DNA of 64,000 bases, taken from assembly GCF_016056375.1 (NCBI RefSeq), contig NZ_JAEDAE010000001.1, positions 434,001-498,000 of the forward strand, written 5' to 3'. A program made the position numbers and the translations under genes. Shown piece by piece: positions 1 to 64,000 of this stretch (the first letter of the stretch is position 1; each line of letters starts with the position of its first letter). The notes beneath the pieces were generated by a model that searched no databases, was not told where the DNA came from, and worked only from the letters and a program-made list of their open reading frames with translations. Source of the stretch: Hymenobacter negativus (GTDB lineage: Bacteria > Bacteroidota > Bacteroidia > Cytophagales > Hymenobacteraceae).

Positions 1-2239
1 GCAGCTTGGCGAAGCTCAGCAACAGCACCTTCTCGCCCACTTCCTCAAACTGAATGGTGGCTTTAGTAGTACCCTGCTGGTTTTCCAGCGCGCTCACCGT
101 GCCGAAGCCAAACTTTGCGTGTTCCACGCGCTGGCCGGTTTGCAGCTTGGAGGTATCGGAAGGCGCAAAGTCGGCCGGGGCTACGTATTTGGTGGCCTGT
201 ACCTTGCGCGGTGGTGTCGGAATCAGGTTCGAGCGGCGCTCAAAGACGTGCTGAAACGGTGAGCCTTCGCCCGCGCCCGGCCCGGCGGCAAACTTAAAGT
301 TGACGTACTGCGGGTCAATCTCATCTAAGAAGCGGCTTTTCTCGCAGCTGCGCAGGTTGCCCCACTGGTAGCGCGAGGTGGCGTAGCTCAGCGTGAGCTT
401 CTTTTCGGCCCGCGTAATGGCCACGTAGAACAGGCGGCGCTCTTCCTCTAAATCGGCCCGTGATGTAATCATCATCTGGCTCGGGAAGAGGTTTTCTTCC
501 ATGCCCACAATGTACACATTGCGGAATTCCAGGCCTTTAGCTGAGTGAATGGTCATCAGCGTTACGGCCTCGCCTTCCTGGGCGGCGTCCTTCAGGTCCG
601 AATCCGTTACCAGCGCAATGTCTTGCAGGAACGCGCCGAGGCTTTTGTCTTCGCGCTCGGGGTCGTCCACGTATTCCTTGATGCCATTCAGCAACTCCTG
701 AATGTTTTCGTAGCGCGAAAGGCCTTCGATGCTTTTATCCGCATAAAGCTCCTCCAGCATTCCGGAGTTCTTGGCAATGAATTTGGCTGCTTCAAAAGCA
801 TCCTCCTTCTCGGCAACCACAATGTAGCTCTTAATCTTCTCAGCAAATCCCACCACCGGATTGCTCACGCGGGCCGGCATAAACTGGTCGGCATGGGCCA
901 CTACTTCCCACAGCGTGTGGTTGGCTTCGTCGGCCGTGGTTATCAATTTGCTGATGGTGGTATCGCCAATTCCGCGCTTCGGATAATTAATTACCCGGCG
1001 AATGGCCTGCTCATCGTTTTGGTTGACCGTGAGCCGCAAATACGCCACCAAATCCTTGATTTCCTTGCGCTGATAAAACGACAGGCCGCCAACGATTTTA
1101 TATTTGATATTTAATTTTCGCAACGATTCTTCCATCGCGCGGCTTTGCGCGTTGGTGCGGTAGAGAATGGCAAAATCGTCGTACGACAAATGCCCGTTCA
1201 TCTTGTCCTCGAAGATGGAATTGGCCACCAGTTTGCCTTCCTCGTTATCCGAAGCGGCTTTGATAACCTCAATCAGCGTGCCGTCCTCATTCTCCGAAAA
1301 AACGTCCTTGCGCAATTGCGCTTGGTTATTTTTAATCACCGAATTAGCGGCCCACACAATATTTTTAGTGGAACGGTAATTCTGCTCCAGTTTAAATACC
1401 TGTAATTCGGGATAGTCCTTCTCGAAATTCAGAATATTCGAAATATCGGCGCCGCGGAAGGCGTAAATACTTTGCGCATCGTCGCCTACCACGCAGATAT
1501 TCCGTTCCTTAGCCGCGAGTTTGCGGGTAATTAAATACTGCGAATAGTTGGTGTCCTGATATTCGTCCACCATCACAAACCGGAACATATTCTGGTATTT
1601 GTTCAGAATGTCGGCGTGGTCCCGAAACAGCACGTTGGTATTAAACAGCAGGTCGTCGAAATCCATCGCGCCGGCCTTGAGGCAGCGTTGAAAATACTGC
1701 TGGTAGATAACGCCAATTTTGGGCCGCAGCGCCGCCTCGTCGTCGGCCTTGATAGCCGGGTCGTTCAGGTACTGGTTGTGCGAAATCAGCTTGTTCTTGG
1801 CGGCCGAAATGCGACCAAGTACCAAACTGGGCTTGTAGAGTTTGTCGTCGAGCTCCAGTTCTTTCACAATCTGCCCAATCAGGGTTTTCGAGTCCTGCGT
1901 ATCGTAGATGGTGAAGCTGCGGGGGAAACCAATTTTATCGGCCTCCGAGCGCAAAATTTTGGCAAAAACCGAGTGGAATGTGCCCATCCACAGGTTGCGG
2001 GCGGCGGGGCCCACCACTTTTTCCACGCGGGCGCGCATCTCCTTGGCAGCCTTGTTGGTGAAGGTGAGCGCGAGAATATTGAACGGGTCGACGCCTTTTT
2101 CGAGCAGGTTGGCGATGCGGTAGGTGAGCACCCGGGTTTTGCCCGAGCCAGCGCCGGCGATAATCATGCAGGGGCCTTCGGTTTGCATCACCGCGGCGCC
2201 TTGCGATGGATTCAGGAGGGAAAGATAATCTAGTGCCAT
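1..2239 (-). CDS. uvrD: UvrD/PcrA-type superfamily 1 DNA helicase, 3' end cut by the window edge
   Basis: An ATP-dependent 3'-5' DNA helicase of nucleotide-excision and mismatch repair. Read on the minus strand, the protein starts [17 protein letters not shown] and has Walker A AGAGSGKT at about residues 28-35, the AxTFTNKAA motif, and a DEYQDT Walker B near residue 223. The last visible residues form the C-terminal PcrA tudor-like module (HAKFGFGTV, then [16 protein letters not shown]), so only a few residues lie outside the window. About 746 residues are visible, normal for the family. The ATG at 2239 is preceded by a TACCTTTG -7 box. A central patch (about 1,080-1,400) is near 40% G+C, lower than either end of the gene. 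Helicase assignment is firm; UvrD versus PcrA naming is only convention. Confidence 0.93.
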
Positions 2240-2271
2240 GTGCGAAATAAGCCGCCTTTTGGGCGGGTCTA

Positions 2272-2279
2272 CAAAGGTA
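2272..2279 (-). promoter_or_regulatory. -7 box of the uvrD promoter
   Basis: TACCTTTG on the minus strand matches the Bacteroidota -7 consensus TAnnTTTG and lies 33 bases before the uvrD ATG. I see no clear -33 TTG at the expected spacing. Confidence 0.5.
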
Positions 2280-2319
2280 CGGAGCCCCGGTGCAAAGCCT
2301 GTCGCCCCTTATCAAGGCT

Positions 2320-2327
2320 TATCTTTG
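2320..2327 (+). promoter_or_regulatory. -7 box ahead of the DUF3109 gene
   Basis: TATCTTTG matches TAnnTTTG. The inverted repeat at 2340-2426 would fall inside the resulting leader, between this box and the ATG at 2432. Confidence 0.45.
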
Positions 2328-2339
2328 TACTGGTTAATC

Positions 2340-2426
2340 GTAGGGTGCGGGGCTTGCCCCCGCCCGTCGCATACGCCACTCTTACATGTCGTTCAACGGC
2401 GGGCGGGGGCAAGCCCCGCACCCTAC
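2340..2426. repeat. Perfect 27-bp inverted repeat with 33-base spacer
   Basis: The arms at 2340-2366 and 2400-2426 are exact reverse complements and very G+C rich (core GGGGCTTGCCCCCGCCCG). The element ends five bases before the ATG at 2432. It looks like a dispersed REP-type palindrome rather than a terminator, because no T tract follows. Confidence 0.85.
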
Positions 2427-2431
2427 CTACA

Positions 2432-3013
2432 ATGATTATTATCCAGGAAACGGTCATTTCCGATGACATCGCCGACAACTTTTTCGTCTGCAACCTCGAC
2501 GCCTGCAAAGGCGCCTGCTGCGTGGAGGGCGACCTCGGCGCGCCGCTCGAAGAGCCCGAGCTGAAGATTCTGGAGCAGGAATACGCCAATATCAAGCCCT
2601 TCCTGACCGAGGCCGGCCAAGCCGCCATCGAGGCCCAAGGCCTTTACATCAAAGACTGGGAAGGCGACTTCAGCACAACAACAATTGACGACAAGGAGTG
2701 CGCCTACGCACTCTGGGACGAGCGCGGCATTCTGAAATGCGGCATCGAGCAGGCCTATCTGGCAGGCGCCACCACGTTTAAAAAGCCCATCAGCTGCCAC
2801 CTGTACCCGATTCGCATCACGAAGTACGAAGGCTTCGACGCGCTAAACTACGACCGGTGGAACATCTGCAACCCGGCCTGCGACTTTGGCAACAAGTTGG
2901 GGGTGAAAGTGTACCAGTTTCTCAAGGAGCCCCTGATTCGCAAGTACGGCGAGGACTGGTACGGGCAGCTGGTGCAGGAAATTGAGAACCCGTCGCCGGA
3001 AGGGAAGAAGTAG
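2432..3013 (+). CDS. DUF3109 family cysteine-rich protein
   Basis: A 193-residue protein of unknown function, common in Bacteroidota. It begins [18 protein letters not shown] and carries a cysteine cluster (C20, C25, C29, C30 in the segment [11 protein letters not shown]) followed by further conserved cysteines in [19 protein letters not shown] and PACDFG. About nine cysteines in a small soluble protein suggest a bound metal or iron-sulfur centre, as in related YkgJ-like proteins; that is inference. The frame stays open to 2240, but those upstream codons translate the palindrome and look non-coding, so the ATG at 2432 was chosen. Confidence 0.85.
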
Positions 3014-3032
3014 GGGCGAGCACCACAAAAAA

Positions 3033-3064
3033 AGAACGTCATGCTGAGCCCTGCATGACGTTCT
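3033..3064. terminator. Hairpin between converging DUF3109 and cyclophilin genes
   Basis: A 12-bp perfect stem, AGAACGTCATGC (3033-3044) paired with 3053-3064, with a run of A residues on the left side. That run gives a T tract on the minus strand, so it fits as terminator for the cyclophilin gene and may serve both directions. Confidence 0.6.
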
Positions 3065-3086
3065 ACATTTCAAACTGGTCCGGAAA

Positions 3087-3545
3087 CTACGCCTCCGTCA
3101 CCACAATTTTCTCGATTTCGTCGTTGGGCTGAATCTTGTCGATAACATCCACGCCGTCCACCACTTTGCCGAATACCGTGTGCACGCGGTCGAGGTGGGC
3201 GGTGTTCTGGCGGTCGTGCACGATGAAGAACTGTGAGCCGCCGGTGTTTTTGCCGGCGTGGGCCATGCTCAGCGCGCCGCGCTCGTGGTACTGGTGGTCG
3301 CCGCTGGTTTCGCAGTCGATTTTGTAGCCGGGGCCGCCGGTGCCGGGCATGCCCTTCGCGCCTTCGCGGGTGTTGGGACAGCCGCCCTGAATCACGAAAT
3401 TCGGGATGACGCGGTGGAATTTCAGGCCGTCGTAGTAGCCTTTTTTGGCGAGGTCGGTAAAGTTTTTAACAGTGTTCGGAGCGTCCTGCTCGTAGAACTC
3501 AACTTTCATGACACCTTTTTTGGTGTGGATTTCGGCAGTTTTCAT
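3087..3545 (-). CDS. Cyclophilin-type peptidyl-prolyl cis-trans isomerase
   Basis: A 152-residue single-domain cyclophilin that isomerises Xaa-Pro peptide bonds. It shows the family core in order: [13 protein letters not shown] (the active-site arginine lies in FHRVI), [26 protein letters not shown] and [14 protein letters not shown]. There is no signal peptide, so it should be cytoplasmic, like short PpiB forms. Start [19 protein letters not shown] is standard. It is transcribed toward the DUF3109 gene and separated from it by a hairpin. Confidence 0.95.
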
Positions 3546-3742
3546 GAATCGCGGATTTTTAGCGGATTAAACGGATTTGCCGGAAGCAGGTGCTGCTTTC
3601 GGCCGGCGAAGGTAATAATTTGATAGACTTACGAAACAACCGGGACGGGCCGTTACTACGTAAGCTCACAGCCGTAGGGACATTTACGCCGTTAATGATT
3701 TTTTACTTACCCATTTTTCTTCTTTCACAGTCACCTGATTTC

Positions 3743-4378
3743 ATGAAAAAATCTTTTGCTCCCATGTTGGTTGCCCTCGCTACCTCCCTCATGCTGGCTA
3801 GCTGCGGCAACGACAAGCCCGCTACTACCGAAACCGAAACCGTGAGCACCGTAAACCCGGCCGATTCCATCGCCGCCGTGGCCGGCGATTCGGCCCGCAT
3901 GGCCAAGCCCGAGGGCGTGATGGTGGACGGTGTGGCCATGACGGCTGATAAAAACATTGTTGCCAATGCTTCTGGTGCGAAAAGCGTAAGCACTCTCGTT
4001 TCCGCCGTGAAGCAGGCGGGCTTGGTAGAAACCCTGAGCGGCGCGGGCCCCTTTACCGTGTTCGCGCCCACCAATGCGGCCTTCGATAAGCTGCCCAAAG
4101 GTGCCGTAGCCGGCCTGATGGACCCCGCCAGCAAAGAGAAACTCAAAGGCGTGCTTACCTACCACGTCATCCCAGGCCGCCTCGTGGCCGCCGACCTGAA
4201 AGACGGGCAGGAACTGACCACCGTGAACGGCGAGAAGCTGCACATCTCGGTGAAAAATGGCCAGATTATGGTCGGCAACGGCAAAGATGCCCCCGCCACC
4301 GTGCAAATCGCCGACGTGATTTCGAGCAATGGCGTAACCCACGTAATTGACAGCGTGGTGCTGCCTACCGCCAAGTAA
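3743..4378 (+). CDS. Fasciclin-domain lipoprotein
   Basis: A 211-residue exported protein. MKKSFAPMLVALATSLMLASC is a lipoprotein signal with lipobox LASC, so the mature protein should be anchored to a membrane through the cysteine. A Ser/Thr/Glu-rich linker follows, then one fasciclin (FAS1) domain from about residue 70 to the end, with motifs GPFTVFAPTNAAF, LTYHVIPGRL and GVTHVIDSVVLP. FAS1 domains mediate adhesion; the ligand cannot be told. The frame is open upstream to 3590, but the lipoprotein signal fixes the ATG at 3743. Confidence is high for family and location. Confidence 0.93.
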   Translation: MKKSFAPMLVALATSLMLASCGNDKPATTETETVSTVNPADSIAAVAGDSARMAKPEGVMVDGVAMTADKNIVANASGAKSVSTLVSAVKQAGLVETLSGAGPFTVFAPTNAAFDKLPKGAVAGLMDPASKEKLKGVLTYHVIPGRLVAADLKDGQELTTVNGEKLHISVKNGQIMVGNGKDAPATVQIADVISSNGVTHVIDSVVLPTAK

Positions 4379-4391
4379 GTCGCTGCATTTG

Positions 4392-4451
4392 AAGAAGAAT
4401 GAGGGATGAAGAATTGCCATTTGGGTAATTCCTCATCCCTCATTCTTCTTT
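4392..4451. repeat. Purine-rich inverted repeat between fasciclin and rsgA
   Basis: Arms 4392-4415 and 4427-4451 pair with about one mismatch and are built from GAAGAATGAGG-type words. It lies between converging genes and could terminate both. The same word set recurs in the repeat at 10727-10813. Confidence 0.7.
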
Positions 4452-4463
4452 GAGCCGAAGGCG

Positions 4464-5435
4464 TTAGTGCCGGTTATCCTCGCCGGCCAGCATGCTCAGG
4501 TAGCTGTCGTAGCGGGGCAGGGCAATGCGGCCCTGGTCCACGGCTTCGCGCACGGCGCAGCCGGGCTCGTGGGTGTGCTGGCAGTTGTGGTAGCGGCACT
4601 GCCCCAGCAAGGCGCGGAATTCGGGGAAGTAGCCGGCCAGCTCGGCGGGCGGCAAATCCACAAGGCCCAGTTCCTTGATACCGGGCGTGTCGATGATGAA
4701 GGTGCCGGGGCGCACTTCCAGCATTTCGGCGAAGGTGGTGGTGTGCACGCCTTTATCCGAAAACTCGCTGATTTCGGCGGTTTTCAGGTCGAGGTCGGGC
4801 ACCAGCGCGTTGATGAGCGTGCTTTTGCCCACGCCGGAATGGCCCGCCAACAAGCTCACCTTGCTGTCGAGTAATTGGTCGATTTCGGCCACACCCTCGC
4901 CGGTGGTGGCGGCGCAGGTGCGGCTGGGGTAGCCCAGGCTGGCGTACATGCCCGCAATCTGGGCCTGATACTCGAAGCCGTCCTCGTCGTACAAATCAGT
5001 CTTGTTAAACAGCAGCGTGACGGGAATGTGATAGGCCTCGGCCGTAACCAGAAAGCGGTCGATAAAACCAAACGAGGTAGCCGGTGACACCAGCGTAACC
5101 ACGAGCAGCGCCTGGTCGATATTGGCCGCCACGATATGGACGTGGCCGGTTTTGTGCACCGACTTGCGCACGATGTAGTTGCGGCGCGGCGCGATGTGCG
5201 AGATAACGCCCGCACCCTCGGTCTGGGCCTCAATGCTGAAATCGACCAGGTCGCCCACGGCCAGCGGGTTGCTGGCTTTCAGACCCTTTATCTTGAATTT
5301 GCCGCGCAGGCGGCAGCGGTACAGCTGCCCGGTTTCGAGGCCGCGCACGAGGTACCACGAGCCCGTGGACTTCACCACGATGCCGTGCAGCAGGCCGGTG
5401 GGGCCATCGGGGAGGTAGGAATCAGCGGTTTTCAT
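4464..5435 (-). CDS. rsgA: Ribosome small-subunit-dependent GTPase A
   Basis: A 323-residue circularly permuted GTPase that matures and checks the 30S subunit. An N-terminal OB fold is followed by G motifs in permuted order: NKTDL (G4), then GHSGVGKSTLINAL (G1), then DTPGIKELG (G3). A zinc finger closes the protein (CRYHNCQHTHEPGC). Length is normal. The start at 5435 lies inside the 3' end of waaA, with a 14-base overlap, so the two are probably co-transcribed. Assignment is firm. Confidence 0.96.
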   Translation of the reverse strand: MKTADSYLPDGPTGLLHGIVVKSTGSWYLVRGLETGQLYRCRLRGKFKIKGLKASNPLAVGDLVDFSIEAQTEGAGVISHIAPRRNYIVRKSVHKTGHVHIVAANIDQALLVVTLVSPATSFGFIDRFLVTAEAYHIPVTLLFNKTDLYDEDGFEYQAQIAGMYASLGYPSRTCAATTGEGVAEIDQLLDSKVSLLAGHSGVGKSTLINALVPDLDLKTAEISEFSDKGVHTTTFAEMLEVRPGTFIIDTPGIKELGLVDLPPAELAGYFPEFRALLGQCRYHNCQHTHEPGCAVREAVDQGRIALPRYDSYLSMLAGEDNRH

Positions 5436-6687
5436 TGGGAGCAGGGGTGAGGGTGCGCAGGGCAGCCATGATGGTGCGCGTGGCCCCGGCCTGGTCGTGC
5501 ACGTAGTCGAGAATCGTGTCTTGGAGGCGCAAGCGGGCAGCGTCGTCGTTCCACAGGAAGGCGAAGGCCGCGAGCAGCTCGGCCCCGTCCCGCACCGGAA
5601 ACGCGGCCTTCAGTTCCACCAATTCCACGGCTTCCTGAAACTTGGCGTAGGTAGGCCCGAAGAACAGCGGCAGCCCGAAGGCAGCGGCTTCCAACGTGTT
5701 GTGCAGGCCCTTGCCAAAGGCGCCGCCCACGTAGGCATACTCCCCAAAACGGTAGAGTTGGCTCAGCAACCCCACGTTGTCGAACAGCAGCACGCGGGCC
5801 TGGGCCACAGTAGCGGCCTCGGCCTGCGAATAGCGCTGCACCGGGCCGGGCAGCGTGGTTTCCACTTGCCGTATGTTGGTTTCCGTCACTTCGTGCGGGG
5901 CGATGAGCACGCGCAATTCGGCGCCGTAGCGCTCCAGCAGGGGGCGCAGCACGGGCAGGTCTTCGTTCCAGGAACTGCCTACCACCAGCACGGGCGCGCC
6001 ATCGGCCACGAAGGCATCCACGAGCGGCAGCGCGCGGGCTGGGGCCAGCGCGGTAGCGACCACCGTATCGAAACGAGTATCGCCTGCGATACTTACCCTG
6101 TCCATTCCTGCGTCGCGCAGCAATTGAGCCGAGGCTTCGTTCTGCGTAAAGATGTGCGCGAACCGGCCCAAAATCTTCCGAAAAAAGCCGCCCCAGGGCT
6201 TGAAAAATACCTGCTCGGGCCGGAAGATGGCCGACACCACGATGGCCGGAATTCTCCGCCGAAACGCCTCGCTCAGGAAATGATACCAGAATTCGTACTT
6301 CACAAATACCACCAGCCGGGGCTGCACCGCGTCCAGAAAGGCGCGGGCATTGGCGCGGGTATCCAGCGGCAGGTAGAAGATGTAGTCGGCTCCCGGCCAG
6401 TTCTTGCGCACTTCATAGCCCGAAGGCGAGAAGAAGGTTAGTACCACTTTGGTGCCGGGGTGTGCCTGTCGGTAGGTGTCAATCAGCGGGCGGCCCTGCT
6501 CAAACTCGCCCAGCGAGGCGCAGTGAAACCACACGCGGGGCGCGGCATCGGCCCCAATGGTCTGGCGGATGTGAGCCAGCAGCCCGCGCCGACCCGTCAC
6601 CCAAGCGGCAGCCTTAGGTACAAACGGCGCTAACAGCCGCAGCAGCAGGCCGTACAGGCCCAGGGCGATATCGTAGAGAAAAAGCAA
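5422..6687 (-). CDS. waaA: 3-deoxy-D-manno-octulosonic acid (Kdo) transferase
   Basis: A 421-residue inner-membrane-associated glycosyltransferase that adds Kdo to lipid IV-A in lipopolysaccharide synthesis. The N-terminus (MLFLYDIALGLYGLLLRLLAPF) is a hydrophobic anchor. Family motifs include VWFHCASLGEFEQGRPLI, WYHFLSEAF, and near the C-terminus EYAYVGGAFGKGLHNTLEAAAFGLP. The start codon is TTG at 6687: no in-frame ATG sits nearby and the family N-terminus begins exactly there. A TAATTTTG -7 box at 6692-6699 would place transcription start almost on this codon. Overlaps rsgA by 14 bases. Confidence 0.94.
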   Translation of the reverse strand: MLFLYDIALGLYGLLLRLLAPFVPKAAAWVTGRRGLLAHIRQTIGADAAPRVWFHCASLGEFEQGRPLIDTYRQAHPGTKVVLTFFSPSGYEVRKNWPGADYIFYLPLDTRANARAFLDAVQPRLVVFVKYEFWYHFLSEAFRRRIPAIVVSAIFRPEQVFFKPWGGFFRKILGRFAHIFTQNEASAQLLRDAGMDRVSIAGDTRFDTVVATALAPARALPLVDAFVADGAPVLVVGSSWNEDLPVLRPLLERYGAELRVLIAPHEVTETNIRQVETTLPGPVQRYSQAEAATVAQARVLLFDNVGLLSQLYRFGEYAYVGGAFGKGLHNTLEAAAFGLPLFFGPTYAKFQEAVELVELKAAFPVRDGAELLAAFAFLWNDDAARLRLQDTILDYVHDQAGATRTIMAALRTLTPAPNENR

Positions 6688-6691
6688 GCCC

Positions 6692-6699
6692 CAAAATTA
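6692..6699 (-). promoter_or_regulatory. -7 box of waaA, near-leaderless
   Basis: TAATTTTG on the minus strand ends four bases before the TTG start codon of waaA, so the mRNA probably has almost no leader. Confidence 0.5.
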
Positions 6700-6734
6700 C
6701 GCACTACGCGCCCAGTCGATGTTTCGGGCCACGA

Positions 6735-7319
6735 TTAAACTGCCTTATCAGCTTCCCAATCCACGGGGCAAGCCTCGCCGTTGTTCTCGTAGAACTGCAA
6801 CGCGTCAATCATGCGTAGGGCTTCTGTGAGGCTGCGGCCCAGCGGCCGGTCGTTCACCAGCTGGTGCCGCACGATGCCATCCTTGTCAATCAAAAACAAG
6901 CCCCGGTAAGCCATGGGCGAGCCCACGAAGGTCATTTCGGCCTGCTCGGTATAGTCGTAGTGGCCGCCCAGCACGTCGTAGTTGGCCGAGATGGTTTTGG
7001 TAGCATCGGCCACCAGCGGGTACGTCACGCCCCCTATGCCGCCCTGCGCGCGCGGCGTTTCCTGCCAGGCCAGGTGGGCGTAGTGCGAATCGGTGGAGCA
7101 GCCTACCACGGCCACGCCGCGCTGCTCAAACTCGGCCAGTCGGTCCTGAAACGCCAGTATTTCGGTGGGACACACACGGCTGAAATCGGCCGGGTAGAAG
7201 AAGAACAGTACATGCTTCTTGCCCAGGTAGCGGTCGAGCGAAAACTCTTCTTCGGCCTTGCCGTCAATCACGGCCGTGGCCTTAAAGGAAGGGGCGCGCT
7301 TGCCCACGAGAACTGCCAT
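6735..7319 (-). CDS. 2-Cys peroxiredoxin (AhpC/TSA family)
   Basis: A 194-residue thiol peroxidase that reduces hydrogen peroxide and organic peroxides. The peroxidatic cysteine is in the motif VCPTEI after FFYPADFSR, and the resolving cysteine is in GEACPVDW near the C-terminus, the arrangement of typical 2-Cys (AhpC/Prx1) enzymes. Cytoplasmic, no signal. The start MAVLVGKRAPSF at 7319 is preferred; an in-frame upstream extension to 7355 runs up to the edge of a dispersed palindrome and has no family similarity. No reductase gene is adjacent. Confidence 0.94.
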   Translation of the reverse strand: MAVLVGKRAPSFKATAVIDGKAEEEFSLDRYLGKKHVLFFFYPADFSRVCPTEILAFQDRLAEFEQRGVAVVGCSTDSHYAHLAWQETPRAQGGIGGVTYPLVADATKTISANYDVLGGHYDYTEQAEMTFVGSPMAYRGLFLIDKDGIVRHQLVNDRPLGRSLTEALRMIDALQFYENNGEACPVDWEADKAV

Positions 7320-7355
7320 GCGGAAGGGGAAATTGTTGGTTAGTTGCTTGCGCAA

Positions 7356-7447
7356 TTTGTCATCCTGAGCGTAGCCAAGGACCTTCTAACGTCAGCACAT
7401 CGCTGCTCAACCGTGAGAAGGTCCTTCGCTACGCTCAGGATGACAAA
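7356..7447. repeat. REP-like palindrome, TCATCCTGAGCG family, copy 1
   Basis: Arms 7356-7387 and 7415-7447 are near-perfect reverse complements containing TCATCCTGAGCGTAG. The same word family forms the elements at 34193-34296 and 54291-54374. It lies between the convergent ends of lysC and the peroxiredoxin leader. Confidence 0.85.
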
Positions 7448-7486
7448 CGCTTTATTTACTGCCTGGGTTGGCTCATGCGCCCCGCT

Positions 7487-8773
7487 TCAGTCCTGGCACA
7501 CGAACTGAAACGTGTGCCGCGTGCGCTGCTCAAGCAGCAGGCGCTTGCCGGCTGTGAGGCGCGCAATGCTGGCCGCATCGTAGTTCTTAATGGTGAACAG
7601 CGTGAGCCCGGTATTATAATGAAGCGTGAACTGCGCCCGCAGCAAATCCAACAGCTGGTGCACCCGCCGCTCCGAATAATCGACGCACACCGAAAAGCTG
7701 ATGGCCGAGTTCTGCATCACGTTAATCTTGAGCTTGGCCTGCGCCAGCCCCGCAAAAATCACCGCCATGTTCTCCTCCGAGATAAACGAAAAGTCCTTGC
7801 TGGCGAAAGACAGCAGCACCTGGTCGGTCTTCCGAATGAAGGCCGGGGCCAGCGCCGGGTGCTGGCAGTCGTGAATGAGCGTGCCTTCCGCCGCCGGGTC
7901 CAGAAACGACTTCACGCGCAGCGGAATGTTGCGGTCGGCCAGCGGTTTCAGCGTTTTGGGGTGGATGACCGATGCTCCGTAGTAGGCCATCTCAATGGTT
8001 TCGCGGTAGCTGATTTCAGGGTAGCGCACCGTGTCGGGGAAGATTTTGGGGTCCGCGTTCAGCAGACCCGCCACGTCTTTCCAGATGGTCACCGACTCGG
8101 CCCGCAGGCAGTAGGCTAAGATGGCGGCCGTGTAGTCGGAGCCCTCGCGGCCGAGGGTGGTGGTGCGACCATCGGCCGTGCCGCCGATAAAGCCCTGCGT
8201 GACAATAGTTCGAACTTGTTGAAAGCACGGTAACACCTTGTCGCGAAGATTTTCTTCCGTTGCCTGCCAGTCAACTTGCGCTTCCCGCCAGCTTTCGTTC
8301 GTGCGTAACAGTGAACGGCAATCGAGCCATCTAGTGTGCCGTAAATCGTTCAATACGTGGGCCACAAACTCTGAGGCTAGCAATTCCCCGTAGCTGACGA
8401 CTTGGTCGTATTGTTCGTCGTAGTCCTTTAAGGTGCTTACAACTGCCAATTGTGCTTCCAATGCATCGAAGGCATCCCGAAATCCTTCGTTAATATCATC
8501 CATCATATAAGGACCGGCACCAGCTGCTAGCGAAGCAGCGGTGTTTCGATGAAAGTCCTCAACACGATTTAATGCATCAGCATAGTCTTTGCCATGATAA
8601 GCAAGGTCAAAAATTTCCTCCAGCGCGTTGGTCGTCTTCCCCATCGCCGACACCACAATCACCAGCGGCCCTGAATGGGAACCGACAATTTTCCGAAGAT
8701 TCAGAATAGCCGCCGCATCCTTCACCGACGCGCCGCCGAATTTATACACCTGAAGTCCCTGTACTTTCTCCAT
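7487..8773 (-). CDS. lysC: Aspartate kinase
   Basis: A 428-residue enzyme phosphorylating aspartate, the first step toward lysine, threonine and methionine. It begins MEKVQGLQVYKFGGASVKD with the KFGG nucleotide motif, has GFIGGTADGRTTTLGREGSDYTA-type substrate motifs (FIGGTADG, GREGSDY) mid-protein, and C-terminal ACT regulatory sequence (NMAVIFAGLAQAKL, NVMQNSAISFSVCVD). Monofunctional length. A TACTTTTG box ends seven bases before the ATG. By my count the 5' half (8221-8640) is only about 49% G+C against 57-72% in lines just downstream, suggesting a mosaic history or different codon pressure. Confidence 0.94.
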   Translation of the reverse strand: MEKVQGLQVYKFGGASVKDAAAILNLRKIVGSHSGPLVIVVSAMGKTTNALEEIFDLAYHGKDYADALNRVEDFHRNTAASLAAGAGPYMMDDINEGFRDAFDALEAQLAVVSTLKDYDEQYDQVVSYGELLASEFVAHVLNDLRHTRWLDCRSLLRTNESWREAQVDWQATEENLRDKVLPCFQQVRTIVTQGFIGGTADGRTTTLGREGSDYTAAILAYCLRAESVTIWKDVAGLLNADPKIFPDTVRYPEISYRETIEMAYYGASVIHPKTLKPLADRNIPLRVKSFLDPAAEGTLIHDCQHPALAPAFIRKTDQVLLSFASKDFSFISEENMAVIFAGLAQAKLKINVMQNSAISFSVCVDYSERRVHQLLDLLRAQFTLHYNTGLTLFTIKNYDAASIARLTAGKRLLLEQRTRHTFQFVCQD

Positions 8774-8779
8774 AGGCCT

Positions 8780-8787
8780 CAAAAGTA
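8780..8787 (-). promoter_or_regulatory. -7 box of lysC, near-leaderless
   Basis: TACTTTTG on the minus strand ends six bases before the aspartate kinase ATG at 8773. Confidence 0.5.
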
Positions 8788-8873
8788 GCGCCGCCGTCCG
8801 CAAATGCGGTTTTTAGGGCAGCGCCTTACTGTTTCGAAGCAGGGTGTAACACTCCGCGTTTAAACGCAACCGA

Positions 8874-8903
8874 TTGCACTTCGCCCCGGCTAGAGTAGCT
8901 TTG
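8874..8903 (+). promoter_or_regulatory. fbp promoter with -33 and -7 elements
   Basis: TTG at 8874-8876 and TAGCTTTG at 8896-8903 are separated by 19 bases, the spacing expected of the Bacteroidota sigma factor. The ATG lies 43 bases downstream. Confidence 0.65.
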
Positions 8904-8945
8904 TTGGGCATTCCCGCTACCTCAATTCGATTCCCAATCCGCTAT

Positions 8946-10004
8946 ATGGACCACAATAAACTGGCCCTGCCCGTCGGCACTACCCTCGACCGTTTCATCA
9001 TGCGCAAGCAGGAAGATTTTCCCTACGCCACGGGGGAGTTATCCCAGCTGCTGCGCGATATCGCCCTGGCTGCCAAGATAGTTAACCGCGAAATCAACCG
9101 CTCCGGCCTCATCGACATTGCCGGCGCCTACGGCAGCCAGAACGTGCAGGGCGAGGACCAGCAGAAGCTCGACGTCATTGCCAACATTCGCTTCATCCGC
9201 GCCCTGCGCAACGGCGGTGAAGTCTGCACCATCATCTCCGAAGAAGATGACGAGATGATTCAGACCGGCAACAACCAAGGCAAGTACGTGGTGGCCATCG
9301 ACCCGCTCGACGGTTCCTCAAATATCGACGTCAACGTCAGCATCGGCACCATTTTCAGCATCTACCGCCGCGTGTCGCCCACCGGCCGCGAGGGCACCGC
9401 CGCCGACTGCCAGCAGCCCGGTACCCACCAGGTGGCCGCCGGTTACGTCATCTACGGCTCCAGCACCATGCTGGTGTACACGACCGGCAATGGCGTCAAC
9501 GGTTTCACTTACGAGCATTCGCTGGGCGAATTTTTCCTCTCGCACCCCGACATTATTACGCCCCGAACCGGTACTATCTACTCCATCAACGAGGGCAGCT
9601 CCGACTCGTTCTCGCCCGGCGTGGCCGCCTTCGTGCAGCAGTGCAAGGACCAGAGCTTCTCGGCTCGCTACATCGGCTCGCTCGTGGCTGATTTCCACCG
9701 CAACCTACTCAAAGGCGGTATCTACATCTACCCTGCCACCGCTAAAAGCCCCAACGGCAAGCTGCGCCTCATGTACGAGTGCAATCCGCTGGCCTTCATT
9801 GTGGAGCAAGCCGGCGGCAAAAGCAGTAACGGCCACCGCCGCACCATGGAAATCGAGCCCCAGGCCCCGCACGAGCGCTGCCCCATTTTCATTGGCAGCA
9901 AAGAGCTGGTAGAGCAGGCCGAGGCCCTCATTGCCCAGGCCCAGCAAGCTCCCAAAGAGCAGCCTGCCAAAGAGCCCAAAGCCAAAGCCGACACTGCAAA
10001 ATAA
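8946..10004 (+). CDS. fbp: Class I fructose-1,6-bisphosphatase
   Basis: A 352-residue gluconeogenic enzyme removing the 1-phosphate of fructose 1,6-bisphosphate. Metal and substrate motifs appear in order: [20 protein letters not shown] (the DPLDGSS signature), a middle [11 protein letters not shown], and [22 protein letters not shown] followed by [13 protein letters not shown]. The C-terminus carries an extra Lys/Pro/Ala-rich tail (about 20 residues) beyond the usual family length of about 335. The ATG at 8946 gives [18 protein letters not shown]; the open frame to 8874 runs through the promoter and is not coding. Confidence 0.96.
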
Positions 10005-10021
10005 GCCAAGCATTCAGCTAA

Positions 10022-10059
10022 CAAAAAAGCCGCTCCTGATTTCGGGAGCGGCTTTTTTG
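10022..10059. terminator. Bidirectional terminator between fbp and the DUF5606 gene
   Basis: A 15-bp stem (10022-10036 with 10045-10059) of core GCCGCTCC, flanked by six A and six T residues. It serves fbp on the plus strand and the DUF5606 gene on the minus strand. Confidence 0.85.
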
Positions 10060-10077
10060 TTATTAATCAGGTCGAAA

Positions 10078-10707
10078 CTACTCGGCCTTCTTGCGGCTTT
10101 TCTTGGCCGGGGCGGCAGCTTCCGGGTTGCCTTCGGCGGCCGGAGCAGCATCCGCTGCGCCAATCACGCCGCCGGTGCTCAGGGGCTCGTCGGCGCTGGG
10201 CTCGGTGGCTGCCGCTTTAGCGGCTTTGGTCGATTTGGCTTTGGCCTTCGGAGTCTCTTCGGCAGCGGGAGCAGCCGGAGTTTCTTCGGTGGCAGCGTCA
10301 GCGGCAGCCGCTTCCTGGTAGGGGCGGTGCTTGCTCACGATGCCGTACCAGGAGGCCAGTTTCTTGATATCAGATAGGTACACGCGGTCCCGGTCGTAGT
10401 CGGGAATCACGCCGGCCAGGAAATCGGTCAGCTCGCCTTCGCTCGACTTCGACGTCACGGGCGAGGCCGCGCCGTGCTTCTGATAAATGCGCTCGAATAC
10501 TTCCGTCAGCGGCACTGTTTCTTCGGGGTCCTGGGTATAGATGGAAATCTCCGACAGCAGCGACACTTTGTTGCGGGCCGGGGCCAGCGTGCGGGTTGCT
10601 TTTTCGTCGAGGCTTTCGACCAGCACGCCGTGGCGGGCGGCGCGCACCAGGCGGTACAGGCCGGGCATGCCGCTGATAGCGGCCAACTCTTGCAATTCGT
10701 AGGGCAT
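10078..10707 (-). CDS. DUF5606 family protein
   Basis: A 209-residue cytoplasmic protein of unknown function found in Bacteroidota. The conserved N-terminal domain spans about residues 1-140 (MPYELQELAAISGMPGLYRL, VSLLSEISIYTQD, VPLTEVFERIY, LSDIKKLASWYGIV). The C-terminal 70 residues are low-complexity Ala/Glu/Lys/Pro and end in KKSRKK, suggesting a disordered, possibly nucleic-acid- or ribosome-binding tail. The start at 10707 matches the domain; the upstream open frame runs through the repeat at 10727-10813 and is rejected. Confidence 0.85.
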   Translation of the reverse strand: MPYELQELAAISGMPGLYRLVRAARHGVLVESLDEKATRTLAPARNKVSLLSEISIYTQDPEETVPLTEVFERIYQKHGAASPVTSKSSEGELTDFLAGVIPDYDRDRVYLSDIKKLASWYGIVSKHRPYQEAAAADAATEETPAAPAAEETPKAKAKSTKAAKAAATEPSADEPLSTGGVIGAADAAPAAEGNPEAAAPAKKSRKKAE

Positions 10708-10726
10708 TTTTGGGAATATTGAGAAT

Positions 10727-10813
10727 GAAGAATGAAAGAACAAAGAATGAGGAATAAAGCTAGAAACGCCGTGAGGGCATTTCATCAGCTTCATTCCTCA
10801 TTCGTCCTTCTTC
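10727..10813. repeat. Imperfect purine-rich inverted repeat upstream of the DUF5606 gene
   Basis: Arms about 10727-10761 and 10787-10813 are built of GAATGAGGAAT-type words and end in AGCT. The word set is shared with the element at 4392-4451. It separates the DUF5606 gene from the stop of the TonB-like gene. Confidence 0.6.
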
Positions 10814-10829
10814 AGGGCAAAACTACGGA

Positions 10830-11288
10830 TTATTGTGCATCCAACGCGTTCGAGCCCGTCACGCCGAGCTTGAACACGATGGGCAGACTGGCCCGAATGG
10901 GCAGTTCCGGTTTTTTAAACTTCAGCAGGCGCACCACGCGCAGGGCTTCTTCGCCCGTGCCGCCGCCCAATTGCTTCACAATTCGCAGGTCCTGCATCGT
11001 GCCATCGGCGTTGAGCTGGAAGCTGATGATACACTGGCCCTGGATGCGGTTGCGCTTGGCCAGCGGCGGGTATTTCAGCTCCTTGGCAATAAACTCGTAC
11101 ATGGCCGTCTGGCCGCCCTCGTAGTATTCGGCCACAGGGATGGATTTGCCCACCGAGCCGATGCCGGTACCTTGCTCCGTCTGGGATTTCGGCGGCGCAG
11201 TGTTAGGAGTGGTTTGGGCGGCGGCCGGCGCGGCCGCTACAAGCAGCAGGCCTAGGGCCAGCTGCGGAATGGAAATGTTTTTGGTCAT
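10830..11288 (-). CDS. Secreted TonB C-terminal-domain protein
   Basis: A 152-residue protein with a cleavable signal (MTKNISIPQLALGLLLVAAAPAAAQ) and a TonB C-terminal domain at about residues 65-145 (ELKYPPLAKRNRIQGQCIIS, ADGTMQDLRIVKQLGGGTGEEALRV, KFKKPELPIRASLPIVFKL). Classical TonB keeps its N-terminus in the inner membrane; here the segment is followed by AQ and a likely signal peptidase site, so the protein is probably free in the periplasm and may act as an accessory rather than as the energy transducer itself. No ExbB or ExbD genes lie nearby. The ATG at 11288 opens the signal peptide. Confidence 0.85.
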   Translation of the reverse strand: MTKNISIPQLALGLLLVAAAPAAAQTTPNTAPPKSQTEQGTGIGSVGKSIPVAEYYEGGQTAMYEFIAKELKYPPLAKRNRIQGQCIISFQLNADGTMQDLRIVKQLGGGTGEEALRVVRLLKFKKPELPIRASLPIVFKLGVTGSNALDAQ

Positions 11289-11371
11289 GATGTTAATAAA
11301 GAGGGGCGGGGAAACAGGGGTTAACAGCAGCCCATGCGGGCCAGTGGGCGGTTGGCAATTTAAGGGCCAAT

Positions 11372-11992
11372 CTACGCATTGGCGGCGGCATCGGCCTTCC
11401 ATTCACTGTTTACCTCCGCAATAAAGTCCAGCACTTCATCGCGCCCCAATCCCGTTTCGGCCGAGGTGAGGAAATAGCGCGGCAGCTCGTCCCAGATTTC
11501 GCTCATCTTGCGCAAGTACTCCGTCACCAGTGCCTTGGTCTGGGCCGTCGATTGCTTGTCGGCTTTCGTGAATACCATTACAAACGGAATGCCTTCCTCG
11601 CCCAGCTTTTCCATGAATTCCAAATCGACGGCCTGCGGCGCGTGGCGCGAATCAATCAGCACGCACACGCACATCAGGTTGGCCCGGTTGCGCAGGTAGT
11701 AATTAATCATCTTAGCCCATTCGGCGCGCGCGGCTTTGCTCACCTTGGCGTAGCCGTAGCCCGGCAAATCGACCAGAAACCAATTGTCGTTGATGATAAA
11801 ATGGTTAATTAATTGCGTCTTGCCCGGCGAAGACGACGTTTTGGCCAGTGCTTTGCGCTCCGTCAGCATATTAATAAGCGACGATTTGCCCACGTTGGAA
11901 CGGCCGATAAATGCGTATTCGGGCAGTGTAGGAGCGGGGCACAAATCGGCCCGCGAATTACTGGTCAGAAAGCGCGCGTCGTGAATAATCAT
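11372..11992 (-). CDS. ysxC: Ribosome biogenesis GTPase EngB/YsxC
   Basis: A 206-residue GTPase needed for 50S subunit assembly. G motifs are in normal order: GRSNVGKSSLIN (G1), T of PGKTQLIN (G2), DLPGYGYAKV (G3), TKADK (G4) and TSAETGLG (G5). The start MIIHDARFLTSNSRADLCP is typical. A TAATTTTG -7 box lies 38 bases upstream on the minus strand. The stop falls just upstream of the TonB-like gene, but function links to the ribosome, not to transport. Confidence 0.96.
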   Translation of the reverse strand: MIIHDARFLTSNSRADLCPAPTLPEYAFIGRSNVGKSSLINMLTERKALAKTSSSPGKTQLINHFIINDNWFLVDLPGYGYAKVSKAARAEWAKMINYYLRNRANLMCVCVLIDSRHAPQAVDLEFMEKLGEEGIPFVMVFTKADKQSTAQTKALVTEYLRKMSEIWDELPRYFLTSAETGLGRDEVLDFIAEVNSEWKADAAANA

Positions 11993-12029
11993 GGATAGGG
12001 CGGGAAATAAACGGGAAATTAACGAGCCG

Positions 12030-12037
12030 CAAAATTA
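12030..12037 (-). promoter_or_regulatory. -7 box of engB
   Basis: TAATTTTG on the minus strand, 38 bases before the engB ATG; no clear -33 element seen. Confidence 0.45.
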
Positions 12038-12073
12038 CGCTGGAATGCAACCCGATGATGAATAAATAAAAAT

Positions 12074-12102
12074 GCACCAATGAATGGCTATTTCATTGGT
12101 GC
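12074..12102. repeat. Operator-like palindrome next to a -7 box
   Basis: GCACCAATGAA (12074-12084) pairs exactly with 12092-12102 across a 7-base spacer. It ends three bases before the TATATTTG box at 12106, the position expected of a regulator site; no T tract follows, so it is not an obvious terminator. Confidence 0.55.
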
Positions 12103-12105
12103 TTC

Positions 12106-12113
12106 TATATTTG
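12106..12113 (+). promoter_or_regulatory. Plus-strand -7 box directly downstream of the palindrome
   Basis: TATATTTG matches TAnnTTTG. The start of the PorE-like gene is 315 bases further on, so this may drive a long leader. Confidence 0.4.
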
Positions 12114-12213
12114 CGCGGCATGCCCGCCAAACCAGCAGGCCGCTGCCGCCGCACTCGACCACACCCAAATGGCCGAAATTTTGCCAAAAACCGCTTTTCG
12201 TAAGCAAACAGCC

Positions 12214-12221
12214 TATCTTTG
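12214..12221 (+). promoter_or_regulatory. -7 box upstream of the PorE-like gene
   Basis: TATCTTTG matches TAnnTTTG and gives a leader of about 200 bases. Confidence 0.4.
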
Positions 12222-12428
12222 CCCGCCATTGGCGCTGCCCTGACGCGGCGTCGTTCGGGCTTTTCGGCCCTGTAATCGGTTACCTTCTGCGCAAATGTGC
12301 ATTAAAGCCTAACCCTATCGTGGTTTTTCAGTATAAGCCCAAAATATAGTTTTCTGCGGCTGCTTCCGGCGGCGCATTCTGCTCTTACAATCCCTTCAGA
12401 AATTTCTTTTTTTCAAACCTCTCCTCCA

Positions 12429-14678
12429 ATGGACAACTTATCCAGAAGGTTACTGCAAGCGTCGTGCGCCGTTGCCCTCACCGCCACCATCGCCTCCCCG
12501 GCACAGGCGCAAAGCACGCGTAAGGACCTGAAAACCGGCAACAAGTTCTTCGAGCAGGAAAACTATCGCGCGGCCCTGCCTTACTACGAAAAGGTATTGG
12601 CCAAAGACCCGAACAATGCCAAAGCGCTGTTCAACGCCGGTATCTCCTATATGTCGTTCGACAAGGAGAAGGCCAGCGACTACATCTACAAAGCGCAGAA
12701 GCTGAAGCCGAAGGTTTCGAAGGACGTGGAATACTGGCTCGGCCGCGTTGACCACCTCAACTACAACTTCGACGAGGCCGTGGCCCACTTCCAGGCTTAC
12801 AACGCAACGCTGAAGAAAAACGACCAGCGTAAAGAAGAACTGGCCCAGCTCATTCAGCACAGCAAGAATGCCAAGGTACAATTCAACTCGCCCAAAGACA
12901 TCTTTGTAAAAAACCTGGGTCCTACCATCAACACGCAGTTCTCGGAGCACAGCCCCGTGATTTCGTCGGATGATAAAATCCTCATCTTCACCTCGCGTGG
13001 CGAGAGCGTGACCGGTGCCAGCGGCAGCGTGAGCGACAAGAAAAACAAAAGCGTTGCTGCCGACGGTGAGTACTACGAAGACATCTTCGAAGCCACCCGC
13101 GTAGATGACGAGAACTGGCAGAAGCCCCGCTCGCTGAGCGGTGTGCTGAACGGCAAAGGCCACGACGCCTCGATTCAGCTGTTCGACAACGATACCAAAA
13201 TGTTGATGTACCGCAACGACAACAACGGCGACATCTTCGTGACGGATAAGAGCGGCGGCGACTGGACGGCTCCCAAGCCTCTGGATGGCAACATCAACTC
13301 GAAAGCGTTTGAGTCGGATGCTTACATCACGCCGGACGGCCTGACCATCTACTTCTCGACCGGCAAATACTCGGAAGACGGCACGCTGGACCTGTACACT
13401 GCTACCCGCACCTCCACGGGCTCGGACTGGGGTACGGCCCGCTCGCTGGGTGCCAACATCAACACCAAGTACGACGACGACAGCCCTTACCTAAGCAAGG
13501 ACGGCAAAACGCTGTATTTCTCGTCGCGCGGCCACAACACCATGGGCGGCTACGACATCTTCAAGTCGGAGTACGACGAGGCTGGCCGCAAGTGGGGCCC
13601 GGCCCAGAACATGGGTTACCCCGTGAACACGCCGGATGATGACTCCTACTACCGCCTGAGCCCCGACGGCTCGTATGCTTACCTGAGCTCGTACCGCATT
13701 GGTGGCTACGGGGAAAAGGACATCTACACCATCAACTACATCAAGAACGCCAACATCGTTGGTAAGGTGTTCTCGTCGAAAGACAGCACCACGGTGATTC
13801 CGGGTGTGGAGCTGGTATTCAGCGGTTCGCAGGCTGATAAAACGGCCCTGAGCTTCCGCGACGTGACCAAGCCGGATGGTGCTTACCAGGTAGCCGTGCT
13901 TTCGGGCCGTACCTACCAAGTGGCCGTGAGCAAGGACGGCAAGCCGATTGAGACGCAGGAATTTGCCGTGCCGGTTTCGACGAACGACTCGACGACTATC
14001 ACGAAGAATTTCTACATCAACTTCGTAGATACGTCGGCGGTGAATATGTTCGCTACCAAGAACATTTACTTCGATACTGACAAGTACAAGCTGCGTCCGG
14101 AGTCGATTAAGACCCTGAATGAAATCAGCCAGGTGCTGACGGCTAACCCCGGCATCAACATCTCGGTAGAAGGCCATTGCGACTCGCGTAACACCGACGA
14201 GTACAACATGGTACTCGGCCAGAACCGCGCCAACGCCGCCTTCAACTACCTGAAGAAGCAAGGCATTGCCGAGGCCCGTATGACGACCGTAAGCTACGGC
14301 GAGCGTCGTCCGGCAGCGCCGAACGATTCGCCTGAGAACATGCAGCTTAACCGTCGCGATGAGTTCAAGGTGGTGCTGAAGGAAGGCGAAACCATGCCGA
14401 CCATGAATGCTCCGACCAGCGGTACGGGCACGGGCATGAGCGGTTCCTCGACCACCACCACGACCACGACTGCTCCGCTGAACCCAGGCAAGAGCAAAGT
14501 GAAGATGGCCGACGGCACCAAGGTGAAAACCAAGGTGGATGAGGACTCGGACAAAGTGAAGGTGAAAACCAAAGGCTCGGCCGGCGACAAATCGAAGACC
14601 ATCACCAAAGACGGTGAACTCGACGCCAAAGCCAAAGACGCCAGCGGCGAAAAAACCAAAGTAAAAGGCAAGAACTAA
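12429..14678 (+). CDS. PorE-like OmpA family protein (TPR, PD40 propeller, regulatory-like and OmpA domains)
   Basis: A 749-residue envelope protein. In order: signal peptide ending PAQAQ (1-27); TPR repeats (about 30-120); a PD40/WD40-like beta-propeller with repeated PDG and LYFSSRG-type blades (about 150-430); a carboxypeptidase-regulatory-like beta-sandwich (about 450-530); and an OmpA peptidoglycan-binding domain (about 545-650, NIYFDTDKYKLRPES and SVEGHCDSRNTDEYN). This is the domain order of PorE, the T9SS component that anchors the machine to peptidoglycan, but Bacteroidota carry paralogues, so the name is tentative. The last 90 residues are an unusual Lys/Asp/Thr-rich low-complexity tail. 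A strong terminator follows. Confidence 0.85.
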   Translation: MDNLSRRLLQASCAVALTATIASPAQAQSTRKDLKTGNKFFEQENYRAALPYYEKVLAKDPNNAKALFNAGISYMSFDKEKASDYIYKAQKLKPKVSKDVEYWLGRVDHLNYNFDEAVAHFQAYNATLKKNDQRKEELAQLIQHSKNAKVQFNSPKDIFVKNLGPTINTQFSEHSPVISSDDKILIFTSRGESVTGASGSVSDKKNKSVAADGEYYEDIFEATRVDDENWQKPRSLSGVLNGKGHDASIQLFDNDTKMLMYRNDNNGDIFVTDKSGGDWTAPKPLDGNINSKAFESDAYITPDGLTIYFSTGKYSEDGTLDLYTATRTSTGSDWGTARSLGANINTKYDDDSPYLSKDGKTLYFSSRGHNTMGGYDIFKSEYDEAGRKWGPAQNMGYPVNTPDDDSYYRLSPDGSYAYLSSYRIGGYGEKDIYTINYIKNANIVGKVFSSKDSTTVIPGVELVFSGSQADKTALSFRDVTKPDGAYQVAVLSGRTYQVAVSKDGKPIETQEFAVPVSTNDSTTITKNFYINFVDTSAVNMFATKNIYFDTDKYKLRPESIKTLNEISQVLTANPGINISVEGHCDSRNTDEYNMVLGQNRANAAFNYLKKQGIAEARMTTVSYGERRPAAPNDSPENMQLNRRDEFKVVLKEGETMPTMNAPTSGTGTGMSGSSTTTTTTTAPLNPGKSKVKMADGTKVKTKVDEDSDKVKVKTKGSAGDKSKTITKDGELDAKAKDASGEKTKVKGKN

Positions 14679-14703
14679 TTATCGTTCAGCCTACTAAGTT
14701 GGG

Positions 14704-14736
14704 AAGCGGGCCGGGCAATTTGTCCGGCCCGCTTTT
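14704..14736 (+). terminator. Terminator of the PorE-like gene
   Basis: AAGCGGGCCGG (14704-14714) pairs with 14724-14734 and runs into T residues. It lies 25 bases after the stop codon. Confidence 0.85.
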
Positions 14737-14856
14737 ATTATCAAGCGTTCAAAAGTGTCGCTATTCTTTTCTGGCGGCGCCTGCTAACAAACCAGCCCAA
14801 TTGGGCGTTGGGGGAGAACAATTTTCCTGCTTCATTAACGTTCTTTGCGCCCGCAC

Positions 14857-15585
14857 ATGGCCGTCGTACCCTACAAAGACAATTCCGCCGATAAGAAATC
14901 GCAGGTTGCCCAGATGTTTAACTCCATCGCGGGCAAATACGATTTTCTCAATCATTTCCTCAGTGCCGGCACCGACATCTACTGGCGGCGCAAGGCGGTG
15001 GACGAGCTGAAAACCCTGCGCCCGGCCCGCATTCTGGACATTGCCACCGGCACCGCCGATTTCGCGATTGAAACCCTGCGGGCGGCCGCGCCCGATGCCC
15101 AGGTAACGGGCGTCGATATTTCGGAAGGGATGCTGGAGGTAGGACGGCGCAAGCTTGCTGCCAAAGGGTTGGGCAACCGCATTCAGCTGGAGCTCGGCGA
15201 CTCGGAAAACCTGCCGTTTGGAGACAACGAGTTCGACGCGGTGACGGCCTCGTTTGGCGTGCGCAATTTTGCGCACTTAGAAAAAGGCTTGGCCGAAATG
15301 CGGCGGGTGCTTAGGCCCGGCGGCAAGCTGGTGGTGCTGGAGTTCAGCAAACCAACCGCTTTCCCGCTCAAGCAAGCCTATAATTTTTATTTCAGTCGGG
15401 TGCTGCCGGTTTTTGGCAAGATGATTTCCAAGGACCAGTCAGCATATACGTACCTGCCCGAATCGGTGCAGGCCTTCCCCGACGGCCCCGATTTCCTGGC
15501 TATACTGACCAAAGTTGGCTTCAAAGAACCTGCATGGCAACCACTCACCTTCGGCATAAGCTCCATTTACACCGCGCAGAAATAA
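14857..15585 (+). CDS. ubiE: Demethylmenaquinone methyltransferase UbiE/MenG
   Basis: A 242-residue SAM-dependent methyltransferase completing menaquinone synthesis. Family motifs: FNSIAGKYDFLNHFLSAG near the N-terminus, the SAM-binding ILDIATGTADFAIE, VTGVDISEGML, ENLPFGDNEFDAVTASFGVRN, and RVLRPGGKLVVLEFSKP. The start MAVVPYKDNSADKKSQV at 14857 is chosen over an ATG 12 bases upstream; either is possible. Its 3' end overlaps porT, an adjacency also known from other Bacteroidota. Confidence 0.96.
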   Translation: MAVVPYKDNSADKKSQVAQMFNSIAGKYDFLNHFLSAGTDIYWRRKAVDELKTLRPARILDIATGTADFAIETLRAAAPDAQVTGVDISEGMLEVGRRKLAAKGLGNRIQLELGDSENLPFGDNEFDAVTASFGVRNFAHLEKGLAEMRRVLRPGGKLVVLEFSKPTAFPLKQAYNFYFSRVLPVFGKMISKDQSAYTYLPESVQAFPDGPDFLAILTKVGFKEPAWQPLTFGISSIYTAQK

Positions 15586-16337
15586 AGCGCTTGCTGCTGC
15601 TGGGCGTGCTGGCGCTGCTGCTGCCCACGGCCGCAATGGCGCAGCGCAAAGCCCAGTCGCGGGCTAACCGGGGCAAAAACGGCACGCTCAAATCCATCAC
15701 GGTGAATAATCTGCCGGGCTACGACGACCGGTGGTTTCATCCGGGCATGTACATCAGCGGCTCGGCTTCGCGGTTCGTGATTGAGCAGTCGAGCTCGTAT
15801 ATCAGTAACCAGTACGTGACGGCCAATTCCATCTACAGCCCAAGTTTGGGGGTGGGTTTTATTGGCGACGCGCGGATTGGCGGGCCTCGCTCGCCGTTTA
15901 TTTTTCGCTTTGCGCCGGGGGTTAATTTCCTGACGCGGAAAGTGGAATTTACGCCGCGAAATTACCCAGTGCCGGATTCAGTAGTTACGCAGGAAGTGAC
16001 CTCGACGGTGGTGCAGTTTCCGCTGCTGATTAAGTACCAGTCGGACCGGCGGCGCAACTCGCGGATGTACATGATTGCGGGCATCAGCCCCAGCCTCACG
16101 GCCAGCAACCGCCGCAGCGACCCATTGCGTAATCAGCTTCAGGCGCTCGGCAGCGACCTGACGCTGGAGTATGGCGTGGGCTTGGACCTGTTCTACCCGC
16201 TGTTTAAACTGGCCCCGGAAATTCGGTTTTCGCACGGGCTGAAAAACCTGCTCGTGGGCCACAATGATGTATTCAGTAATAGCCTGCAAAGCATCAGCAC
16301 CAATTCGGTGACGCTGTACATCAACATTCAAAACTGA
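15534..16337 (+). CDS. porT: PorT family outer membrane protein of type IX secretion
   Basis: A 267-residue beta-barrel protein needed for T9SS function in studied Bacteroidota. A signal segment (RLLLLGVLALLLPTAAMAQ) follows an unusually long basic n-region, and the mature part has family sequence KSITVNNLPGYDDRWFHPGM, GSASRFVIEQ, LGVGFIGDARI and ends in an aromatic-containing strand TLYINIQN. The called ATG lies 52 bases inside ubiE. That is a long overlap, so the true start may be a later non-ATG codon such as the TTG just after the ubiE stop. Downstream position to ubiE supports the PorT call. Confidence 0.88.
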   Translation: MATTHLRHKLHLHRAEIKRLLLLGVLALLLPTAAMAQRKAQSRANRGKNGTLKSITVNNLPGYDDRWFHPGMYISGSASRFVIEQSSSYISNQYVTANSIYSPSLGVGFIGDARIGGPRSPFIFRFAPGVNFLTRKVEFTPRNYPVPDSVVTQEVTSTVVQFPLLIKYQSDRRRNSRMYMIAGISPSLTASNRRSDPLRNQLQALGSDLTLEYGVGLDLFYPLFKLAPEIRFSHGLKNLLVGHNDVFSNSLQSISTNSVTLYINIQN

Positions 16338-16427
16338 TTTACTTGTAGTCGGTATTGGGTAGCCAAATGTTGGACCATGTGGTTCCGGCAGTTGACTACT
16401 CAATGCCGACTTTTCATTTCAAACTAT

Positions 16428-17174
16428 ATGAAAACTGCTTTTATAACCGGCGCTTCGTCGGGCATTGGCCGGGCTACGGCGGTGGCGCTGGCCAAGGCCG
16501 GCTACCAATTGGTGGTGACTGGGCGGCGGCGCGAACGGCTGGATGAGCTGGTAGCGGAGCTGGCCCCGGTGCAGGTGCACGTGCTCACGTTCGATGTGCG
16601 CGACCGGGCGGCCGTGGATGCGGCCGTGGCAGCATTGCCTGAGGCACTGCGGGCGCCGGATGTACTGGTGAACAACGCCGGCGGAGCGCATGGGCTGAAC
16701 CCCATCCAAGCCGGCGACCCGGCCGATTGGGATGAGATGCTGGATGCCAACGTGCGCGGCCTGCTGAACGTGACCCACGCGCTGCTGCCGGGCATGACGG
16801 CCCGCAAAACGGGTTTCGTTCTAAACATAGGCTCCATTGCCGGGCAGGAAGCCTATGCCAACGGCAATGTGTACTGCGCCAGCAAAGCCGCGGTGCAAAT
16901 GCTCACCAAAACCATGCGTCTCGACCTGCTGCCCACCGGCGTGCGGGTGGCCGAAGTAAATCCTGGAGCCGTGGAAACCGAGTTTTCGCAGGTGCGATTT
17001 AAAGGTGATGAGGCGCGTGCGGCAAAGGTGTACGAGGGCTTCGAGCCGCTCAAGCCGGAGGATATTGCCGAGGTAATTGTGTTTATGGTGACCCGGCCGC
17101 CGCACGTAACCATTGCCGAGGTGCTGGTGCTGGCCGGGGCGCAGGGCGCGGCCACGACGATTAACCGGAAGTAA
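16428..17174 (+). CDS. Short-chain dehydrogenase/reductase, YdfG-like
   Basis: A 248-residue classical SDR. It starts MKTAFITGASSGIGRATAVA with the TGxxxGIG cofactor motif, has NNAGG, the catalytic serine in LNIGSIAG, the YCASKAAV tyrosine-lysine pair, and the VNPGAVETEFS loop. Sequence is closest in style to the NADP-dependent 3-hydroxy acid dehydrogenases (YdfG); the substrate is not readable. The ATG at 16428 is taken because the open frame upstream has no SDR character. It converges on the hydrolase gene with a hairpin between them. Confidence 0.92.
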   Translation: MKTAFITGASSGIGRATAVALAKAGYQLVVTGRRRERLDELVAELAPVQVHVLTFDVRDRAAVDAAVAALPEALRAPDVLVNNAGGAHGLNPIQAGDPADWDEMLDANVRGLLNVTHALLPGMTARKTGFVLNIGSIAGQEAYANGNVYCASKAAVQMLTKTMRLDLLPTGVRVAEVNPGAVETEFSQVRFKGDEARAAKVYEGFEPLKPEDIAEVIVFMVTRPPHVTIAEVLVLAGAQGAATTINRK

Positions 17175-17189
17175 TCTGCTGCAAACAGA

Positions 17190-17230
17190 AAAGCCCCGCG
17201 GCTGCGCAAAAGCGTATGCGGTGGGGCTTT
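17190..17230. terminator. Hairpin between SDR and hydrolase genes
   Basis: AAAGCCCC (17190-17197) pairs with 17223-17230, with partial pairing inside. It sits between converging genes and has A and T runs on either side, so it may work in both directions. Confidence 0.65.
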
Positions 17231-17231
17231 G

Positions 17232-17885
17232 TTATTTTCTCACCGCGGCCAACTGTTCCAGGAGGGCACGGTTCAGCTCGTGCCTGCCGGCGAAAGTGAG
17301 CAGCCGGGTTGCGGCTCCGAACTGCTGTAGCTGCTGGTGTTGCTGCTCGGCCTGGGCGGTTGAAATGTACTCGTCGGCGGTACCGATGACGATGGTAAGC
17401 AGCAGGCCTTTCAGAAGTTTGCTAGCGGCGGTGGGGGCAAGGTCCTCAGGAAAGCCACCGGCCCAGAGAATGAGATGCGCGGGCCGGAACGCCGCCTGCG
17501 CCAGCCAGCGCCCCACGGTGGCCGTGCCCTGCGAAAAACCCAGCACCGTCACGTGCACATCGGGCGGGCATTGGGCCAGCACAGCTGCGGCCAGCTGGTT
17601 GAGAAAGTTGACGTGGTCTTGGATTTCGTGCAGGCGGTCGTCGCGGGTCATCCAGCTGGCGCCTACGCGGCCGCCGTTGCCGCTGAGGTAGAAGCGCGAG
17701 AGGCCTTCGGGGGCGATGATGACGGTGGCCGGGTCGGCTTCGGCCAGAAAAGCGAAGTGGCGAACAAAATACGCCGCCAGCTGCCCGTAGCCGTGGCAGA
17801 CGAACCAAACACGCCGCGTTTGGGATGATAAAATGCCCAGCTGCTGGTAGCGGGCGGTACGGGCAACGGTGATATGGCGCTCCAT
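17232..17885 (-). CDS. Alpha/beta hydrolase of the phospholipase/carboxylesterase type
   Basis: A 217-residue serine hydrolase without a signal peptide. It starts MERHITVARTARYQQLG. An oxyanion-region VWFVCHGYGQ is followed by the nucleophile elbow GFSQGTATVGRW, an acidic residue in IGTADEYIS, and a histidine in FAGRHELN, giving a complete Ser-Asp-His triad in the order of this family. It probably cleaves a carboxylic ester of unknown nature. The ATG at 17885 was preferred over an upstream in-frame start that would overlap cdd; cdd ends 24 bases upstream, so the two are likely one transcript. Confidence 0.85.
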   Translation of the reverse strand: MERHITVARTARYQQLGILSSQTRRVWFVCHGYGQLAAYFVRHFAFLAEADPATVIIAPEGLSRFYLSGNGGRVGASWMTRDDRLHEIQDHVNFLNQLAAAVLAQCPPDVHVTVLGFSQGTATVGRWLAQAAFRPAHLILWAGGFPEDLAPTAASKLLKGLLLTIVIGTADEYISTAQAEQQHQQLQQFGAATRLLTFAGRHELNRALLEQLAAVRK

Positions 17886-17908
17886 GAAACCGTGGGGCCG
17901 ACGACTGG

Positions 17909-18409
17909 CTACCCAACGGGCGGCAGGTCGTCGGGGGAGAAGCAAAAGGGCATGAGGGCGCTGAGCGTGCTGAAGCGCAGAATGGTACCATCGCGGCCGG
18001 GCAGGAGCAGGGGGATGGGCTGACCCTGGCGGCTTTCGTATTCCAGCATTACCTGGCGGCAGGCACCGCAGGGAAGGGCAGGGCCAAAGCTGCCGTGGCG
18101 GGGGCGGGCGGCCACGGCCATGCCCACGATGGGCGCGTGGCCGGGCTGCGCGGCGGCCAGGCCAAACAGGGCCGTGCGCTCGGCGCAGAGGCCGCTGGGA
18201 TAAGCGGCATTTTCCTGGTTGGTGCCTTTGAAAAGGGTACCATCGGCGAGGAGCAGCGCGGCCCCGACATGGAAGCCGGAATAGGGGGCGTAGGCGTGCG
18301 CGGTGGCATCGCGGGCGGCCTGCCAGGTGGTGTGCTCAGCGGGGGTGAGGTCGGTAGCGGCGTCCAGCTCATCGAAGTCAATAAGCTGCTGGCGGGAATT
18401 GCGGGCCAT
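17909..18409 (-). CDS. cdd: Cytidine deaminase
   Basis: A 166-residue zinc enzyme of pyrimidine salvage, converting cytidine and deoxycytidine to the uridine forms. Zinc and catalytic residues are in CAERTALF (Cys-Ala-Glu) and PCGACRQVMLEY. AYAPYSGFHVGAAL is the substrate-binding N-terminal motif and GTNQENAAYPSG follows. Slightly longer than the 130-140 residues usual in small CDAs. It is the first gene of a probable pair with the hydrolase downstream. Family call is firm. Confidence 0.95.
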   Translation of the reverse strand: MARNSRQQLIDFDELDAATDLTPAEHTTWQAARDATAHAYAPYSGFHVGAALLLADGTLFKGTNQENAAYPSGLCAERTALFGLAAAQPGHAPIVGMAVAARPRHGSFGPALPCGACRQVMLEYESRQGQPIPLLLPGRDGTILRFSTLSALMPFCFSPDDLPPVG

Positions 18410-18503
18410 GCGGATGGGATTAGGGGGCGGCGAAGGTAATACGGTTGCCGCACTTTTGCTTAAGTTGCCAACCGGCCGGGCAAACGATTTTGCTTAAAGC
18501 ACA

Positions 18504-18535
18504 ACGTTCCGGCCCAAACGAATGGGCCGGAACGT
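18504..18535. repeat. Perfect 13-bp hairpin 3' of the 1406-residue T9SS gene
   Basis: ACGTTCCGGCCCA (18504-18516) pairs exactly with 18523-18535. It lies 26 bases past the stop of the minus-strand gene. There is no T tract, so it may be an mRNA-stabilising or weak terminator hairpin. Confidence 0.65.
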
Positions 18536-18560
18536 CGGCAACCGGTTGCGTAATGACTAA

Positions 18561-21500
18561 TTACTCAACCACCACCTTGCGCAGCAGCACATCGGTGCCC
18601 TGCTGCACGCGCAGGGTATAAAGGCCCGGGGCCAGTCCGCGGGTGGCCAGCTGTTGGGTGCCAGCGGCCAGCGCCTGCGTGCGGACGGTTTGGCCCAGGG
18701 CGTTGTACAAGGCCACGGTGCCGGCGGCGGGGGCAAGGCCTTGTACTTCAAGGGTGAATTCGCCGCCAGTAACGGGATTGGGGTAGAGACGCACCAGGGC
18801 GTCGAGGGCCGAGCGGGTGCTGAGCGGGCTCAGGCCGAGGGTGAACGGCCCGCCGGCATCGTTCGAGCTGTAGCCCGACACGGCCAGGTAGTAGCGCTGC
18901 CCGGCGGTGAGGCCCGTAATGGCTACGTTGCCCACGTTTTGGTTGGAGCCCGCGCTGGCCCGGCAGAATACCTGCGCGAAACCGGCCGAGCAACTGGTGG
19001 CCGAAAACACGCGCACCGTGCCGGCGGCCGTGCCGCTGGTGTAGAGCGTGAAGCTGCTGCTGCTGGGCGTGAAAGTAAACCACACATCCTTCGGGGCCTG
19101 GCTGCCCGCGCAGGTGGGCAGCGCGTTGGCCAGGCCGCCGCCAATGCTGGTGGTGGCGTTGGCGTTGGTGCTGCTGACCTGGCCGGTGAGGGCCACGGCA
19201 CCGCAGGGCTCGTCGTTGAGCAGCTGCGGCTGGTCGAACGTCACCGTCTGCGTGTTGTTGGCGGCGTTGCCGTCGGGCTGGCCATTGGGCAGGCTGCCGG
19301 TCACGGTGAGCGTGTAGCTGGTGGTTTGGGTGAGGGTGACGCCGGTGCTGAACGTGAGCTGCTGGGTGGCGCCGGCGGCCAGGCTCAAGCCGCTGAAGGT
19401 TTGCTGGTTGGTAGCCGGGGTGGCGCCGTTGTTAATGGCGTAGGCCAGCGTGACAGACGTCAGCACGGCCGTGCCGCCGTTGCGAATGGTCACCGTGACG
19501 GGGTTGGCGCCCAGCACGGCGGGCGTGACAGGGGCATCAATGCTCACCACGGCTACGTCGTTGGCTACCACGGTCAGCTCAAACGCGCCTACGTCGGGGG
19601 TGCTGCCGCGCTGCACGCCCACAATGTCGCGCGGCACCCGCGTGAGCACGGCCGACGTGCCCGAGGCATCGAGGCCGATGGCGGTGGGTAGCAGGTTGCC
19701 GGTGGCGGCGGCCGTAAACTGCGGGTTGGTCTGGAAGCTGTGCTGGTCGTAGGCGCTGCTGTTCACGGCCTGCCAGTTGGCCAGCGTGGCCTGGTTGGTG
19801 GAGTAGTAACCGGTGTAGAAGCCGGTGCCCGTGCCGAGGTACAAATCATTGTAATCGGAAAGGATGGACGAGGTAGTGGTGCTGAAATACAGGGCGTAGC
19901 GGCTGCCCGTGCCGCCGCGCGTGATGCTTATCAGGTTGTTGCGGAAGTCGATGTTGGTCGAAGCGGTGACCTGGTAAAAACCGTAGCAGTTGATGCTGCC
20001 GGCGTTGGCCGTGTTGTCGAACGAGATGGTGTTGTGGTAGTAGCGGCAGTAGGACGAAGACGCATTGTAGATGCCGTAGTCCTGGCCCGCTGCGTTGAAG
20101 TTGTAGATGATGTTGTTGACCGCGTCATTTTCCTGGCCCGCCAGCCCGCTGTTGTTGATGTAGTAAATGCCGTAGGCGCCGGTGGTAACGGTCGTTGTGA
20201 ACGGGTCGTGAATGCGGTTGCGCTCAATGGCCGTGCTCACGTTGCCGATGCAGTAAATGCCGTAGAACGTGGTCAAATTGCTGGTGCGGGTGGGGCGGGA
20301 AATGTTGTTGGCCAGCAGGCGGGCGCCGGTGCTCGATGACAGCTCAATGCCGCGCTGGTAGAAGTCGCGCAGGTCGTTGCCGCTGATGCGCAGGCCGGCC
20401 ACGCGGTTCGTCGTCGACAGGCCGTTAATCTGAATGGAGCCATAGCCACCGCTGATGACGTTGCGCTCGAGGCGCAGGTTGTTGGCGTTGCCGGGGGGCA
20501 CTAGCGCGCCAAACGGGTTAAGGGCCACGATGCCGAAGCTGCCCGACGTGAGGGTGGACGACACCAGGATGTTGCAATCCTGAATGCGGTTGTTTTCGGC
20601 CGCGCCCACCAGCTGCACGCCGTTGCTGAACGTAGTACCGCCCGACCCGTCGATGGTCAGGTTTTGCAGGGTCACGTAGTCGGTATCGAGCAGCGAAACA
20701 ACGGTTTGCTGCGAAGCGGTGCCGGCAAAGCTGATGGTTTGCTTAGCGCTGCCGCCGTCCACTACCAGCGTGTCGGTGGCGCTCACGCCGGGCACTACGC
20801 CCAGCACAAAAGCCTCCTGGTAAGGGCCGTTCAGCACGTTCAGGCGCACCGGGCCGCTGATGCCGCCGCCGTTCAGGCGGGTGGCAGCATCGGCGAAGCT
20901 GGCGAAGTTGGTGCCGCCGGTGGGCAGCTGCTGGTTGATGGTGTAGGTGCCGCGCAGGGCCGTGTACACCGTGGTGGTGCGGCTGTTGTTGGTGGCGTTG
21001 CTGTCGGCCTGGCCATTGGGCAGGCTGGCCGTCACGGTGAGGGTACTGGCTCCGGCCGCCAGCGTGGCCGTGGTGCTAAAGCTGAGGCTGGTGGTGGCGC
21101 CGGGGGCCAGCGCCGGGCTCAGGGCGAAGGTTTGGGCCACCGGCGTGCCGTTGTTGAGCACGTATTCGAGGCGCACGCTGGTGAGGGCGGTGCTGCCGTT
21201 GTTGAGGACGGTGACCGTGACCGGGCCGCTGCCCACCGCAGCGGGCGAGGCCGGCGCGTCGATGCGCAGCAGGGCCACGTCGAGGGCCGGGGCGGTAAAT
21301 TCGTAAGCGCCCATATCGGGGGCGGTGGTGCTGCGCGTGGCACCGGTCACGTCTTGCGGCACGCGGGCCAGCGGGGTGGCCCGGCCATCGAGCGGGCTGG
21401 CGGTGGGGCGCAGGTTGCCGGTGGCACGGTTCTCGAAGCCAGGCTCGGCGGCGGTGCTGTTCAGGTCGTAGGGGCCGCCGGTAGCGGCCTGCCAGGCGGC

Positions 21501-22781
21501 CAGGGTCGGGTAGGCGGTGCTGGCGGTGTAGCCCGTGATGAAGTTGAGGCCCTGCCCGTTCAGGTCGTTGTAGTCGGAAACGGTGGAGCCTGTGGTACCC
21601 AGCGACTGGTAGATGGCGTATTGCGGCGCGGTGCCGCCGCGGTTCACGCGCACCACGTTGTTTTTGAACTCCACGTTTGCCCCGGTCAGCTGGTAAAAGC
21701 CATAGGCGCTGTTGCCGCTGGTGTTAGCAGGCATGTCCAGGTCGACGGTGTTGTGGTAGTAGCGGCAGTAGGCGGAGCTGACGTTGTAGATGCCATAGGT
21801 GCTGCCCGTCGTCACCATGTCATACACTAGGTTGTTCACCACGTCGTTGGGCGCGGCGGCCGTGGCGGCGGTGGTCGTGTTCACATAAATGGCGAAGGCC
21901 GCGCTATTGGTAGCGCCCGCCGCAAAAGGCGTGTGCAGCCGGTTTTTTTCCACCGCCGCCCCGCTCACGCCGGAGGTCAGGTAGATGCCGTAGTAAGACG
22001 ACACGGACGTTGCATTGGGCCGGGCCACGTCGTTGCCGATGAGCTGCGGGGCACTGACGTAACCCACGTACAGGCCGTACTGGTTGAAGTCGCGCACCGT
22101 GTTGTTGCTGATAACGATGCCCGGCGTGGGTGCGGTGGTGGAGTTGCCCACGGCCGTAATGCCGTAGTAGCCGCCCGTCACGGTGTTGTTGGTAATGCTC
22201 AGGTTCTGGTTGGTGGTTGCGCCAGTGCCGGTCATATTCGAGGCACTGCCGCTCGACACAATGCCGGCGCAGTTGAACGTCACGCCGCAGGTCACGGTGC
22301 AGTTGCTCACCGCGTCGTTGTCGGCGTTGTTCACCAGCTGAATGCCCCAGCCGTAGGAGCCCGTGCCCCCGCCGGTGGCCACCACGGTTAGGTTGTTCAA
22401 TGTCACGTAATCCGTCCCGTTCAGTGTGACGACGGCCGGCTCGGTGAGCACCGTGGCGTTGTACTGAATGGTTCGGCCGTTGCCGTTGATGGTAATGCGG
22501 TTGGTAGCGCTGGTGCCGACGACGGCCTGCAGGCGCAGCTGCTCGGTGTAAGGCCCACCGCTCACGTTGAACGTCACCGGCCCGCTCACGCCGTTGGTGT
22601 TCAGCGCCGTGGCGGCCGCCGCAAAGCTGGCGTAGTTGGTGCCGCCGGTAGCCTGTGCGTCGTTGATGGTGTAGGTGCCGCTGAGCTGGGCCAGGGCCGC
22701 CGGCCCGCTGAGCAGCAGCGCGCCCAGGGCCGCCACCCGGCCCCATGGGGCACGAAGCAGTGCAGTAAAACGTGGGTTCAT
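18561..22781 (-). CDS. T9SS-exported protein with two right-handed beta-helix units
   Basis: A 1406-residue surface or secreted protein. Signal peptide 1-32 (ending ALAQ), then a first parallel beta-helix unit (about 33-495), a CARDB-like Ig domain (about 500-605), a second helix unit (about 608-1090) that repeats the first (both open GTYTIN...TGGTN-ASFA), another CARDB-like domain, a pre-peptidase-like sandwich (DEPCGAVALTG..., PKDVWFTFTPS) and a T9SS type A sorting tail (VRLYPNPVTGGEFTLEV to LLRKVVVE). Helix domains of this kind bind or cleave polysaccharides; no catalytic residues were assigned. The tail predicts export by the T9SS, of which PorT is encoded upstream. Confidence 0.92.
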   Translation of the reverse strand: MNPRFTALLRAPWGRVAALGALLLSGPAALAQLSGTYTINDAQATGGTNYASFAAAATALNTNGVSGPVTFNVSGGPYTEQLRLQAVVGTSATNRITINGNGRTIQYNATVLTEPAVVTLNGTDYVTLNNLTVVATGGGTGSYGWGIQLVNNADNDAVSNCTVTCGVTFNCAGIVSSGSASNMTGTGATTNQNLSITNNTVTGGYYGITAVGNSTTAPTPGIVISNNTVRDFNQYGLYVGYVSAPQLIGNDVARPNATSVSSYYGIYLTSGVSGAAVEKNRLHTPFAAGATNSAAFAIYVNTTTAATAAAPNDVVNNLVYDMVTTGSTYGIYNVSSAYCRYYHNTVDLDMPANTSGNSAYGFYQLTGANVEFKNNVVRVNRGGTAPQYAIYQSLGTTGSTVSDYNDLNGQGLNFITGYTASTAYPTLAAWQAATGGPYDLNSTAAEPGFENRATGNLRPTASPLDGRATPLARVPQDVTGATRSTTAPDMGAYEFTAPALDVALLRIDAPASPAAVGSGPVTVTVLNNGSTALTSVRLEYVLNNGTPVAQTFALSPALAPGATTSLSFSTTATLAAGASTLTVTASLPNGQADSNATNNSRTTTVYTALRGTYTINQQLPTGGTNFASFADAATRLNGGGISGPVRLNVLNGPYQEAFVLGVVPGVSATDTLVVDGGSAKQTISFAGTASQQTVVSLLDTDYVTLQNLTIDGSGGTTFSNGVQLVGAAENNRIQDCNILVSSTLTSGSFGIVALNPFGALVPPGNANNLRLERNVISGGYGSIQINGLSTTNRVAGLRISGNDLRDFYQRGIELSSSTGARLLANNISRPTRTSNLTTFYGIYCIGNVSTAIERNRIHDPFTTTVTTGAYGIYYINNSGLAGQENDAVNNIIYNFNAAGQDYGIYNASSSYCRYYHNTISFDNTANAGSINCYGFYQVTASTNIDFRNNLISITRGGTGSRYALYFSTTTSSILSDYNDLYLGTGTGFYTGYYSTNQATLANWQAVNSSAYDQHSFQTNPQFTAAATGNLLPTAIGLDASGTSAVLTRVPRDIVGVQRGSTPDVGAFELTVVANDVAVVSIDAPVTPAVLGANPVTVTIRNGGTAVLTSVTLAYAINNGATPATNQQTFSGLSLAAGATQQLTFSTGVTLTQTTSYTLTVTGSLPNGQPDGNAANNTQTVTFDQPQLLNDEPCGAVALTGQVSSTNANATTSIGGGLANALPTCAGSQAPKDVWFTFTPSSSSFTLYTSGTAAGTVRVFSATSCSAGFAQVFCRASAGSNQNVGNVAITGLTAGQRYYLAVSGYSSNDAGGPFTLGLSPLSTRSALDALVRLYPNPVTGGEFTLEVQGLAPAAGTVALYNALGQTVRTQALAAGTQQLATRGLAPGLYTLRVQQGTDVLLRKVVVE

Positions 22782-23008
22782 AAGACGAAAAAGGGAGAGG
22801 TGAAGAGATGACCAGCCGCCGGCCTGCCGGGCTGGGTGGCCTGCTTGCCGGGCAAGTTACCGGCTGAAATACCCCATTTAGCTTGCTTTGGCGCGAGTTG
22901 GCCGGTTTGCGCCGTGAGTCCGGCCGCGGGCGGCGCGAAGCCGGACTGGCGTTGGGTAGTGCGGGCGGCAACTCCTAAATTTAGGGCTTCATTCGTCCGG
23001 CTGTATTT

Positions 23009-24952
23009 ATGAAGCGCCTCGTTTGCCTGCTGCTTGTGTTGTTGCCGCTCGGTGCCTCGGCCCAGGCGCGCCTCGACAGCTTGCGCCAGCGCCTGGCCGC
23101 CTCCCGGCCCGATACCAGCCGCGTGCTGCTGCTCAACCTGCTGTGCTGGGAAAACGCCACCCGCGACGCCCGCGCCGCGCAGGCTTACGGCCGGCAGGGG
23201 CTGGCCCTGGCCCGGGAGTTGCATTTCCGCCTGGGCGAAGTGTACGTGCTCAACTCCCTGGCCCTGGCCGCCTACGTGCAGCATGACGAGCCCGCCGCCA
23301 GCCGCTCTTACCAGCAGGCCATTCGGGTGGCCGAAACCGAGCCCCGCGCCGGCCGGCTGCTGTCGCTGGCGCTGTTGGGCCTGGGCCGCATCGCCAACCA
23401 GCAGCGCGACTTTGCCGAGGGCGAAAAATATTTCCGCCAGGCCCTGGCCCGTATGCAACAGCAAAAGCCGGCATCGGCCTCCGACATCGGCATGGTGCAA
23501 AACCATTTGTCGATGCTGTACTACGAGTGGCAGCGCTCGGGCCTGCCCGCGCCCGACTCCGTGGGCCGGCTTAGCCTGCGCTACGCCGGGCATGCGCTGG
23601 CCACCTTCCGCCGCCTGCCGCCCGATGCCAAGCTGGCTTCCTGCTTCAGCGACGTGGCCCTGGTGTATGCCCAGCACCAGCGCTACGACTCGGCCGAGTA
23701 TTACCACCGCGCCGCCCAGCGCCTGTATGAGCGGTTTGGCGAGCGTTTCGGGCAAACGCAGAACCAGCTGAGTCTGGCCGACGTGCTGCTCGCCCGCCAC
23801 CGCCCCGCCGAGGCCGTGCAGCTGCTGCGCCCGGCGCTGGCCTGGGCCCACCAGCTGCACCTGTCCGGCCTCGAAGCCCAGGCCCGCCAGAGCCTGGCCA
23901 CCGCCCTGGCCGCCACCGGGCAGGGCCTCGAAGCCTACCAGCAAACCCGCGCCGGCCAGGCCCTGCTCGACAGCATTCAGGCCACCGAGCGGCGCCAGGA
24001 CCTTACCCGCCTGCGGGTGCAGTTCGACTCGGAGCGGCAGCAAAGCCGCGTGCTGGCCCTCACGCAGCGCACCCAGCTGCAGCGGCGCTACCTGTGGTGG
24101 CTGGGCGGCCTGCTACTGGCTGTGGCCGCCGGGCTGCTGGCGGCGGGCGTACTGGGCTGGCGCCTGCGCCGCAGCCGCGCCCTGCTGGCCCGCCAAAACG
24201 AGGAGCTTACCACCACCCGCGCCGAGCAAGACCGGCTCTACGCTCTCATTGCCCACGACTTGCGCAGCCCGGTAGTGGCCTTCACCGGCCTAGCCGACCT
24301 GCTCACCAGCTATGTGGAGCGCCACGACACGGCCCGGCTGCTGCGCCTGGGCGGCCGCATGCGCCAAGCCGCCGAGGGCCTGCGTGGCCTGCTCGACAAC
24401 CTACTCAGCTGGGCCCTGGCGCAGCGCGGCGAACTTACGCCCCGCCCCGAGCCCCTGGCCGCCGCCGACCTGCTGGCCGAAGCCGCCGGGCTATACCAGC
24501 CCAGTGCCGAAGCCGCTGGCGTGCAACTGGTAGTGGCCCCCGAGGCCAGCGGCCACCTGCTGGCCGACCGCAACATGACGCGCACCGTACTGCGCAACCT
24601 CATCAGCAACGCGCTGCGCGCCACACCGGCCGGGGGGCGCATCGAGTTGGCGACCGCGCCGGCCGCAGGCGGGGGGCTGAGCCTGCTAGTGCGCGATACC
24701 GGCGAGGGCATGACGGCCACGCAATTACAGCGTGTGTCGGGCGGGGCGCCCATCACCTCCGGGCGTTCGGGGGCGGCCGGGTTGGGGCTGCGGCTTAGCC
24801 AGGCGTTTGCCCGAGTGCAAGGCGGCCGGCTGGCCCTGCACAGCCAGCCGGGCGAGGGCACTACGGCGGTGCTCACCCTGCCGGCGGCTGCGGCGGGCCC
24901 TGCCGCGCTTTCGGTGCCCGATGCAGCTACACCCCACGCTGCCGTGGCCTAG
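23009..24952 (+). CDS. TPR-sensor histidine kinase
   Basis: A 647-residue membrane kinase. Signal peptide 1-19 (LPLGASAQ), a periplasmic region of TPR-like helices (about 25-340, with FAEGEKYFRQALARM and RYDSAEYYHRAAQRLY), one transmembrane helix near 366-390, then a HisKA domain with phospho-accepting His in IAHDLRSP near residue 416, and a HATPase domain with N box RTVLRNLISNAL, G1 DTGEGM and G2 GLGLRLSQAF. All key kinase residues are present. The LytTR regulator follows after 71 bases and is the natural partner. The signal sensed is unknown. Confidence 0.93.
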   Translation: MKRLVCLLLVLLPLGASAQARLDSLRQRLAASRPDTSRVLLLNLLCWENATRDARAAQAYGRQGLALARELHFRLGEVYVLNSLALAAYVQHDEPAASRSYQQAIRVAETEPRAGRLLSLALLGLGRIANQQRDFAEGEKYFRQALARMQQQKPASASDIGMVQNHLSMLYYEWQRSGLPAPDSVGRLSLRYAGHALATFRRLPPDAKLASCFSDVALVYAQHQRYDSAEYYHRAAQRLYERFGERFGQTQNQLSLADVLLARHRPAEAVQLLRPALAWAHQLHLSGLEAQARQSLATALAATGQGLEAYQQTRAGQALLDSIQATERRQDLTRLRVQFDSERQQSRVLALTQRTQLQRRYLWWLGGLLLAVAAGLLAAGVLGWRLRRSRALLARQNEELTTTRAEQDRLYALIAHDLRSPVVAFTGLADLLTSYVERHDTARLLRLGGRMRQAAEGLRGLLDNLLSWALAQRGELTPRPEPLAAADLLAEAAGLYQPSAEAAGVQLVVAPEASGHLLADRNMTRTVLRNLISNALRATPAGGRIELATAPAAGGGLSLLVRDTGEGMTATQLQRVSGGAPITSGRSGAAGLGLRLSQAFARVQGGRLALHSQPGEGTTAVLTLPAAAAGPAALSVPDAATPHAAVA

Positions 24953-24969
24953 CGCCGGGCCACACGGTG

Positions 24970-24977
24970 TAGCTTTG
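24970..24977 (+). promoter_or_regulatory. -7 box for the response regulator gene
   Basis: TAGCTTTG lies in the 71-base gap after the kinase gene, so the regulator may also be transcribed on its own. Confidence 0.45.
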
Positions 24978-25023
24978 TGGCCCGCCGGCGTCACTGGCGG
25001 TTTTTGTTTTGCTTATTTGCTGC

Positions 25024-25776
25024 ATGCCCGACGCCTTACCCATCCGAGTGCTGATTGTGGAGGACGAACCGCTCTACGCCGACCAGCTGGAGCTGCACCT
25101 GCAGCGGCTGGGCTACGAGCCGGTGGGACCGGCGGCCAACGCCCGCACCGCGCTGGCGTTGTTTCGGGCCGAGGCCGTCGATTTGGTGCTGCTCGATGTG
25201 CAACTGCGCGGGGCGATGGACGGCATTGAGCTGGCCGCCGAGCTGCTAGCCCAGCGACCGGTGCCGCTGCTGTTTCTGACCTCCTGCGCCGACGACGAAA
25301 CCTTTGCCCGCGCCCGCCCGCTGGGGCCGGCCGCTTACCTCATCAAGCCCGTGGCCCCCGACGCCCTGCAGCGCGCCATGGCCCTGGCCGTGGACGGCTT
25401 CATGGCCCCGCCAACTGAACCCGCGGCGGCGCCAACCGAAGCCGCCGCAGGCCGGTCGGCAGCACTCTTTGTGAAGGAAAACGGACTGCTCGAAAAGATT
25501 CTGCTCGACAGCATTCGCAGCGTGGAGGCCAGCGATAAAACGTGCCGCCTGGTGCTGGCCGGGCGCGTGGTGCAGGTGCGGATGCCGCTGCGCGAGCTGG
25601 TGCGCCACCTGCCCACCGACCGGTTTGTGCAGATTCAGCGCAGCTATTTTGTCAACCTCGACTACATCGAGCGGCTCGACCCGGTGCGCCATCTGGTGCA
25701 GGTGGGCGAGCAGGTGTTGCCCGTGAGCGAAACCTACCACGCCGAGCTGCTACGCCGCCTGCACACGCTGGGGTAG
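25024..25776 (+). CDS. LytTR-family response regulator
   Basis: A 250-residue DNA-binding regulator. The receiver domain (residues 1-125) has acidic pair E13/D14, phospho-accepting D58 in LVLLDVQL, and the lysine in YLIKPV. An Ala/Pro-rich linker leads to a LytTR domain (about 150-250; ALFVKENGLLEKILLDSI, FVQIQRSYFVNLDYIER, LPVSETYHAELLRRL), which binds paired direct repeats in promoters. It follows the TPR kinase and probably forms a two-component system with it. The ATG at 25024 places the receiver correctly; an ATG 15 bases upstream is less likely. Confidence 0.93.
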   Translation: MPDALPIRVLIVEDEPLYADQLELHLQRLGYEPVGPAANARTALALFRAEAVDLVLLDVQLRGAMDGIELAAELLAQRPVPLLFLTSCADDETFARARPLGPAAYLIKPVAPDALQRAMALAVDGFMAPPTEPAAAPTEAAAGRSAALFVKENGLLEKILLDSIRSVEASDKTCRLVLAGRVVQVRMPLRELVRHLPTDRFVQIQRSYFVNLDYIERLDPVRHLVQVGEQVLPVSETYHAELLRRLHTLG

Positions 25777-25876
25777 GAGGAAAGCGGGCCGCCGGGACCG
25801 GAAAAAATTATGGCCGGCGGCCTGGGTTTGCCACTTCACCCGCGCCGTCTTCGCCCCGAGGCCCCATCTTTGCCGC

Positions 25877-27226
25877 ATGACTTCCCGCCTGTTGCTCCTC
25901 GGGGCCGGCCGCTCGGCCTCGTCCCTCATCCAATACCTGCTGCGCCACGCGCCCACCGAAAACTGGTTCCTGACCGTGGCCGACGTGAACCCGGCGCACC
26001 TGGTACCGGTGCTGGCCGCCCACACCGAATACGCCCGGGCCGTGCCGTTTTCTACCGATAACGAAGCGCAACTGGATGAGCTGGTGAGCCAGGCTGATGC
26101 TGTTATTTCGATGCTGCCGGCCGCCCTGCACCCGGTAGTGGCGCGGGCCTGCGTGCGCCACGGCCGCCACCTGGCCACGGCCAGCTACGTGAGCCCCGAG
26201 ATTCGGGCGCTGCACGAGGACGCGGTGGCCGCGGGCGTGACCTTGCTCATGGAATGCGGGCTGGACCCGGGCCTCGACCATATGTCGGCCATGCGCGCCA
26301 TCGCGCACATCCGGGCGCGGGGCGGGGTTATTACCTCTTTCAAAAGCTACTGCGGCGGTCTGCTGGCCCCGGCGGCGGAAGGCGACAATCCGTGGAAATA
26401 TAAGTTCACTTGGAACCCGCGCAACGTGGTGCTGGCGGGCCAGAGCACGGCCAAATTCCTGGAAAATGGCTTGCCGCGCTTCATTCCGTATCAGCAGCTT
26501 TTTGCCCGCACCGAAACGCTGACGGTGCCCGAATACGGCGATTTTGAAGGCTACGCCAACCGGGATTCGTTGAGCTACCGCGCGCCGTATGGGCTGGAGA
26601 ATATTCCGACCATTTTGCGAGGTACGCTGCGGCGGCCGGGCTACTCTGCGGCTTGGCATGCGTTAGTGCGGCTGGGTTTGACGGATGATTCGGTGAACCT
26701 TGATAACCCCGAAACCATGACCTGGGCCGAACTGGTGGAAGCCTATTTGCCCACCTCGCTCATTCCCCATCTCGACCTGGCCCAGCGCACGGCCACCTAC
26801 CTGGGCCTGAACCCCACTGGCGAAGAAATGGACCGCCTGAATTGGCTGGGCCTGTTTTCGGACCGGCCCGTGGGCCACGCCTATGCCACGCCTGCCCAGC
26901 TGCTGGAACGCCTGCTGGCTGAAAAATGGCAGCTCCAACCCCACGACCACGACCTGATTGTGATGCAGCACCTCTTCGAGTTTGAGCTGCACGGCACCAC
27001 GCACCGCCTCACCTCGTCGCTGGCCGTGGAAGGCGACGACGCCACCCACACCGGCATGGCCAAAACCGTGGGCCTGCCGCTGGGAATGGCCGTGCGCCAC
27101 CTGCTGCGCGGCGAAGTGCCCCAGCGCGGGGTATTGATTCCAGTGAATGCCGACCTGTACGAGCCCATTCTGGACGAGCTGGCCACGGACTACGGCATCC
27201 ACTTCCATGAGGAGGAGGCACAATAG
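25877..27226 (+). CDS. Saccharopine dehydrogenase-family oxidoreductase
   Basis: A 449-residue NAD(P)-binding enzyme. It begins MTSRLLLLGAGRSASSLIQYLL with a Rossmann motif, continues ISMLPAALHPVVARACVRHGRHLATASYVS and LMECGLDPGLDHMSAMRAI, typical of the glutamate-forming saccharopine dehydrogenases of lysine metabolism. Nothing else of that pathway lies beside it; related enzymes act on other imino acids or carboxynorspermidine, so substrate is open. A 21-bp terminator hairpin follows. A CATCTTTG just before the ATG is a one-off match to the -7 box. Confidence 0.87.
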   Translation: MTSRLLLLGAGRSASSLIQYLLRHAPTENWFLTVADVNPAHLVPVLAAHTEYARAVPFSTDNEAQLDELVSQADAVISMLPAALHPVVARACVRHGRHLATASYVSPEIRALHEDAVAAGVTLLMECGLDPGLDHMSAMRAIAHIRARGGVITSFKSYCGGLLAPAAEGDNPWKYKFTWNPRNVVLAGQSTAKFLENGLPRFIPYQQLFARTETLTVPEYGDFEGYANRDSLSYRAPYGLENIPTILRGTLRRPGYSAAWHALVRLGLTDDSVNLDNPETMTWAELVEAYLPTSLIPHLDLAQRTATYLGLNPTGEEMDRLNWLGLFSDRPVGHAYATPAQLLERLLAEKWQLQPHDHDLIVMQHLFEFELHGTTHRLTSSLAVEGDDATHTGMAKTVGLPLGMAVRHLLRGEVPQRGVLIPVNADLYEPILDELATDYGIHFHEEEAQ

Positions 27227-27281
27227 CACTGCCACTGTCAGCTCAGCCCTTTAACTACCCAAACTGTCATCGTTACCAATT

Positions 27282-27328
27282 AAAACAGCCCTTCCGATGA
27301 CCAGTCAGGTCATCGGAAGGGCTGTTTT
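27282..27328. terminator. Perfect 21-bp terminator hairpin
   Basis: Arms 27282-27302 and 27308-27328 are exact reverse complements with a five-base loop, beginning AAAACAGCC and ending in four T. It lies between converging genes and can stop transcription from both. Confidence 0.85.
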
Positions 27329-27363
27329 GATAGCAACAAAATCGAAGGAAAAAGTAGCCGAAA

Positions 27364-30300
27364 CTATTCCACCACTAGGCGCTTCACCAGCGGGCCCTGG
27401 TCGGTGGCTAGCTGCACCAGGTAGAGGCCGGCCGGCAGGTGGGTCAGGTCAAGGGCCACTTGGGCATCGGCGCGGGCGGCGGGCACCATCATATGGCGTG
27501 CCACCTGCCCCACCGAGTTGAGCAGGGTTAGCTCGGCGGCTTGGTGGAGCAGGGCGGCGGGCACGGCCAGCGTGGCGGTGCGGTGGGCGGGGTTGGGAAA
27601 CAGGCCCACCAGGGCGGCCAGCGCGGCGGGCCGGGTGGCCAGGGCGGTGCTGGCCGTGGTGCACACCGGCGGCAGCGACGTAACCCCTCCAGCGCAGGTG
27701 CTGGCCACGCACACCTGGTAGCTAGTGTTGGGGGCCAGACCGGTGAGGGTGTAAGGCGAGCTCACGGCCGTGGCCGTAATGGGCGTGCCCCCGCCCGTCG
27801 GCGTGGCCGTGATGGTGGTACCAGTAGTGCTGGGCGTGCCCGCCGTGAAGGCTACCGTGAGGCCTGTGAGGGGCCCGGCCGTGCTGCGCGTCACGCTAAC
27901 GTTGGTGGGAGTGGGGCAGCCATTGGGCACCGTCGTCCCGATGGTGATGCGGAAGTCTGACGTTTGGCCCGTGGTAAAGGCCGTGCAGGCATCGGCCGCG
28001 CCCAGGCCGGCCCCGGCGGCCGTGGTGCGCAGCCGCAGGCGGGTAGCGCCCACTGTGGCTGAAGCCGGCACCGTGAACGATACCGTGGTGTTGCCGGTGA
28101 CGTTCTGGCCCACCAGCGTAAACTCGCCGGGCTCGAACACGGCGTTCAGGTTATAGTCAATCCAGAGCCCGATGTCGGCTGGCCCGCTGCCCGCGGTGGT
28201 TTGCAGCTGGTAGGTGGTGCCCGCCAGCAGCGTGGCCGTGCCGGAGCCGGAAGGGTCATATTCGACGTAGGCGGAGCCCGGTTGGCAGGCCGGGGCCACG
28301 CTGTTGAGCGTGGTGCCCGCAATGGCTGCGCTGGTCAGGCTGGGGGCAGGGCAGGTTGTGCTGGTAATGCCGTGACTGCCCACGCAGTAGCCGGAGTTAG
28401 GCTGCTGCACCGATATTTCATACGGCCACGCATAGGCCGTGGTCAGCTCTTGGCCAATGCGGATGTAGTAGGTCTGGCCGGGCGTCAAGTTGGTAAGGGG
28501 CAGCGTGAGGGTGGCGTTTTGGTTGCCGGCGGCATTGGCGAGGTGGCGCGTGCAGGCCAGCCGCGTGAAGCCGGCACAGGTGCCGGCAAAGGCATCAACC
28601 AGAATGCTGCCCCGGTCGTCGATGCCCACCACCACGTTGTGGGCCGGGCCGGTGGCCACGAAGCGGTACCACACGTCCTGATTGATGGGCACGGTGCAGG
28701 CGGCGGTGGGCACTGGGGGCGCGGGCACCGCCACGGTGCCGCCGTTGGAGTTGCCGCTCACGGGCAGCGGGCTGATGCCCGTGACCAGCAGGATGGCATT
28801 GGCGCAATCATCGTTGGCGGGGGCGCCCGGCGGCGTCACGAATCCTACCGTTGCAGGAGATGAGGCCGAGCCCGGCCCGCAGTTGGCCACCACGGTCGCG
28901 CTGCTGCTGCCGCTGGCAATAAGGCCGGTGAGCTGCACCGGCGACCCCGTCACGAGCAGCGTGTAGATGGATGTGTTGCCAATACCAATGTAGCTGCCAT
29001 ACGTCACCGTGTAGCTCACGGTCCCGGCCACGGGCGTAAAGCTCAGGGTGGCCGTGGTGGCGGTGAGGTTGCTGATGACGAGGCCGGTGGGTGCGGCACA
29101 GCCGGCCGGGGCTGTCAGGGTCACGGTGTAGTCCTCGGTTTCGCCGCCGATGAGGCTGGTGCAGGCCGCCCCGGTGCCCAGCCCCGAAAAGCTTGACGCC
29201 AGCGAGCGCACCCGCAGCCCCGTGGGCCCGGCCAGGGCCGTTTGGGGGATGGTGAAGGAAACTGTCCGGGTAATATTGGCGCTGGTCACGCTGGCGGGCA
29301 TAATGCTCTCGCTGGCCTCAAACACACCGTTTTGGTTGAAGTCGAGCCAGGCCGCCACATTGTCGGTTGCACTAACATTTGCCGTCTTCACGCTGAGCGA
29401 ATACGAGGTGCCCGGTTGCAGCGTGGCCGTGGTGGGGCTGGCGGCCGGGAAGTTGGTGTAGCCCCCCGTAGTGCAGGCCGGCGACTGGGAGGTGTTGGTA
29501 AGCGTGGTGCCCGCAATGCTTACATCGGTAATGTTAGAGAAGCCGCAGCTGCCGCCGAGCCCGGTGCTGCAATAGCGCGTGGGCGTGCTGATGCTGCGCG
29601 TGACCGCCGGGGCCGTCTGGCCGCTGGCGGCGCAGGGAGCCGTCACGCGCACGGTGTAGGTGGTGCCCTGGGTCAGCCCGCTCAGCTGAATGGGCGAGGC
29701 CGCGGCCGTGGTGGTCTGGCTAAAGCCGTTGGGGCCGGTCACGAGCACCGCCACGGGCCAGGTGTTGTTGGCCCCGAGCGTGAGCGGAATAGTGGCCGTG
29801 GTGGTCGAGGCATACGTGGGCGTGCCGAGGGTGGGCGCGCCGCAGGTGGGCAGGCCCGGCCCATCGGCCACGCAGATGGTGAATGCCCCGGTGAGGTCAG
29901 CATCGGTGAAGCCCGCTACCCGCAGGTAGTAGGTGGTGTTGGGTATGAGCACACCCGTGGTCAGGCGCTGAGCGGCCGTGTTGGGGGCGCCGCTGCTCAG
30001 TGGGTTCGGGCTGAAATCAATAAGGGAAAACGGCCCAGTGCAGCCGCTGGCAGCGGCAAACAGTTGAATGAAGCCGGCCGGGTTGCCCGTCACCGTCACG
30101 GTGGCTCCAAAGCTGGCCGGCCCGCTGGCTGCCGTCGTGAACTTAAACCACACGTCTTTGGGGCTGCCGGTATTGGTGTAGCCGTTTGGCACGGTGGTAG
30201 TGGCGCCCTGGTTGGTAGCCGTGGTGGCCGCCGCGCAAAGGCTGCCTTGCGGGGTGAGGACAGTTGCGCCGCAGGGGTCGTCGTTGGCAGGGGCCTGCGC

Positions 30301-30390
30301 CCGGGCCGTCAGGCTGCCAAGCCCCATCAGGCACAGCATTAAAACGGACCGCGCACACTGAAGCGCTGTAGGGGTAGGGTTTTTTATCAT
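27364..30390 (-). CDS. T9SS-exported multidomain protein with GEVED and fibronectin-like domains
   Basis: A 1008-residue exported protein. Signal peptide 1-32 (GSLTARAQ); pre-peptidase-like sandwich (about 35-175, NDDPCGATVLT, PKDVWFKF); fibronectin III (about 180-270); a GEVED domain (about 290-425, with AWLDFNQNGVFEASE and GETEDYTVTL); a second fibronectin III; a second pre-peptidase-like domain (NDDCANAILL, INQDVWYRF); a second GEVED (GLWIDYNLNAVFEPGEF); a last fibronectin III; and a T9SS tail (VGLFPNPAHRTATL to LVKRLVVE). No catalytic domain is seen, so it is probably an adhesin or matrix protein. The DUF-free mosaic resembles other gliding Bacteroidota surface proteins. Confidence 0.9.
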   Translation of the reverse strand: MIKNPTPTALQCARSVLMLCLMGLGSLTARAQAPANDDPCGATVLTPQGSLCAAATTATNQGATTTVPNGYTNTGSPKDVWFKFTTAASGPASFGATVTVTGNPAGFIQLFAAASGCTGPFSLIDFSPNPLSSGAPNTAAQRLTTGVLIPNTTYYLRVAGFTDADLTGAFTICVADGPGLPTCGAPTLGTPTYASTTTATIPLTLGANNTWPVAVLVTGPNGFSQTTTAAASPIQLSGLTQGTTYTVRVTAPCAASGQTAPAVTRSISTPTRYCSTGLGGSCGFSNITDVSIAGTTLTNTSQSPACTTGGYTNFPAASPTTATLQPGTSYSLSVKTANVSATDNVAAWLDFNQNGVFEASESIMPASVTSANITRTVSFTIPQTALAGPTGLRVRSLASSFSGLGTGAACTSLIGGETEDYTVTLTAPAGCAAPTGLVISNLTATTATLSFTPVAGTVSYTVTYGSYIGIGNTSIYTLLVTGSPVQLTGLIASGSSSATVVANCGPGSASSPATVGFVTPPGAPANDDCANAILLVTGISPLPVSGNSNGGTVAVPAPPVPTAACTVPINQDVWYRFVATGPAHNVVVGIDDRGSILVDAFAGTCAGFTRLACTRHLANAAGNQNATLTLPLTNLTPGQTYYIRIGQELTTAYAWPYEISVQQPNSGYCVGSHGITSTTCPAPSLTSAAIAGTTLNSVAPACQPGSAYVEYDPSGSGTATLLAGTTYQLQTTAGSGPADIGLWIDYNLNAVFEPGEFTLVGQNVTGNTTVSFTVPASATVGATRLRLRTTAAGAGLGAADACTAFTTGQTSDFRITIGTTVPNGCPTPTNVSVTRSTAGPLTGLTVAFTAGTPSTTGTTITATPTGGGTPITATAVSSPYTLTGLAPNTSYQVCVASTCAGGVTSLPPVCTTASTALATRPAALAALVGLFPNPAHRTATLAVPAALLHQAAELTLLNSVGQVARHMMVPAARADAQVALDLTHLPAGLYLVQLATDQGPLVKRLVVE

Positions 30391-30626
30391 AAGTACCGGC
30401 TGAAAGTGGAAATCGGCAGCTAGATACGGAGTTTTGAGTAGAAAATAATACCGGGCAGCGTACTAATCGGCTGCCGGATAGGGTGATTGCCAGATTGATA
30501 GCCGGGGGTCGGCTGCCAGTTACGCTGAGGAACTGGCGACGGCAACGGTTTAAGCATTCCGTACCTACGCCGCCGCCCGGGCCTGGCGCTGCAATAGCTG
30601 ACGCCCGGCGGGCGTTACTTTGGCGC

Positions 30627-31595
30627 ATGATGCAACTTCGGGCCTATTCACGGTTGCGCGTCCGTCTACTGGGCCGGCTGCTGCGCGAAATTGGGGCGTT
30701 GCGGCTGGCGTTGCTGGCCCCGGTGCTGCTGACGGCCGGAGGCCGGGCGCTGGTGCTGGCGGCCCCGCATCCGCAGGGCCAATGGGCCATACCATTTCTG
30801 ACGTTCCTGACGCTGGCAGCGGCCCACCGGCAGCGGGCCGACTTACGCTTTCTGTTCATCAGCGCGCCGTACTTTCGACGCTGGCTGGCCGTGGAGTACC
30901 TGTTGCTGGCGCTACCGCTAGCAGCGGTGCTGGCCGTTTTCAAAGACTGGGGCGCAGCCCTGCTGACGCTGGTGCTGCCCGCTACGGCGGCCTTGCTGCC
31001 CGCAGCCCGCGACAGCCGCGGTACACAACACCGCGCCCGCAGCCTGTTTCGCAGCGAGGCCTTTGAGTGGGTGAGCGGGCTGCGCGGCGGCGGGCTCTGG
31101 GCCTGGCCGGTGCTGCTGGCCGGGGCCGTGTGGCAGCACGGCTCGCCGCTGGGGCCGGGCGTGGCGCTGGTGGCATGGCTGCTGGTGCTGCTGGCCTGCT
31201 ACGGCACGCCCGAGCCGGTGACCATGTTGGTGCTGGCGGCGCGCGCACCGGGGCAGTTTCTGCGGCGGCGGCTGGGGCTGGGCGTGAGCTATGCTGCGCT
31301 CACGGCGTCCCCATTTTTCTGGCTCCTGGCGACGGGGCCGGCGGGCGTGGGCGGCGCAGTGGCGGTGGCCGCGTTCTGGCTGGGGCTGGTGGCCCTGCTC
31401 ATGCTCACCAAATACGCATTTTACCCCAACGCCTCGCACATTCGCACCACGCAGGCGCTGGTAGTGGGCGTGGCGCTTACCTTATTTGCTCATCCGGTGT
31501 ACCCGGTACTGCTGCTGGTGGCGGTTGGCGGCCTCATCTGGCAAAGCCGGCGGCGGTTGCGCGCTGTGCTAGGACAAACCGAAAACCATGCTTGA
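30627..31595 (+). CDS. Polytopic membrane protein, probable ABC exporter permease
   Basis: A 322-residue protein with around eight hydrophobic segments (for example LRLALLAPVLLTAGGRALVLA, LLLALPLAAVLAVF, VALVAWLLVLLAC, VALTLFAHPVYPVLLLVAVGG). It has no recognisable catalytic motif. Its stop overlaps the start of an ABC ATPase by eight bases, so it is almost certainly the membrane half of that transporter. Two ATG codons are adjacent at 30627 and 30630. The open frame upstream to 30483 is not used because it lacks coding character. Substrate unknown. Confidence 0.78.
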   Translation: MMQLRAYSRLRVRLLGRLLREIGALRLALLAPVLLTAGGRALVLAAPHPQGQWAIPFLTFLTLAAAHRQRADLRFLFISAPYFRRWLAVEYLLLALPLAAVLAVFKDWGAALLTLVLPATAALLPAARDSRGTQHRARSLFRSEAFEWVSGLRGGGLWAWPVLLAGAVWQHGSPLGPGVALVAWLLVLLACYGTPEPVTMLVLAARAPGQFLRRRLGLGVSYAALTASPFFWLLATGPAGVGGAVAVAAFWLGLVALLMLTKYAFYPNASHIRTTQALVVGVALTLFAHPVYPVLLLVAVGGLIWQSRRRLRAVLGQTENHA

Positions 31596-32280
31596 AATCA
31601 AGAACCTGCGCAAAGCCTACGGCTCACACGTCGTGCTGCACGACCTCAGCCTGAGCTTGCTGCCCGGCACCATCCACGGCCTAGTGGGAGCCAATGGCGC
31701 GGGGAAAACCACGCTCATCAACTGCCTTTACGGGCTGGAAAATGACTTCGCCGGCACCGTTCATAATACGGTGGGCCCGGCGGTGCGGGAGCAATGCGGC
31801 CTGCTGCCCTACGAGCCCTATTTCTACCCGCGCCTCACGGGGCGCGAGTACCTGGAGTTTTGCCTGCAGGCGCGGGGCCGGCCGGTGGTTGATTTCACCG
31901 GCTGGAATCAACTATTGGAATTACCCCTCGACCAGTATGCCGATGAGTACTCGGCTGGCATGCGCAAGAAGCTGGCCCTGCTCGCGCTGCTAGTGCAGCA
32001 GTTCGACTACCTGATTCTCGATGAGCCCTTCAATGGCCTGGACCTCGAAGCCAACCTGCTGCTGAAGGCCATTCTGAAGCGCCTGCGCGACCGGGGCACG
32101 GGCATTCTGCTCACCTCGCACATCCTGGGTGCCCTCACCGAAACCTGCGATGAAATCTCGGTGCTGGTGGATGGGCGCGTGCAGCGCCACTATGCGGCCA
32201 GTGAGTTTGGTTCACTGGAAAATGATTTGCTCGACAGCCTGCACCGCGAAAAGCTGGGCCTGCTCGCCGGGCTGACATAG
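31588..32280 (+). CDS. ABC transporter ATP-binding protein
   Basis: A 230-residue nucleotide-binding subunit. Walker A VGANGAGKTTLINC, a signature motif in the variant form YSAGMRKKLALL, Walker B YLILDEPFNGLD, and a switch histidine in LTSHI. The Q-loop is not the standard glutamine pattern (CGLLPYEPYFYPRLTGREYL). It resembles the ATPases of ABC-2 type exporters. It overlaps the preceding membrane protein by eight bases, forming a two-gene operon; a short palindrome follows at 32288-32316. Confidence 0.92.
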   Translation: MLEIKNLRKAYGSHVVLHDLSLSLLPGTIHGLVGANGAGKTTLINCLYGLENDFAGTVHNTVGPAVREQCGLLPYEPYFYPRLTGREYLEFCLQARGRPVVDFTGWNQLLELPLDQYADEYSAGMRKKLALLALLVQQFDYLILDEPFNGLDLEANLLLKAILKRLRDRGTGILLTSHILGALTETCDEISVLVDGRVQRHYAASEFGSLENDLLDSLHREKLGLLAGLT

Positions 32281-32287
32281 CGGGTTG

Positions 32288-32316
32288 TAGCGCGGATTCT
32301 GCGAGTCCGCGCTACA
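32288..32316. repeat. Small inverted repeat between converging genes
   Basis: TGTAGCGCGGA pairs with TCCGCGCTACA across about seven bases. No T tract; possibly a degenerate dispersed palindrome, or a weak terminator. Confidence 0.5.
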
Positions 32317-33037
32317 GTGCCAGGTAAAACCCCGCCAGCAGTGCCCGAAACGCCGCCGAATATTCCGCGTCATTTTCTGCCGTGCGAATAATCAGCTCCT
32401 TTTCCCGCACCGTTGCTGCCGCGCGTCGAAAGCCGGTGATGTGCCGCAACGGCTTACTGCCGGGCCGGTGGCGCACCACCAGCCGCGTAGCCGGGTGCAG
32501 GCCAACGGCGGCCGCCTCCTGCTCAAAAGCCCGCATCTCGGGCGGCGGCAGTAGCACGGTGAGCAAGCCCGATGGCAGCAGAAACTCCGCCGCAAAAGCT
32601 GCTAAGGCTTCGAAAGACAGCGACGCGGCATCTTCGTGCCGGGCGGTGCTCCGCGCCGTATCCGGTGAGCGCAGCGACTGCCGAAAAAACGGCGGATTGC
32701 AGATGATGTGGCTAAAAGGCGCGGGGTGTGTAGTCTCAAACTTCGCCAAACTCAGCGCCCGCACCCGAATGCGCCCTGCCCACGGGCTGGCTGCCGCATT
32801 TGCTGTTGCCTGAATAGCTGCGGCAGCATCAATTTCCACCGCTTCAATTTCGACAGTGGGGTGGCGCTGAGCGGCCATGAGGGCCAGCAGGCCGGTACCG
32901 GTGCCAATATCCAGCAAGCGGGTGGCGTGGGTGAGGTCGGCGGCCGCGCCCAGCAGGCAGGCATCGGTGCTCACCTTCATGGCGCAAGCAGCTTGCTCGA
33001 TGCGGAACTGCTGGAACTGGAAGTAGTCGTTGGACAT
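32312..33037 (-). CDS. trmN6: tRNA1(Val) (adenine(37)-N6)-methyltransferase
   Basis: A 241-residue SAM-dependent methyltransferase of the YfiC/TrmN6 family. It starts MSNDYFQFQQFRIEQAACAMKVSTDACLLGA, matching the family N-terminus that positions the adenine, then has DIGTGTGLLALM for SAM binding and the catalytic NPPFF (N6-adenine type). The start at 33037 is chosen for this N-terminus; the upstream open frame would overlap rnhA. It follows rnhA by seven bases on the same strand and is likely co-transcribed. Confidence 0.92.
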   Translation of the reverse strand: MSNDYFQFQQFRIEQAACAMKVSTDACLLGAAADLTHATRLLDIGTGTGLLALMAAQRHPTVEIEAVEIDAAAAIQATANAAASPWAGRIRVRALSLAKFETTHPAPFSHIICNPPFFRQSLRSPDTARSTARHEDAASLSFEALAAFAAEFLLPSGLLTVLLPPPEMRAFEQEAAAVGLHPATRLVVRHRPGSKPLRHITGFRRAAATVREKELIIRTAENDAEYSAAFRALLAGFYLAL

Positions 33038-33044
33038 GAAACGG

Positions 33045-33518
33045 CTACAGCAGCGACTTGGTGGCTTCGATAGCCTCGTAGCCCTCATCTACCAGCAGGC
33101 CTTTGCCCAGGGCGCTTTGCACGGCCAGCACGTCGCAGCGCTCGTTTTCGGCGTGGCCGGCGTGGCCTTTTATCCAGTGGAAGCTGACTTTGCGCTGCTT
33201 GTAGACGCGCAGGAAGCGCCGCCACAAGTCCTCGTTGGCTTTTTTGCCGAAGTCAGGCTTCTTTTCCCAACCGAAAACCCACTTTTTCTCCACGGCATCG
33301 ACCACGTACTTGGAGTCGGACACGACGCGGATGGGCAGGTCGGGGCGGGTCACGGCTTCGAGGCCGACTATTACGGCCAGCAGCTCCATGCGGTTGTTGG
33401 TGGTGCGGCGGAAGCCCTGGGTAAGTTCCTTCTCGTGAGGGCCATAGCGCAGAATGGCGCCGTAGCCGCCGGGACCGGGATTGCCACGGGCCGAGCCGTC
33501 GGTGAACAGGTGAATCAT
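33045..33518 (-). CDS. rnhA: Ribonuclease HI
   Basis: A 157-residue endonuclease that removes RNA from RNA-DNA hybrids. The four catalytic acids are visible: D in LFTDGSARGNPGPGG, E in TTNNRMELLAV, D in VVSDSKYVVDAV and D in NERCDVLA. The HWIKGHAGHAENE handle region is intact. Normal length. It precedes trmN6 by seven bases. Confidence 0.96.
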   Translation of the reverse strand: MIHLFTDGSARGNPGPGGYGAILRYGPHEKELTQGFRRTTNNRMELLAVIVGLEAVTRPDLPIRVVSDSKYVVDAVEKKWVFGWEKKPDFGKKANEDLWRRFLRVYKQRKVSFHWIKGHAGHAENERCDVLAVQSALGKGLLVDEGYEAIEATKSLL

Positions 33519-33621
33519 ATTAGGGACTTGGGGACCTGGGGTCTTGGGGACTTGGTTTTCTCAGCAATGTTTCATTGACCATCACCAAGTCCCTAAGTCC
33601 CCAAAACACTAAGTCCCTACA
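33519..33621. repeat. Intergenic block of repeated GGGACTTGGGG words
   Basis: The left part carries repeated GGGACTTGGGGA/CCTGGGGTC words and the right part the complementary CCAAGTCCCTAAGTCCCC words, so it can fold on itself. It separates marC from rnhA. The same word family fills 58490-58642. Confidence 0.65.
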
Positions 33622-34182
33622 TTAAAAATTGGCTTTGAACAGCTTGATGGCAATGGCCAGCAGAATCACGCCAAACACGCGGCGCAGGATGTCTTCGCCG
33701 GCTTTGCCGAGCTGGCGCTCAATCCAAGCGCTGGTTTTGAGCACGACGTACACAAACACGAGGTTGAGCAGGATGCCGACCAAGATGTTGGGCAGCGAGT
33801 AGGCGGCGCGCAGCGAGAGCAGCGTGGTCATGGTGCCGGCCCCGGTGATGAGCGGAAACGCCAGCGGCACAATGGAGCCCGTGCTGGCCGTGAGGTCGGA
33901 GTGAAAAAGCTGGATGCCGAGTATCATTTCCAGCCCGATAAGGAAGATGATGACCGCGCCGGCCAGTGCGAAACTCTCATTATCGACCCCAAACAGCCGC
34001 AGGATGCTCTGGCCCAGAAACAGGAACGCCACCATGAGGCAGCCCGCCACGAAGGTGGCCAGCTCGGCCTTAATCTGCCCCTCGCGCTGCCGAATCTGGA
34101 TGATAATCGGGATGGAGCCCACGATGTCAATCACCGCGAACAGCGTGAGCGTGACGGAGAAGATTTGCTGGAGGGAGAACAT
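33622..34182 (-). CDS. MarC family integral membrane protein
   Basis: A 186-residue polytopic protein with about six membrane helices (SVTLTLFAVIDIVGSIPIII, ELATFVAGCLMVAFLFLGQSIL, ALAGAVIIFLIGLEMILGI). The motif FAVIDIVGSIP is the MarC signature. Function of the family is poorly known; an old link to multiple antibiotic resistance was not confirmed. The internal ATG at 34182 (MFSLQQIF) is preferred over 34200 because the region upstream belongs to a dispersed palindrome. Confidence 0.9.
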   Translation of the reverse strand: MFSLQQIFSVTLTLFAVIDIVGSIPIIIQIRQREGQIKAELATFVAGCLMVAFLFLGQSILRLFGVDNESFALAGAVIIFLIGLEMILGIQLFHSDLTASTGSIVPLAFPLITGAGTMTTLLSLRAAYSLPNILVGILLNLVFVYVVLKTSAWIERQLGKAGEDILRRVFGVILLAIAIKLFKANF

Positions 34183-34192
34183 GGGTAGGGCG

Positions 34193-34296
34193 TTTGTCAT
34201 CCTGAGCGCAGCGAAGGACCTTATCGCCGGTGGATGTTTTGTAGTATGTCAAACGGCGCAAACGCGACAAGGTCCTTCGCTGCGCTCAGGATGACA
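34193..34296. repeat. REP-like palindrome, TCATCCTGAGCG family, copy 2
   Basis: Arms about 34193-34227 and 34264-34296 share TCATCCTGAGCGCAGCGAAG. It lies between the marC start and the 3' end of the aminotransferase gene. Spacer about 40 bases. Confidence 0.85.
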
Positions 34297-34319
34297 GCCG
34301 TTGTGTATGCCAATGAACA

Positions 34320-35387
34320 TTACCCCGGGTATTCCTTCGCGAAAAACTGCACCAGCGCCTCCATAGCGGCATCGGGCACGGCGGGGAAGTTGGCGATGCG
34401 GATGGTGGTGTTTTTGAGCGGGCCGTAGCCGCTGCCCAGCTGCAGGCCGGCTTCCTTGGCTTTGGCTTTAATTTCCTCAATCAATCCCGCCTCGCCGCGC
34501 AGGCCGATGACGGTGGTGGAGCGGGTTTCGTAGTTGTGGACGAGGGGCGAGAGGGGGGTGGCCTGCTCGAAGAAGGCGTAGAGTTTCTCGGCGCGCTCGG
34601 CCAGGTGCTGGGCCACGGTTTTGATGGGCTCGCGGTCGGCCAGCACGCGGCTCATCAGGTAAATGCCCAACACGTTGGGAGTGTAGTTGGTTTGGTAGTT
34701 CAGCATCTGGCTCAGCAGGGCGGGCAGCGCGTTGTAATGGGCGCGGTCGTTCACAAGCTTGGCCTGGGCCACGGCGCGGGGCGATAAAAGCATGACGCCC
34801 AGGCCGGCCGGCAATCCGAAGCACTTCTGCACCGAGCCGAACCACACATCGGCCTTGATGTATTTCAGGTTCAGGCCGGCCAGCGAGCTGGTGGCATCCA
34901 CGGCCAGCAGTGCCCCGCCGAGGCGGTTATACAGGTTCAGGATGAAGCCTTCGCGCAGCTGGGTGGCGGTGCTGGTTTCGTTCTGGGTGATGCACACCAG
35001 GTCGGTATCGTCGGGGGCGAAGGGCAGGCTCGCAATGTCGGGCAGTTCGTCGATACCGAAGCTCAGGCCTGTGCTGGCCGGCCGGATGGCCTTGGCGTAC
35101 TTATACCACTTCTCGCCGAAGTCGCCGTTGTAAATATGAAACGAGCGACGCGGCGTGAGGCTCTGCGTCAGGATTTCCCAGCACTCGGTAGCCGAGCCGG
35201 TGAACAGGACGGTGTAGTCCTGCGGCACGTTGAGCTTAGCTTTGAGGTCGGCCACGGTCTGACGCACCAGGCTGATGACTTTTTCGGAGCGGTGCCCGGC
35301 CGAGAGCCAGTCCTCATCAAAAGCATCGGTGAGGTACTGCCGAACGGCCGGATATACGGCCGAAGGGCCGGGATTGAAGGTGTACAT
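34320..35387 (-). CDS. Class V aminotransferase (phosphoserine/alanine-glyoxylate type)
   Basis: A 355-residue PLP enzyme. It starts MYTFNPGPSAVYPAVRQYL, with SAGHRSEKV, GSATECWEIL, TQNETSTATQ and the PLP lysine in GSVQKCFGLPAGLG; STTVIGLRGE and NTTIRIANFP fill the small domain. The NPGPS opening fits class V aminotransferases including phosphoserine transaminases, but it is not a canonical SerC, so the exact amino donor and acceptor are uncertain. It is followed by a palindrome at its 3' side and preceded by a MITE-like element. Confidence 0.87.
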   Translation of the reverse strand: MYTFNPGPSAVYPAVRQYLTDAFDEDWLSAGHRSEKVISLVRQTVADLKAKLNVPQDYTVLFTGSATECWEILTQSLTPRRSFHIYNGDFGEKWYKYAKAIRPASTGLSFGIDELPDIASLPFAPDDTDLVCITQNETSTATQLREGFILNLYNRLGGALLAVDATSSLAGLNLKYIKADVWFGSVQKCFGLPAGLGVMLLSPRAVAQAKLVNDRAHYNALPALLSQMLNYQTNYTPNVLGIYLMSRVLADREPIKTVAQHLAERAEKLYAFFEQATPLSPLVHNYETRSTTVIGLRGEAGLIEEIKAKAKEAGLQLGSGYGPLKNTTIRIANFPAVPDAAMEALVQFFAKEYPG

Positions 35388-35389
35388 AT

Positions 35390-35596
35390 GTCTGAACCGC
35401 AGATTCGGCGGTTTTTTTCGGATGAATCAGATTGCGTAGGCGACATTTCGCCCAGGGAGCCACAGCCCCGGCCTTGGCGCGGACGCTTGCGAAAGCGTGT
35501 AGCCGGCCGGAAAGTTGCGGCCTGCAAAGGTCGCAGACAACTACCGTCTACAAAATTCAATTCATCCGAAAAATCCGCCGAATCCGTGGTTCAGAC
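35390..35596. mobile_element. MITE-like element with 37-38-bp terminal inverted repeats
   Basis: Ends 35390-35427 and 35560-35596 pair with a few mismatches (GTCTGAACC, ATTCGGCGG and TTTCGGATGAAT are conserved). The 130-base interior has no ORF but contains a short ACGCTTGCGAAAGCGT hairpin. The right end reaches the stop codon of aroQ. Size and structure match a non-autonomous miniature element; no target duplication was identified. Confidence 0.6.
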
Positions 35597-36042
35597 TACA
35601 CCCGAAACCCGACGCGCCTGGGCGTCTGGTTCACGAACCACTGCACGGCCAGCCGGTAGCTTTCCAGCCCGAAGCCGCTGATGCTGCCGGCGCAGTGCCG
35701 GCCGAGGAAGCTGCGTTGGCGGAAGTCCTCGCGGGCGTGCAGGTTGCTAAGGTGCACCTCCACCACGGGCGCGCTGATGGCGGCCACGGCATCGGCCAGG
35801 GCCACGCTGGTGTGGGTGTAGCCCCCGGCATTGAGCACGATGCCGTGGTAAATGAAGCCGACTTCATGCAGCTTGTCGAGAATGGCGCCCTCGTGGTTGG
35901 ATTGAAAGTGCGTGAGCTTCACCTGTGGGAAGGCTTCCTCAAGCTCGGGGAAAAAGTCTTCGAAGGAGCGGTTGCCGTAGATGCCGGGTTCGCGGCGGCC
36001 GAGCAGGTTGAGGTTGGGGCCGTTGAGGATGAGGATGTCCAT
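35596..36042 (-). CDS. aroQ: Type II 3-dehydroquinate dehydratase
   Basis: A 148-residue shikimate-pathway enzyme. Signature: NGPNLNLLGRREPGIYG, with the flexible-loop arginine (LGRRE) and tyrosine; SNHEGAILDKLH; LNAGGYTHTSVALADA; VEVHLSNLHAREDFR; and GFGLESYRLAVQWF. Length and all core motifs are normal. The stop codon lies at the edge of the inverted repeat at 35390-35596. It is divergent from xerD. Confidence 0.95.
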   Translation of the reverse strand: MDILILNGPNLNLLGRREPGIYGNRSFEDFFPELEEAFPQVKLTHFQSNHEGAILDKLHEVGFIYHGIVLNAGGYTHTSVALADAVAAISAPVVEVHLSNLHAREDFRQRSFLGRHCAGSISGFGLESYRLAVQWFVNQTPRRVGFRV

Positions 36043-36062
36043 GTTGGAAGTCTTGAAGCATC

Positions 36063-36188
36063 AAAGAACGGGTGTAGAGACGCGACACTTCGCGTCTCCG
36101 CATTGAATAATGCCCGAACAATGAGGTGCGATTACCGAACTGCTCGGACGCCAAGATGCGAAGTATCGCGTCTCTACACCCGTTCTTT
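36063..36188. repeat. 35-bp imperfect inverted repeat between aroQ and xerD
   Basis: Arms 36063-36097 and 36154-36188 differ at two positions and contain GTAGAGACGCGA and CGGGTGTAGAG words. It occupies almost the whole gap between the divergent aroQ and xerD genes and ends 22 bases before the xerD ATG. Confidence 0.85.
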
Positions 36189-36209
36189 GGGCCTCGTAAC
36201 CCCAACTCC

Positions 36210-37109
36210 ATGACCTGGCCCCAAGCCCTCAAACAGTTCGACGGCTACCTGCGCCTCGAAAAATCCCTCTCGCCCAACTCAGTGGAGGCTTATGTGCGCG
36301 ACATCAGCAAGCTCCAGCAGTTTCTCATCATGCAGAAGCTGCACCTCGGCCCCACGCAGGTGAGCACCGAAGTATTGCGCGAGTTTCTGGCTACGCTGCA
36401 GGGACTGGGCCTGAGCGCCACCTCGCAGGCCCGCACACTCTCGGGCCTGAAGGCGTTTTTTAGCTTCCTCATCATGGAGGACCTGCTGAAACTCGACCCC
36501 ACCGACACCCTCGAAGCCCCCAAAACCGGCCGCCACCTGCCCGATACCCTCAGCTACCCCGAAGTAGAGCAGCTGCTGGCCGCCATCGACCTCAGCACCG
36601 ACGAAGGCCTGCGCTCCCGCGCCCTGCTCGAAGTGCTGTACTCCTCCGGCCTGCGCGTGAGCGAGCTCTGCGACCTGCGCCTGAGCAACATCTACGCCGA
36701 CGAAGGCTTTATGAAAGTGGTGGGCAAGGGCAATAAGGAGCGCCTCGTGCCCGTGGGCCGCGAAGCTCTTAAGCACCTCAACTTTTACCTCAGCGGCGTG
36801 CGCGGCCACCTCGATATCAAGCCCGGCAGCGAAGATTTTGTGTTCCTGAGCAAGAACGGCCGGCCGCTCTCCCGCATCACGGTGTTCACTACTCTTAAGA
36901 AGCTGGCCGAGCAGGCCGGCTTGCGCAAAACCATTAGCCCGCACACGCTGCGCCATTCTTTCGCCACACATTTGATTGAAGGCGGGGCCGACCTGCGTGC
37001 CGTGCAGGAAATGCTGGGCCACGCCAGCATCACCACCACGGAGATTTACACCCACCTGGACCGCGACTTTCTGCGGCAGGTCATCACCGAGTTTCATCCG
37101 CGTAGCTGA
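36210..37109 (+). CDS. xerD: Tyrosine recombinase XerD
   Basis: A 299-residue site-specific recombinase that resolves chromosome dimers with FtsK. N-terminal SAM-like core-binding domain (1-95) and C-terminal catalytic domain with Arg in SSGLRVSEL, Lys in GKGNKERLVP, His-x-x-Arg in HTLRHSFATHL, His in GHASITTTEIY and the nucleophilic Tyr in EIYTHL. No phage or integron context. FtsK is the next gene, the expected partner, separated by 197 bases. The ATG at 36210 opens the usual MTWPQALKQFDGYL N-terminus. Confidence 0.94.
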   Translation: MTWPQALKQFDGYLRLEKSLSPNSVEAYVRDISKLQQFLIMQKLHLGPTQVSTEVLREFLATLQGLGLSATSQARTLSGLKAFFSFLIMEDLLKLDPTDTLEAPKTGRHLPDTLSYPEVEQLLAAIDLSTDEGLRSRALLEVLYSSGLRVSELCDLRLSNIYADEGFMKVVGKGNKERLVPVGREALKHLNFYLSGVRGHLDIKPGSEDFVFLSKNGRPLSRITVFTTLKKLAEQAGLRKTISPHTLRHSFATHLIEGGADLRAVQEMLGHASITTTEIYTHLDRDFLRQVITEFHPRS

Positions 37110-37260
37110 TAGGGTAGGAGGTATGGGGGTAGGAGGGTAGGAAGTTTCAGCATGACAGGGGCTTATTCGGTGGCAAGTCTTGCCGTTGCGCGATACATGT
37201 TTTGCCTACTCGCCTTGGCAGAAAATCCTGCCATCATACCCTCTTACCCCCATACCCTAG
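37110..37260. repeat. Inverted block of TAGGGTAGGAGG / CCTCTTACCCCC words
   Basis: Purine-rich GGTAGGAGGTATGGGGGTAG on the left is matched by CATACCCTCTTACCCCCATA words on the right (about 37230-37260). It fills most of the gap between xerD and ftsK. No ORF. Confidence 0.6.
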
Positions 37261-37279
37261 ATTACCCGCCCGCATTGTG

Positions 37280-37287
37280 TAAATTTG
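37280..37287 (+). promoter_or_regulatory. -7 box of ftsK
   Basis: TAAATTTG lies 19 bases before the ATG at 37307; no clear -33 element seen. Confidence 0.5.
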
Positions 37288-37306
37288 ACCTTTCTGCACC
37301 CGTCGA

Positions 37307-40300
37307 ATGGCCGATAATCGTTATAAGAACCCTCCTGCCGGCCCCTCGGCCAACCGCCCGAGCGAGCCCAAGGCCAACCGGCGCAACGAGCCCCGCACCA
37401 ACGGCCCGGCCCCCGAGCCTGCCCCCGCTGCCCGCCCGGAGCCCCGCCCCGCCGCCAACGTGCCCAAAGCCGCCCGCGCCGCCCAACAAGCCCCGCCGGC
37501 CAAACCCATCAAGCCGCCCCGTGCTCCGCGCGGTCCCCTGCCGGGCGTGGGCAACCTGCTGAGCCTGTTGCGTGACCGCCGCTTTCACTTGTTTGTGGGG
37601 TTTGGGCTGCTGCTGGGCAGCCTTTACCTAACCATTGCCTTTACCTCCTTCCTCTTCACCGGCCACGCCGACCAGAGCGTGGTGGGCGCCATGAGCACCA
37701 TTCCGGTGCGGGAAGCCGGGGCCGAATCGCACAACTGGCTGGGGCTGCTCGGGGCCTGGGCCGCCGAGCTGTTCATTTACAAGCTGTTTGGGGTGGCGGC
37801 ATTTGCGCTCATTCCCATCGTGTTTTTTCTGGGGTATAAGATTGTGTTCCGCACCGCGCCGGTTTCGGTGAGCTATACCCTGGCCCTGGGGCTGTTCAGC
37901 ATGGCCTGGCTGAGTATTTTGCTGGGCTACGTGGTGGTGAGCCTGGCCGCGCCAGGGGCCGACCCCGTGCTGGCCCACCGCCTCGATTTTCTGTGCGGCG
38001 GCGCGGGTTTCGAGGCTGCTTCCTGGCTCGACAGCCTCATTGGCTGGGGCACGGTGCTGCTGCTAGCTTTTGCCCTGATATCGTTCGTGGTGTTCTTCTT
38101 CAACGTCACCAGCCTCAACCTGGGCCGCTTCCGCAGCCTCAGCACCGAGGACGATGCCGACGAAGACGCCGAGCTGGAGGCCGAAATTGCTGCCGAGCAA
38201 GCTGCTGCCGCGGTCCAGCCGGTAGCCGCCGTCGCGCCTGCTGCTCCGGCCATGACGCTGAAAACCCGTCCGGCTGCGCCGGAGGCCACGGCCACCTCTT
38301 CCGCCACGGTTGCGGCCGGTGGCATGCAGGCTACTGGCCCATCGCTGGAGCTTGATGCAGACGATGAGACGGACGAGGCCCAGGCATTTGTAAAAGAATA
38401 CGAGCCCGCCCCGCGGCCCGGCGCGGGCCTGCCGCTGAGCGTGGCCGGCACCGTAGCCGCTGGCGCGCTGGGCACGGCGGCCGCATCTTCCTCGCTCGGT
38501 ACATCAGTTGCTGGGGGCGCTTTGGCGGCGGCTTCGGTTCCGCTGGCCGTCAGCGGCCCGGCCTTCTCCATTGAAATGCCGGTGGCTGACGAGCCCGCCG
38601 CCCCGGCTCCGCCAGCTTCGACAGTGCCCACGCCGCTCTCGCTGGCCGATTTGGCCGATGAGGATGCGCCGCTCCCCGCTCCCCGCTCCCCACTTCCCAC
38701 TCCGGCCGTCCGCCCGCTCGAAATCACCGTGCCCGGCCGCGACGACCTCGACCCCAACGCCGGGGCCGACATCGCCGCCGTGGCCGACGAAGACGAGGAT
38801 GCCGACGCCATGCCCAACGTCAACTACGACCCCACGCTGGACCTCTCGCGCTTCCAGTTCCCTACGCTGGAACTGCTCAACGACTACGGCACGCCCAAGG
38901 CCCAGGTAACCAAAGAAGAGCTGGAGGCCAACAAAGACCGCATTGTGGAGACGCTGGGCCACTATAGCATCGCCATTGCCAGCATCAAAGCCACTATTGG
39001 GCCCACGGTCACGCTCTATGAAATCGTACCCGAAGCCGGCGTGCGCATCTCCAAAATCAAGAGCCTGGAGGACGATATTGCCCTGAGCCTGGCTGCGCTT
39101 GGTATCCGCATCATTGCGCCCATTCCCGGCAAGGGCACCATCGGCATCGAGGTACCGAACACCAAGAAGGAGATGGTGAGCATCCGTTCGGTGCTGGGTT
39201 CGGAGAAATTCGCCCGCTCGGAAATGGACCTGCCCATTGCCTTCGGCCGCACCATCACCAACGAAGTTTTCGTGGCCGATTTGGCCAAAATGCCTCACCT
39301 GCTCATGGCCGGTGCCACGGGCCAAGGCAAGTCGGTGGGCCTGAACGTAATTCTGGCCTCGCTGCTATACAAGCGCCACCCCGCGCAGCTCAAGTTCGTG
39401 CTCGTCGACCCCAAAAAGGTGGAATTGAGCATTTTCAACAAGATTGAGCGCCACTACCTGGCTAAGCTGCCCGACACCGAGGAGCCCATCATCACCGACA
39501 CAAAGAAGGTGGTGAACACGCTCAACTCGCTGTGCATGGAGATGGACCGGCGCTACGACCTGCTGAAAGAAGCCGGCTGCCGCAACCTCAAGGAGTACAA
39601 CGCCAAGTTCATCGAGCGCCGCCTCAACCCCAGGAAAGGCCACCGCTTCCTGCCTTTCATCGTGCTGGTAATCGACGAGTTGGCCGACTTGATGATGACG
39701 GCCGGTAAGGAAGTGGAAACGCCCATTGCCCGCCTAGCCCAGCTGGCCCGCGCCATCGGCATTCACCTCATCGTGGCCACCCAGCGCCCGTCGGTGAACG
39801 TGATTACCGGCATCATCAAGGCCAACTTCCCCTGCCGCATCTCCTTCAAGGTGACCAGCAAAATCGACTCGCGCACCATTCTGGACACTGGCGGGGCCGA
39901 CCAGCTCATCGGCCAGGGCGACATGCTGTTCTCGGCCGGCTCCGACCTGATTCGGGTGCAGTGTGCTTTCATCGACACGCCGGAAGTGGACCGCGTCTGC
40001 GACTACATCGGCGAGCAGCAGGGCTATTCTGATGCCTACATGCTGCCCGAAGTGGCCGGGGCCGACGGCGACGCTGGTGGCGGCAATGAAGACATGGACC
40101 CCTCGGAGCGCGACTCCATGTTTGAGGATGCGGCCCGCTGCATCGTGCTGCACCAGCAGGGGAGCACCTCGCTCCTGCAACGCAAGCTCAAGCTCGGCTA
40201 CAACCGCGCCGGCCGTCTCATCGACCAGCTCCAGCACGCCGGCATCGTAGGTCCCTTCGAGGGCAGCAAAGCCCGCGACGTGCTTATTCCCGACGAGTAC

Positions 40301-40333
40301 CAGCTGGAGCAATTGCTGAACTCGATGAAATAG
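37307..40333 (+). CDS. ftsK: DNA translocase FtsK
   Basis: A 1008-residue septal DNA pump. Cytoplasmic Pro/Arg/Asn-rich N-terminus (1-80), membrane domain of about four helices (about 90-270), a long Ala/Glu/Pro-rich linker (about 280-520), then the alpha-beta motor with Walker A GATGQGKSVGLN near 670, VIDELADLMM Walker B, and a gamma DNA-reading domain at the C-terminus (FEDAARCIVLHQQGSTSLLQRKL, LLNSMK). It works with XerD, encoded just upstream. The linker DNA at 38,668-38,703 contains repeated CTCCCCG words resembling intergenic repeats; reading frame is kept. A terminator follows. Confidence 0.96.
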   Translation: MADNRYKNPPAGPSANRPSEPKANRRNEPRTNGPAPEPAPAARPEPRPAANVPKAARAAQQAPPAKPIKPPRAPRGPLPGVGNLLSLLRDRRFHLFVGFGLLLGSLYLTIAFTSFLFTGHADQSVVGAMSTIPVREAGAESHNWLGLLGAWAAELFIYKLFGVAAFALIPIVFFLGYKIVFRTAPVSVSYTLALGLFSMAWLSILLGYVVVSLAAPGADPVLAHRLDFLCGGAGFEAASWLDSLIGWGTVLLLAFALISFVVFFFNVTSLNLGRFRSLSTEDDADEDAELEAEIAAEQAAAAVQPVAAVAPAAPAMTLKTRPAAPEATATSSATVAAGGMQATGPSLELDADDETDEAQAFVKEYEPAPRPGAGLPLSVAGTVAAGALGTAAASSSLGTSVAGGALAAASVPLAVSGPAFSIEMPVADEPAAPAPPASTVPTPLSLADLADEDAPLPAPRSPLPTPAVRPLEITVPGRDDLDPNAGADIAAVADEDEDADAMPNVNYDPTLDLSRFQFPTLELLNDYGTPKAQVTKEELEANKDRIVETLGHYSIAIASIKATIGPTVTLYEIVPEAGVRISKIKSLEDDIALSLAALGIRIIAPIPGKGTIGIEVPNTKKEMVSIRSVLGSEKFARSEMDLPIAFGRTITNEVFVADLAKMPHLLMAGATGQGKSVGLNVILASLLYKRHPAQLKFVLVDPKKVELSIFNKIERHYLAKLPDTEEPIITDTKKVVNTLNSLCMEMDRRYDLLKEAGCRNLKEYNAKFIERRLNPRKGHRFLPFIVLVIDELADLMMTAGKEVETPIARLAQLARAIGIHLIVATQRPSVNVITGIIKANFPCRISFKVTSKIDSRTILDTGGADQLIGQGDMLFSAGSDLIRVQCAFIDTPEVDRVCDYIGEQQGYSDAYMLPEVAGADGDAGGGNEDMDPSERDSMFEDAARCIVLHQQGSTSLLQRKLKLGYNRAGRLIDQLQHAGIVGPFEGSKARDVLIPDEYQLEQLLNSMK

Positions 40334-40341
40334 TATCAATT

Positions 40342-40376
40342 AGTAGCGTAAGCCCGAGCTTGCGCTACTTTTTTTG
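40342..40376 (+). terminator. ftsK terminator
   Basis: AGTAGCGTAAGC (40342-40353) pairs with 40358-40369 and is followed by T7. Confidence 0.85.
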
Positions 40377-40481
40377 CCTTCATTCTTACTTCATTGGCAA
40401 ACTGGCCGGACGTTTGTTATCCATCTTCCGTATCAGGCATTCCAAGTGAGGCTCCTGCGCCTCTTGACCCTTATTTTCTAA

Positions 40482-41126
40482 ATGAAAAAGACCCTCTCCC
40501 TGCTGATGTTCGCGGCTACGCTGTCACTGCCCGCCGCCGCCCAGCAAGACCCTAAAGCTGGCAAAATCCTCGACCAGATGAGCGCCAAGTATCAGGCATT
40601 GAAAGCCTTCCAGGCCACCTTTACCCAAACCCTGGAGAACCCCAGTGCCAAGGTGAAGCAAAACATCAACGGCGACATCGTGGTGAGCGGCCAGAAGTTC
40701 CGCCTCAAAATCAGTGGCCAGGAAGTCATCAACGACGGCAAAACCACCTGGACGTACTTGAAGAACGAAAACGAGGTGAATATCTCCGATTCGGACCCGG
40801 ATTCGCAGGAAATGTCGCCCTCCCAGATTTACACGATGTATAAAAAGGGCTACAAATACACCTACGTGCAGCAGGTGACGGAAAGCGGCGAGCCGCTCGA
40901 CGTGATTGAGTTGGCCCCCGAAAACCGCCAGAATGACGTGTTTAAGGTGCGGCTGAAGGTGCGTAAGAAGGATGCCTCCGTGAAAAGCTGGCAGATGTTC
41001 AAGAAGAACGGCAACCAGTACACCTTCCTCATCAAGAACTTCAAGCCCAACCCGCCAGTCGATGCCACCACGTTTGCCTTCGACAAGGCCAAGTATAAAG
41101 GCGTGAAAGTGGTGGACCTGCGCTAA
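40482..41126 (+). CDS. lolA: Outer-membrane lipoprotein carrier protein LolA
   Basis: A 214-residue periplasmic chaperone that ferries lipoproteins to the outer membrane. A signal peptide (MKKTLSLLMFAATLSLPAAAQ) precedes the LolA fold: ILDQMSAKYQALKAFQATFTQTLENP, QNINGDIVVSGQKFRLKISG, WTYLKNENEVNISDSD, and a C-terminal ANPPVDATTFAF-like NPPVDATTFAF. Bacteroidota usually lack LolB, and none is seen here. The gene ends in a terminator whose T tract merges with the next promoter. Confidence 0.93.
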   Translation: MKKTLSLLMFAATLSLPAAAQQDPKAGKILDQMSAKYQALKAFQATFTQTLENPSAKVKQNINGDIVVSGQKFRLKISGQEVINDGKTTWTYLKNENEVNISDSDPDSQEMSPSQIYTMYKKGYKYTYVQQVTESGEPLDVIELAPENRQNDVFKVRLKVRKKDASVKSWQMFKKNGNQYTFLIKNFKPNPPVDATTFAFDKAKYKGVKVVDLR

Positions 41127-41149
41127 AATTCGGAAATAACGTGATTTGA

Positions 41150-41183
41150 AAAACGGCCCGCTTCGAAAGAGGCGGGCCGTTTT
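41150..41183 (+). terminator. lolA terminator, overlapping the next promoter
   Basis: AAAACGGCCCGC (41150-41161) pairs exactly with 41172-41183. The last T of the right arm is the first base of the TACATTTG -7 box. Confidence 0.85.
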
Positions 41184-41190
41184 ACATTTG
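41183..41190 (+). promoter_or_regulatory. -7 box of the DUF2851 gene, near-leaderless
   Basis: TACATTTG ends four bases before the ATG at 41195, within the T tract of the lolA terminator. Confidence 0.55.
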
Positions 41191-41194
41191 CCCC

Positions 41195-42496
41195 ATGCGC
41201 GAAGATTTCTACCATTACGTCTGGCAACACCAGTATTTTGATAAAGCCGACCTGCGCACGGCCGACGGTGAGGAAATCCAGGTGCTGAAACCCGGCCACC
41301 GCAACGCCGATGCCGGGCCCGATTTTCTGAACGCCCGCCTGCGCGTGGGCGATGTGGAATGGAACGGCGCCGTGGAAATCCACCTTCGCGCCTCTGATTG
41401 GACCCGCCACAACCATCAAACCGACCCCAAATACGACCAGGTGATTCTGCACGTGGTGGGCCAGCACGATGCCGACGTGGCCCGCACCAACGGCAGCCTG
41501 ATTCCCGCGCTGGCCCTGCAGGCCCGCCTTGCCCCGGAGCTGCTGGCCCGCTACCAGGCCCTGGTGGATGCGCCAACGGCCGCCCCCTTGCCCTGTGCGC
41601 CGCTGCTGAATCTGGTGCCCGAAATCACCCGCACGATGATGGCCGAACGGGCGCTATTGGAGCGCGTGGAACGCAAGGCTGACGACGTGATGGCGCTGCA
41701 GCAGCACCTCGGGCACGACTGGGAAGCCACCGCCTATCACGCGCTGATGGCCGCTTTTGGCTTCCAGAAAAACAGCGAGCCGCTGGCGCGCCTGGCCAAA
41801 GCTCTGCCGCTGGCCGTGCTGCGCCGCTACCGCCACGACCAACGCCAGCTCGAAGCTTTGCTATTTGGTCAGGCGGGATTTCTGGTTGATAATGAGGAAA
41901 CTGCTGCTGATGACTACATTCGGGACTTGAGGCAGGAATACGAGTTTCTGCGGCACAAGTACAGCCTGACCGATGCGGCCCTGGCTGTGCACGAGTGGAA
42001 CTACCTGCGCCTGCGGCCGGCCAACTTCCCGCCCGTGCGGCTGGGGCAGCTGGCGGGCTTGCTCCACGCCCGGCCGGCCTTGTTTGATGCCCTGCTGACG
42101 GCCCAAAGCGTGGCCGCGCTGACGGAATTTTTCCAGGCCCCCGCCCCGGCGTACTGGCGGGCGCACTTCCGCCCCGGGCGGCCGGGCAAGGTGCCGGGCC
42201 TGGGCAAAAGCAGCATCGACCTGCTCATCACCAACGTGGTGGTGCCGCTGCGCGTGGCCTACGCCCGATACGTAGGTAAGCCCGAGGTAGTAGAAAGCAG
42301 CGTGGCCCTGCTGAGCGAGCTACCGCCCGAACACAACCAGTATACCGATGTGTATGAGGCGCTGGGCTTCGCGCACCGCACGGCGGCCGACTCTCAGGGC
42401 CTGCTCGCGCTGCACAAGAATTATTGCGCCCCGCGCCGCTGCCTGCACTGCGCCATCGGCAGCCGGCTGGTGCAACAACCCCGCGTGGTCCGGTGA
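41195..42496 (+). CDS. DUF2851 family protein
   Basis: A 433-residue protein of unknown function conserved in Bacteroidota. It begins MREDFYHYVWQHQYFDKADL and has conserved HRNADAGPDFLNARLRV, EWNGAVEIHLRASDWTRH and YDQVILHVVGQHD near the N-terminus, which look nuclease-like in spacing of acidic residues and could form a metal site; this is speculation. The C-terminus has a double-cysteine motif RRCLHCAIG. No signal peptide. Its stop overlaps the next gene by four bases (GTGA), so they form one transcript. Confidence 0.85.
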   Translation: MREDFYHYVWQHQYFDKADLRTADGEEIQVLKPGHRNADAGPDFLNARLRVGDVEWNGAVEIHLRASDWTRHNHQTDPKYDQVILHVVGQHDADVARTNGSLIPALALQARLAPELLARYQALVDAPTAAPLPCAPLLNLVPEITRTMMAERALLERVERKADDVMALQQHLGHDWEATAYHALMAAFGFQKNSEPLARLAKALPLAVLRRYRHDQRQLEALLFGQAGFLVDNEETAADDYIRDLRQEYEFLRHKYSLTDAALAVHEWNYLRLRPANFPPVRLGQLAGLLHARPALFDALLTAQSVAALTEFFQAPAPAYWRAHFRPGRPGKVPGLGKSSIDLLITNVVVPLRVAYARYVGKPEVVESSVALLSELPPEHNQYTDVYEALGFAHRTAADSQGLLALHKNYCAPRRCLHCAIGSRLVQQPRVVR

Positions 42497-43806
42497 AGGT
42501 AGTGCTGGCCATTTTGCTGAATGCGGCCCTGCTGGCCGGATTGCTGCCGTGGCTACGGCGGCAGTGGCGCGAAGCGCCGGCGCCCTGGTGGCGGGCCGCC
42601 CTGGTGGCCGGCCTGGGCGTGCGCGTAGCCGTGGGCCTGCTGCGCAACTGGGATTTGCAGCTCGATGCCAAGTTCATGAGCGACCTGAGCCAACCCATCA
42701 CGGCGCAGCTATGGGCGCACCCGGGCCAAGCGTGGCAAACGCTCACTCAGGCAGTGACGCTTATTCATTTTAAGTATTATACGGCTGTTTTTCAGGGTCT
42801 TTCCAATACCTGGTTTTTTATTAAAGCTCTGGCTTTTTTAAACCTGGCTTCAGGCGGAATTGGCTGGCTAAATGGTTTGTACCTGAGCTTGTTCGCGTTT
42901 GTGAGCAGTTGGCAGCTAGTGCGGGTGCTGGCCCGGGTATTCCCAAATACGCCGGCCGGAGCGGGCGCGGTGGCGTTTTTACTGTGGCCATCGGTGTGGT
43001 TCTGGGCTACGGGGCTGAGCAAGGAGTCGCTGCTGGTGGGGAGCGGAGCGTGGCTCACTGCGCTGGTGTTGGAACGCTTGTACGAAGACTCGGCGGTGCG
43101 GCCGCCTGCCACCTGGAGGAGCCAGGCCGGGTGGTGGGTGGCGGTTGGCGTACTGGCCTTTGTGCACTTCAAAATGCGCTACTTTTTTGCCGCACCGCTG
43201 CTGGCCGTGCTGGTAGGCATTGCGCTGGTGCGGAGCCTGCAGGTGCGCGGGCTGGCGCGGCCCCGCTGGGCGCAGGCCGTGGCGCTGGTGACAGTGCTGG
43301 CCTCCGGCCTCTGGCTGGCGCAGCAGGTGAGCGTGGCCTTCAGCGTGAATAAATTCACCAACCAGGTGGTGCGCGTGTACACTTCCGACCTGCCCAATCT
43401 GGTGGGACGCCCCCATTTTGAGTACCCCGACCTGCGCCCCACGCTGGAAAGCGTGCTGAGCTACGCCCCGCTGGCGGTGGCCAATACTCTTACGCGCCCT
43501 TTCCTTGGCGAGGCCCGCGAGCTCCGCCTAGCCGCTGCCGGGGCCGAAAACCTGCTCTTGCTGGTTTTAATTATAACGGCTGCTGTGGGGGCCGTGCGGG
43601 GCCGGGCAGGCCACCTGCCATTTATACTAGGCCTGGGGCTATTGATTTTCTGCATTGTATTGGCGGCTTTGATGGGGCTGACCACACCCAATTTGGGCTC
43701 GCTGCATCGCTACCGCAGCGACTTGATGCCTTACCTGGTGCTGCTACTGCTCCAAAATGACTACGCCGCGACTGTGCTGCGGCGGCTCGGGTTGCGGGGA
43801 AAGTAG
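42493..43806 (+). CDS. Polytopic membrane protein, GTG start
   Basis: A 437-residue integral membrane protein with about ten hydrophobic helices (AILLNAALLAGLLPWL, AVGVLAFVHFKMRYFFAAPLLAVLVGIAL, ILGLGLLIFCIVLAALMGL). No catalytic motif recognised; topology and a periplasmic-loop-rich layout recall polysaccharide polymerases or lipid-linked sugar transferases, but this is only a resemblance. An in-frame ATG at 42424 would overlap DUF2851 by 73 bases; a GTG at 42493 overlaps by four (GTGA) and starts right at the first helix, so it is chosen. A patch at 42756-42860 is unusually A+T-rich for the gene. Confidence 0.7.
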   Translation: MKVVLAILLNAALLAGLLPWLRRQWREAPAPWWRAALVAGLGVRVAVGLLRNWDLQLDAKFMSDLSQPITAQLWAHPGQAWQTLTQAVTLIHFKYYTAVFQGLSNTWFFIKALAFLNLASGGIGWLNGLYLSLFAFVSSWQLVRVLARVFPNTPAGAGAVAFLLWPSVWFWATGLSKESLLVGSGAWLTALVLERLYEDSAVRPPATWRSQAGWWVAVGVLAFVHFKMRYFFAAPLLAVLVGIALVRSLQVRGLARPRWAQAVALVTVLASGLWLAQQVSVAFSVNKFTNQVVRVYTSDLPNLVGRPHFEYPDLRPTLESVLSYAPLAVANTLTRPFLGEARELRLAAAGAENLLLLVLIITAAVGAVRGRAGHLPFILGLGLLIFCIVLAALMGLTTPNLGSLHRYRSDLMPYLVLLLLQNDYAATVLRRLGLRGK

Positions 43807-43935
43807 CCGTTGGCCCGGGCGGGCCATGCTACCGAAACGGCCCCTGCGGCGTGTGCCGTACCTTTACACTGCCTGGCCGGGCAGCGGCGCAATTTGCGGC
43901 CGACTGGCCGGGCCTCCCTCATCCGAATTCCCTCC

Positions 43936-44568
43936 ATGGAAAACCCCGTTATCATTCTTGGTGCCCAAACCGTGGGCACCGCTGCCCTCGACGCTTTCCT
44001 TTCCAACGACGTGGTGGTGTATTGCCTGCTCGACGACGACCAGAAACTGCAAGGCACCGAACTGCTCGACGTGCCCGTGATGGGCAACACCGACGACGGC
44101 GAGCTGCTGAAACTCCTCGGCAAAAAGTGCGAAGTTTTCGTGGCCACCGAGGACACTGCCAGCCGCCGCAGCCTCACCCAAATGCTGCGCACCGAGTACG
44201 AAGCCGTGCCTGTGAATGCCATCCACGAGCGGGCCAGCGTATCGAACCACGCCATCCTGGGCCACGGCAACTACATCGGCCCCAATGCCGTGGTAGCTGC
44301 CACCGCCACCCTCGGCGACGGCTGCCTGGTGGGCGCTAATGCCGTGGTAGAAGCCCGCGCCACCGTGGCCGACTACGCCCAGTTGGGCAGCGGTGCGCTG
44401 CTCGGAGCCGATGCCAAAGTAGGCGAACAAGCCTTCATCGGCGCCGGCGCGGTAGTGGTGGCCGGCGTAAAAATCGGCGACAAGGCCCGCATTGGCGCTG
44501 GTTCGGTGGTAGTGGCCGATGTTCCGAATGGCCAAACGGTATTCGGCAACCCGGCGGTTAAGGTCTAA
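43936..44568 (+). CDS. NeuD/PglD-like left-handed beta-helix acyltransferase
   Basis: A 210-residue acyltransferase. An N-terminal Rossmann-like domain (residues 1-85, MENPVIILGAQTVGTAALDAF and CLLDDDQKLQG) precedes a hexapeptide-repeat left-handed beta-helix (about 90-210; AILGHGNYIGPNAVV, GDGCLVGANAVV, LGSGALLGADAKVG, VFGNPAVKV). This is the build of NeuD, PglD and related sugar O- or N-acetyltransferases that modify surface sugars. The histidine equivalent (GHGNYIG) is present. The start at 43936 is used; the upstream open frame to 43810 lacks similarity. A TACCTTTA one-off -7 box is at 43859. Confidence 0.85.
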   Translation: MENPVIILGAQTVGTAALDAFLSNDVVVYCLLDDDQKLQGTELLDVPVMGNTDDGELLKLLGKKCEVFVATEDTASRRSLTQMLRTEYEAVPVNAIHERASVSNHAILGHGNYIGPNAVVAATATLGDGCLVGANAVVEARATVADYAQLGSGALLGADAKVGEQAFIGAGAVVVAGVKIGDKARIGAGSVVVADVPNGQTVFGNPAVKV

Positions 44569-44570
44569 AG

Positions 44571-44667
44571 GAGTTATGAGTTAAAAATTATGGGTTAGGA
44601 GTTTTCGTTCATTGTCCGACGATGCTCCTGACCATAACTATTAACTCATAACTTTAACTCATAACTT
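44571..44667. repeat. Inverted block of GAGTTATGAGTTA / TAACTCATAACT words
   Basis: The left part (GAGTTATGAG, TTAAAAATTATGGGTTAG) is complementary to the right part (CATAACTATTAACTCATAAC, repeated). It fills the gap to trhO and is A+T rich. No ORF. Confidence 0.65.
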
Positions 44668-44670
44668 ACC

Positions 44671-45612
44671 ATGTATCAGGTTCTTCTTTATTACTGCTAT
44701 ACCCCGCTCGAAAACCCCGAGCAGTTCCGCGACGAGCACCACCGCCTGTGCCTGGCGCTGGATTTGCGCGGGCGCATCATTGTGGCGGCCGAGGGGCTGA
44801 ACGGCACGGTATCGGGCACGCGCGAAAGCTGCGCGACCTACATGGCCGCCGTGAAAGCCGACCCACGCTTCGCCGCGCTGGAATTCAAGATTGACGACGT
44901 GGCTGCCCATACGTTTCAGAAACTACACGTGCGGGTGAAGCCCGAAATCGTGCACAGCAGCCTGCACCACGTGCGGCCCCACGAGAAAACCGGCCAGCAC
45001 CTTTCGCCCGAAGAATTCAAGGCGCTGAAGGACCGCGACGACGTGGTGGTCGTTGACGTGCGCTCAGACTACGAGTACAACCTCGGCCGCTTCAAAAACG
45101 CCGTGACGCTGGACATTGAGAATTTCCGCGATTTTCCCGACCGCGTCGAGCGCCTCAAGGAGTTCAAGGACAAGAAAATTCTGACTTACTGCACCGGCGG
45201 CGTGAAGTGCGAAAAAGCCAGCGCCTACCTGCTGGAGCAGGGCTTCGAAAACGTGTACCAGCTGCACGGCGGCATCATCAAGTACGGCATCGAGGCCGGA
45301 GGCGAAGATTTCGACGGCCAGTGCTACGTGTTCGACAACCGCGTGGCCGTGGACGTGAACCGCGTGAATCCCACCGTGATATCGCGCTGCCACTACTGCC
45401 AGCAGCCCAGCGCCCGCCTCATCAACTGCGCCAACCCGCACTGCAACGCCCACCTGCCGCTCTGCGAAAGCTGCGGTGAAACCCTGCAAGGTGCCTGCTC
45501 CGAAGCCTGCGCCCAGCACCCCGACAAGCGCGTGTACGACGGCACCGGCACCTATCCCAAGCTCAGCAACCACTACAACCCCGCCCAGGGCCTGGCCTCC
45601 TACAAAGCCTAA
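44671..45612 (+). CDS. trhO: tRNA uridine(34) hydroxylase TrhO (rhodanese family)
   Basis: A 313-residue YceA/TrhO protein, linked in other bacteria to oxygen-dependent formation of 5-hydroxyuridine at the tRNA wobble base. The N-terminal ferredoxin-like domain (1-95, AEGLNGTVSG) is followed by a rhodanese domain with active Cys in YCTGGVKCEKAS, and a C-terminal Cys-rich zinc-like region (CHYCQQPSARLINCANPHC, LCESCGETLQGACSEAC). Length and domain order are normal. Assignment rests on family recognition. Confidence 0.93.
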   Translation: MYQVLLYYCYTPLENPEQFRDEHHRLCLALDLRGRIIVAAEGLNGTVSGTRESCATYMAAVKADPRFAALEFKIDDVAAHTFQKLHVRVKPEIVHSSLHHVRPHEKTGQHLSPEEFKALKDRDDVVVVDVRSDYEYNLGRFKNAVTLDIENFRDFPDRVERLKEFKDKKILTYCTGGVKCEKASAYLLEQGFENVYQLHGGIIKYGIEAGGEDFDGQCYVFDNRVAVDVNRVNPTVISRCHYCQQPSARLINCANPHCNAHLPLCESCGETLQGACSEACAQHPDKRVYDGTGTYPKLSNHYNPAQGLASYKA

Positions 45613-45617
45613 ATCTT

Positions 45618-45712
45618 AGTAGTCGGATTAAGTAGTCAGTAGACGGTACTTGCCGTCGGTTGCGTTTCTTGCCGATTATTTCGCCGCCTGATTTCTGACT
45701 ACTCAACACCGC
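45618..45712. repeat. Inverted block of AGTAGTCAGTAG / TGACTACT words
   Basis: AGTAGTCGGATTAAGTAGTCAGTAG on the left is partly complementary to TTTCTGACTACTC on the right. It lies between trhO and the phosphorylase; it is another word family of intergenic palindrome. Confidence 0.5.
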
Positions 45713-45717
45713 CCACG

Positions 45718-46599
45718 ATGACAATTCCCAATTCCGAACTCATCCTCAATCCCGACGGGAGCATTTACCACCTCAACCTGCTGCCCGACCACATTTCCGA
45801 CACCATCCTCACCGTGGGCGACCCGGCGCGGGTGGCTCAGGTAAGCCGGCATTTTGATTCGGTGGAGTTCGAAACCACCCACCGCGAATTCGTGACCCAC
45901 GTGGGCTACTACCGCGGCAAGCGCCTCACCGTGCTCAGCACCGGCATGGGCACCGACAACATCGACATCGTGATGAACGAGCTCGACGCCCTGGTCAACA
46001 TCGACTTCATGGCCCGCGAGGTGCGCCCCGAAGAGGAGCGCATGAGCCTGCGCATCATCCGGCTGGGCACCAGCGGCAGCTTGCAGGCCGATGTGCCCAT
46101 CGGCGCAATGCTGGCCACCGAGCACGCCGTGGGCCTCGACAGCCTCATGCAGTTTTATCCGCTGATGGAAACCGGCCTCGAAACCGAAGTAGCTACCGAG
46201 CTGCAACGCACGCTGGGTATTTCATTTGCGCCCTACGTGGTGCGCGGCTCCGACCTGCTGCGCGAGCAGCTGGGTGCGGGCATGACGATGGGCAACACGC
46301 TCACCTGCCCCGGCTTCTACGGCCCGCAGGGCCGCAGCCTGCGCCTGCCGCTGCGCCAGTCCGACTACATCTCCCGCCTCCAGAATTTCCGCCACCAGAG
46401 CGGCGAAGGCGAATTCCGTCTCACCAATTTCGAGATGGAAACGGCTGGCTATTATTCTCTGGGCCGCCTGCTTGGCCACGAAGTACTGTCGCTGAATGCC
46501 ATCGTGGCCAACCGCGCCACCGGCGAATTTGCCGAGAATGCCGGGGCCGTAGTCGATGCCATGATTGAACGCACGCTCCAGCATCTGGTAGCGAAGTAG
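45718..46599 (+). CDS. Nucleoside phosphorylase (uridine phosphorylase type)
   Basis: A 293-residue PNP/UDP-family enzyme. Motifs: LTVGDPARVAQVSRHF, LSTGMGTDNIDIVMNEL (phosphate and ribose binding), IRLGTSGSLQADVPIG, and a ENFEMETAGYY-like NFEMETAGYYSLG, which includes the ribose-binding glutamate. It cleaves a nucleoside with phosphate; uridine is the likely base but purine forms exist in the fold. A palindromic terminator follows. Confidence 0.9.
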   Translation: MTIPNSELILNPDGSIYHLNLLPDHISDTILTVGDPARVAQVSRHFDSVEFETTHREFVTHVGYYRGKRLTVLSTGMGTDNIDIVMNELDALVNIDFMAREVRPEEERMSLRIIRLGTSGSLQADVPIGAMLATEHAVGLDSLMQFYPLMETGLETEVATELQRTLGISFAPYVVRGSDLLREQLGAGMTMGNTLTCPGFYGPQGRSLRLPLRQSDYISRLQNFRHQSGEGEFRLTNFEMETAGYYSLGRLLGHEVLSLNAIVANRATGEFAENAGAVVDAMIERTLQHLVAK

Positions 46600-46621
46600 G
46601 CGCAAGAATTCGCTTAACTAT

Positions 46622-46656
46622 AAACGGTCATGCTGCGCGCAGCATGACCGTTTTTT
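46622..46656 (+). terminator. Terminator after the nucleoside phosphorylase
   Basis: A perfect 32-base palindrome (46622-46653, arm AAACGGTCATGCTGCG) followed by T residues. Confidence 0.85.
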
Positions 46657-46670
46657 ATTCCCGTTACCGG

Positions 46671-46976
46671 TTAATAGAAATCGAACCCAAGCACGGCACG
46701 CAACGGCAATGAGGAGCCTGATTTCAGGGTGAGATGCTCGGCATCGGCAGCCCAGATGGTGGTGGCTACGCGCTTGGTGGCGCCGTCGGCCGTCTGGAAA
46801 TAGATATCGAGCTTGCCATGGTAGGCATTGCCCAGGGTCACGGCGCGGTCGGCATCGGCGCGGCGGCGCTGGCGGTCGGCTTCGTTGGTGAGCACATCGG
46901 CCTGGCCGAATTGCATGTTGGCTATTTCTTCCTTCTCAACAATTTCTACAGTATCAGCAGAATAGGTAAATGACAT
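46671..46976 (-). CDS. Small conserved hypothetical protein
   Basis: A 101-residue soluble protein, MSFTYSADTVEIVEKEEIANMQF. I recognise the general shape of a Bacteroidota family ending in a TTIWAAD-like TTIWAADAEHLTLKSG and SLPLRAVLGF, seen near housekeeping genes, but know no function. A likely beta-rich C-terminal half. It converges on the phosphorylase and is followed by its terminator. Confidence 0.75.
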   Translation of the reverse strand: MSFTYSADTVEIVEKEEIANMQFGQADVLTNEADRQRRRADADRAVTLGNAYHGKLDIYFQTADGATKRVATTIWAADAEHLTLKSGSSLPLRAVLGFDFY

Positions 46977-47084
46977 GGCGGTAATTTAAAATCGGGTGGG
47001 TGGAGGAGATGGCGGCAAAGTGCCCCCGTTGGTCTATCCAAACGATAATCTACCCGCTTGCGTCTGATTTTTTGATGAAAATTT

Positions 47085-48098
47085 CTAGGGCAGCTGCGCC
47101 AGAAATTCCATCGTGTCCACGCGGTCGGCGTACTCGTCCACGCCCGGGGCCTGGGCCCTGCCAAACGGCACGCTGCCCGCAAACCGTCCGCTGGCCGACA
47201 CCACGCACTGCGTCTGGGCCGCCACGTCGGTGAGCTGGTCCACGAGGTCAACCTCGCTGGCGTACTCGGTGTAATGAATCACCGAAATAGGCGACACCAG
47301 CGCCGCGCCACGCGTGAGCAGCAGGAAGCCGGTGTCGTAGTGCGGCACGCCATTTACCAGCAGAATGCTCTTGTTGTAGTCGTAGTTGTTGTTGTATTTG
47401 TGATGATTAAGCACACCTCCAAAACCTTGCAGAGCATCGAGCAATGGCACAAAGTCGTAGTCCTCGGGCACAAAGAGCTTGCTCACATTGCGGCAGCCCA
47501 GGCCATAGTATTGGAAGATGTCCGGCCCCAGCAGGGCCAGCTCCGCGCTGGTTTCCTGGCCCGTTAGCACGGCCACGCTGGTGCGGTTGCGGCGGATAAG
47601 GTGGGGCCGCTGGCCAAAGTAAAACTCAAAGTAGCGCGCCGTATTATCCGAGCCGGTGGCAATGAAGGCATCGGCCGCGTTCAGGCGCGGCAATACTTTG
47701 ATAAAATCCGCGAAACGCGGCTCAATTTTCACCAGCTCTTCCATCAGCCAGGTCATCAGCACGGTATCATCGGCGCTGGGCTTGGCCAGCAGCACGTGGC
47801 CGCTGAGCAGCACGCACAGCAGGTCATGAAAGCCGACCATGGGAATGTTGCCGGCCATCACCACGCCCACCTGGCGCACGGTGGTGGGCTCGGCCGGGTA
47901 GCGCGCGGCCCAGTGGCGCAGCGGCTCTTCGGCCAGCAGGTGCGCGATGCCAGCCACGGCGGCCGTCACGTTGGGCAGGTCGAACCAGGCGTTTTGGTTG
48001 CGGGCGCGGGCTGCCAGGCCGGTCAGCTCATCGGTAGAAATGGTGGCAAGGCGCTGGCCGAGGGCCACAAAAGCCGCTAGGCGTTCGGAATGATTCAT
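47085..48098 (-). CDS. Acyl-CoA reductase (LuxC-like)
   Basis: A 337-residue aldehyde dehydrogenase-fold protein of the LuxC family. Visible: GVVMAGNIPMVGFHDLLCVLLSGHVLLAKPSADDTVL, IATGSDNTARYFEFYF and the catalytic Cys in YYGLGCRNVSKLFVP. Such enzymes reduce long-chain acyl groups to aldehydes, supplying alkanes or wax, or act in carotenoid and flexirubin-type lipid synthesis. The start at 48098 is taken because the upstream open frame has no similarity. It is divergent from the ferredoxin gene, a pairing frequent in Bacteroidota. Confidence 0.87.
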   Translation of the reverse strand: MNHSERLAAFVALGQRLATISTDELTGLAARARNQNAWFDLPNVTAAVAGIAHLLAEEPLRHWAARYPAEPTTVRQVGVVMAGNIPMVGFHDLLCVLLSGHVLLAKPSADDTVLMTWLMEELVKIEPRFADFIKVLPRLNAADAFIATGSDNTARYFEFYFGQRPHLIRRNRTSVAVLTGQETSAELALLGPDIFQYYGLGCRNVSKLFVPEDYDFVPLLDALQGFGGVLNHHKYNNNYDYNKSILLVNGVPHYDTGFLLLTRGAALVSPISVIHYTEYASEVDLVDQLTDVAAQTQCVVSASGRFAGSVPFGRAQAPGVDEYADRVDTMEFLAQLP

Positions 48099-48192
48099 GA
48101 GAAAAGGGGAGGGCACGAGCCGCAAAAGTGGCCCGCACGGAAGATTACCCGGCAAAATTGGCTTAAACTGTGCAAACCCAACCGTTGTTGGT

Positions 48193-48200
48193 TAATTTTG
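48193..48200 (+). promoter_or_regulatory. -7 box of the ferredoxin gene
   Basis: TAATTTTG lies 95 bases before the ATG at 48295; no good -33 element at the expected distance. Confidence 0.4.
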
Positions 48201-48294
48201 CAGGCCCAAAGAACGGCGCGGGGCGGGCGTTTTACGTAAAGCTCCTTCGTTCTGCTTTGGTTTCCTTACTTCACCTCCCGAACCCCGACGCCCC

Positions 48295-48645
48295 ATGGCC
48301 ATCATGATAACCGACGAGTGCATCAACTGTGGTGCCTGCGAGCCGGAATGCCCCAACAACGCTATTTACGAAGGCGGCGCGCAGTGGCGCTGGGCCGATG
48401 GCACCACGCTAAAACAAGTAACCGCCGCCGACGGCACCGTGGTATCGGGCACGGCCCCGCAAACTCCGGTATCGGACGAGTACTACTACATCGTATCGGA
48501 TAAATGCACTGAGTGCGTAGGCTTCCACGAAGAGCCGCAGTGCGCTGCCGTGTGCCCCGTCGATTGCTGCGTGGACGACCCCGACTACCGCGAAACCCGC
48601 GAGCGCCTGCTCGAAAAGAAAGACTGGCTGCACATTGCCGCCTAA
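48295..48645 (+). CDS. 2[4Fe-4S] ferredoxin with Alvin-type second motif
   Basis: A 116-residue electron carrier. The first cluster motif is [16 protein letters not shown] (CxxCxxCxxxCP). After an insertion of about 40 residues comes [22 protein letters not shown], with C-x2-C-x8-C-x3-C spacing typical of Allochromatium-type ferredoxins with a spread second cluster. The C-terminal helix ([15 protein letters not shown]) is present. It is divergent from the acyl-CoA reductase and may supply it with electrons, though LuxC enzymes normally use NADPH. Confidence 0.92.
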
Positions 48646-48667
48646 TCTGACGGCAAGCAATTTCGCT

Positions 48668-48713
48668 CAAAAAGAGAGGCCGCTTCCTATGCAGGAAGCG
48701 GCCTCTCTTTTTG
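48668..48713. terminator. Perfect 20-bp bidirectional terminator
   Basis: Arms 48668-48687 and 48694-48713 are exact complements, with A5 and T5 ends. It separates the ferredoxin and the converging amidotransferase gene. Core word GCCGCTTCC is shared with the terminators at 10022 and 54025. Confidence 0.9.
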
Positions 48714-48723
48714 AATTCGCGAC

Positions 48724-49932
48724 TCAGGTGCCGCAGTTAAAGTACTTATCGTAAGCCGATTCTGGAATAAGATTCAGCCGGCTCATGAGCTTGATGGGAC
48801 CGCGCAGCAGCTGAAGCAGCGCGTAATTGTTGGGGTAGTCGTGGAAGGTTTTGGGTGGGGCAGCCACAATGGTTTCGAATTCGGCGCGCGTCAGCCCCAG
48901 GCGCTTGATGCAGAGTGCAATTACCGCCTCGTCCTCAATTAAATTGACACTGGAAATGCGGTGCAGCGCCACTTCCCGGCTCATCTGGCCCGAGCGTATC
49001 AGCGCCGAATAATTAAACAGCCGCCGGTCGATGTTGAATTTGACGCGGTTGAGGTAATAAATCAGGCTCTGGTAAAGGTCGTCGGAATAATGCGCGCCCG
49101 GGCTTTTCCAAGCCAGCTCCCGCACCAGCAACTCGTCGACCTCGGTCCGCACGTAATCAAGGTGATAGAGCAGTGTCACGGTTTTGATGCGCCGCACAAA
49201 TGCGTAATAGAACATCTCCTTGATGCCCAGATTGAAGCCCGGGTCGGCGGGCTGCCAGCGCCGCAGCGGCACCGTGCCAAACTGCTTGTGCACGGCCCGC
49301 AGGTAGCGCCCGTCCAGAAAATTCCAGCTGAGCGGCGCAATGCCCTCGGTGCGAAACGACTGGCCGATGACCAGGTGCCGGATGCCCTCCTTGGCCGCCA
49401 CGCCATACAAAGCAGTGGCGATGCCCAGGTCGGTGCCTTCCTCCATGTCGGGCACGGAGGCTTTCAAAAAAGCTATTTTCAGGTCTTTCGACTCGCGCCA
49501 GTCCGAGGTGATGGTGCGCAGCTCCACGCCCAGGCGCTGGCAGGTGCGCACCATGTTTTCGCCGGCCACGGGGTTGCCGAAGCCGTCGTTGAAGTGCACG
49601 GCCAGTGGGCGTAGCTTAAGTTGGGTGACGCAGTACCAGAGCGTGTAGGTGCTGTCGCGGCCGCCGCTCACGCCCACCACGCAGTCGTAGCGGCGGTTGC
49701 GGCCGGCCCGGCGCATCTCCTCGGCTTGGCGCCGCACGGTTTCGCGGCCGGCTTCGCCAAGGGGGAAGGCGGTTTCCATGCGGTCGTGCACGTCGCAAAA
49801 TGAGCAGTTGCCTTCCGCATCAAAGGTGATGCCCGGCGCAGTGGTATCCATCACACACCGGGTGCAACGCTGATAGTCAGCCGCTGAATCCGTTGTAGGT
49901 GAGAAGTCCTGGGAGCGTAATTGTGTTAGCAA
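48724..49932 (-). CDS. N-acetyl sugar amidotransferase (PP-loop ATP pyrophosphatase)
   Basis: A 402-residue WbpG/PseA/LegG-like enzyme. An N-terminal zinc motif (CTRCVMDTTAPGITF, then CSFCDVHDRM: CxxC...CxxC) precedes an ATP pyrophosphatase PP-loop VGVSGGRDSTYTLWY. Relatives amidate a C-acetamido sugar to an amidine or acetamidino group in surface polysaccharide, using ammonia made by a HisH-type glutaminase and usually a HisF partner. No HisH or HisF gene is visible; instead a nitrilase-fold amidase gene lies directly upstream on the same strand. Polysaccharide genes are absent in the window. Confidence 0.88.
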   Translation of the reverse strand: MLTQLRSQDFSPTTDSAADYQRCTRCVMDTTAPGITFDAEGNCSFCDVHDRMETAFPLGEAGRETVRRQAEEMRRAGRNRRYDCVVGVSGGRDSTYTLWYCVTQLKLRPLAVHFNDGFGNPVAGENMVRTCQRLGVELRTITSDWRESKDLKIAFLKASVPDMEEGTDLGIATALYGVAAKEGIRHLVIGQSFRTEGIAPLSWNFLDGRYLRAVHKQFGTVPLRRWQPADPGFNLGIKEMFYYAFVRRIKTVTLLYHLDYVRTEVDELLVRELAWKSPGAHYSDDLYQSLIYYLNRVKFNIDRRLFNYSALIRSGQMSREVALHRISSVNLIEDEAVIALCIKRLGLTRAEFETIVAAPPKTFHDYPNNYALLQLLRGPIKLMSRLNLIPESAYDKYFNCGT

Positions 49933-50075
49933 TGGAAATGGAAATAAGGGGGGCCGTATAGCGAACTATGGGTGTACAGCAAAGACAGATTGTGAGGTAC
50001 TGCAGGTGGGTGGCAGTTAAACGGAAAGCAGGCAATTCGGTAGAGAGTAAAAGTTATAAGGCAGAAGGCAGATAC

Positions 50076-51008
50076 TTAGGGCAATTGGTCGAAGCGGTAG
50101 CCTTTGCGCTGAAGCATAAGGCCAATGTCGGTGCCCCGCTCGGGGCGATGGGGGCGCGCAAGGTCGGCCACGACCAGCTGGCCGGCAAACTCATTGAAAG
50201 CTCCCTGTGCGCGCACGCCGTGGGCGTCAACGGCCAGAGAGCAGCCCACACTTTTTTTCCCTTCATACGGCCCGCCCACAATGTAGCCGACGGATGTGAC
50301 GCTGACCACCACTACGTTGTAGAGCTGGGCAAGAATGGAAAACGGCTTCACCCATTTCTCCTGATAGGGGTCGTGCTCCTCGGTGATGGAATAGTCCACC
50401 GTCCACGACGCCGGCGCAATGATAAATTCGGCACCCATCCGGGCCAGGGTATGGCCAATGGGCAGCCCGTCGAGGTAGTTATCGGCGCAGATGTTCACCC
50501 CGATTTTGCCTAGCGGGGTGTCTACTACGTTCAGTGTCTGGCCCACAGCATAGTACGGCTGCTCTACGTCCAGGAGGTTTATCTTGTGGTATTTAACAAT
50601 GATGTTGCCCTGCGGGTCTATGAGGATTGCCGCGTTGAAGTTGCGCCCATCGGCGGCGCGCTCGGTGAGGCCTGCACACACATAAATCTGGTAGCGGGCC
50701 GCCGCTTCGCACAGCATGTTGCTATACGTGCCGGGGATGGGCTGGGCTTCGTAGAGGGCGCTGGGGTGCGTCCAGGCAAAATCGAGGGTTTCGGGCAGGA
50801 GCACCAGCTCGCAGTTTTGGGCGGCGGCTTCGGCAATCTGCTCCACGGCCCGCGCAAGGTTGCGGGCGGGCTCGCCACCCTCAACCAGCAGTTGTCCCAG
50901 GCCAATACGTAGCGTGCCAATTGGTTCCGGCACGTCGGGCAATGCCGGAACTGAAGGTGCAGGTTTACGAAAAGAAAAGAACGAAGCCATGAAATTTTGC
51001 GAAGCCAC
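50076..51008 (-). CDS. Carbon-nitrogen hydrolase (nitrilase fold)
   Basis: A 310-residue amidase-fold protein. The Glu-Lys-Cys triad is intact: E in LVLLPETLDFAW, K in IIVKYHKINLL, C in GVNICADNYLD, and a second conserved Glu in the middle region DYSITEEHDPYQEKW. No signal peptide. Two in-frame ATG codons (51008 and 50990) are possible. Nitrilase-fold amidases include the glutaminase half of NAD synthetase, which feeds ammonia to a PP-loop partner; a PP-loop sugar amidotransferase is the next gene downstream, 143 bases away. Substrate unproven. Confidence 0.9.
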   Translation of the reverse strand: MASQNFMASFFSFRKPAPSVPALPDVPEPIGTLRIGLGQLLVEGGEPARNLARAVEQIAEAAAQNCELVLLPETLDFAWTHPSALYEAQPIPGTYSNMLCEAAARYQIYVCAGLTERAADGRNFNAAILIDPQGNIIVKYHKINLLDVEQPYYAVGQTLNVVDTPLGKIGVNICADNYLDGLPIGHTLARMGAEFIIAPASWTVDYSITEEHDPYQEKWVKPFSILAQLYNVVVVSVTSVGYIVGGPYEGKKSVGCSLAVDAHGVRAQGAFNEFAGQLVVADLARPHRPERGTDIGLMLQRKGYRFDQLP

Positions 51009-51374
51009 AAACTGAATCTCTCGGAAGGTACAAACGGCGGATTAAACTTTCAGCGTTGAATACAGTCGGCGACTTTTAAAACGATAAGGACTTATTGGGC
51101 TTACTGTAGCAAGTACTTGAATAATATTAGTATTTTATAAATTGTATGTATTTAAAAATGAATCTAATTCGGCTGTGTAAAACTGGTTTTTGACAGGGGT
51201 ATTTCGTTTGTGGCTGATTGGCTATGAGCGGACTGATATTGGTGAATTTTCTATGAATACCTTGGGGGCATTTGAAGCTCCGACAGGGTAATGAGTCAGA
51301 TTGGGGTTGAACTGCTTATTCTCCCGCAGTTCTAATGCCTATTTTTGTTGCTTCTGCTACTTGCACAACTCTCC
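51009..51374. other. A+T-rich intergenic region ahead of valS
   Basis: 366 bases without a gene. It is markedly A+T rich for this chromosome, especially 51,100-51,190 (ATATTAGTATTTTATAAATT and nearby). It holds the valS -7 box TATTTTTG at 51340. I see no T-box or other recognised riboswitch; an uncharacterised leader, small RNA or transferred remnant remains possible. Confidence 0.55.
51340..51347 (+). promoter_or_regulatory. -7 box of valS
   Basis: TATTTTTG, 28 bases before the valS ATG at 51375. Confidence 0.45.
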
Positions 51375-54005
51375 ATGTCCCTCGCCACCACCTATTCGCC
51401 CACCGACGTTGAAGCCAAATGGTACCAACGCTGGCAGGAGCAGGGCTTTTTCAAAGCCAAACCCAACCCTAAAAAGAAGCCTTACACCGTTGTCATCCCG
51501 CCGCCAAACGTGACGGGCGTGCTCCACATGGGGCACATGCTCAACAATACCATTCAGGACGTGCTGGTGCGCCGCGCCCGCATGCAGGGCAAGGAAGCCT
51601 GCTGGGTGCCCGGCACCGACCACGCCAGCATTGCCACCGAGGCTAAGGTCGTGGCCCAGCTCAAGGAGCAGGGCATCAGCAAAACCGACCTCACCCGCGA
51701 GCAATTCCTCAGCCACGCGTTTGAGTGGAAGGACAAGTACGGCGGCATCATCCTGGAACAGCTCAAGCAGCTCGGCGCCTCCTGCGACTGGGACCGTACC
51801 CGCTTCACGATGGAGCCGGACCTGACCGAGGCCGTGCTCCGCGTGTTCGTGGACCTTTACAATAAGGGCCTGATTTACCGCGGCGTGCGCATGGTGAACT
51901 GGGACCCCGAAGGCCGCACGGCCATCTCCGACGAGGAGGTGATTGCCAAGGACGTGCAGGCCAAGATGTACTATCTGAAGTACGCTGTGGTAGGGCAGGA
52001 TGACCAGTTCCTGACCGTGGCCACCTCGCGCCCCGAAACCATCATGGCCGACGTGGCCGTGGCCGTGAACCCCAACGACCCGCGCTACGCCCACCTGGCC
52101 GGTGCACAGGTGCGCATCCCGCTGCTGGGCCGCGAAATTCCGGTTATTTTCGATGAATACGTCTCGACCGATTTTGGCACGGGCGCGCTGAAAGTGACGC
52201 CCGCCCACGACCTGAACGACTACGAGCTGGGCGTGAAGCACAACCTGCCCGTTATCGATATTCTGGCCGACAATGGCACGCTCAACGAAAAGGCCGTGCT
52301 CTACGTGGGGCAGGACCGTTTTGCCGTGCGCAAGCAGATTGCCAAGGATTTGCAGGAAGCCGGCCTGCTCGATAAAATCGAAGAGTACGCCAGCATCGTG
52401 CAGACGTCGGAGCGCACCAAGGCCGTGATTGAGCCCAAGCTCAGCCTGCAGTGGTTCATGAAGATGGAACAGATGGCCAAGCCCGCGCTCGACGTGGTAG
52501 AAAACGACACCGTGAAGCTGCATCCGCCCAAGTTCAAGAACATGTACCGGGCCTGGATGGAGAACGTGCGCGACTGGTGCATCTCGCGCCAGCTCTGGTG
52601 GGGCCAGCAGATTCCGGCGTACTACCTGCCCGATGGCACGTTCGTGGTGGCCCTCACGGCCGAGGATGCGTTGCTGAAAGCCCGCGAGCAGAGCGGCAAC
52701 GCCGACCTGCAGGCCAGCGACCTGCGTCAGGACGAGGACGTGCTCGACACTTGGTTTTCGTCGTGGCTGTGGCCCATTTCGGTGTTCGATGGCTTCAAGG
52801 ACCCCGACAATGCCGACATCAACTATTTCTACCCCACCAACGACCTGGTGACGGGGCCGGACATCCTATTTTTCTGGGTGGCCCGCATGATTATGGCCGG
52901 CCTGGAGTACCGCCAAGAGGTGCCGTTCAAAAACGTGTACCTCACCGGCATTGTGCGCGATTCGCAGGGCCGCAAAATGAGCAAGCAGCTCGGCAACTCA
53001 CCCGACCCGCTCGACCTCATCGCCCAGTACGGCGCCGACGGCGTGCGCACGGGCATGCTGTTCTCCGCGCCCGCCGGCAACGACCTGCTCTACGACGTGA
53101 AGCTGGTGGAGCAGGGCCGCAACTTCTCGAACAAGCTCTGGAACGCCTTCCGCCTCGTGAAAGGCTGGGAAGCCGATGCGTCGTTGCCCTTCGTGAATGA
53201 AAAGGCCGTGACCTGGTTCAACGCCAGGCTGCAAGCCGCCATCGTGGAGCTGGACGACCATTTCGAGAAGTTCCGGATGTCGGATGCGCTGATGACCATC
53301 TACAAGCTGGTGTGGGACGATTTCTGCGCTCAATACCTGGAAATGGTGAAGCCCGCCTATCAGCATCCCATCGATTCCGAAAGCCTGCGTCACACCACGG
53401 CTTACCTCGAAACGCTGCTCAAGCTGCTGCACCCCTTCATGCCCTTCATCACCGAAGAGCTGTGGCACGAGCTGGCCGAGCGCGGCCCCCGCGACTATGT
53501 GACCGTGGCCCCCTGGCCCCGCGCCACCGCCCCCGCCAACAGCGCCGAAACTCTGGCCAACATGGACAAGGCGCTGGCCATCGTGGCCGGTATCCGCACC
53601 GTGCGCAACCAGAAAAACCTCGGCCCCAACAAGCCGCTCACGCTGGTGGCCAAAACCGACGAGCCGCAACTGGTGAGCGACTACGAAGGCATCATCCGCA
53701 AGCTGGGCAGCATTTCGGAAGTGAGCTTTGCCGAAAATGGCCCGGCCGCTTCGGTTAGCTTCGTGCTGGGCGGTAGCGAATTTTTTATCCCCCTCGAAGG
53801 CCACATCGACATGGCCGCTGAGCGCGCCCGCCTTGAAAAAGAGCTGGAATACGCGCAAGGTTTCCGCGACTCGGTGCAGAAAAAACTCGGCAACGAGAAG
53901 TTCGCCCAGAATGCCAAGCCCGAAGTGCTGGAAAAGGAGCGCCAGAAGCTGGCCGATGCCGAAGCCAAAATTGCTGCCCTTGAGCAGGCACTGAAAGGAC
54001 TGTAA
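51375..54005 (+). CDS. valS: Valyl-tRNA synthetase
   Basis: An 876-residue class I synthetase charging tRNA-Val. HIGH motif as PPPNVTGVLHMGHML near residue 47 and KMSKS motif as GRKMSKQLGNS, an editing domain between them, anticodon-binding domain (KLLHPFMPFITEELWHEL), and a C-terminal coiled-coil arm (RLEKELEYAQGF, LADAEAKIAALEQALK) typical of ValS. Start MSLATTYSPTDVEAKWYQRW at 51375 is the standard one. Length normal. A strong terminator follows. Confidence 0.97.
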   Translation: MSLATTYSPTDVEAKWYQRWQEQGFFKAKPNPKKKPYTVVIPPPNVTGVLHMGHMLNNTIQDVLVRRARMQGKEACWVPGTDHASIATEAKVVAQLKEQGISKTDLTREQFLSHAFEWKDKYGGIILEQLKQLGASCDWDRTRFTMEPDLTEAVLRVFVDLYNKGLIYRGVRMVNWDPEGRTAISDEEVIAKDVQAKMYYLKYAVVGQDDQFLTVATSRPETIMADVAVAVNPNDPRYAHLAGAQVRIPLLGREIPVIFDEYVSTDFGTGALKVTPAHDLNDYELGVKHNLPVIDILADNGTLNEKAVLYVGQDRFAVRKQIAKDLQEAGLLDKIEEYASIVQTSERTKAVIEPKLSLQWFMKMEQMAKPALDVVENDTVKLHPPKFKNMYRAWMENVRDWCISRQLWWGQQIPAYYLPDGTFVVALTAEDALLKAREQSGNADLQASDLRQDEDVLDTWFSSWLWPISVFDGFKDPDNADINYFYPTNDLVTGPDILFFWVARMIMAGLEYRQEVPFKNVYLTGIVRDSQGRKMSKQLGNSPDPLDLIAQYGADGVRTGMLFSAPAGNDLLYDVKLVEQGRNFSNKLWNAFRLVKGWEADASLPFVNEKAVTWFNARLQAAIVELDDHFEKFRMSDALMTIYKLVWDDFCAQYLEMVKPAYQHPIDSESLRHTTAYLETLLKLLHPFMPFITEELWHELAERGPRDYVTVAPWPRATAPANSAETLANMDKALAIVAGIRTVRNQKNLGPNKPLTLVAKTDEPQLVSDYEGIIRKLGSISEVSFAENGPAASVSFVLGGSEFFIPLEGHIDMAAERARLEKELEYAQGFRDSVQKKLGNEKFAQNAKPEVLEKERQKLADAEAKIAALEQALKGL

Positions 54006-54024
54006 ACGCAATTTAGTTTGATGC

Positions 54025-54061
54025 AAAAAAGCCGCTTCCTGATTCAGGAAGCGGCTTTTTT
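54025..54061. terminator. valS terminator
   Basis: A 17-bp stem (54025-54041 with 54045-54061), core GCCGCTTCC, with A6 and T6 flanks. Also suits the converging small gene. Confidence 0.88.
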
Positions 54062-54078
54062 ATGCGTTTTATCGAGCG

Positions 54079-54276
54079 TTACTGCGGAATGCCGCCGGGC
54101 TGCTTTTTTTGCAAAGGTGCAAGCTGATTTTGCAGTTGAAAGGTTACTTTCTGGCAGTCAGCGAAGCGCTGTTCCGATAGTTTCAGCGCCTTTTCAGTAG
54201 CATCGAGCTGTTGGTATAAATAGCCAATGAGGCCAAGTGCCAGCACAAGTGCTCCGAGGAAAACAATGTTTTTCAT
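54079..54276 (-). CDS. Small membrane-anchored coiled-coil protein
   Basis: A 65-residue protein starting MKNIVFLGALVLALGLIGYLYQQ, an uncleaved signal anchor, followed by a short coiled coil (EKALKLSEQRFADCQKVTF, QLQNQLAP). No homologue recognised. The gene has no in-frame extension worth keeping: an open frame back to 54324 translates the palindrome at 54291-54374. Its role may be a scaffold or lysis-type small protein; no evidence chooses. Confidence 0.6.
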   Translation of the reverse strand: MKNIVFLGALVLALGLIGYLYQQLDATEKALKLSEQRFADCQKVTFQLQNQLAPLQKKQPGGIPQ

Positions 54277-54290
54277 ATGTTGATAAAAAG

Positions 54291-54374
54291 CTGTCATCCT
54301 GAGCGTAGCGAAGGACCTTATCACGCCAAAACGTTATGACGTGATAAGGTCCTTCGCTACGCTCAGGATGACAG
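54291..54374. repeat. REP-like palindrome, TCATCCTGAGCG family, copy 3 (perfect 34-bp arms)
   Basis: Arms 54291-54324 and 54341-54374 are exact reverse complements with a 16-base loop. Two bases differ from the other two copies in the arm words. It lies between the small membrane gene and the E2 gene. Confidence 0.92.
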
Positions 54375-54385
54375 AATGAGGGTGC

Positions 54386-55786
54386 TTAAATCGCCGTGTT
54401 CGGGTCGAACTGCTCCAGGTAGTCGGCCACGCGGCGCACGAACATACCGCCGAGCGAACCGTCCACCACGCGGTGGTCGTAGCTGTGGCTCAGGAACATG
54501 AAGTGGCGGATGCCGATGAGGTCACCCTGTGGCGTTTCAATCACGGCCGGCTTCTTTTTAATGGCGCCCACGGCCATGATGGCCACCTGCGGCTGCATGA
54601 TGATGGGCGTGCCCATCACGTTGCCGAACGAGCCCACGTTGCTCAGCGTGTAGGTACCGCCTTCGAGGTCGGCGGGCGTGAGCTTGTTGATGCGGGCGCG
54701 GTTGGCTAGGTCGTTCACCTTCTTGGTCAAGCCATTCAGGTTGAGCTGGTCGGCGTTGTGAATGACGGGCACAATCAGGTTGCCCGAGGGCAGGGCCACG
54801 GCCACGCCAATGTTGATGTCGCGCTTCTTGATGATGTAGTCGCCGTCGATGGACACGTTAATCAGCGGGAAGTCCTGGATGGCGCGGGCCACGGCCTGGA
54901 TGAAGAGGGGCGTGAAGGTTAGGTTTTCGCCCTCGCGTTTCTTGTAAGCATCCTTGTGCTTGTTGCGCCAGTTCACGATGTTAGTCACGTCGGCCTCCAC
55001 GAAGCTGGTGACGTGCGGCGAAATGCGCTTCGAGTCCACCATGCGCTGCGCAATCATCTTGCGCATGCGGTCCATCTCAATCAGCTCCTGGCCGCCGCTC
55101 ACGCTGGGCATAGGCTTCACGCTGGCCGCCGGGGCCTGAGTAGCTGCCGCCGGAGCCGGAGCAGCCGGGGCGGCCTGCGGCTGCGGGGTAGCTGCCGGAG
55201 CCTGCACCGAGGCCGTAGCCGCAGCTACCCCCGTCAGTGCGGGCTTACCAGCAGCTACATAATCGAGAATATCCTTCTTGGTGACGCGGCCTTCCTTGCC
55301 GGTGCCAGGCAGGTATTCTAGGTCGGTCAGACTCACGCCTTCTTCGCGGGCAATGCTCAGCACCAGCGGTGAGAGGAAGCGGCCGGGCTGGTGCTCGGCC
55401 CCGGCAACCGCGTGAACGGGCTGCGGAGCCTGGGGCTCGGGCAGGTAGGGCACGGCGCTGCCGTTGCTGGAGGGCGCGGGGGCGGCCTGTGGGGCAGCGG
55501 GAGCGCTGGCTGGGGCGGCAGCACCAGCGGCGGCACCAGCGGCGGCATCGGTTTCCATGATGGCGATGGGCGCGCCCACGGCCACGACCTGGCCTTCCTG
55601 CACCAGAATTTCCGTCAGCACGCCGGCATAGATGGCCGGCACTTCGGTGTCAACTTTATCGGTGGCTACTTCCAGCACTGATTCATCCTGCTCAATTGTG
55701 TCGCCAACTTGCTTGAGCCATTTCAGGACGGTGCCTTCCATGATGCTTTCGCCCATCTTGGGCATCGTCATTTCCACTCGTGCCAT
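54386..55786 (-). CDS. Dihydrolipoamide acyltransferase (E2) of a 2-oxoacid dehydrogenase complex
   Basis: A 466-residue E2. The N-terminal lipoyl domain (MARVEMTMPKMGESIMEGTV; lipoyl lysine in EVATDKVDTEVPA) is followed by an Ala/Pro linker, the E3-binding peripheral subunit domain (SPLVLSIAREEGVSLTDLEYL), another Ala/Pro linker, and the catalytic domain with HRVVDG (SHSYDHRVVDGSLGG). Pyruvate, 2-oxoglutarate and branched-chain complexes share this build, so the substrate is not set; E1 and E3 genes are not nearby. Start at 55786 matches the lipoyl domain; a TACCTTTG -7 box is at 55841. Confidence 0.92.
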   Translation of the reverse strand: MARVEMTMPKMGESIMEGTVLKWLKQVGDTIEQDESVLEVATDKVDTEVPAIYAGVLTEILVQEGQVVAVGAPIAIMETDAAAGAAAGAAAPASAPAAPQAAPAPSSNGSAVPYLPEPQAPQPVHAVAGAEHQPGRFLSPLVLSIAREEGVSLTDLEYLPGTGKEGRVTKKDILDYVAAGKPALTGVAAATASVQAPAATPQPQAAPAAPAPAAATQAPAASVKPMPSVSGGQELIEMDRMRKMIAQRMVDSKRISPHVTSFVEADVTNIVNWRNKHKDAYKKREGENLTFTPLFIQAVARAIQDFPLINVSIDGDYIIKKRDINIGVAVALPSGNLIVPVIHNADQLNLNGLTKKVNDLANRARINKLTPADLEGGTYTLSNVGSFGNVMGTPIIMQPQVAIMAVGAIKKKPAVIETPQGDLIGIRHFMFLSHSYDHRVVDGSLGGMFVRRVADYLEQFDPNTAI

Positions 55787-55840
55787 AGGTAAGGAGGGGT
55801 ATTTGGGGGTAAGTGAGGGTGGGGTGGGAGTTTGGTGTCG

Positions 55841-55848
55841 CAAAGGTA
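55841..55848 (-). promoter_or_regulatory. -7 box of the E2 gene
   Basis: TACCTTTG on the minus strand, 54 bases before the ATG at 55786. Confidence 0.45.
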
Positions 55849-55914
55849 GCCCAAAAGCCGAACGCCCCTGGCGCATTGTGCGGCGGGAGCGTTTTAATAA
55901 TTTGGGGCCGGACA

Positions 55915-56313
55915 TTATAGGATGGGCCTGAAATATTTAGGCTTCAATTGCCGCCGCACATCCGCTGGCAGCGGCCAGCCCAACTCGTATTGCCGCACCA
56001 CCAGCCCTTCCCTGCTTTCACTATACCGGTTCAATTGCCGGATGTCCAACACGGTGAAGAAGGCTATTACAGCGGTGATACTCAGCGCCGTTTTGGGTTG
56101 ATGATTCATTACTTCAAATCCTGCCCCCGACAGCCCCGCCAAGCCCAGCGACGCACCCTTCATCGACCCATGGCGATGTAGCCGGAACAGGTTGTGCACG
56201 GCATAAGATGAATCCCGAATCGGAGCGTCAGCAGCCGCCTGGGCCTGGGGTTGTCCTGCCTGACCAGCGCAACCGAGCGGCAGAAAGCAAACAAGCAGGA
56301 ATCGATAACGCAT
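55915..56313 (-). CDS. Hypothetical exported protein
   Basis: A 132-residue protein starting MRYRFLLVCFLPLGCAGQAGQ, with a lipoprotein-like signal and cysteine (LPLGC). The rest has hydrophobic segments (LAGLSGAGFEVMN, ALSITAVIAFFTVLDI) that could be membrane helices, and a C-terminal basic region (RQLKPKYFRPIL). No known family. Its ATG lies at 56313, just 3' of a hairpin that terminates the upstream gene. Confidence 0.6.
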   Translation of the reverse strand: MRYRFLLVCFLPLGCAGQAGQPQAQAAADAPIRDSSYAVHNLFRLHRHGSMKGASLGLAGLSGAGFEVMNHQPKTALSITAVIAFFTVLDIRQLNRYSESREGLVVRQYELGWPLPADVRRQLKPKYFRPIL

Positions 56314-56325
56314 GAGCAAACAAAA

Positions 56326-56360
56326 AAAGGCCGAAACTCTAAGCAAGAGTCTCGGCCTTT
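56326..56360 (-). terminator. Hairpin between two small lipoprotein-type genes
   Basis: AAAGGCCGA (from 56326) pairs with TCGGCCTTT ending 56360; on the minus strand the A run becomes a T tract. It terminates the 56393-56791 gene. Confidence 0.75.
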
Positions 56361-56392
56361 AAATGAGGTTGCACGGCTGGCTTGGCAATGCG

Positions 56393-56791
56393 CTACTGCG
56401 TCACCGTAATTTCCGGCAGCCCTTCTTCTGTTAAGTCGCCACCCGTTTCGGCCGCATTTTTCTCAAACTTCGAAAAGCAAATAGTGCGGTTCGATGCATA
56501 CCGACTGGTAGGGTCGTTGATGATGACAACGTGGTTGAACGTGCCGAATTCCTTGCCCTCGTACATCAGGGTTTGCTTGATGCCCAGGTCGGGCTTGTTC
56601 ACCACGTCCACGTAAATGTTGCGGCCCACGCCCTTAGGCCCCGGCTTGGCAAAGAGCACCGTGGTTTCGATGCTGCCGTTGCAGGAATCGGCGCAGCCTG
56701 CAATAGTGCCTGTTGCAATGACAAGAATTGCTAGGAATAATTTCAGAAAAGCGCGACTTTTCGACAGTATCAAGCAAGTACTTAGCGACAT
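56393..56791 (-). CDS. Hypothetical lipoprotein
   Basis: A 132-residue predicted lipoprotein. MSLSTCLILSKSRAFLKLFL runs into LAILVIATGTIAGCADSC, lipobox TIAGC. The mature part is a probable beta-sandwich of about 100 residues with conserved-looking GRNIYVDVVNKPDLG and FNHVVIINDPT. No known family recognised. It is part of a small cluster of exported orphans with lower G+C than the neighbouring housekeeping genes. Confidence 0.65.
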   Translation of the reverse strand: MSLSTCLILSKSRAFLKLFLAILVIATGTIAGCADSCNGSIETTVLFAKPGPKGVGRNIYVDVVNKPDLGIKQTLMYEGKEFGTFNHVVIINDPTSRYASNRTICFSKFEKNAAETGGDLTEEGLPEITVTQ

Positions 56792-56807
56792 TCTAAAAGC
56801 AAGGGGA

Positions 56808-57142
56808 CTAGTTTAACCAGTTATTTAACCAGTTAATTTTCTGTTGCACGATTCGCTCTGCTTCAGCAACAGCCTCTTCAAGGGTTAAACCACCAAGAGA
56901 AAATGAACCTGTACCAATCACAAAGCCTTTGGCAGGCCATCTAATAAGATAGGATTCTCCTTTCTCGTTCAGATTAGGTGTTTCATCAGACAAATCAAAG
57001 CCCTCATCCTTCTCTAACTCGTAATAGACATCGTGATTAATACAGGAAATCACGACTGATTTCCGTATTACTCCATCGTAAAGCCAATAACCGCGCTTTA
57101 CTTCTATTTCTTTGAGTGGCGTTTCGGATAAAATTCCGGAGT

Positions 57143-57158
<16 letters not shown>
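56808..57158 (-). pseudogene. Orphan ORF, probably 5'-truncated, next to accC
   Basis: Minus-strand ORF ending at 56808. From a GTG at 57053 it encodes 81 residues, but the frame stays open 35 codons further, to a stop at 57159-57161, and that part also looks coding (SETPLKEIEVKRGYWLYDGV, then VISCINHDVYYELEKDEG). There is no ATG in the extension, and its 5' end runs into the accC 3' end in another frame. So the true start is either an unusual codon or has been lost. The region is lower in G+C than accC. No function recognised; C-terminus EEAVAEAERIVQQKINWL may be helical. Confidence 0.5.
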
Positions 57159-58489
<1,331 letters not shown>

Positions 58490-58642
58490 GGGGACTTAGG
58501 GTCTTAGGGACTTGGGTGGGAGAGTATAAGGGCGGCAACGGGGGCCAAAGCGCACAAAAAAAGGCTTGGGGACTCGGGCAATAGATTTTTCGCCGTACGC
58601 AAAAAATCCAAGTCCCGAAGTCCCCAAGCCCCCAAGTTCCTT
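58490..58642. repeat. Repeat block of GGGACTTGGG / CCCAAGTCCC words between accC and accB
   Basis: The left part has GGGACTTAGGG and CTTAGGGACTTGGG, the right part CCAAGTCCCGAAGTCCCCAAG, plus a hairpin of TCGCCGTACGCAAAAAATCC and similar words. The words repeat those at 33519-33621. It may separate or attenuate accB and accC transcription. Confidence 0.65.
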
Positions 58643-59152
58643 CTACTCAATCAAAAACAGCGGCTGGTCGTATTCTACCGGCGTGGCGTTGTCCACCAGC
58701 GCCTTCACAATGCGGCCGCTTTCTTCGGCTTCAATTTCGTTGAACAGCTTCATCGCCTCAATGATGCAGATAACCTGGCCTTTCTCCACCATATCGCCTA
58801 CCTGCACAAAAGCAGGTGCTTCGGGGCCGCTGCTGCGGTAGAAAGTGCCAATCATGGGCGCTTTCAGGGGCTTATAGTTGCCAGCAGGAGCTTCTGCGGC
58901 GGTGGCCGGAGTAGCGGCAGCGGCCGCCGGAACCGATGCAGGAGCGGCAGCTACCGGGGCCGGGGCCGCAGGTGCCACTACCGGCGCTGCCGTGCCGAAT
59001 ACGGTTTTGGTGTTGGGGTCGCGCTGCACCGAGATTTTGAACTCTTCGGTTTCGATGTTGACCTTGTTCAGTCCCGATTTGGCAATAAAATCGAGCAGCT
59101 CCTGGAGTTCTTTGGCTTTCATGGCAGCGTCCTTTTTGGGCGAATTTGACAT
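58643..59152 (-). CDS. accB: Acetyl-CoA carboxylase, biotin carboxyl carrier protein
   Basis: A 169-residue BCCP. An N-terminal helix (MKAKELQELLDFIAKSGLNKVNIETEEFKIS), a long Ala/Pro linker (about 60-85), and a C-terminal biotinyl domain with biotin lysine in EAMKLFNEIEAE. Two starts are possible: ATG 59152 (SNSPKKDAAMKA) and ATG 59122 (MKAKELQ); the shorter matches the family better. accC follows, as expected. Confidence 0.95.
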   Translation of the reverse strand: MSNSPKKDAAMKAKELQELLDFIAKSGLNKVNIETEEFKISVQRDPNTKTVFGTAAPVVAPAAPAPVAAAPASVPAAAAATPATAAEAPAGNYKPLKAPMIGTFYRSSGPEAPAFVQVGDMVEKGQVICIIEAMKLFNEIEAEESGRIVKALVDNATPVEYDQPLFLIE

Positions 59153-59246
59153 ATTCTTTAGCTGCTAGCGTTTGGCTGCTAGCTCTTTGCTTTTTCTAGA
59201 ACGTCAGCTAATAGCCAGTAGCTAAAAGCCAACAGCTTATAAAAAA

Positions 59247-59810
59247 CTACTTTACGCGCTCGACGTAGCTGTAGTCGCTGGTCTTGATGCGGATTTTGGT
59301 GTCCACATCAATAAACAGCGGCACCTGGATGCGCGCACCGGTTTCTACCGTAGCGGGCTTCAGGGTATTGGTAGCGGTGTCGCCGCGCAGGCCCGGCTCG
59401 GTATAGGTCACCACAAGGTCCACGGTGGTGGGCAACTCGGCGGTGAGGGGCATCTCGGTTTCGGCGTGCATGAGGATGGTCACGTCCTGGCCTTCCTTCA
59501 TCAGGTCGGCAAAGGGCACCATCTCCTCGGGCAGCACCACTTGCTCGAAGTCTTCCTTGTTCATGAACGTGTAGCCGTAGTCGTCCTTGTAGAGGAACTG
59601 GTGCGGGCGCTGCTCCACGCGGGCCGTTTCCACCTTCACGCCGGCGTTGAAGGTGTTGTCGATGGTGCGACCGGTTTTGATGTTGCGCATCTTAGTGCGC
59701 ACAAAGGCGGGACCTTTGCCGGGCTTCACGTGCTGAAACTCGGTGATGACGTGCAACTCGTTGTTGTAATTAAGAACGAGCCCGTTGCGGAAGTCGGCGG
59801 TTGATGCCAT
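59247..59810 (-). CDS. efp: Translation elongation factor P
   Basis: A 187-residue EF-P, which relieves ribosome stalling at proline runs. Three beta domains; the modified lysine position is in HVKPGKGPAF. The start MASTADFRNGLVLNY is standard. A TAGCTTTG -7 box lies 115 bases upstream at 59925 on the minus strand, inside the 3' region of fabH, so efp appears to have its own promoter. AGCTA-rich repeats fill the gaps on both sides. Confidence 0.96.
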   Translation of the reverse strand: MASTADFRNGLVLNYNNELHVITEFQHVKPGKGPAFVRTKMRNIKTGRTIDNTFNAGVKVETARVEQRPHQFLYKDDYGYTFMNKEDFEQVVLPEEMVPFADLMKEGQDVTILMHAETEMPLTAELPTTVDLVVTYTEPGLRGDTATNTLKPATVETGARIQVPLFIDVDTKIRIKTSDYSYVERVK

Positions 59811-59932
59811 GGTTTCTAAACTTTTAGCTGATAGCCATTAGCTATGAGCTTTTTTGTGGGTGTTTTTGTGAGCGGTTATTCATAAGCTTTTGGCTATTAA
59901 ACAACCGAAAATCCAAAGGAGGGACAAAGCTA
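59811..59932. repeat. AGCTATTGGCTA-type inverted block between efp and fabH
   Basis: Words of the form AGCTGATAGCCATTAGCTATGAGC and GCTTTTGGCTATTAA recur as partial complements; the same style is seen at 59155-59240 between accB and efp. It overlaps the efp -7 box TAGCTTTG (59925-59932). Confidence 0.5.
59925..59932 (-). promoter_or_regulatory. -7 box of efp
   Basis: TAGCTTTG on the minus strand; the leader to efp is about 115 bases. Confidence 0.45.
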
Positions 59933-59946
59933 ACAGTTAATGGCCA

Positions 59947-60957
59947 TTAGCTAACGGCAACGCGGTTGCCATCATATGCCCATTTAAGGTAGATGGAGCC
60001 CCAGGTGAAGCCACCGCCGAAGGCCGCCAAAATGAGGTTGTCGCCGCGGCGCAGCTGGCTTTCGTAGTCGGCCAGGCACAGCGGAATGGTCGCACTGGTG
60101 GTGTTGCCGTAGCGGTCAATGTTGAGCATGACCTTCTCGGGGCCCACGCCCATGCGGTTGGCGGTGGCGTCGATGATGCGCTTGTTGGCCTGGTGAGGCA
60201 CCAGCCAGGCCACGTCTTCGTTGGCCAGGTGGTTGCGCTCCATCACCTGGGCGGCCACGTCAGCCATGCTTTTCACGGCAAACTTGAACACCGTAGCGCC
60301 TTCCTGATAGATGTAGTGCTCTTTGGCGTCAATGGTTTCGTGCGTGGGCGGGCGGCGGCTGCCACCGGCTTTCTGGTGCAGGTAGGGCTCGCCGCTGCCG
60401 TCGGTGCGCAGCACCATGTCCAGCACGCCAAAACCATCGGTGCTGGGTTCGAGCAGCACGGCCGCCGCGCCGTCACCGAACAGAATGCAGTTCGCGCGGT
60501 CAGTGTAATCAACAATGGCCGACATTTTATCGGTCCCCACGATGACTACCTTCTTGTACGTACCCGCCTGAATGAACTGCGCGCCGGTGGCCAGCGCGTA
60601 CAGGAAGCTCGAACAGGCCGCGTTCATATCGTAGCTGAAGGCATTGCTGGCCCCCACGCCGTTGGCGATGATGTTTCCGGTGGCTGGGAACAGCATGTCG
60701 GGCGTTACGGTCGCGCAGATGAGCAATTCGATGTCCTTGGCATCGGTGCCCGTTTTGTCGAGCAACTGCTGCACCGCCTTGATGCCCATTACCGAAGAAC
60801 CCTGGTTTTCGCCCTTCAGAATGCGCCGCTCCCGAATGCCGGTGCGCGACATAATCCACTCGTCGTTGGTATCCACCAGCTTTTCAAGCTCGGCATTGGT
60901 AAGCACGTAGTCGGGCACATAAGAGCCCACACCAGTGATGGCGGCAGTAATCTTCAT
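59947..60957 (-). CDS. fabH: Beta-ketoacyl-ACP synthase III
   Basis: A 336-residue condensing enzyme that starts fatty-acid synthesis from acyl-CoA and malonyl-ACP. Catalytic Cys in [10 protein letters not shown]; His in [10 protein letters not shown]; Asn in [11 protein letters not shown] (NGNT-type loop). N-terminus [21 protein letters not shown] fixes the start at 60957; the open frame upstream is non-coding. The TACTTTTG box (60963-60970) ends six bases before the ATG. Confidence 0.96.
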
Positions 60958-60962
60958 ACGGG

Positions 60963-60970
60963 CAAAAGTA
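60963..60970 (-). promoter_or_regulatory. -7 box of fabH, near-leaderless
   Basis: TACTTTTG on the minus strand, ending six bases before the ATG. Confidence 0.5.
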
Positions 60971-61057
60971 GGCGGGGCAAGCGTAAAATGGGAATGCGAG
61001 CGGCGGTGCGGCCGGAAATAGCCACCCAACGCCCCGGCAATGAGCGCCCAAGCGTCT

Positions 61058-61081
61058 AAAAAAAATCCGGCCGAAGCCGGA
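61058..61081 (-). terminator. plsX terminator
   Basis: TCCGGC (61066-61071) pairs with 61076-61081; the A8 to the left is a T8 on the minus strand after the hairpin, 3' of plsX. Confidence 0.8.
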
Positions 61082-61106
61082 AGTTTTTCACCGCCGGGGA
61101 CCGGGG

Positions 61107-62048
61107 CTAGGACTTAAAAGTAGCCTTTATTTGGTCAACAATTCCGGAATCGGCCATGTTGAAGCCCTGCACCAGCATGTTGCCAATGGCCAAAGGCGTA
61201 CTGCGCCCGTGCCCGATAATTGCGTTGTCGTTGATGCCCAGAATGGGCGAGCCGCCCACGGCTTCGTAGTTGAATTTGTCGAAGAACGGGTCGTGGATGT
61301 GCTTGGCTTCCATCAGTTCGTAGATGGATTCAGCCATTTTCAGCAGAATGTTGCCCGTGAAGCCGTCGCACACAATCACGTCGGCTTTGTCGTTGAACAT
61401 ATCGCGCCCTTCCACGTTGCCCACGAAATGGATGTGCGGATTCACCTTCAGCAGCTGGTGCGCGGCCTGGGTGATGGGCGTGCCTTTGCCCTCTTCTTCG
61501 CCCAGGTTCACGAGGCCCACTTTGGGCTGCTCGATGCCCAGCACGTAGCGGGCATACAAGAAGCCGAGCTCGCCGAATTGCTCCAGCATTTCGGGCTTGC
61601 ACTCGGCATTGGCTCCCACATCCAGCAGGATGCCGAATTCGCCCGTCATTTTGGGAACGAAATTGGCAATGGCGGGGCGAATCACGCCGGGCACGGCCTT
61701 CACCGTGAGCATTGCCCCCACGAGCATGGCGCCCGTGTTGCCAGCCGAGCAAAACGCATCGACTTCGCCCGTGAGGAGCATTTTGTAGCCCACGGCAATG
61801 CTCGAGTCCTGCTTCTGCTGGAAGGCTTTGGCAGGGTGCTCGCCCATGTCGATAACCTGCGACGCGGGAACGAACTCGAGCGCGGCTCCGGCCGGGCCGG
61901 CAGCCTGAAGCAGGGGACGCACGGCGTCTTCCTGGCCGATGAGGACAATGGTGGCCCGGCCAGCGAGCTGTTCGGCGGCCAGCAGGGCACCCGCCACGGC
62001 GGCTTGGGGGGCGAAATCGCCGCCCATTGCGTCGAGGGCTATTTTCAT
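61107..62048 (-). CDS. plsX: Phosphate acyltransferase PlsX
   Basis: A 313-residue enzyme making acyl phosphate from acyl-ACP for phospholipid synthesis. It starts [25 protein letters not shown]; further motifs [58 protein letters not shown] and [20 protein letters not shown]. Normal length. It follows rpmF across a terminator and has its own -7 box (TACTTTTG, 62083-62090), so the genes are neighbours rather than a strict operon. Confidence 0.96.
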
Positions 62049-62082
62049 GAAAGAGGTGTTTGGAGGTAGGTCAGCGGAAAAT

Positions 62083-62090
62083 CAAAAGTA
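62083..62090 (-). promoter_or_regulatory. -7 box of plsX
   Basis: TACTTTTG on the minus strand, 35 bases before the ATG and directly after the rpmF terminator. Confidence 0.5.
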
Positions 62091-62092
62091 CC

Positions 62093-62134
62093 AAAAATCC
62101 GGCCCCGCTGGCTTAAAAAAGGAGCGAAGCCGGA
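62093..62134 (-). terminator. rpmF terminator
   Basis: TCCGGC at 62098-62103 pairs with 62129-62134; the A5 to its left reads as T5 after the hairpin on the minus strand. Confidence 0.65.
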
Positions 62135-62167
62135 CCTAGTGGTGCCGCGAAGTAACAACCAAACGCG

Positions 62168-62398
62168 CTATTCGTCGTCGCCGGTAGCATCGGCCGCAGG
62201 AGCGGCGTTGGTTTTTGCGTAGTTTTTGATAGCCAGCTGGCCGTTGTGGTACAGGTCGCCATCCACTACGTAGGCCTTGTGGCGCAGGTGCAGCTCGCCC
62301 GTGTTGGGGCACAAGGTCACGGCCTTAGGGGTCAGCTTGTAGTGGGTACGACGCTTGTCGCGAACGGCGGAAGAAGTGCGGCGCTTAGGATGTGCCAT
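62168..62398 (-). CDS. rpmF: 50S ribosomal protein L32
   Basis: A 76-residue ribosomal protein: MAHPKRRTSSAVRDKRRTHY, then LCPNTGELHLRHKAY. In most L32 a CxxC...CxxC zinc ribbon occurs; here the pattern has decayed to a single Cys (TLCPNTGE), a zinc-free L32 form. An extra acidic/Ala tail ends the protein (AADATGDDE). Lies between plsX and DUF177, its usual context. Confidence 0.94.
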   Translation of the reverse strand: MAHPKRRTSSAVRDKRRTHYKLTPKAVTLCPNTGELHLRHKAYVVDGDLYHNGQLAIKNYAKTNAAPAADATGDDE

Positions 62399-62467
62399 GG
62401 TTTAGTTGAAATTAGGGGATTGAAGTTGCGGTTAACGAGTGGGGAGCGACTCGGGGCACTGACGGAT

Positions 62468-63001
62468 TCAGTTCAGGTTGCGCAGGGCGGCCCAGCGCGG
62501 GTCGGCCGGCTCGTCGTCGTCGGGTCCCTCGTTTTCGTCGCGGGTCGAGAAGATGAGCTTGGTTTCGGCGTCGGGGTTGTCGTCGGCCTCGTTCTGGAAG
62601 CGCGGGTGCAGCTTCTTCATGGGCAGGGCCAGGCCGATGTAGTCGTAGAGGTGCTGCGCCAGCGGCAGGGTCTGGGTGTCGGGCGTGATTTGCAGCACGT
62701 TGTCGTCCAGCTCCTTAGCTTCGTCGCCGAAGCGCACCAGCAGTTGTTCGTGAATATCCAGCGGCTGGTCGAACTCATCGAGGCTGCGGTCGCAGGTGAG
62801 CTGCACGGTGCCGGTGATATGGAAGTTCAGCGTGAGCAGGCGCTCGGTTTTGATGAGCTCCACGTCGGCGTGCAGGTGGCCTTGCTCCACCAGCGGCTGG
62901 TCGAACAGGGCGAAGAATTCGGGACCCAGCTCGAACTCAAAGTGGTGCGTTTTCAGCGCCAGCTTGGCTAAGTTGAGGTCGTATTTGCTTTCTTTTTTCA
63001 C
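62468..63001 (-). CDS. DUF177 family protein (YceD)
   Basis: A 177-residue protein of the YceD/DUF177 family, encoded beside rpmF in most bacteria and linked to 23S rRNA or L32 expression. Motifs: LNFHITGTVQLTCDRSLDEFDQPL and a RFGDEAKELDDNVL tract. An open frame begins 24 bases further up at a TTG, but that codon lies inside the -7 box (63023-63030), so a GTG at 63001 (VKKESKYDLNLAKL) is the likely start. The C-terminus is acidic (DDDEPADPRW). Confidence 0.85.
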   Translation of the reverse strand: MKKESKYDLNLAKLALKTHHFEFELGPEFFALFDQPLVEQGHLHADVELIKTERLLTLNFHITGTVQLTCDRSLDEFDQPLDIHEQLLVRFGDEAKELDDNVLQITPDTQTLPLAQHLYDYIGLALPMKKLHPRFQNEADDNPDAETKLIFSTRDENEGPDDDEPADPRWAALRNLN

Positions 63002-63022
63002 GGTCGCTTGGATAGCAGGGGG

Positions 63023-63030
63023 CAAAAGTA
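63023..63030 (-). promoter_or_regulatory. -7 box of the DUF177-rpmF unit
   Basis: TACTTTTG on the minus strand, 21 bases before the GTG start at 63001. Confidence 0.5.
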
Positions 63031-63078
63031 GTGAAAATCCGGCTTTTTGCCAAAAGCTCGGGCTATTTTCCCGGTTGT

Positions 63079-63447
63079 TCAGGCAGTTTTGAGGATGAAT
63101 TCGGGGCTGATGTGCAGGCGCTCGTAGAGCTTTTTGGCCAGGTCCATGGTTACGCGCCGCTTGCCGCTCAGGATTTGGGAGAGGCGGCCGGGCGGCACTT
63201 CGAGCAGGGCGGCGAGTTCCTTTTGCTTAAGGTGCTGTTGCTGGCGCTTCAACTCAATCATGGCCGGCAGGGTAGTGGGCTTGGGCGGCAGGGGAAAAAT
63301 TTCCATCCGAAGCTCGTAGTCCTCGATGGCTTCGGCTAACTCACGGGCACGGGGCTGAATTTCCGGATGCGCGTCTATGTCTTGCGCTTCCAAAGTATCA
63401 AATTCGCGAAACGCTTGGCGCAGTTCTTCGGGGGTGTTAATAATCAT
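63079..63447 (-). CDS. higA: HigA-type antitoxin
   Basis: A 122-residue antitoxin with an XRE helix-turn-helix in its C-terminal half (LKQKELAALLEVPPGRLSQILSGKRRVTMDLAKKLYERL), preceded by an N-terminal dimer region (MIINTPEELRQAFREFDTL). It binds and neutralises the HigB toxin and represses the operon. Overlaps higB by four bases. The pair lies in a gap between DUF177 and pdxA that is otherwise housekeeping, so it was probably acquired. Confidence 0.88.
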   Translation of the reverse strand: MIINTPEELRQAFREFDTLEAQDIDAHPEIQPRARELAEAIEDYELRMEIFPLPPKPTTLPAMIELKRQQQHLKQKELAALLEVPPGRLSQILSGKRRVTMDLAKKLYERLHISPEFILKTA

Positions 63448-63752
63448 GGCCTTATAAACTCAATAGTAGTCGCGTCAATGGCATCGTATTGCCGATGCGT
63501 GCCGACAAACTTGATATAAACGGTGCGCGTCGTGAAAGAAATGGATGCAATCAAGCGGTAGTGGTTGCCTTTTATGTTGAAAACAAAACGCTGGTTGCCA
63601 ACATAATCAGCAGTACCAAAAGACTGCCGCACGGCTGCACCATTTGCCCAATCAACGCCGCGCACATAGTGGTACCACTCTTCCAAAGCCGATTCCGCAT
63701 CGGGATGGGCCAATACAAAAGCGCGCAACACGGCTCGGCTGATAATGACCAT
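63444..63752 (-). CDS. higB: HigB-type mRNA interferase toxin
   Basis: A 102-residue RelE-fold toxin: MVIISRAVLRAFVLAHPDAE, ALEEWYHYVRGVDWANGAAV, FNIKGNHYRLIASISFTTRTVYIKFVGTHRQYD, and the C-terminal IDATTIEF. The HigB family cuts mRNA on the ribosome. The GNHYRL and KFVGTHRQYD motifs are typical. The start at 63752 is chosen; an upstream in-frame start is possible. Toxin-first order (HigB then HigA) is the usual one for this type. Confidence 0.88.
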   Translation of the reverse strand: MVIISRAVLRAFVLAHPDAESALEEWYHYVRGVDWANGAAVRQSFGTADYVGNQRFVFNIKGNHYRLIASISFTTRTVYIKFVGTHRQYDAIDATTIEFIRP

Positions 63753-63830
63753 GAGCGGATAGAAGCAGAAACGCGGCCGTTGCCAGCCGCGTTTCAAAAT
63801 TAGAAAGAAAATTTCGTTTCTGAGAAGATG

Positions 63831-64000
63831 CTACCGTGCCGAGCGAGGCTGGGCAGCTTCCCAGCGCTGCTTCCAGATGTCGCAAGCCAGGTACACAGCG
63901 GCACGGAAGGACGATTCGTCGGCCCGGTACTGGCCGGCGAGGCCGTAGGCGGTGCCATGGTCGGGCGAGGTGCGGACCACGGGCAGGCCGGCCGTGAAGT
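63831..64000 (-). CDS. pdxA: 4-hydroxythreonine-4-phosphate dehydrogenase, C-terminal end
   Basis: Only the last 55 residues lie in the window. [22 protein letters not shown] is the PdxA signature, including the metal- and substrate-binding histidine of the DHGTA motif. PdxA acts in pyridoxal phosphate synthesis. Its neighbours DUF177, rpmF, plsX and fabH match the usual Bacteroidota arrangement. Confidence 0.93.

Follow-up and report, generated by a model that had tools for sequence, protein, structure and literature searches.

A nitrilase-fold hydrolase gene accompanies a WbuX-type sugar amidotransferase gene in place of HisH/HisF in Hymenobacter and other bacteria

Sugar amidotransferases of the WbuX/WbpG/PseA family (TIGR03573) are PP-loop enzymes with HisH/HisF-type partners, and their genes stand in an amino-sugar context; WbpG, PseA and LegG are all enzymes that we take to use HisH/HisF. 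In the structure of the family member LpNASAT (PDB 8wex), the PP-loop is accompanied by a zinc-bound tetracysteine motif, according to the accessible part of PMC10607449. Among Sphingomonas insertions affecting colony morphology, WbuX, HisF2-type and HisH genes are listed together in the available excerpt of PMC11340318. A nitrilase-fold protein is combined with a PP-loop synthetase in glutamine-dependent NAD synthetase (NadE), which occurs fused or as two subunits (Thermus TTC1538/1539). In the two-subunit Thermus enzyme, the nitrilase-type subunit enables the use of glutamine, and the accessible text of PMC3376133 names nitrilase-type (class IV) glutaminases for NAD synthetase only. NAD synthetase has a glutamine-contacting Glu following the catalytic Cys, and a long YRE loop, as described in the accessible part of PMC6946656.

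The locus analysed here lies in a stretch of 64,000 nucleotides from a Hymenobacter genome (the window), and resembles both designs (Table 1). It shares the family, the PP-loop and the tetracysteine motif with the WbuX/WbpG/PseA systems, but has a nitrilase-fold gene where those have HisH/HisF. It shares with NadE the combination of a nitrilase-fold protein and a PP-loop synthetase, but its synthetase half is WbuX rather than NadE. A preliminary description had reported that the hydrolase gene is directly upstream of the amidotransferase gene on the same strand with its Glu-Lys-Cys triad intact, and that the amidotransferase carries an SGGRDS PP-loop and a CxxC...CxxC motif; all these features are present and intact.

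Table 1. Features of the gene pair (positions in the window)
Feature	Position	Strand	Evidence
WbuX/NASAT-type (TIGR03573) PP-loop sugar amidotransferase	48724..49932	-	family profile match
Amidotransferase PP-loop SGGRDS	49651..49668	-	sequence; invariant in 27/27 aligned paired members
Amidotransferase tetracysteine CxxC...CxxC	49795..49866	-	four Cys, invariant in 27/27 aligned paired members
Spacer between both open frames, 143 bases	49933..50075	-	
Carbon-nitrogen hydrolase (nitrilase fold), putative ammonia-supplying partner	50076..50990	-	PF00795 match; relative's fold
Hydrolase catalytic Cys codon, C168	50487..50489	-	invariant in 30/30 paired nitrilases
Hydrolase catalytic Lys codon, K136	50583..50585	-	invariant in 30/30 paired nitrilases
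Hydrolase catalytic Glu codon, E67 from ATG 50990	50790..50792	-	invariant in 30/30 paired nitrilases

The first start codon of the amidotransferase frame is TTG 49932, which may not be the true start, since homology begins at about 49881. Trimmed to the homologous start, the protein scores 203.3 bits and thereby passes the TIGR03573 WbuX cut-off of 203.2 bits by 0.1 bit, while the form with the TTG extension stays just under it (203.1 bits). Five paired relatives score between 197.8 and 224.9 bits, the lowest value, below the cut-off, belonging to the amidotransferase of locus L101. The four Cys codons lie at 49864-49866, 49855-49857, 49804-49806 and 49795-49797. The N-acetyl sugar amidotransferase 8wex is the best PDB sequence match and is also matched by the fold of a relative of the amidotransferase in a fold search. 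By its membership in the WbuX/NASAT family, the protein has amidation of an N-acyl sugar as its putative activity. A HisH/HisF-linked WbuX relative in genome G046 (L046:9526-10686) lacks the N-terminal tetracysteine motif, and another relative (L162:13386-14534) looks likewise devoid of it.

The hydrolase matches PF00795 (CN_hydrolase) with 118.6 bits against a cut-off of 23.2, and its start is probably ATG 50990 rather than the alternative GTG 51008. Its nearest solved structures, as judged from a relative, are archaeal amidases/nitrilases and Nit2-type proteins, not NAD synthetase; a Pyrococcus amidase/nitrilase heads the folds found for the modelled relative (Z 31). PH0642-type archaeal nitrilases/amidases and the Nit2 omega-amidase (Z about 30) carry the same triad as the hydrolase, and we know of no PP-loop partner of either. 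The paired nitrilases differ from them by motifs of their own, WTHPS and GGPYEGKK, present in all 30 aligned members; QLLVEGGEP is equally constant, but overlaps the search pattern itself and so is not independent as a shared motif. Archaeal nitrilase and other amidase models also match the hydrolase better than those of NAD synthetase. The NAD synthetase model NF010588 gives 48 bits against a cut-off of 479, which is a weak test, because the model extends over the full length of the fused enzyme and even the NadE of this genome falls below the cut-off. The residue after the catalytic Cys is Ala in 27 and Ser in 3 of the 30 paired nitrilases and never Glu, and their YRE loop is shorter than that of the genome's own NAD synthetase in an alignment with this one NadE. 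A triad-adjacent Glu is absent in four of the 30 (L115, L117, L123 and L128).

Conservation of the pair was followed by a scan in which the hydrolase alignment alone was run against 84,980 species genomes and the exact peptides QLLVEGGE or GQTLNVVD were required, so that nitrilases of this kind without either peptide were missed. The scan found 119 loci, of which the best 80 were kept and 39 were unseen. A WbuX gene lies on the same strand at 79 of these best 80 loci, and at the remaining one, L057, the sequence stops inside the nitrilase; the gene pairing is thus far from chance. Within the best 80 of 119 loci, the pair spans about seven phyla and is borne by Bacteroidota groups, Omnitrophota, Acidobacteria, Deltaproteobacteria, Bdellovibrionales, Nealsonbacteria and Opitutia, mostly as metagenome-assembled genomes (MAGs) outside Hymenobacter and Solirubrum. 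Across 37 Hymenobacter genomes, including that of the window, 21 have both genes adjacent in the same order (in G011 the nitrilase is split by a contig break) and 16, two of them merely 82% complete, have neither. Co-occurrence and gene neighbourhood, which the preliminary description had proposed as a check, support the pair as a conserved unit. Three more distant WbuX-bearing genomes (G040, G041 and G046) have no nitrilase match beside WbuX.

In eight of nine pairless Hymenobacter genomes, the ferredoxin and valS genes are kept without the pair, either close together or with genes between them; in the ninth, L206, the ferredoxin was not found in the 8-kb region. By eye, a leucyl/phenylalanyl-tRNA-protein transferase-like protein is encoded in the ferredoxin-valS interval of the pairless L207, L209, L213 and L214, and just after the amidotransferase in the pair-bearing L040 and L041. 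Apparent differences in gene content between the Hymenobacter flanks, drawn from greedy ORF maps, were set aside, as antisense ORFs can cause them. In five of 30 non-Hymenobacter loci, the nitrilase stop codon ends only after the matched part of WbuX has begun; in six of 30, the matched part begins this early or at most 4 nt past the stop codon. In L111 and L122, WbuX is in two frames.

Three loci depart from the usual arrangement: in L104 the nitrilase lies 3.3 kb upstream of WbuX, which is adjoined by a 50-residue nitrilase remnant; in L125 the order is reversed; and L203 holds a second WbuX copy with nitrilase, HisH and HisF all absent from the region fetched. L104 (5992-11271) and L203 both belong to G455, so that this genome combines two closely related copies of WbuX with an intact nitrilase and the remnant, an arrangement that suggests an insertion or rearrangement inside the pair.

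We searched for HisH and HisF with profiles built from three loci, which do detect them in this genome's own histidine operon and beside other WbuX. Neither protein was detected at E 0.001 at any of the best 80 of 119 pair loci in flanks of up to 6 kb, and no profile match occurs in the window at E 1, which bears out the earlier remark that the amidotransferase has no HisH/HisF gene nearby. The whole genome has one HisH match above the cut-off, outside the window beside two HisF-like genes in a histidine-operon-like setting, and two further HisH matches far below it.

A comparison within Bacteroidota gave the converse picture. From 395 genomes, 60 of them with a WbuX match, 30 loci were fetched, comprising two nitrilase-paired WbuX and 28 of the other type. 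HisH and/or HisF accompany 27 of these 28, within 1.5 kb of WbuX at 25, and a nitrilase accompanies none. L131 has HisH and HisF further out, beside a second WbuX, L137 has HisF only, likewise further out, and L139 has neither in its 17-kb region. The nearest sister WbuX, from Omnitrophota (L198-L202; 452, 448, 390, 347 and 331 bits), are accompanied by HisH and HisF within the fetched regions, as is the more distant L205 (229 bits). Seven high-scoring WbuX were found in 193 Omnitrophota-group genomes, five of the seven in genomes already within the hydrolase scan; the nitrilase is adjacent in five cases (once in two frames and once matched only from profile position 30), 3.3 kb off in one and missing from the fetched region in one, L203. 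These partner counts exclude weak WbuX-like matches of Omnitrophota (below 130 bits), 22 of which (L174-L195) show HisH/HisF within 1.5 kb only at L174 and L193. Both WbuX types, each with its own partner, occur in G467, G477 and G469, all of which are MAGs and hence possibly mixed bins. The hydrolase gene thus occupies the place where other WbuX have HisH/HisF, and no examined member of the nitrilase clade combines the amidotransferase with HisH/HisF while the hydrolase is separate or absent, the finding that the preliminary description had named as contradicting it; the exceptions to the regular pairing are L104, L125 and L203.

In a quick tree of 78 WbuX rows, 34 nitrilase-paired sequences and the partnerless L203 copy form one clade (SH-aLRT 98). 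The tree includes the window and six Hymenobacter/Solirubrum scan loci and leaves out L102, L108, L110, L111, L122 and L136; partner labels were assigned per locus, and the row L203_8258, on a long branch, is by eye an asparagine-synthase-type protein rather than a WbuX. As the tree has no inferred root and includes some long branches, the direction from HisH/HisF to nitrilase is one that we infer. Distances on the nitrilase and WbuX gene trees correlate with r = 0.46 over 27 loci, a value reached by 0 of 2,000 permutations, and with r = 0.45 over the 23 non-Hymenobacter rows (2 of 2,000 permutations).

The surroundings of the pair were compared in 31 loci (L098-L128, with L102 representing Hymenobacter), some shortened by contig ends. 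Recurring neighbour clusters are GT2 (19 loci), aminotransferases (17), small membrane proteins (15), SDR (15) and hexapeptide acyltransferases (12, L102 among them); the most widespread family besides the pair itself reaches 19 of these partly shortened loci. Pfam names obtained for neighbour representatives are DegT, hexapeptide, GT2, EamA, SDR, formyltransferase, Gfo/Idh/MocA and carbamoyltransferase. Many of the non-Hymenobacter pairs hence sit among amino-sugar and glycosyltransferase genes, a context that presumably resembles the Arn lipid A pathway. GT2 and DegT clusters are absent from view in L101, L108-L110 and L121, where a carbamoyltransferase is present. The carbamoyltransferase gene follows directly after the pair in L101, L108-L110, L112 and L121 (PF02543/PF16861, tested in L101), and a B12-binding radical SAM gene is near the pair in L101 and L112. 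A formyltransferase is encoded in the clusters of L116 (3667-4641; Pfam tested) and L117 (3685-4620), a hint that the sugars there may be formamidino instead of acetamidino derivatives. In Hymenobacter the pair stands alone, with no sugar genes beside it. A hexapeptide acyltransferase gene at 43810-44568, 4.2 kb from the amidotransferase gene, was rejected as a pathway partner, since Hymenobacter genomes without the pair carry it too. A membrane protein from the L098 cluster has no match in the window's genome in a search run without a positive control.

Natural read-through chains of L083 and L117, in which the domain order is imposed by the gene order, gave AlphaFold models with pTM values of 0.68 and 0.60, with no confident interface and no non-partner control. 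As a rough estimate, unpacked domains yield a pTM of 0.5-0.55 and packed ones about 0.8. NAD synthetase 5kha was the first Foldseek match of a read-through model, across both domains with an rmsd of 18.5 and a query TM-score of 0.30; VIA-align placed 3syt at rank 50 across both domains with an rmsd of 24.5.

On this basis, we consider it likely that the two genes form a two-component amidating system in which a nitrilase-fold ammonia supplier has replaced HisH/HisF, and which makes amidino sugars. The nitrilase-fold protein would hydrolyse a small amide, most likely L-glutamine, by means of its Glu-Lys-Cys triad and release ammonia, thereby doing the work of the HisH/HisF proteins whose genes lie next to other WbuX genes. 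With ATP at the PP-loop, WbuX would activate an acetamido or formamido group, the N-acyl substituent of an activated amino sugar; by analogy with the WbuX/NASAT family, ammonia, transferred between proteins that may be in physical contact, would then displace AMP and leave an amidino group on the sugar. The sugar substrate in Hymenobacter would come from genes elsewhere. The preliminary description had regarded the pair as a split enzyme of the NAD synthetase type. Its conserved, HisH-free nature and the amino-sugar context of many relatives agree with an amidating unit of this kind, but the hydrolase has neither the NadE-type Glu nor the long YRE loop and is nearer to other amidases; the comparison would hold by analogy only. 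The Thermus enzyme is a precedent for the possible mode of action of the pair, not for its membership in a group.

Other readings of the pair have to be weighed against this one. The nitrilase might act in the same sugar pathway by hydrolysing an amide, either of the sugar itself or of a pathway intermediate, with WbuX using free ammonia, a reading that we judge improbable. Its proximity to small-amide amidases and its missing NAD-synthetase-type glutamine contacts would suit such a role, and the accessible part of PMC3376133 gives evidence that ammonia is the in vivo nitrogen source of typical single-domain NAD synthetases; however, it would remain unexplained why HisH/HisF are absent with the nitrilase and present at sister WbuX loci, and why three MAGs hold both types with separate partners. 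We regard as distinctly unlikely a scheme in which the PP-loop protein no longer amidates a sugar but makes another nitrogenous group (an amide, a nitrile or similar), which the nitrilase then trims or converts back. Nitrilase-fold enzymes do have nitriles and amides as substrates, and the isolated Hymenobacter pair as well as the sub-threshold score of L101 would be compatible with it, yet each of the 27 aligned members has a TIGR03573 match with E no higher than 0.001, the PP-loop and four Cys are invariant among them, and amino-sugar genes surround many non-Hymenobacter loci. Conserved neighbours moved together by horizontal transfer, in the absence of direct functional coupling, would account for the presence of both genes or neither in Hymenobacter and for a tree correlation that is only moderate; this seems to us very improbable, as the pairing has been kept in about seven phyla with varied surroundings and, among the 31 loci compared, some of them shortened by contig ends, every other neighbour family reaches 19 loci at most.

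As to the origin of the two-component amidating system, we lean slightly towards a nitrilase-fold glutaminase that was recruited independently of NAD synthetase, displaced HisH/HisF once and spread in several phyla as a two-gene unit making acetamidino or formamidino sugars. In the open-licence PMC literature, we found no paper on a nitrilase paired with WbuX among those listed, as judged by titles, abstract starts and term counts, and none that contains both 'N-acetyl sugar amidotransferase' and 'nitrilase'; the version of this sugar-modifying enzyme with a nitrilase for HisH/HisF has apparently not been described so far. As a two-gene system, the pair is simple to test. If the proposal is true, it would represent a second, independent recruitment of a nitrilase-type protein, implying that ammonia-supply modules are swappable between unrelated synthetases, and amidino sugars would be predicted in bacteria such as Hymenobacter and Omnitrophota.
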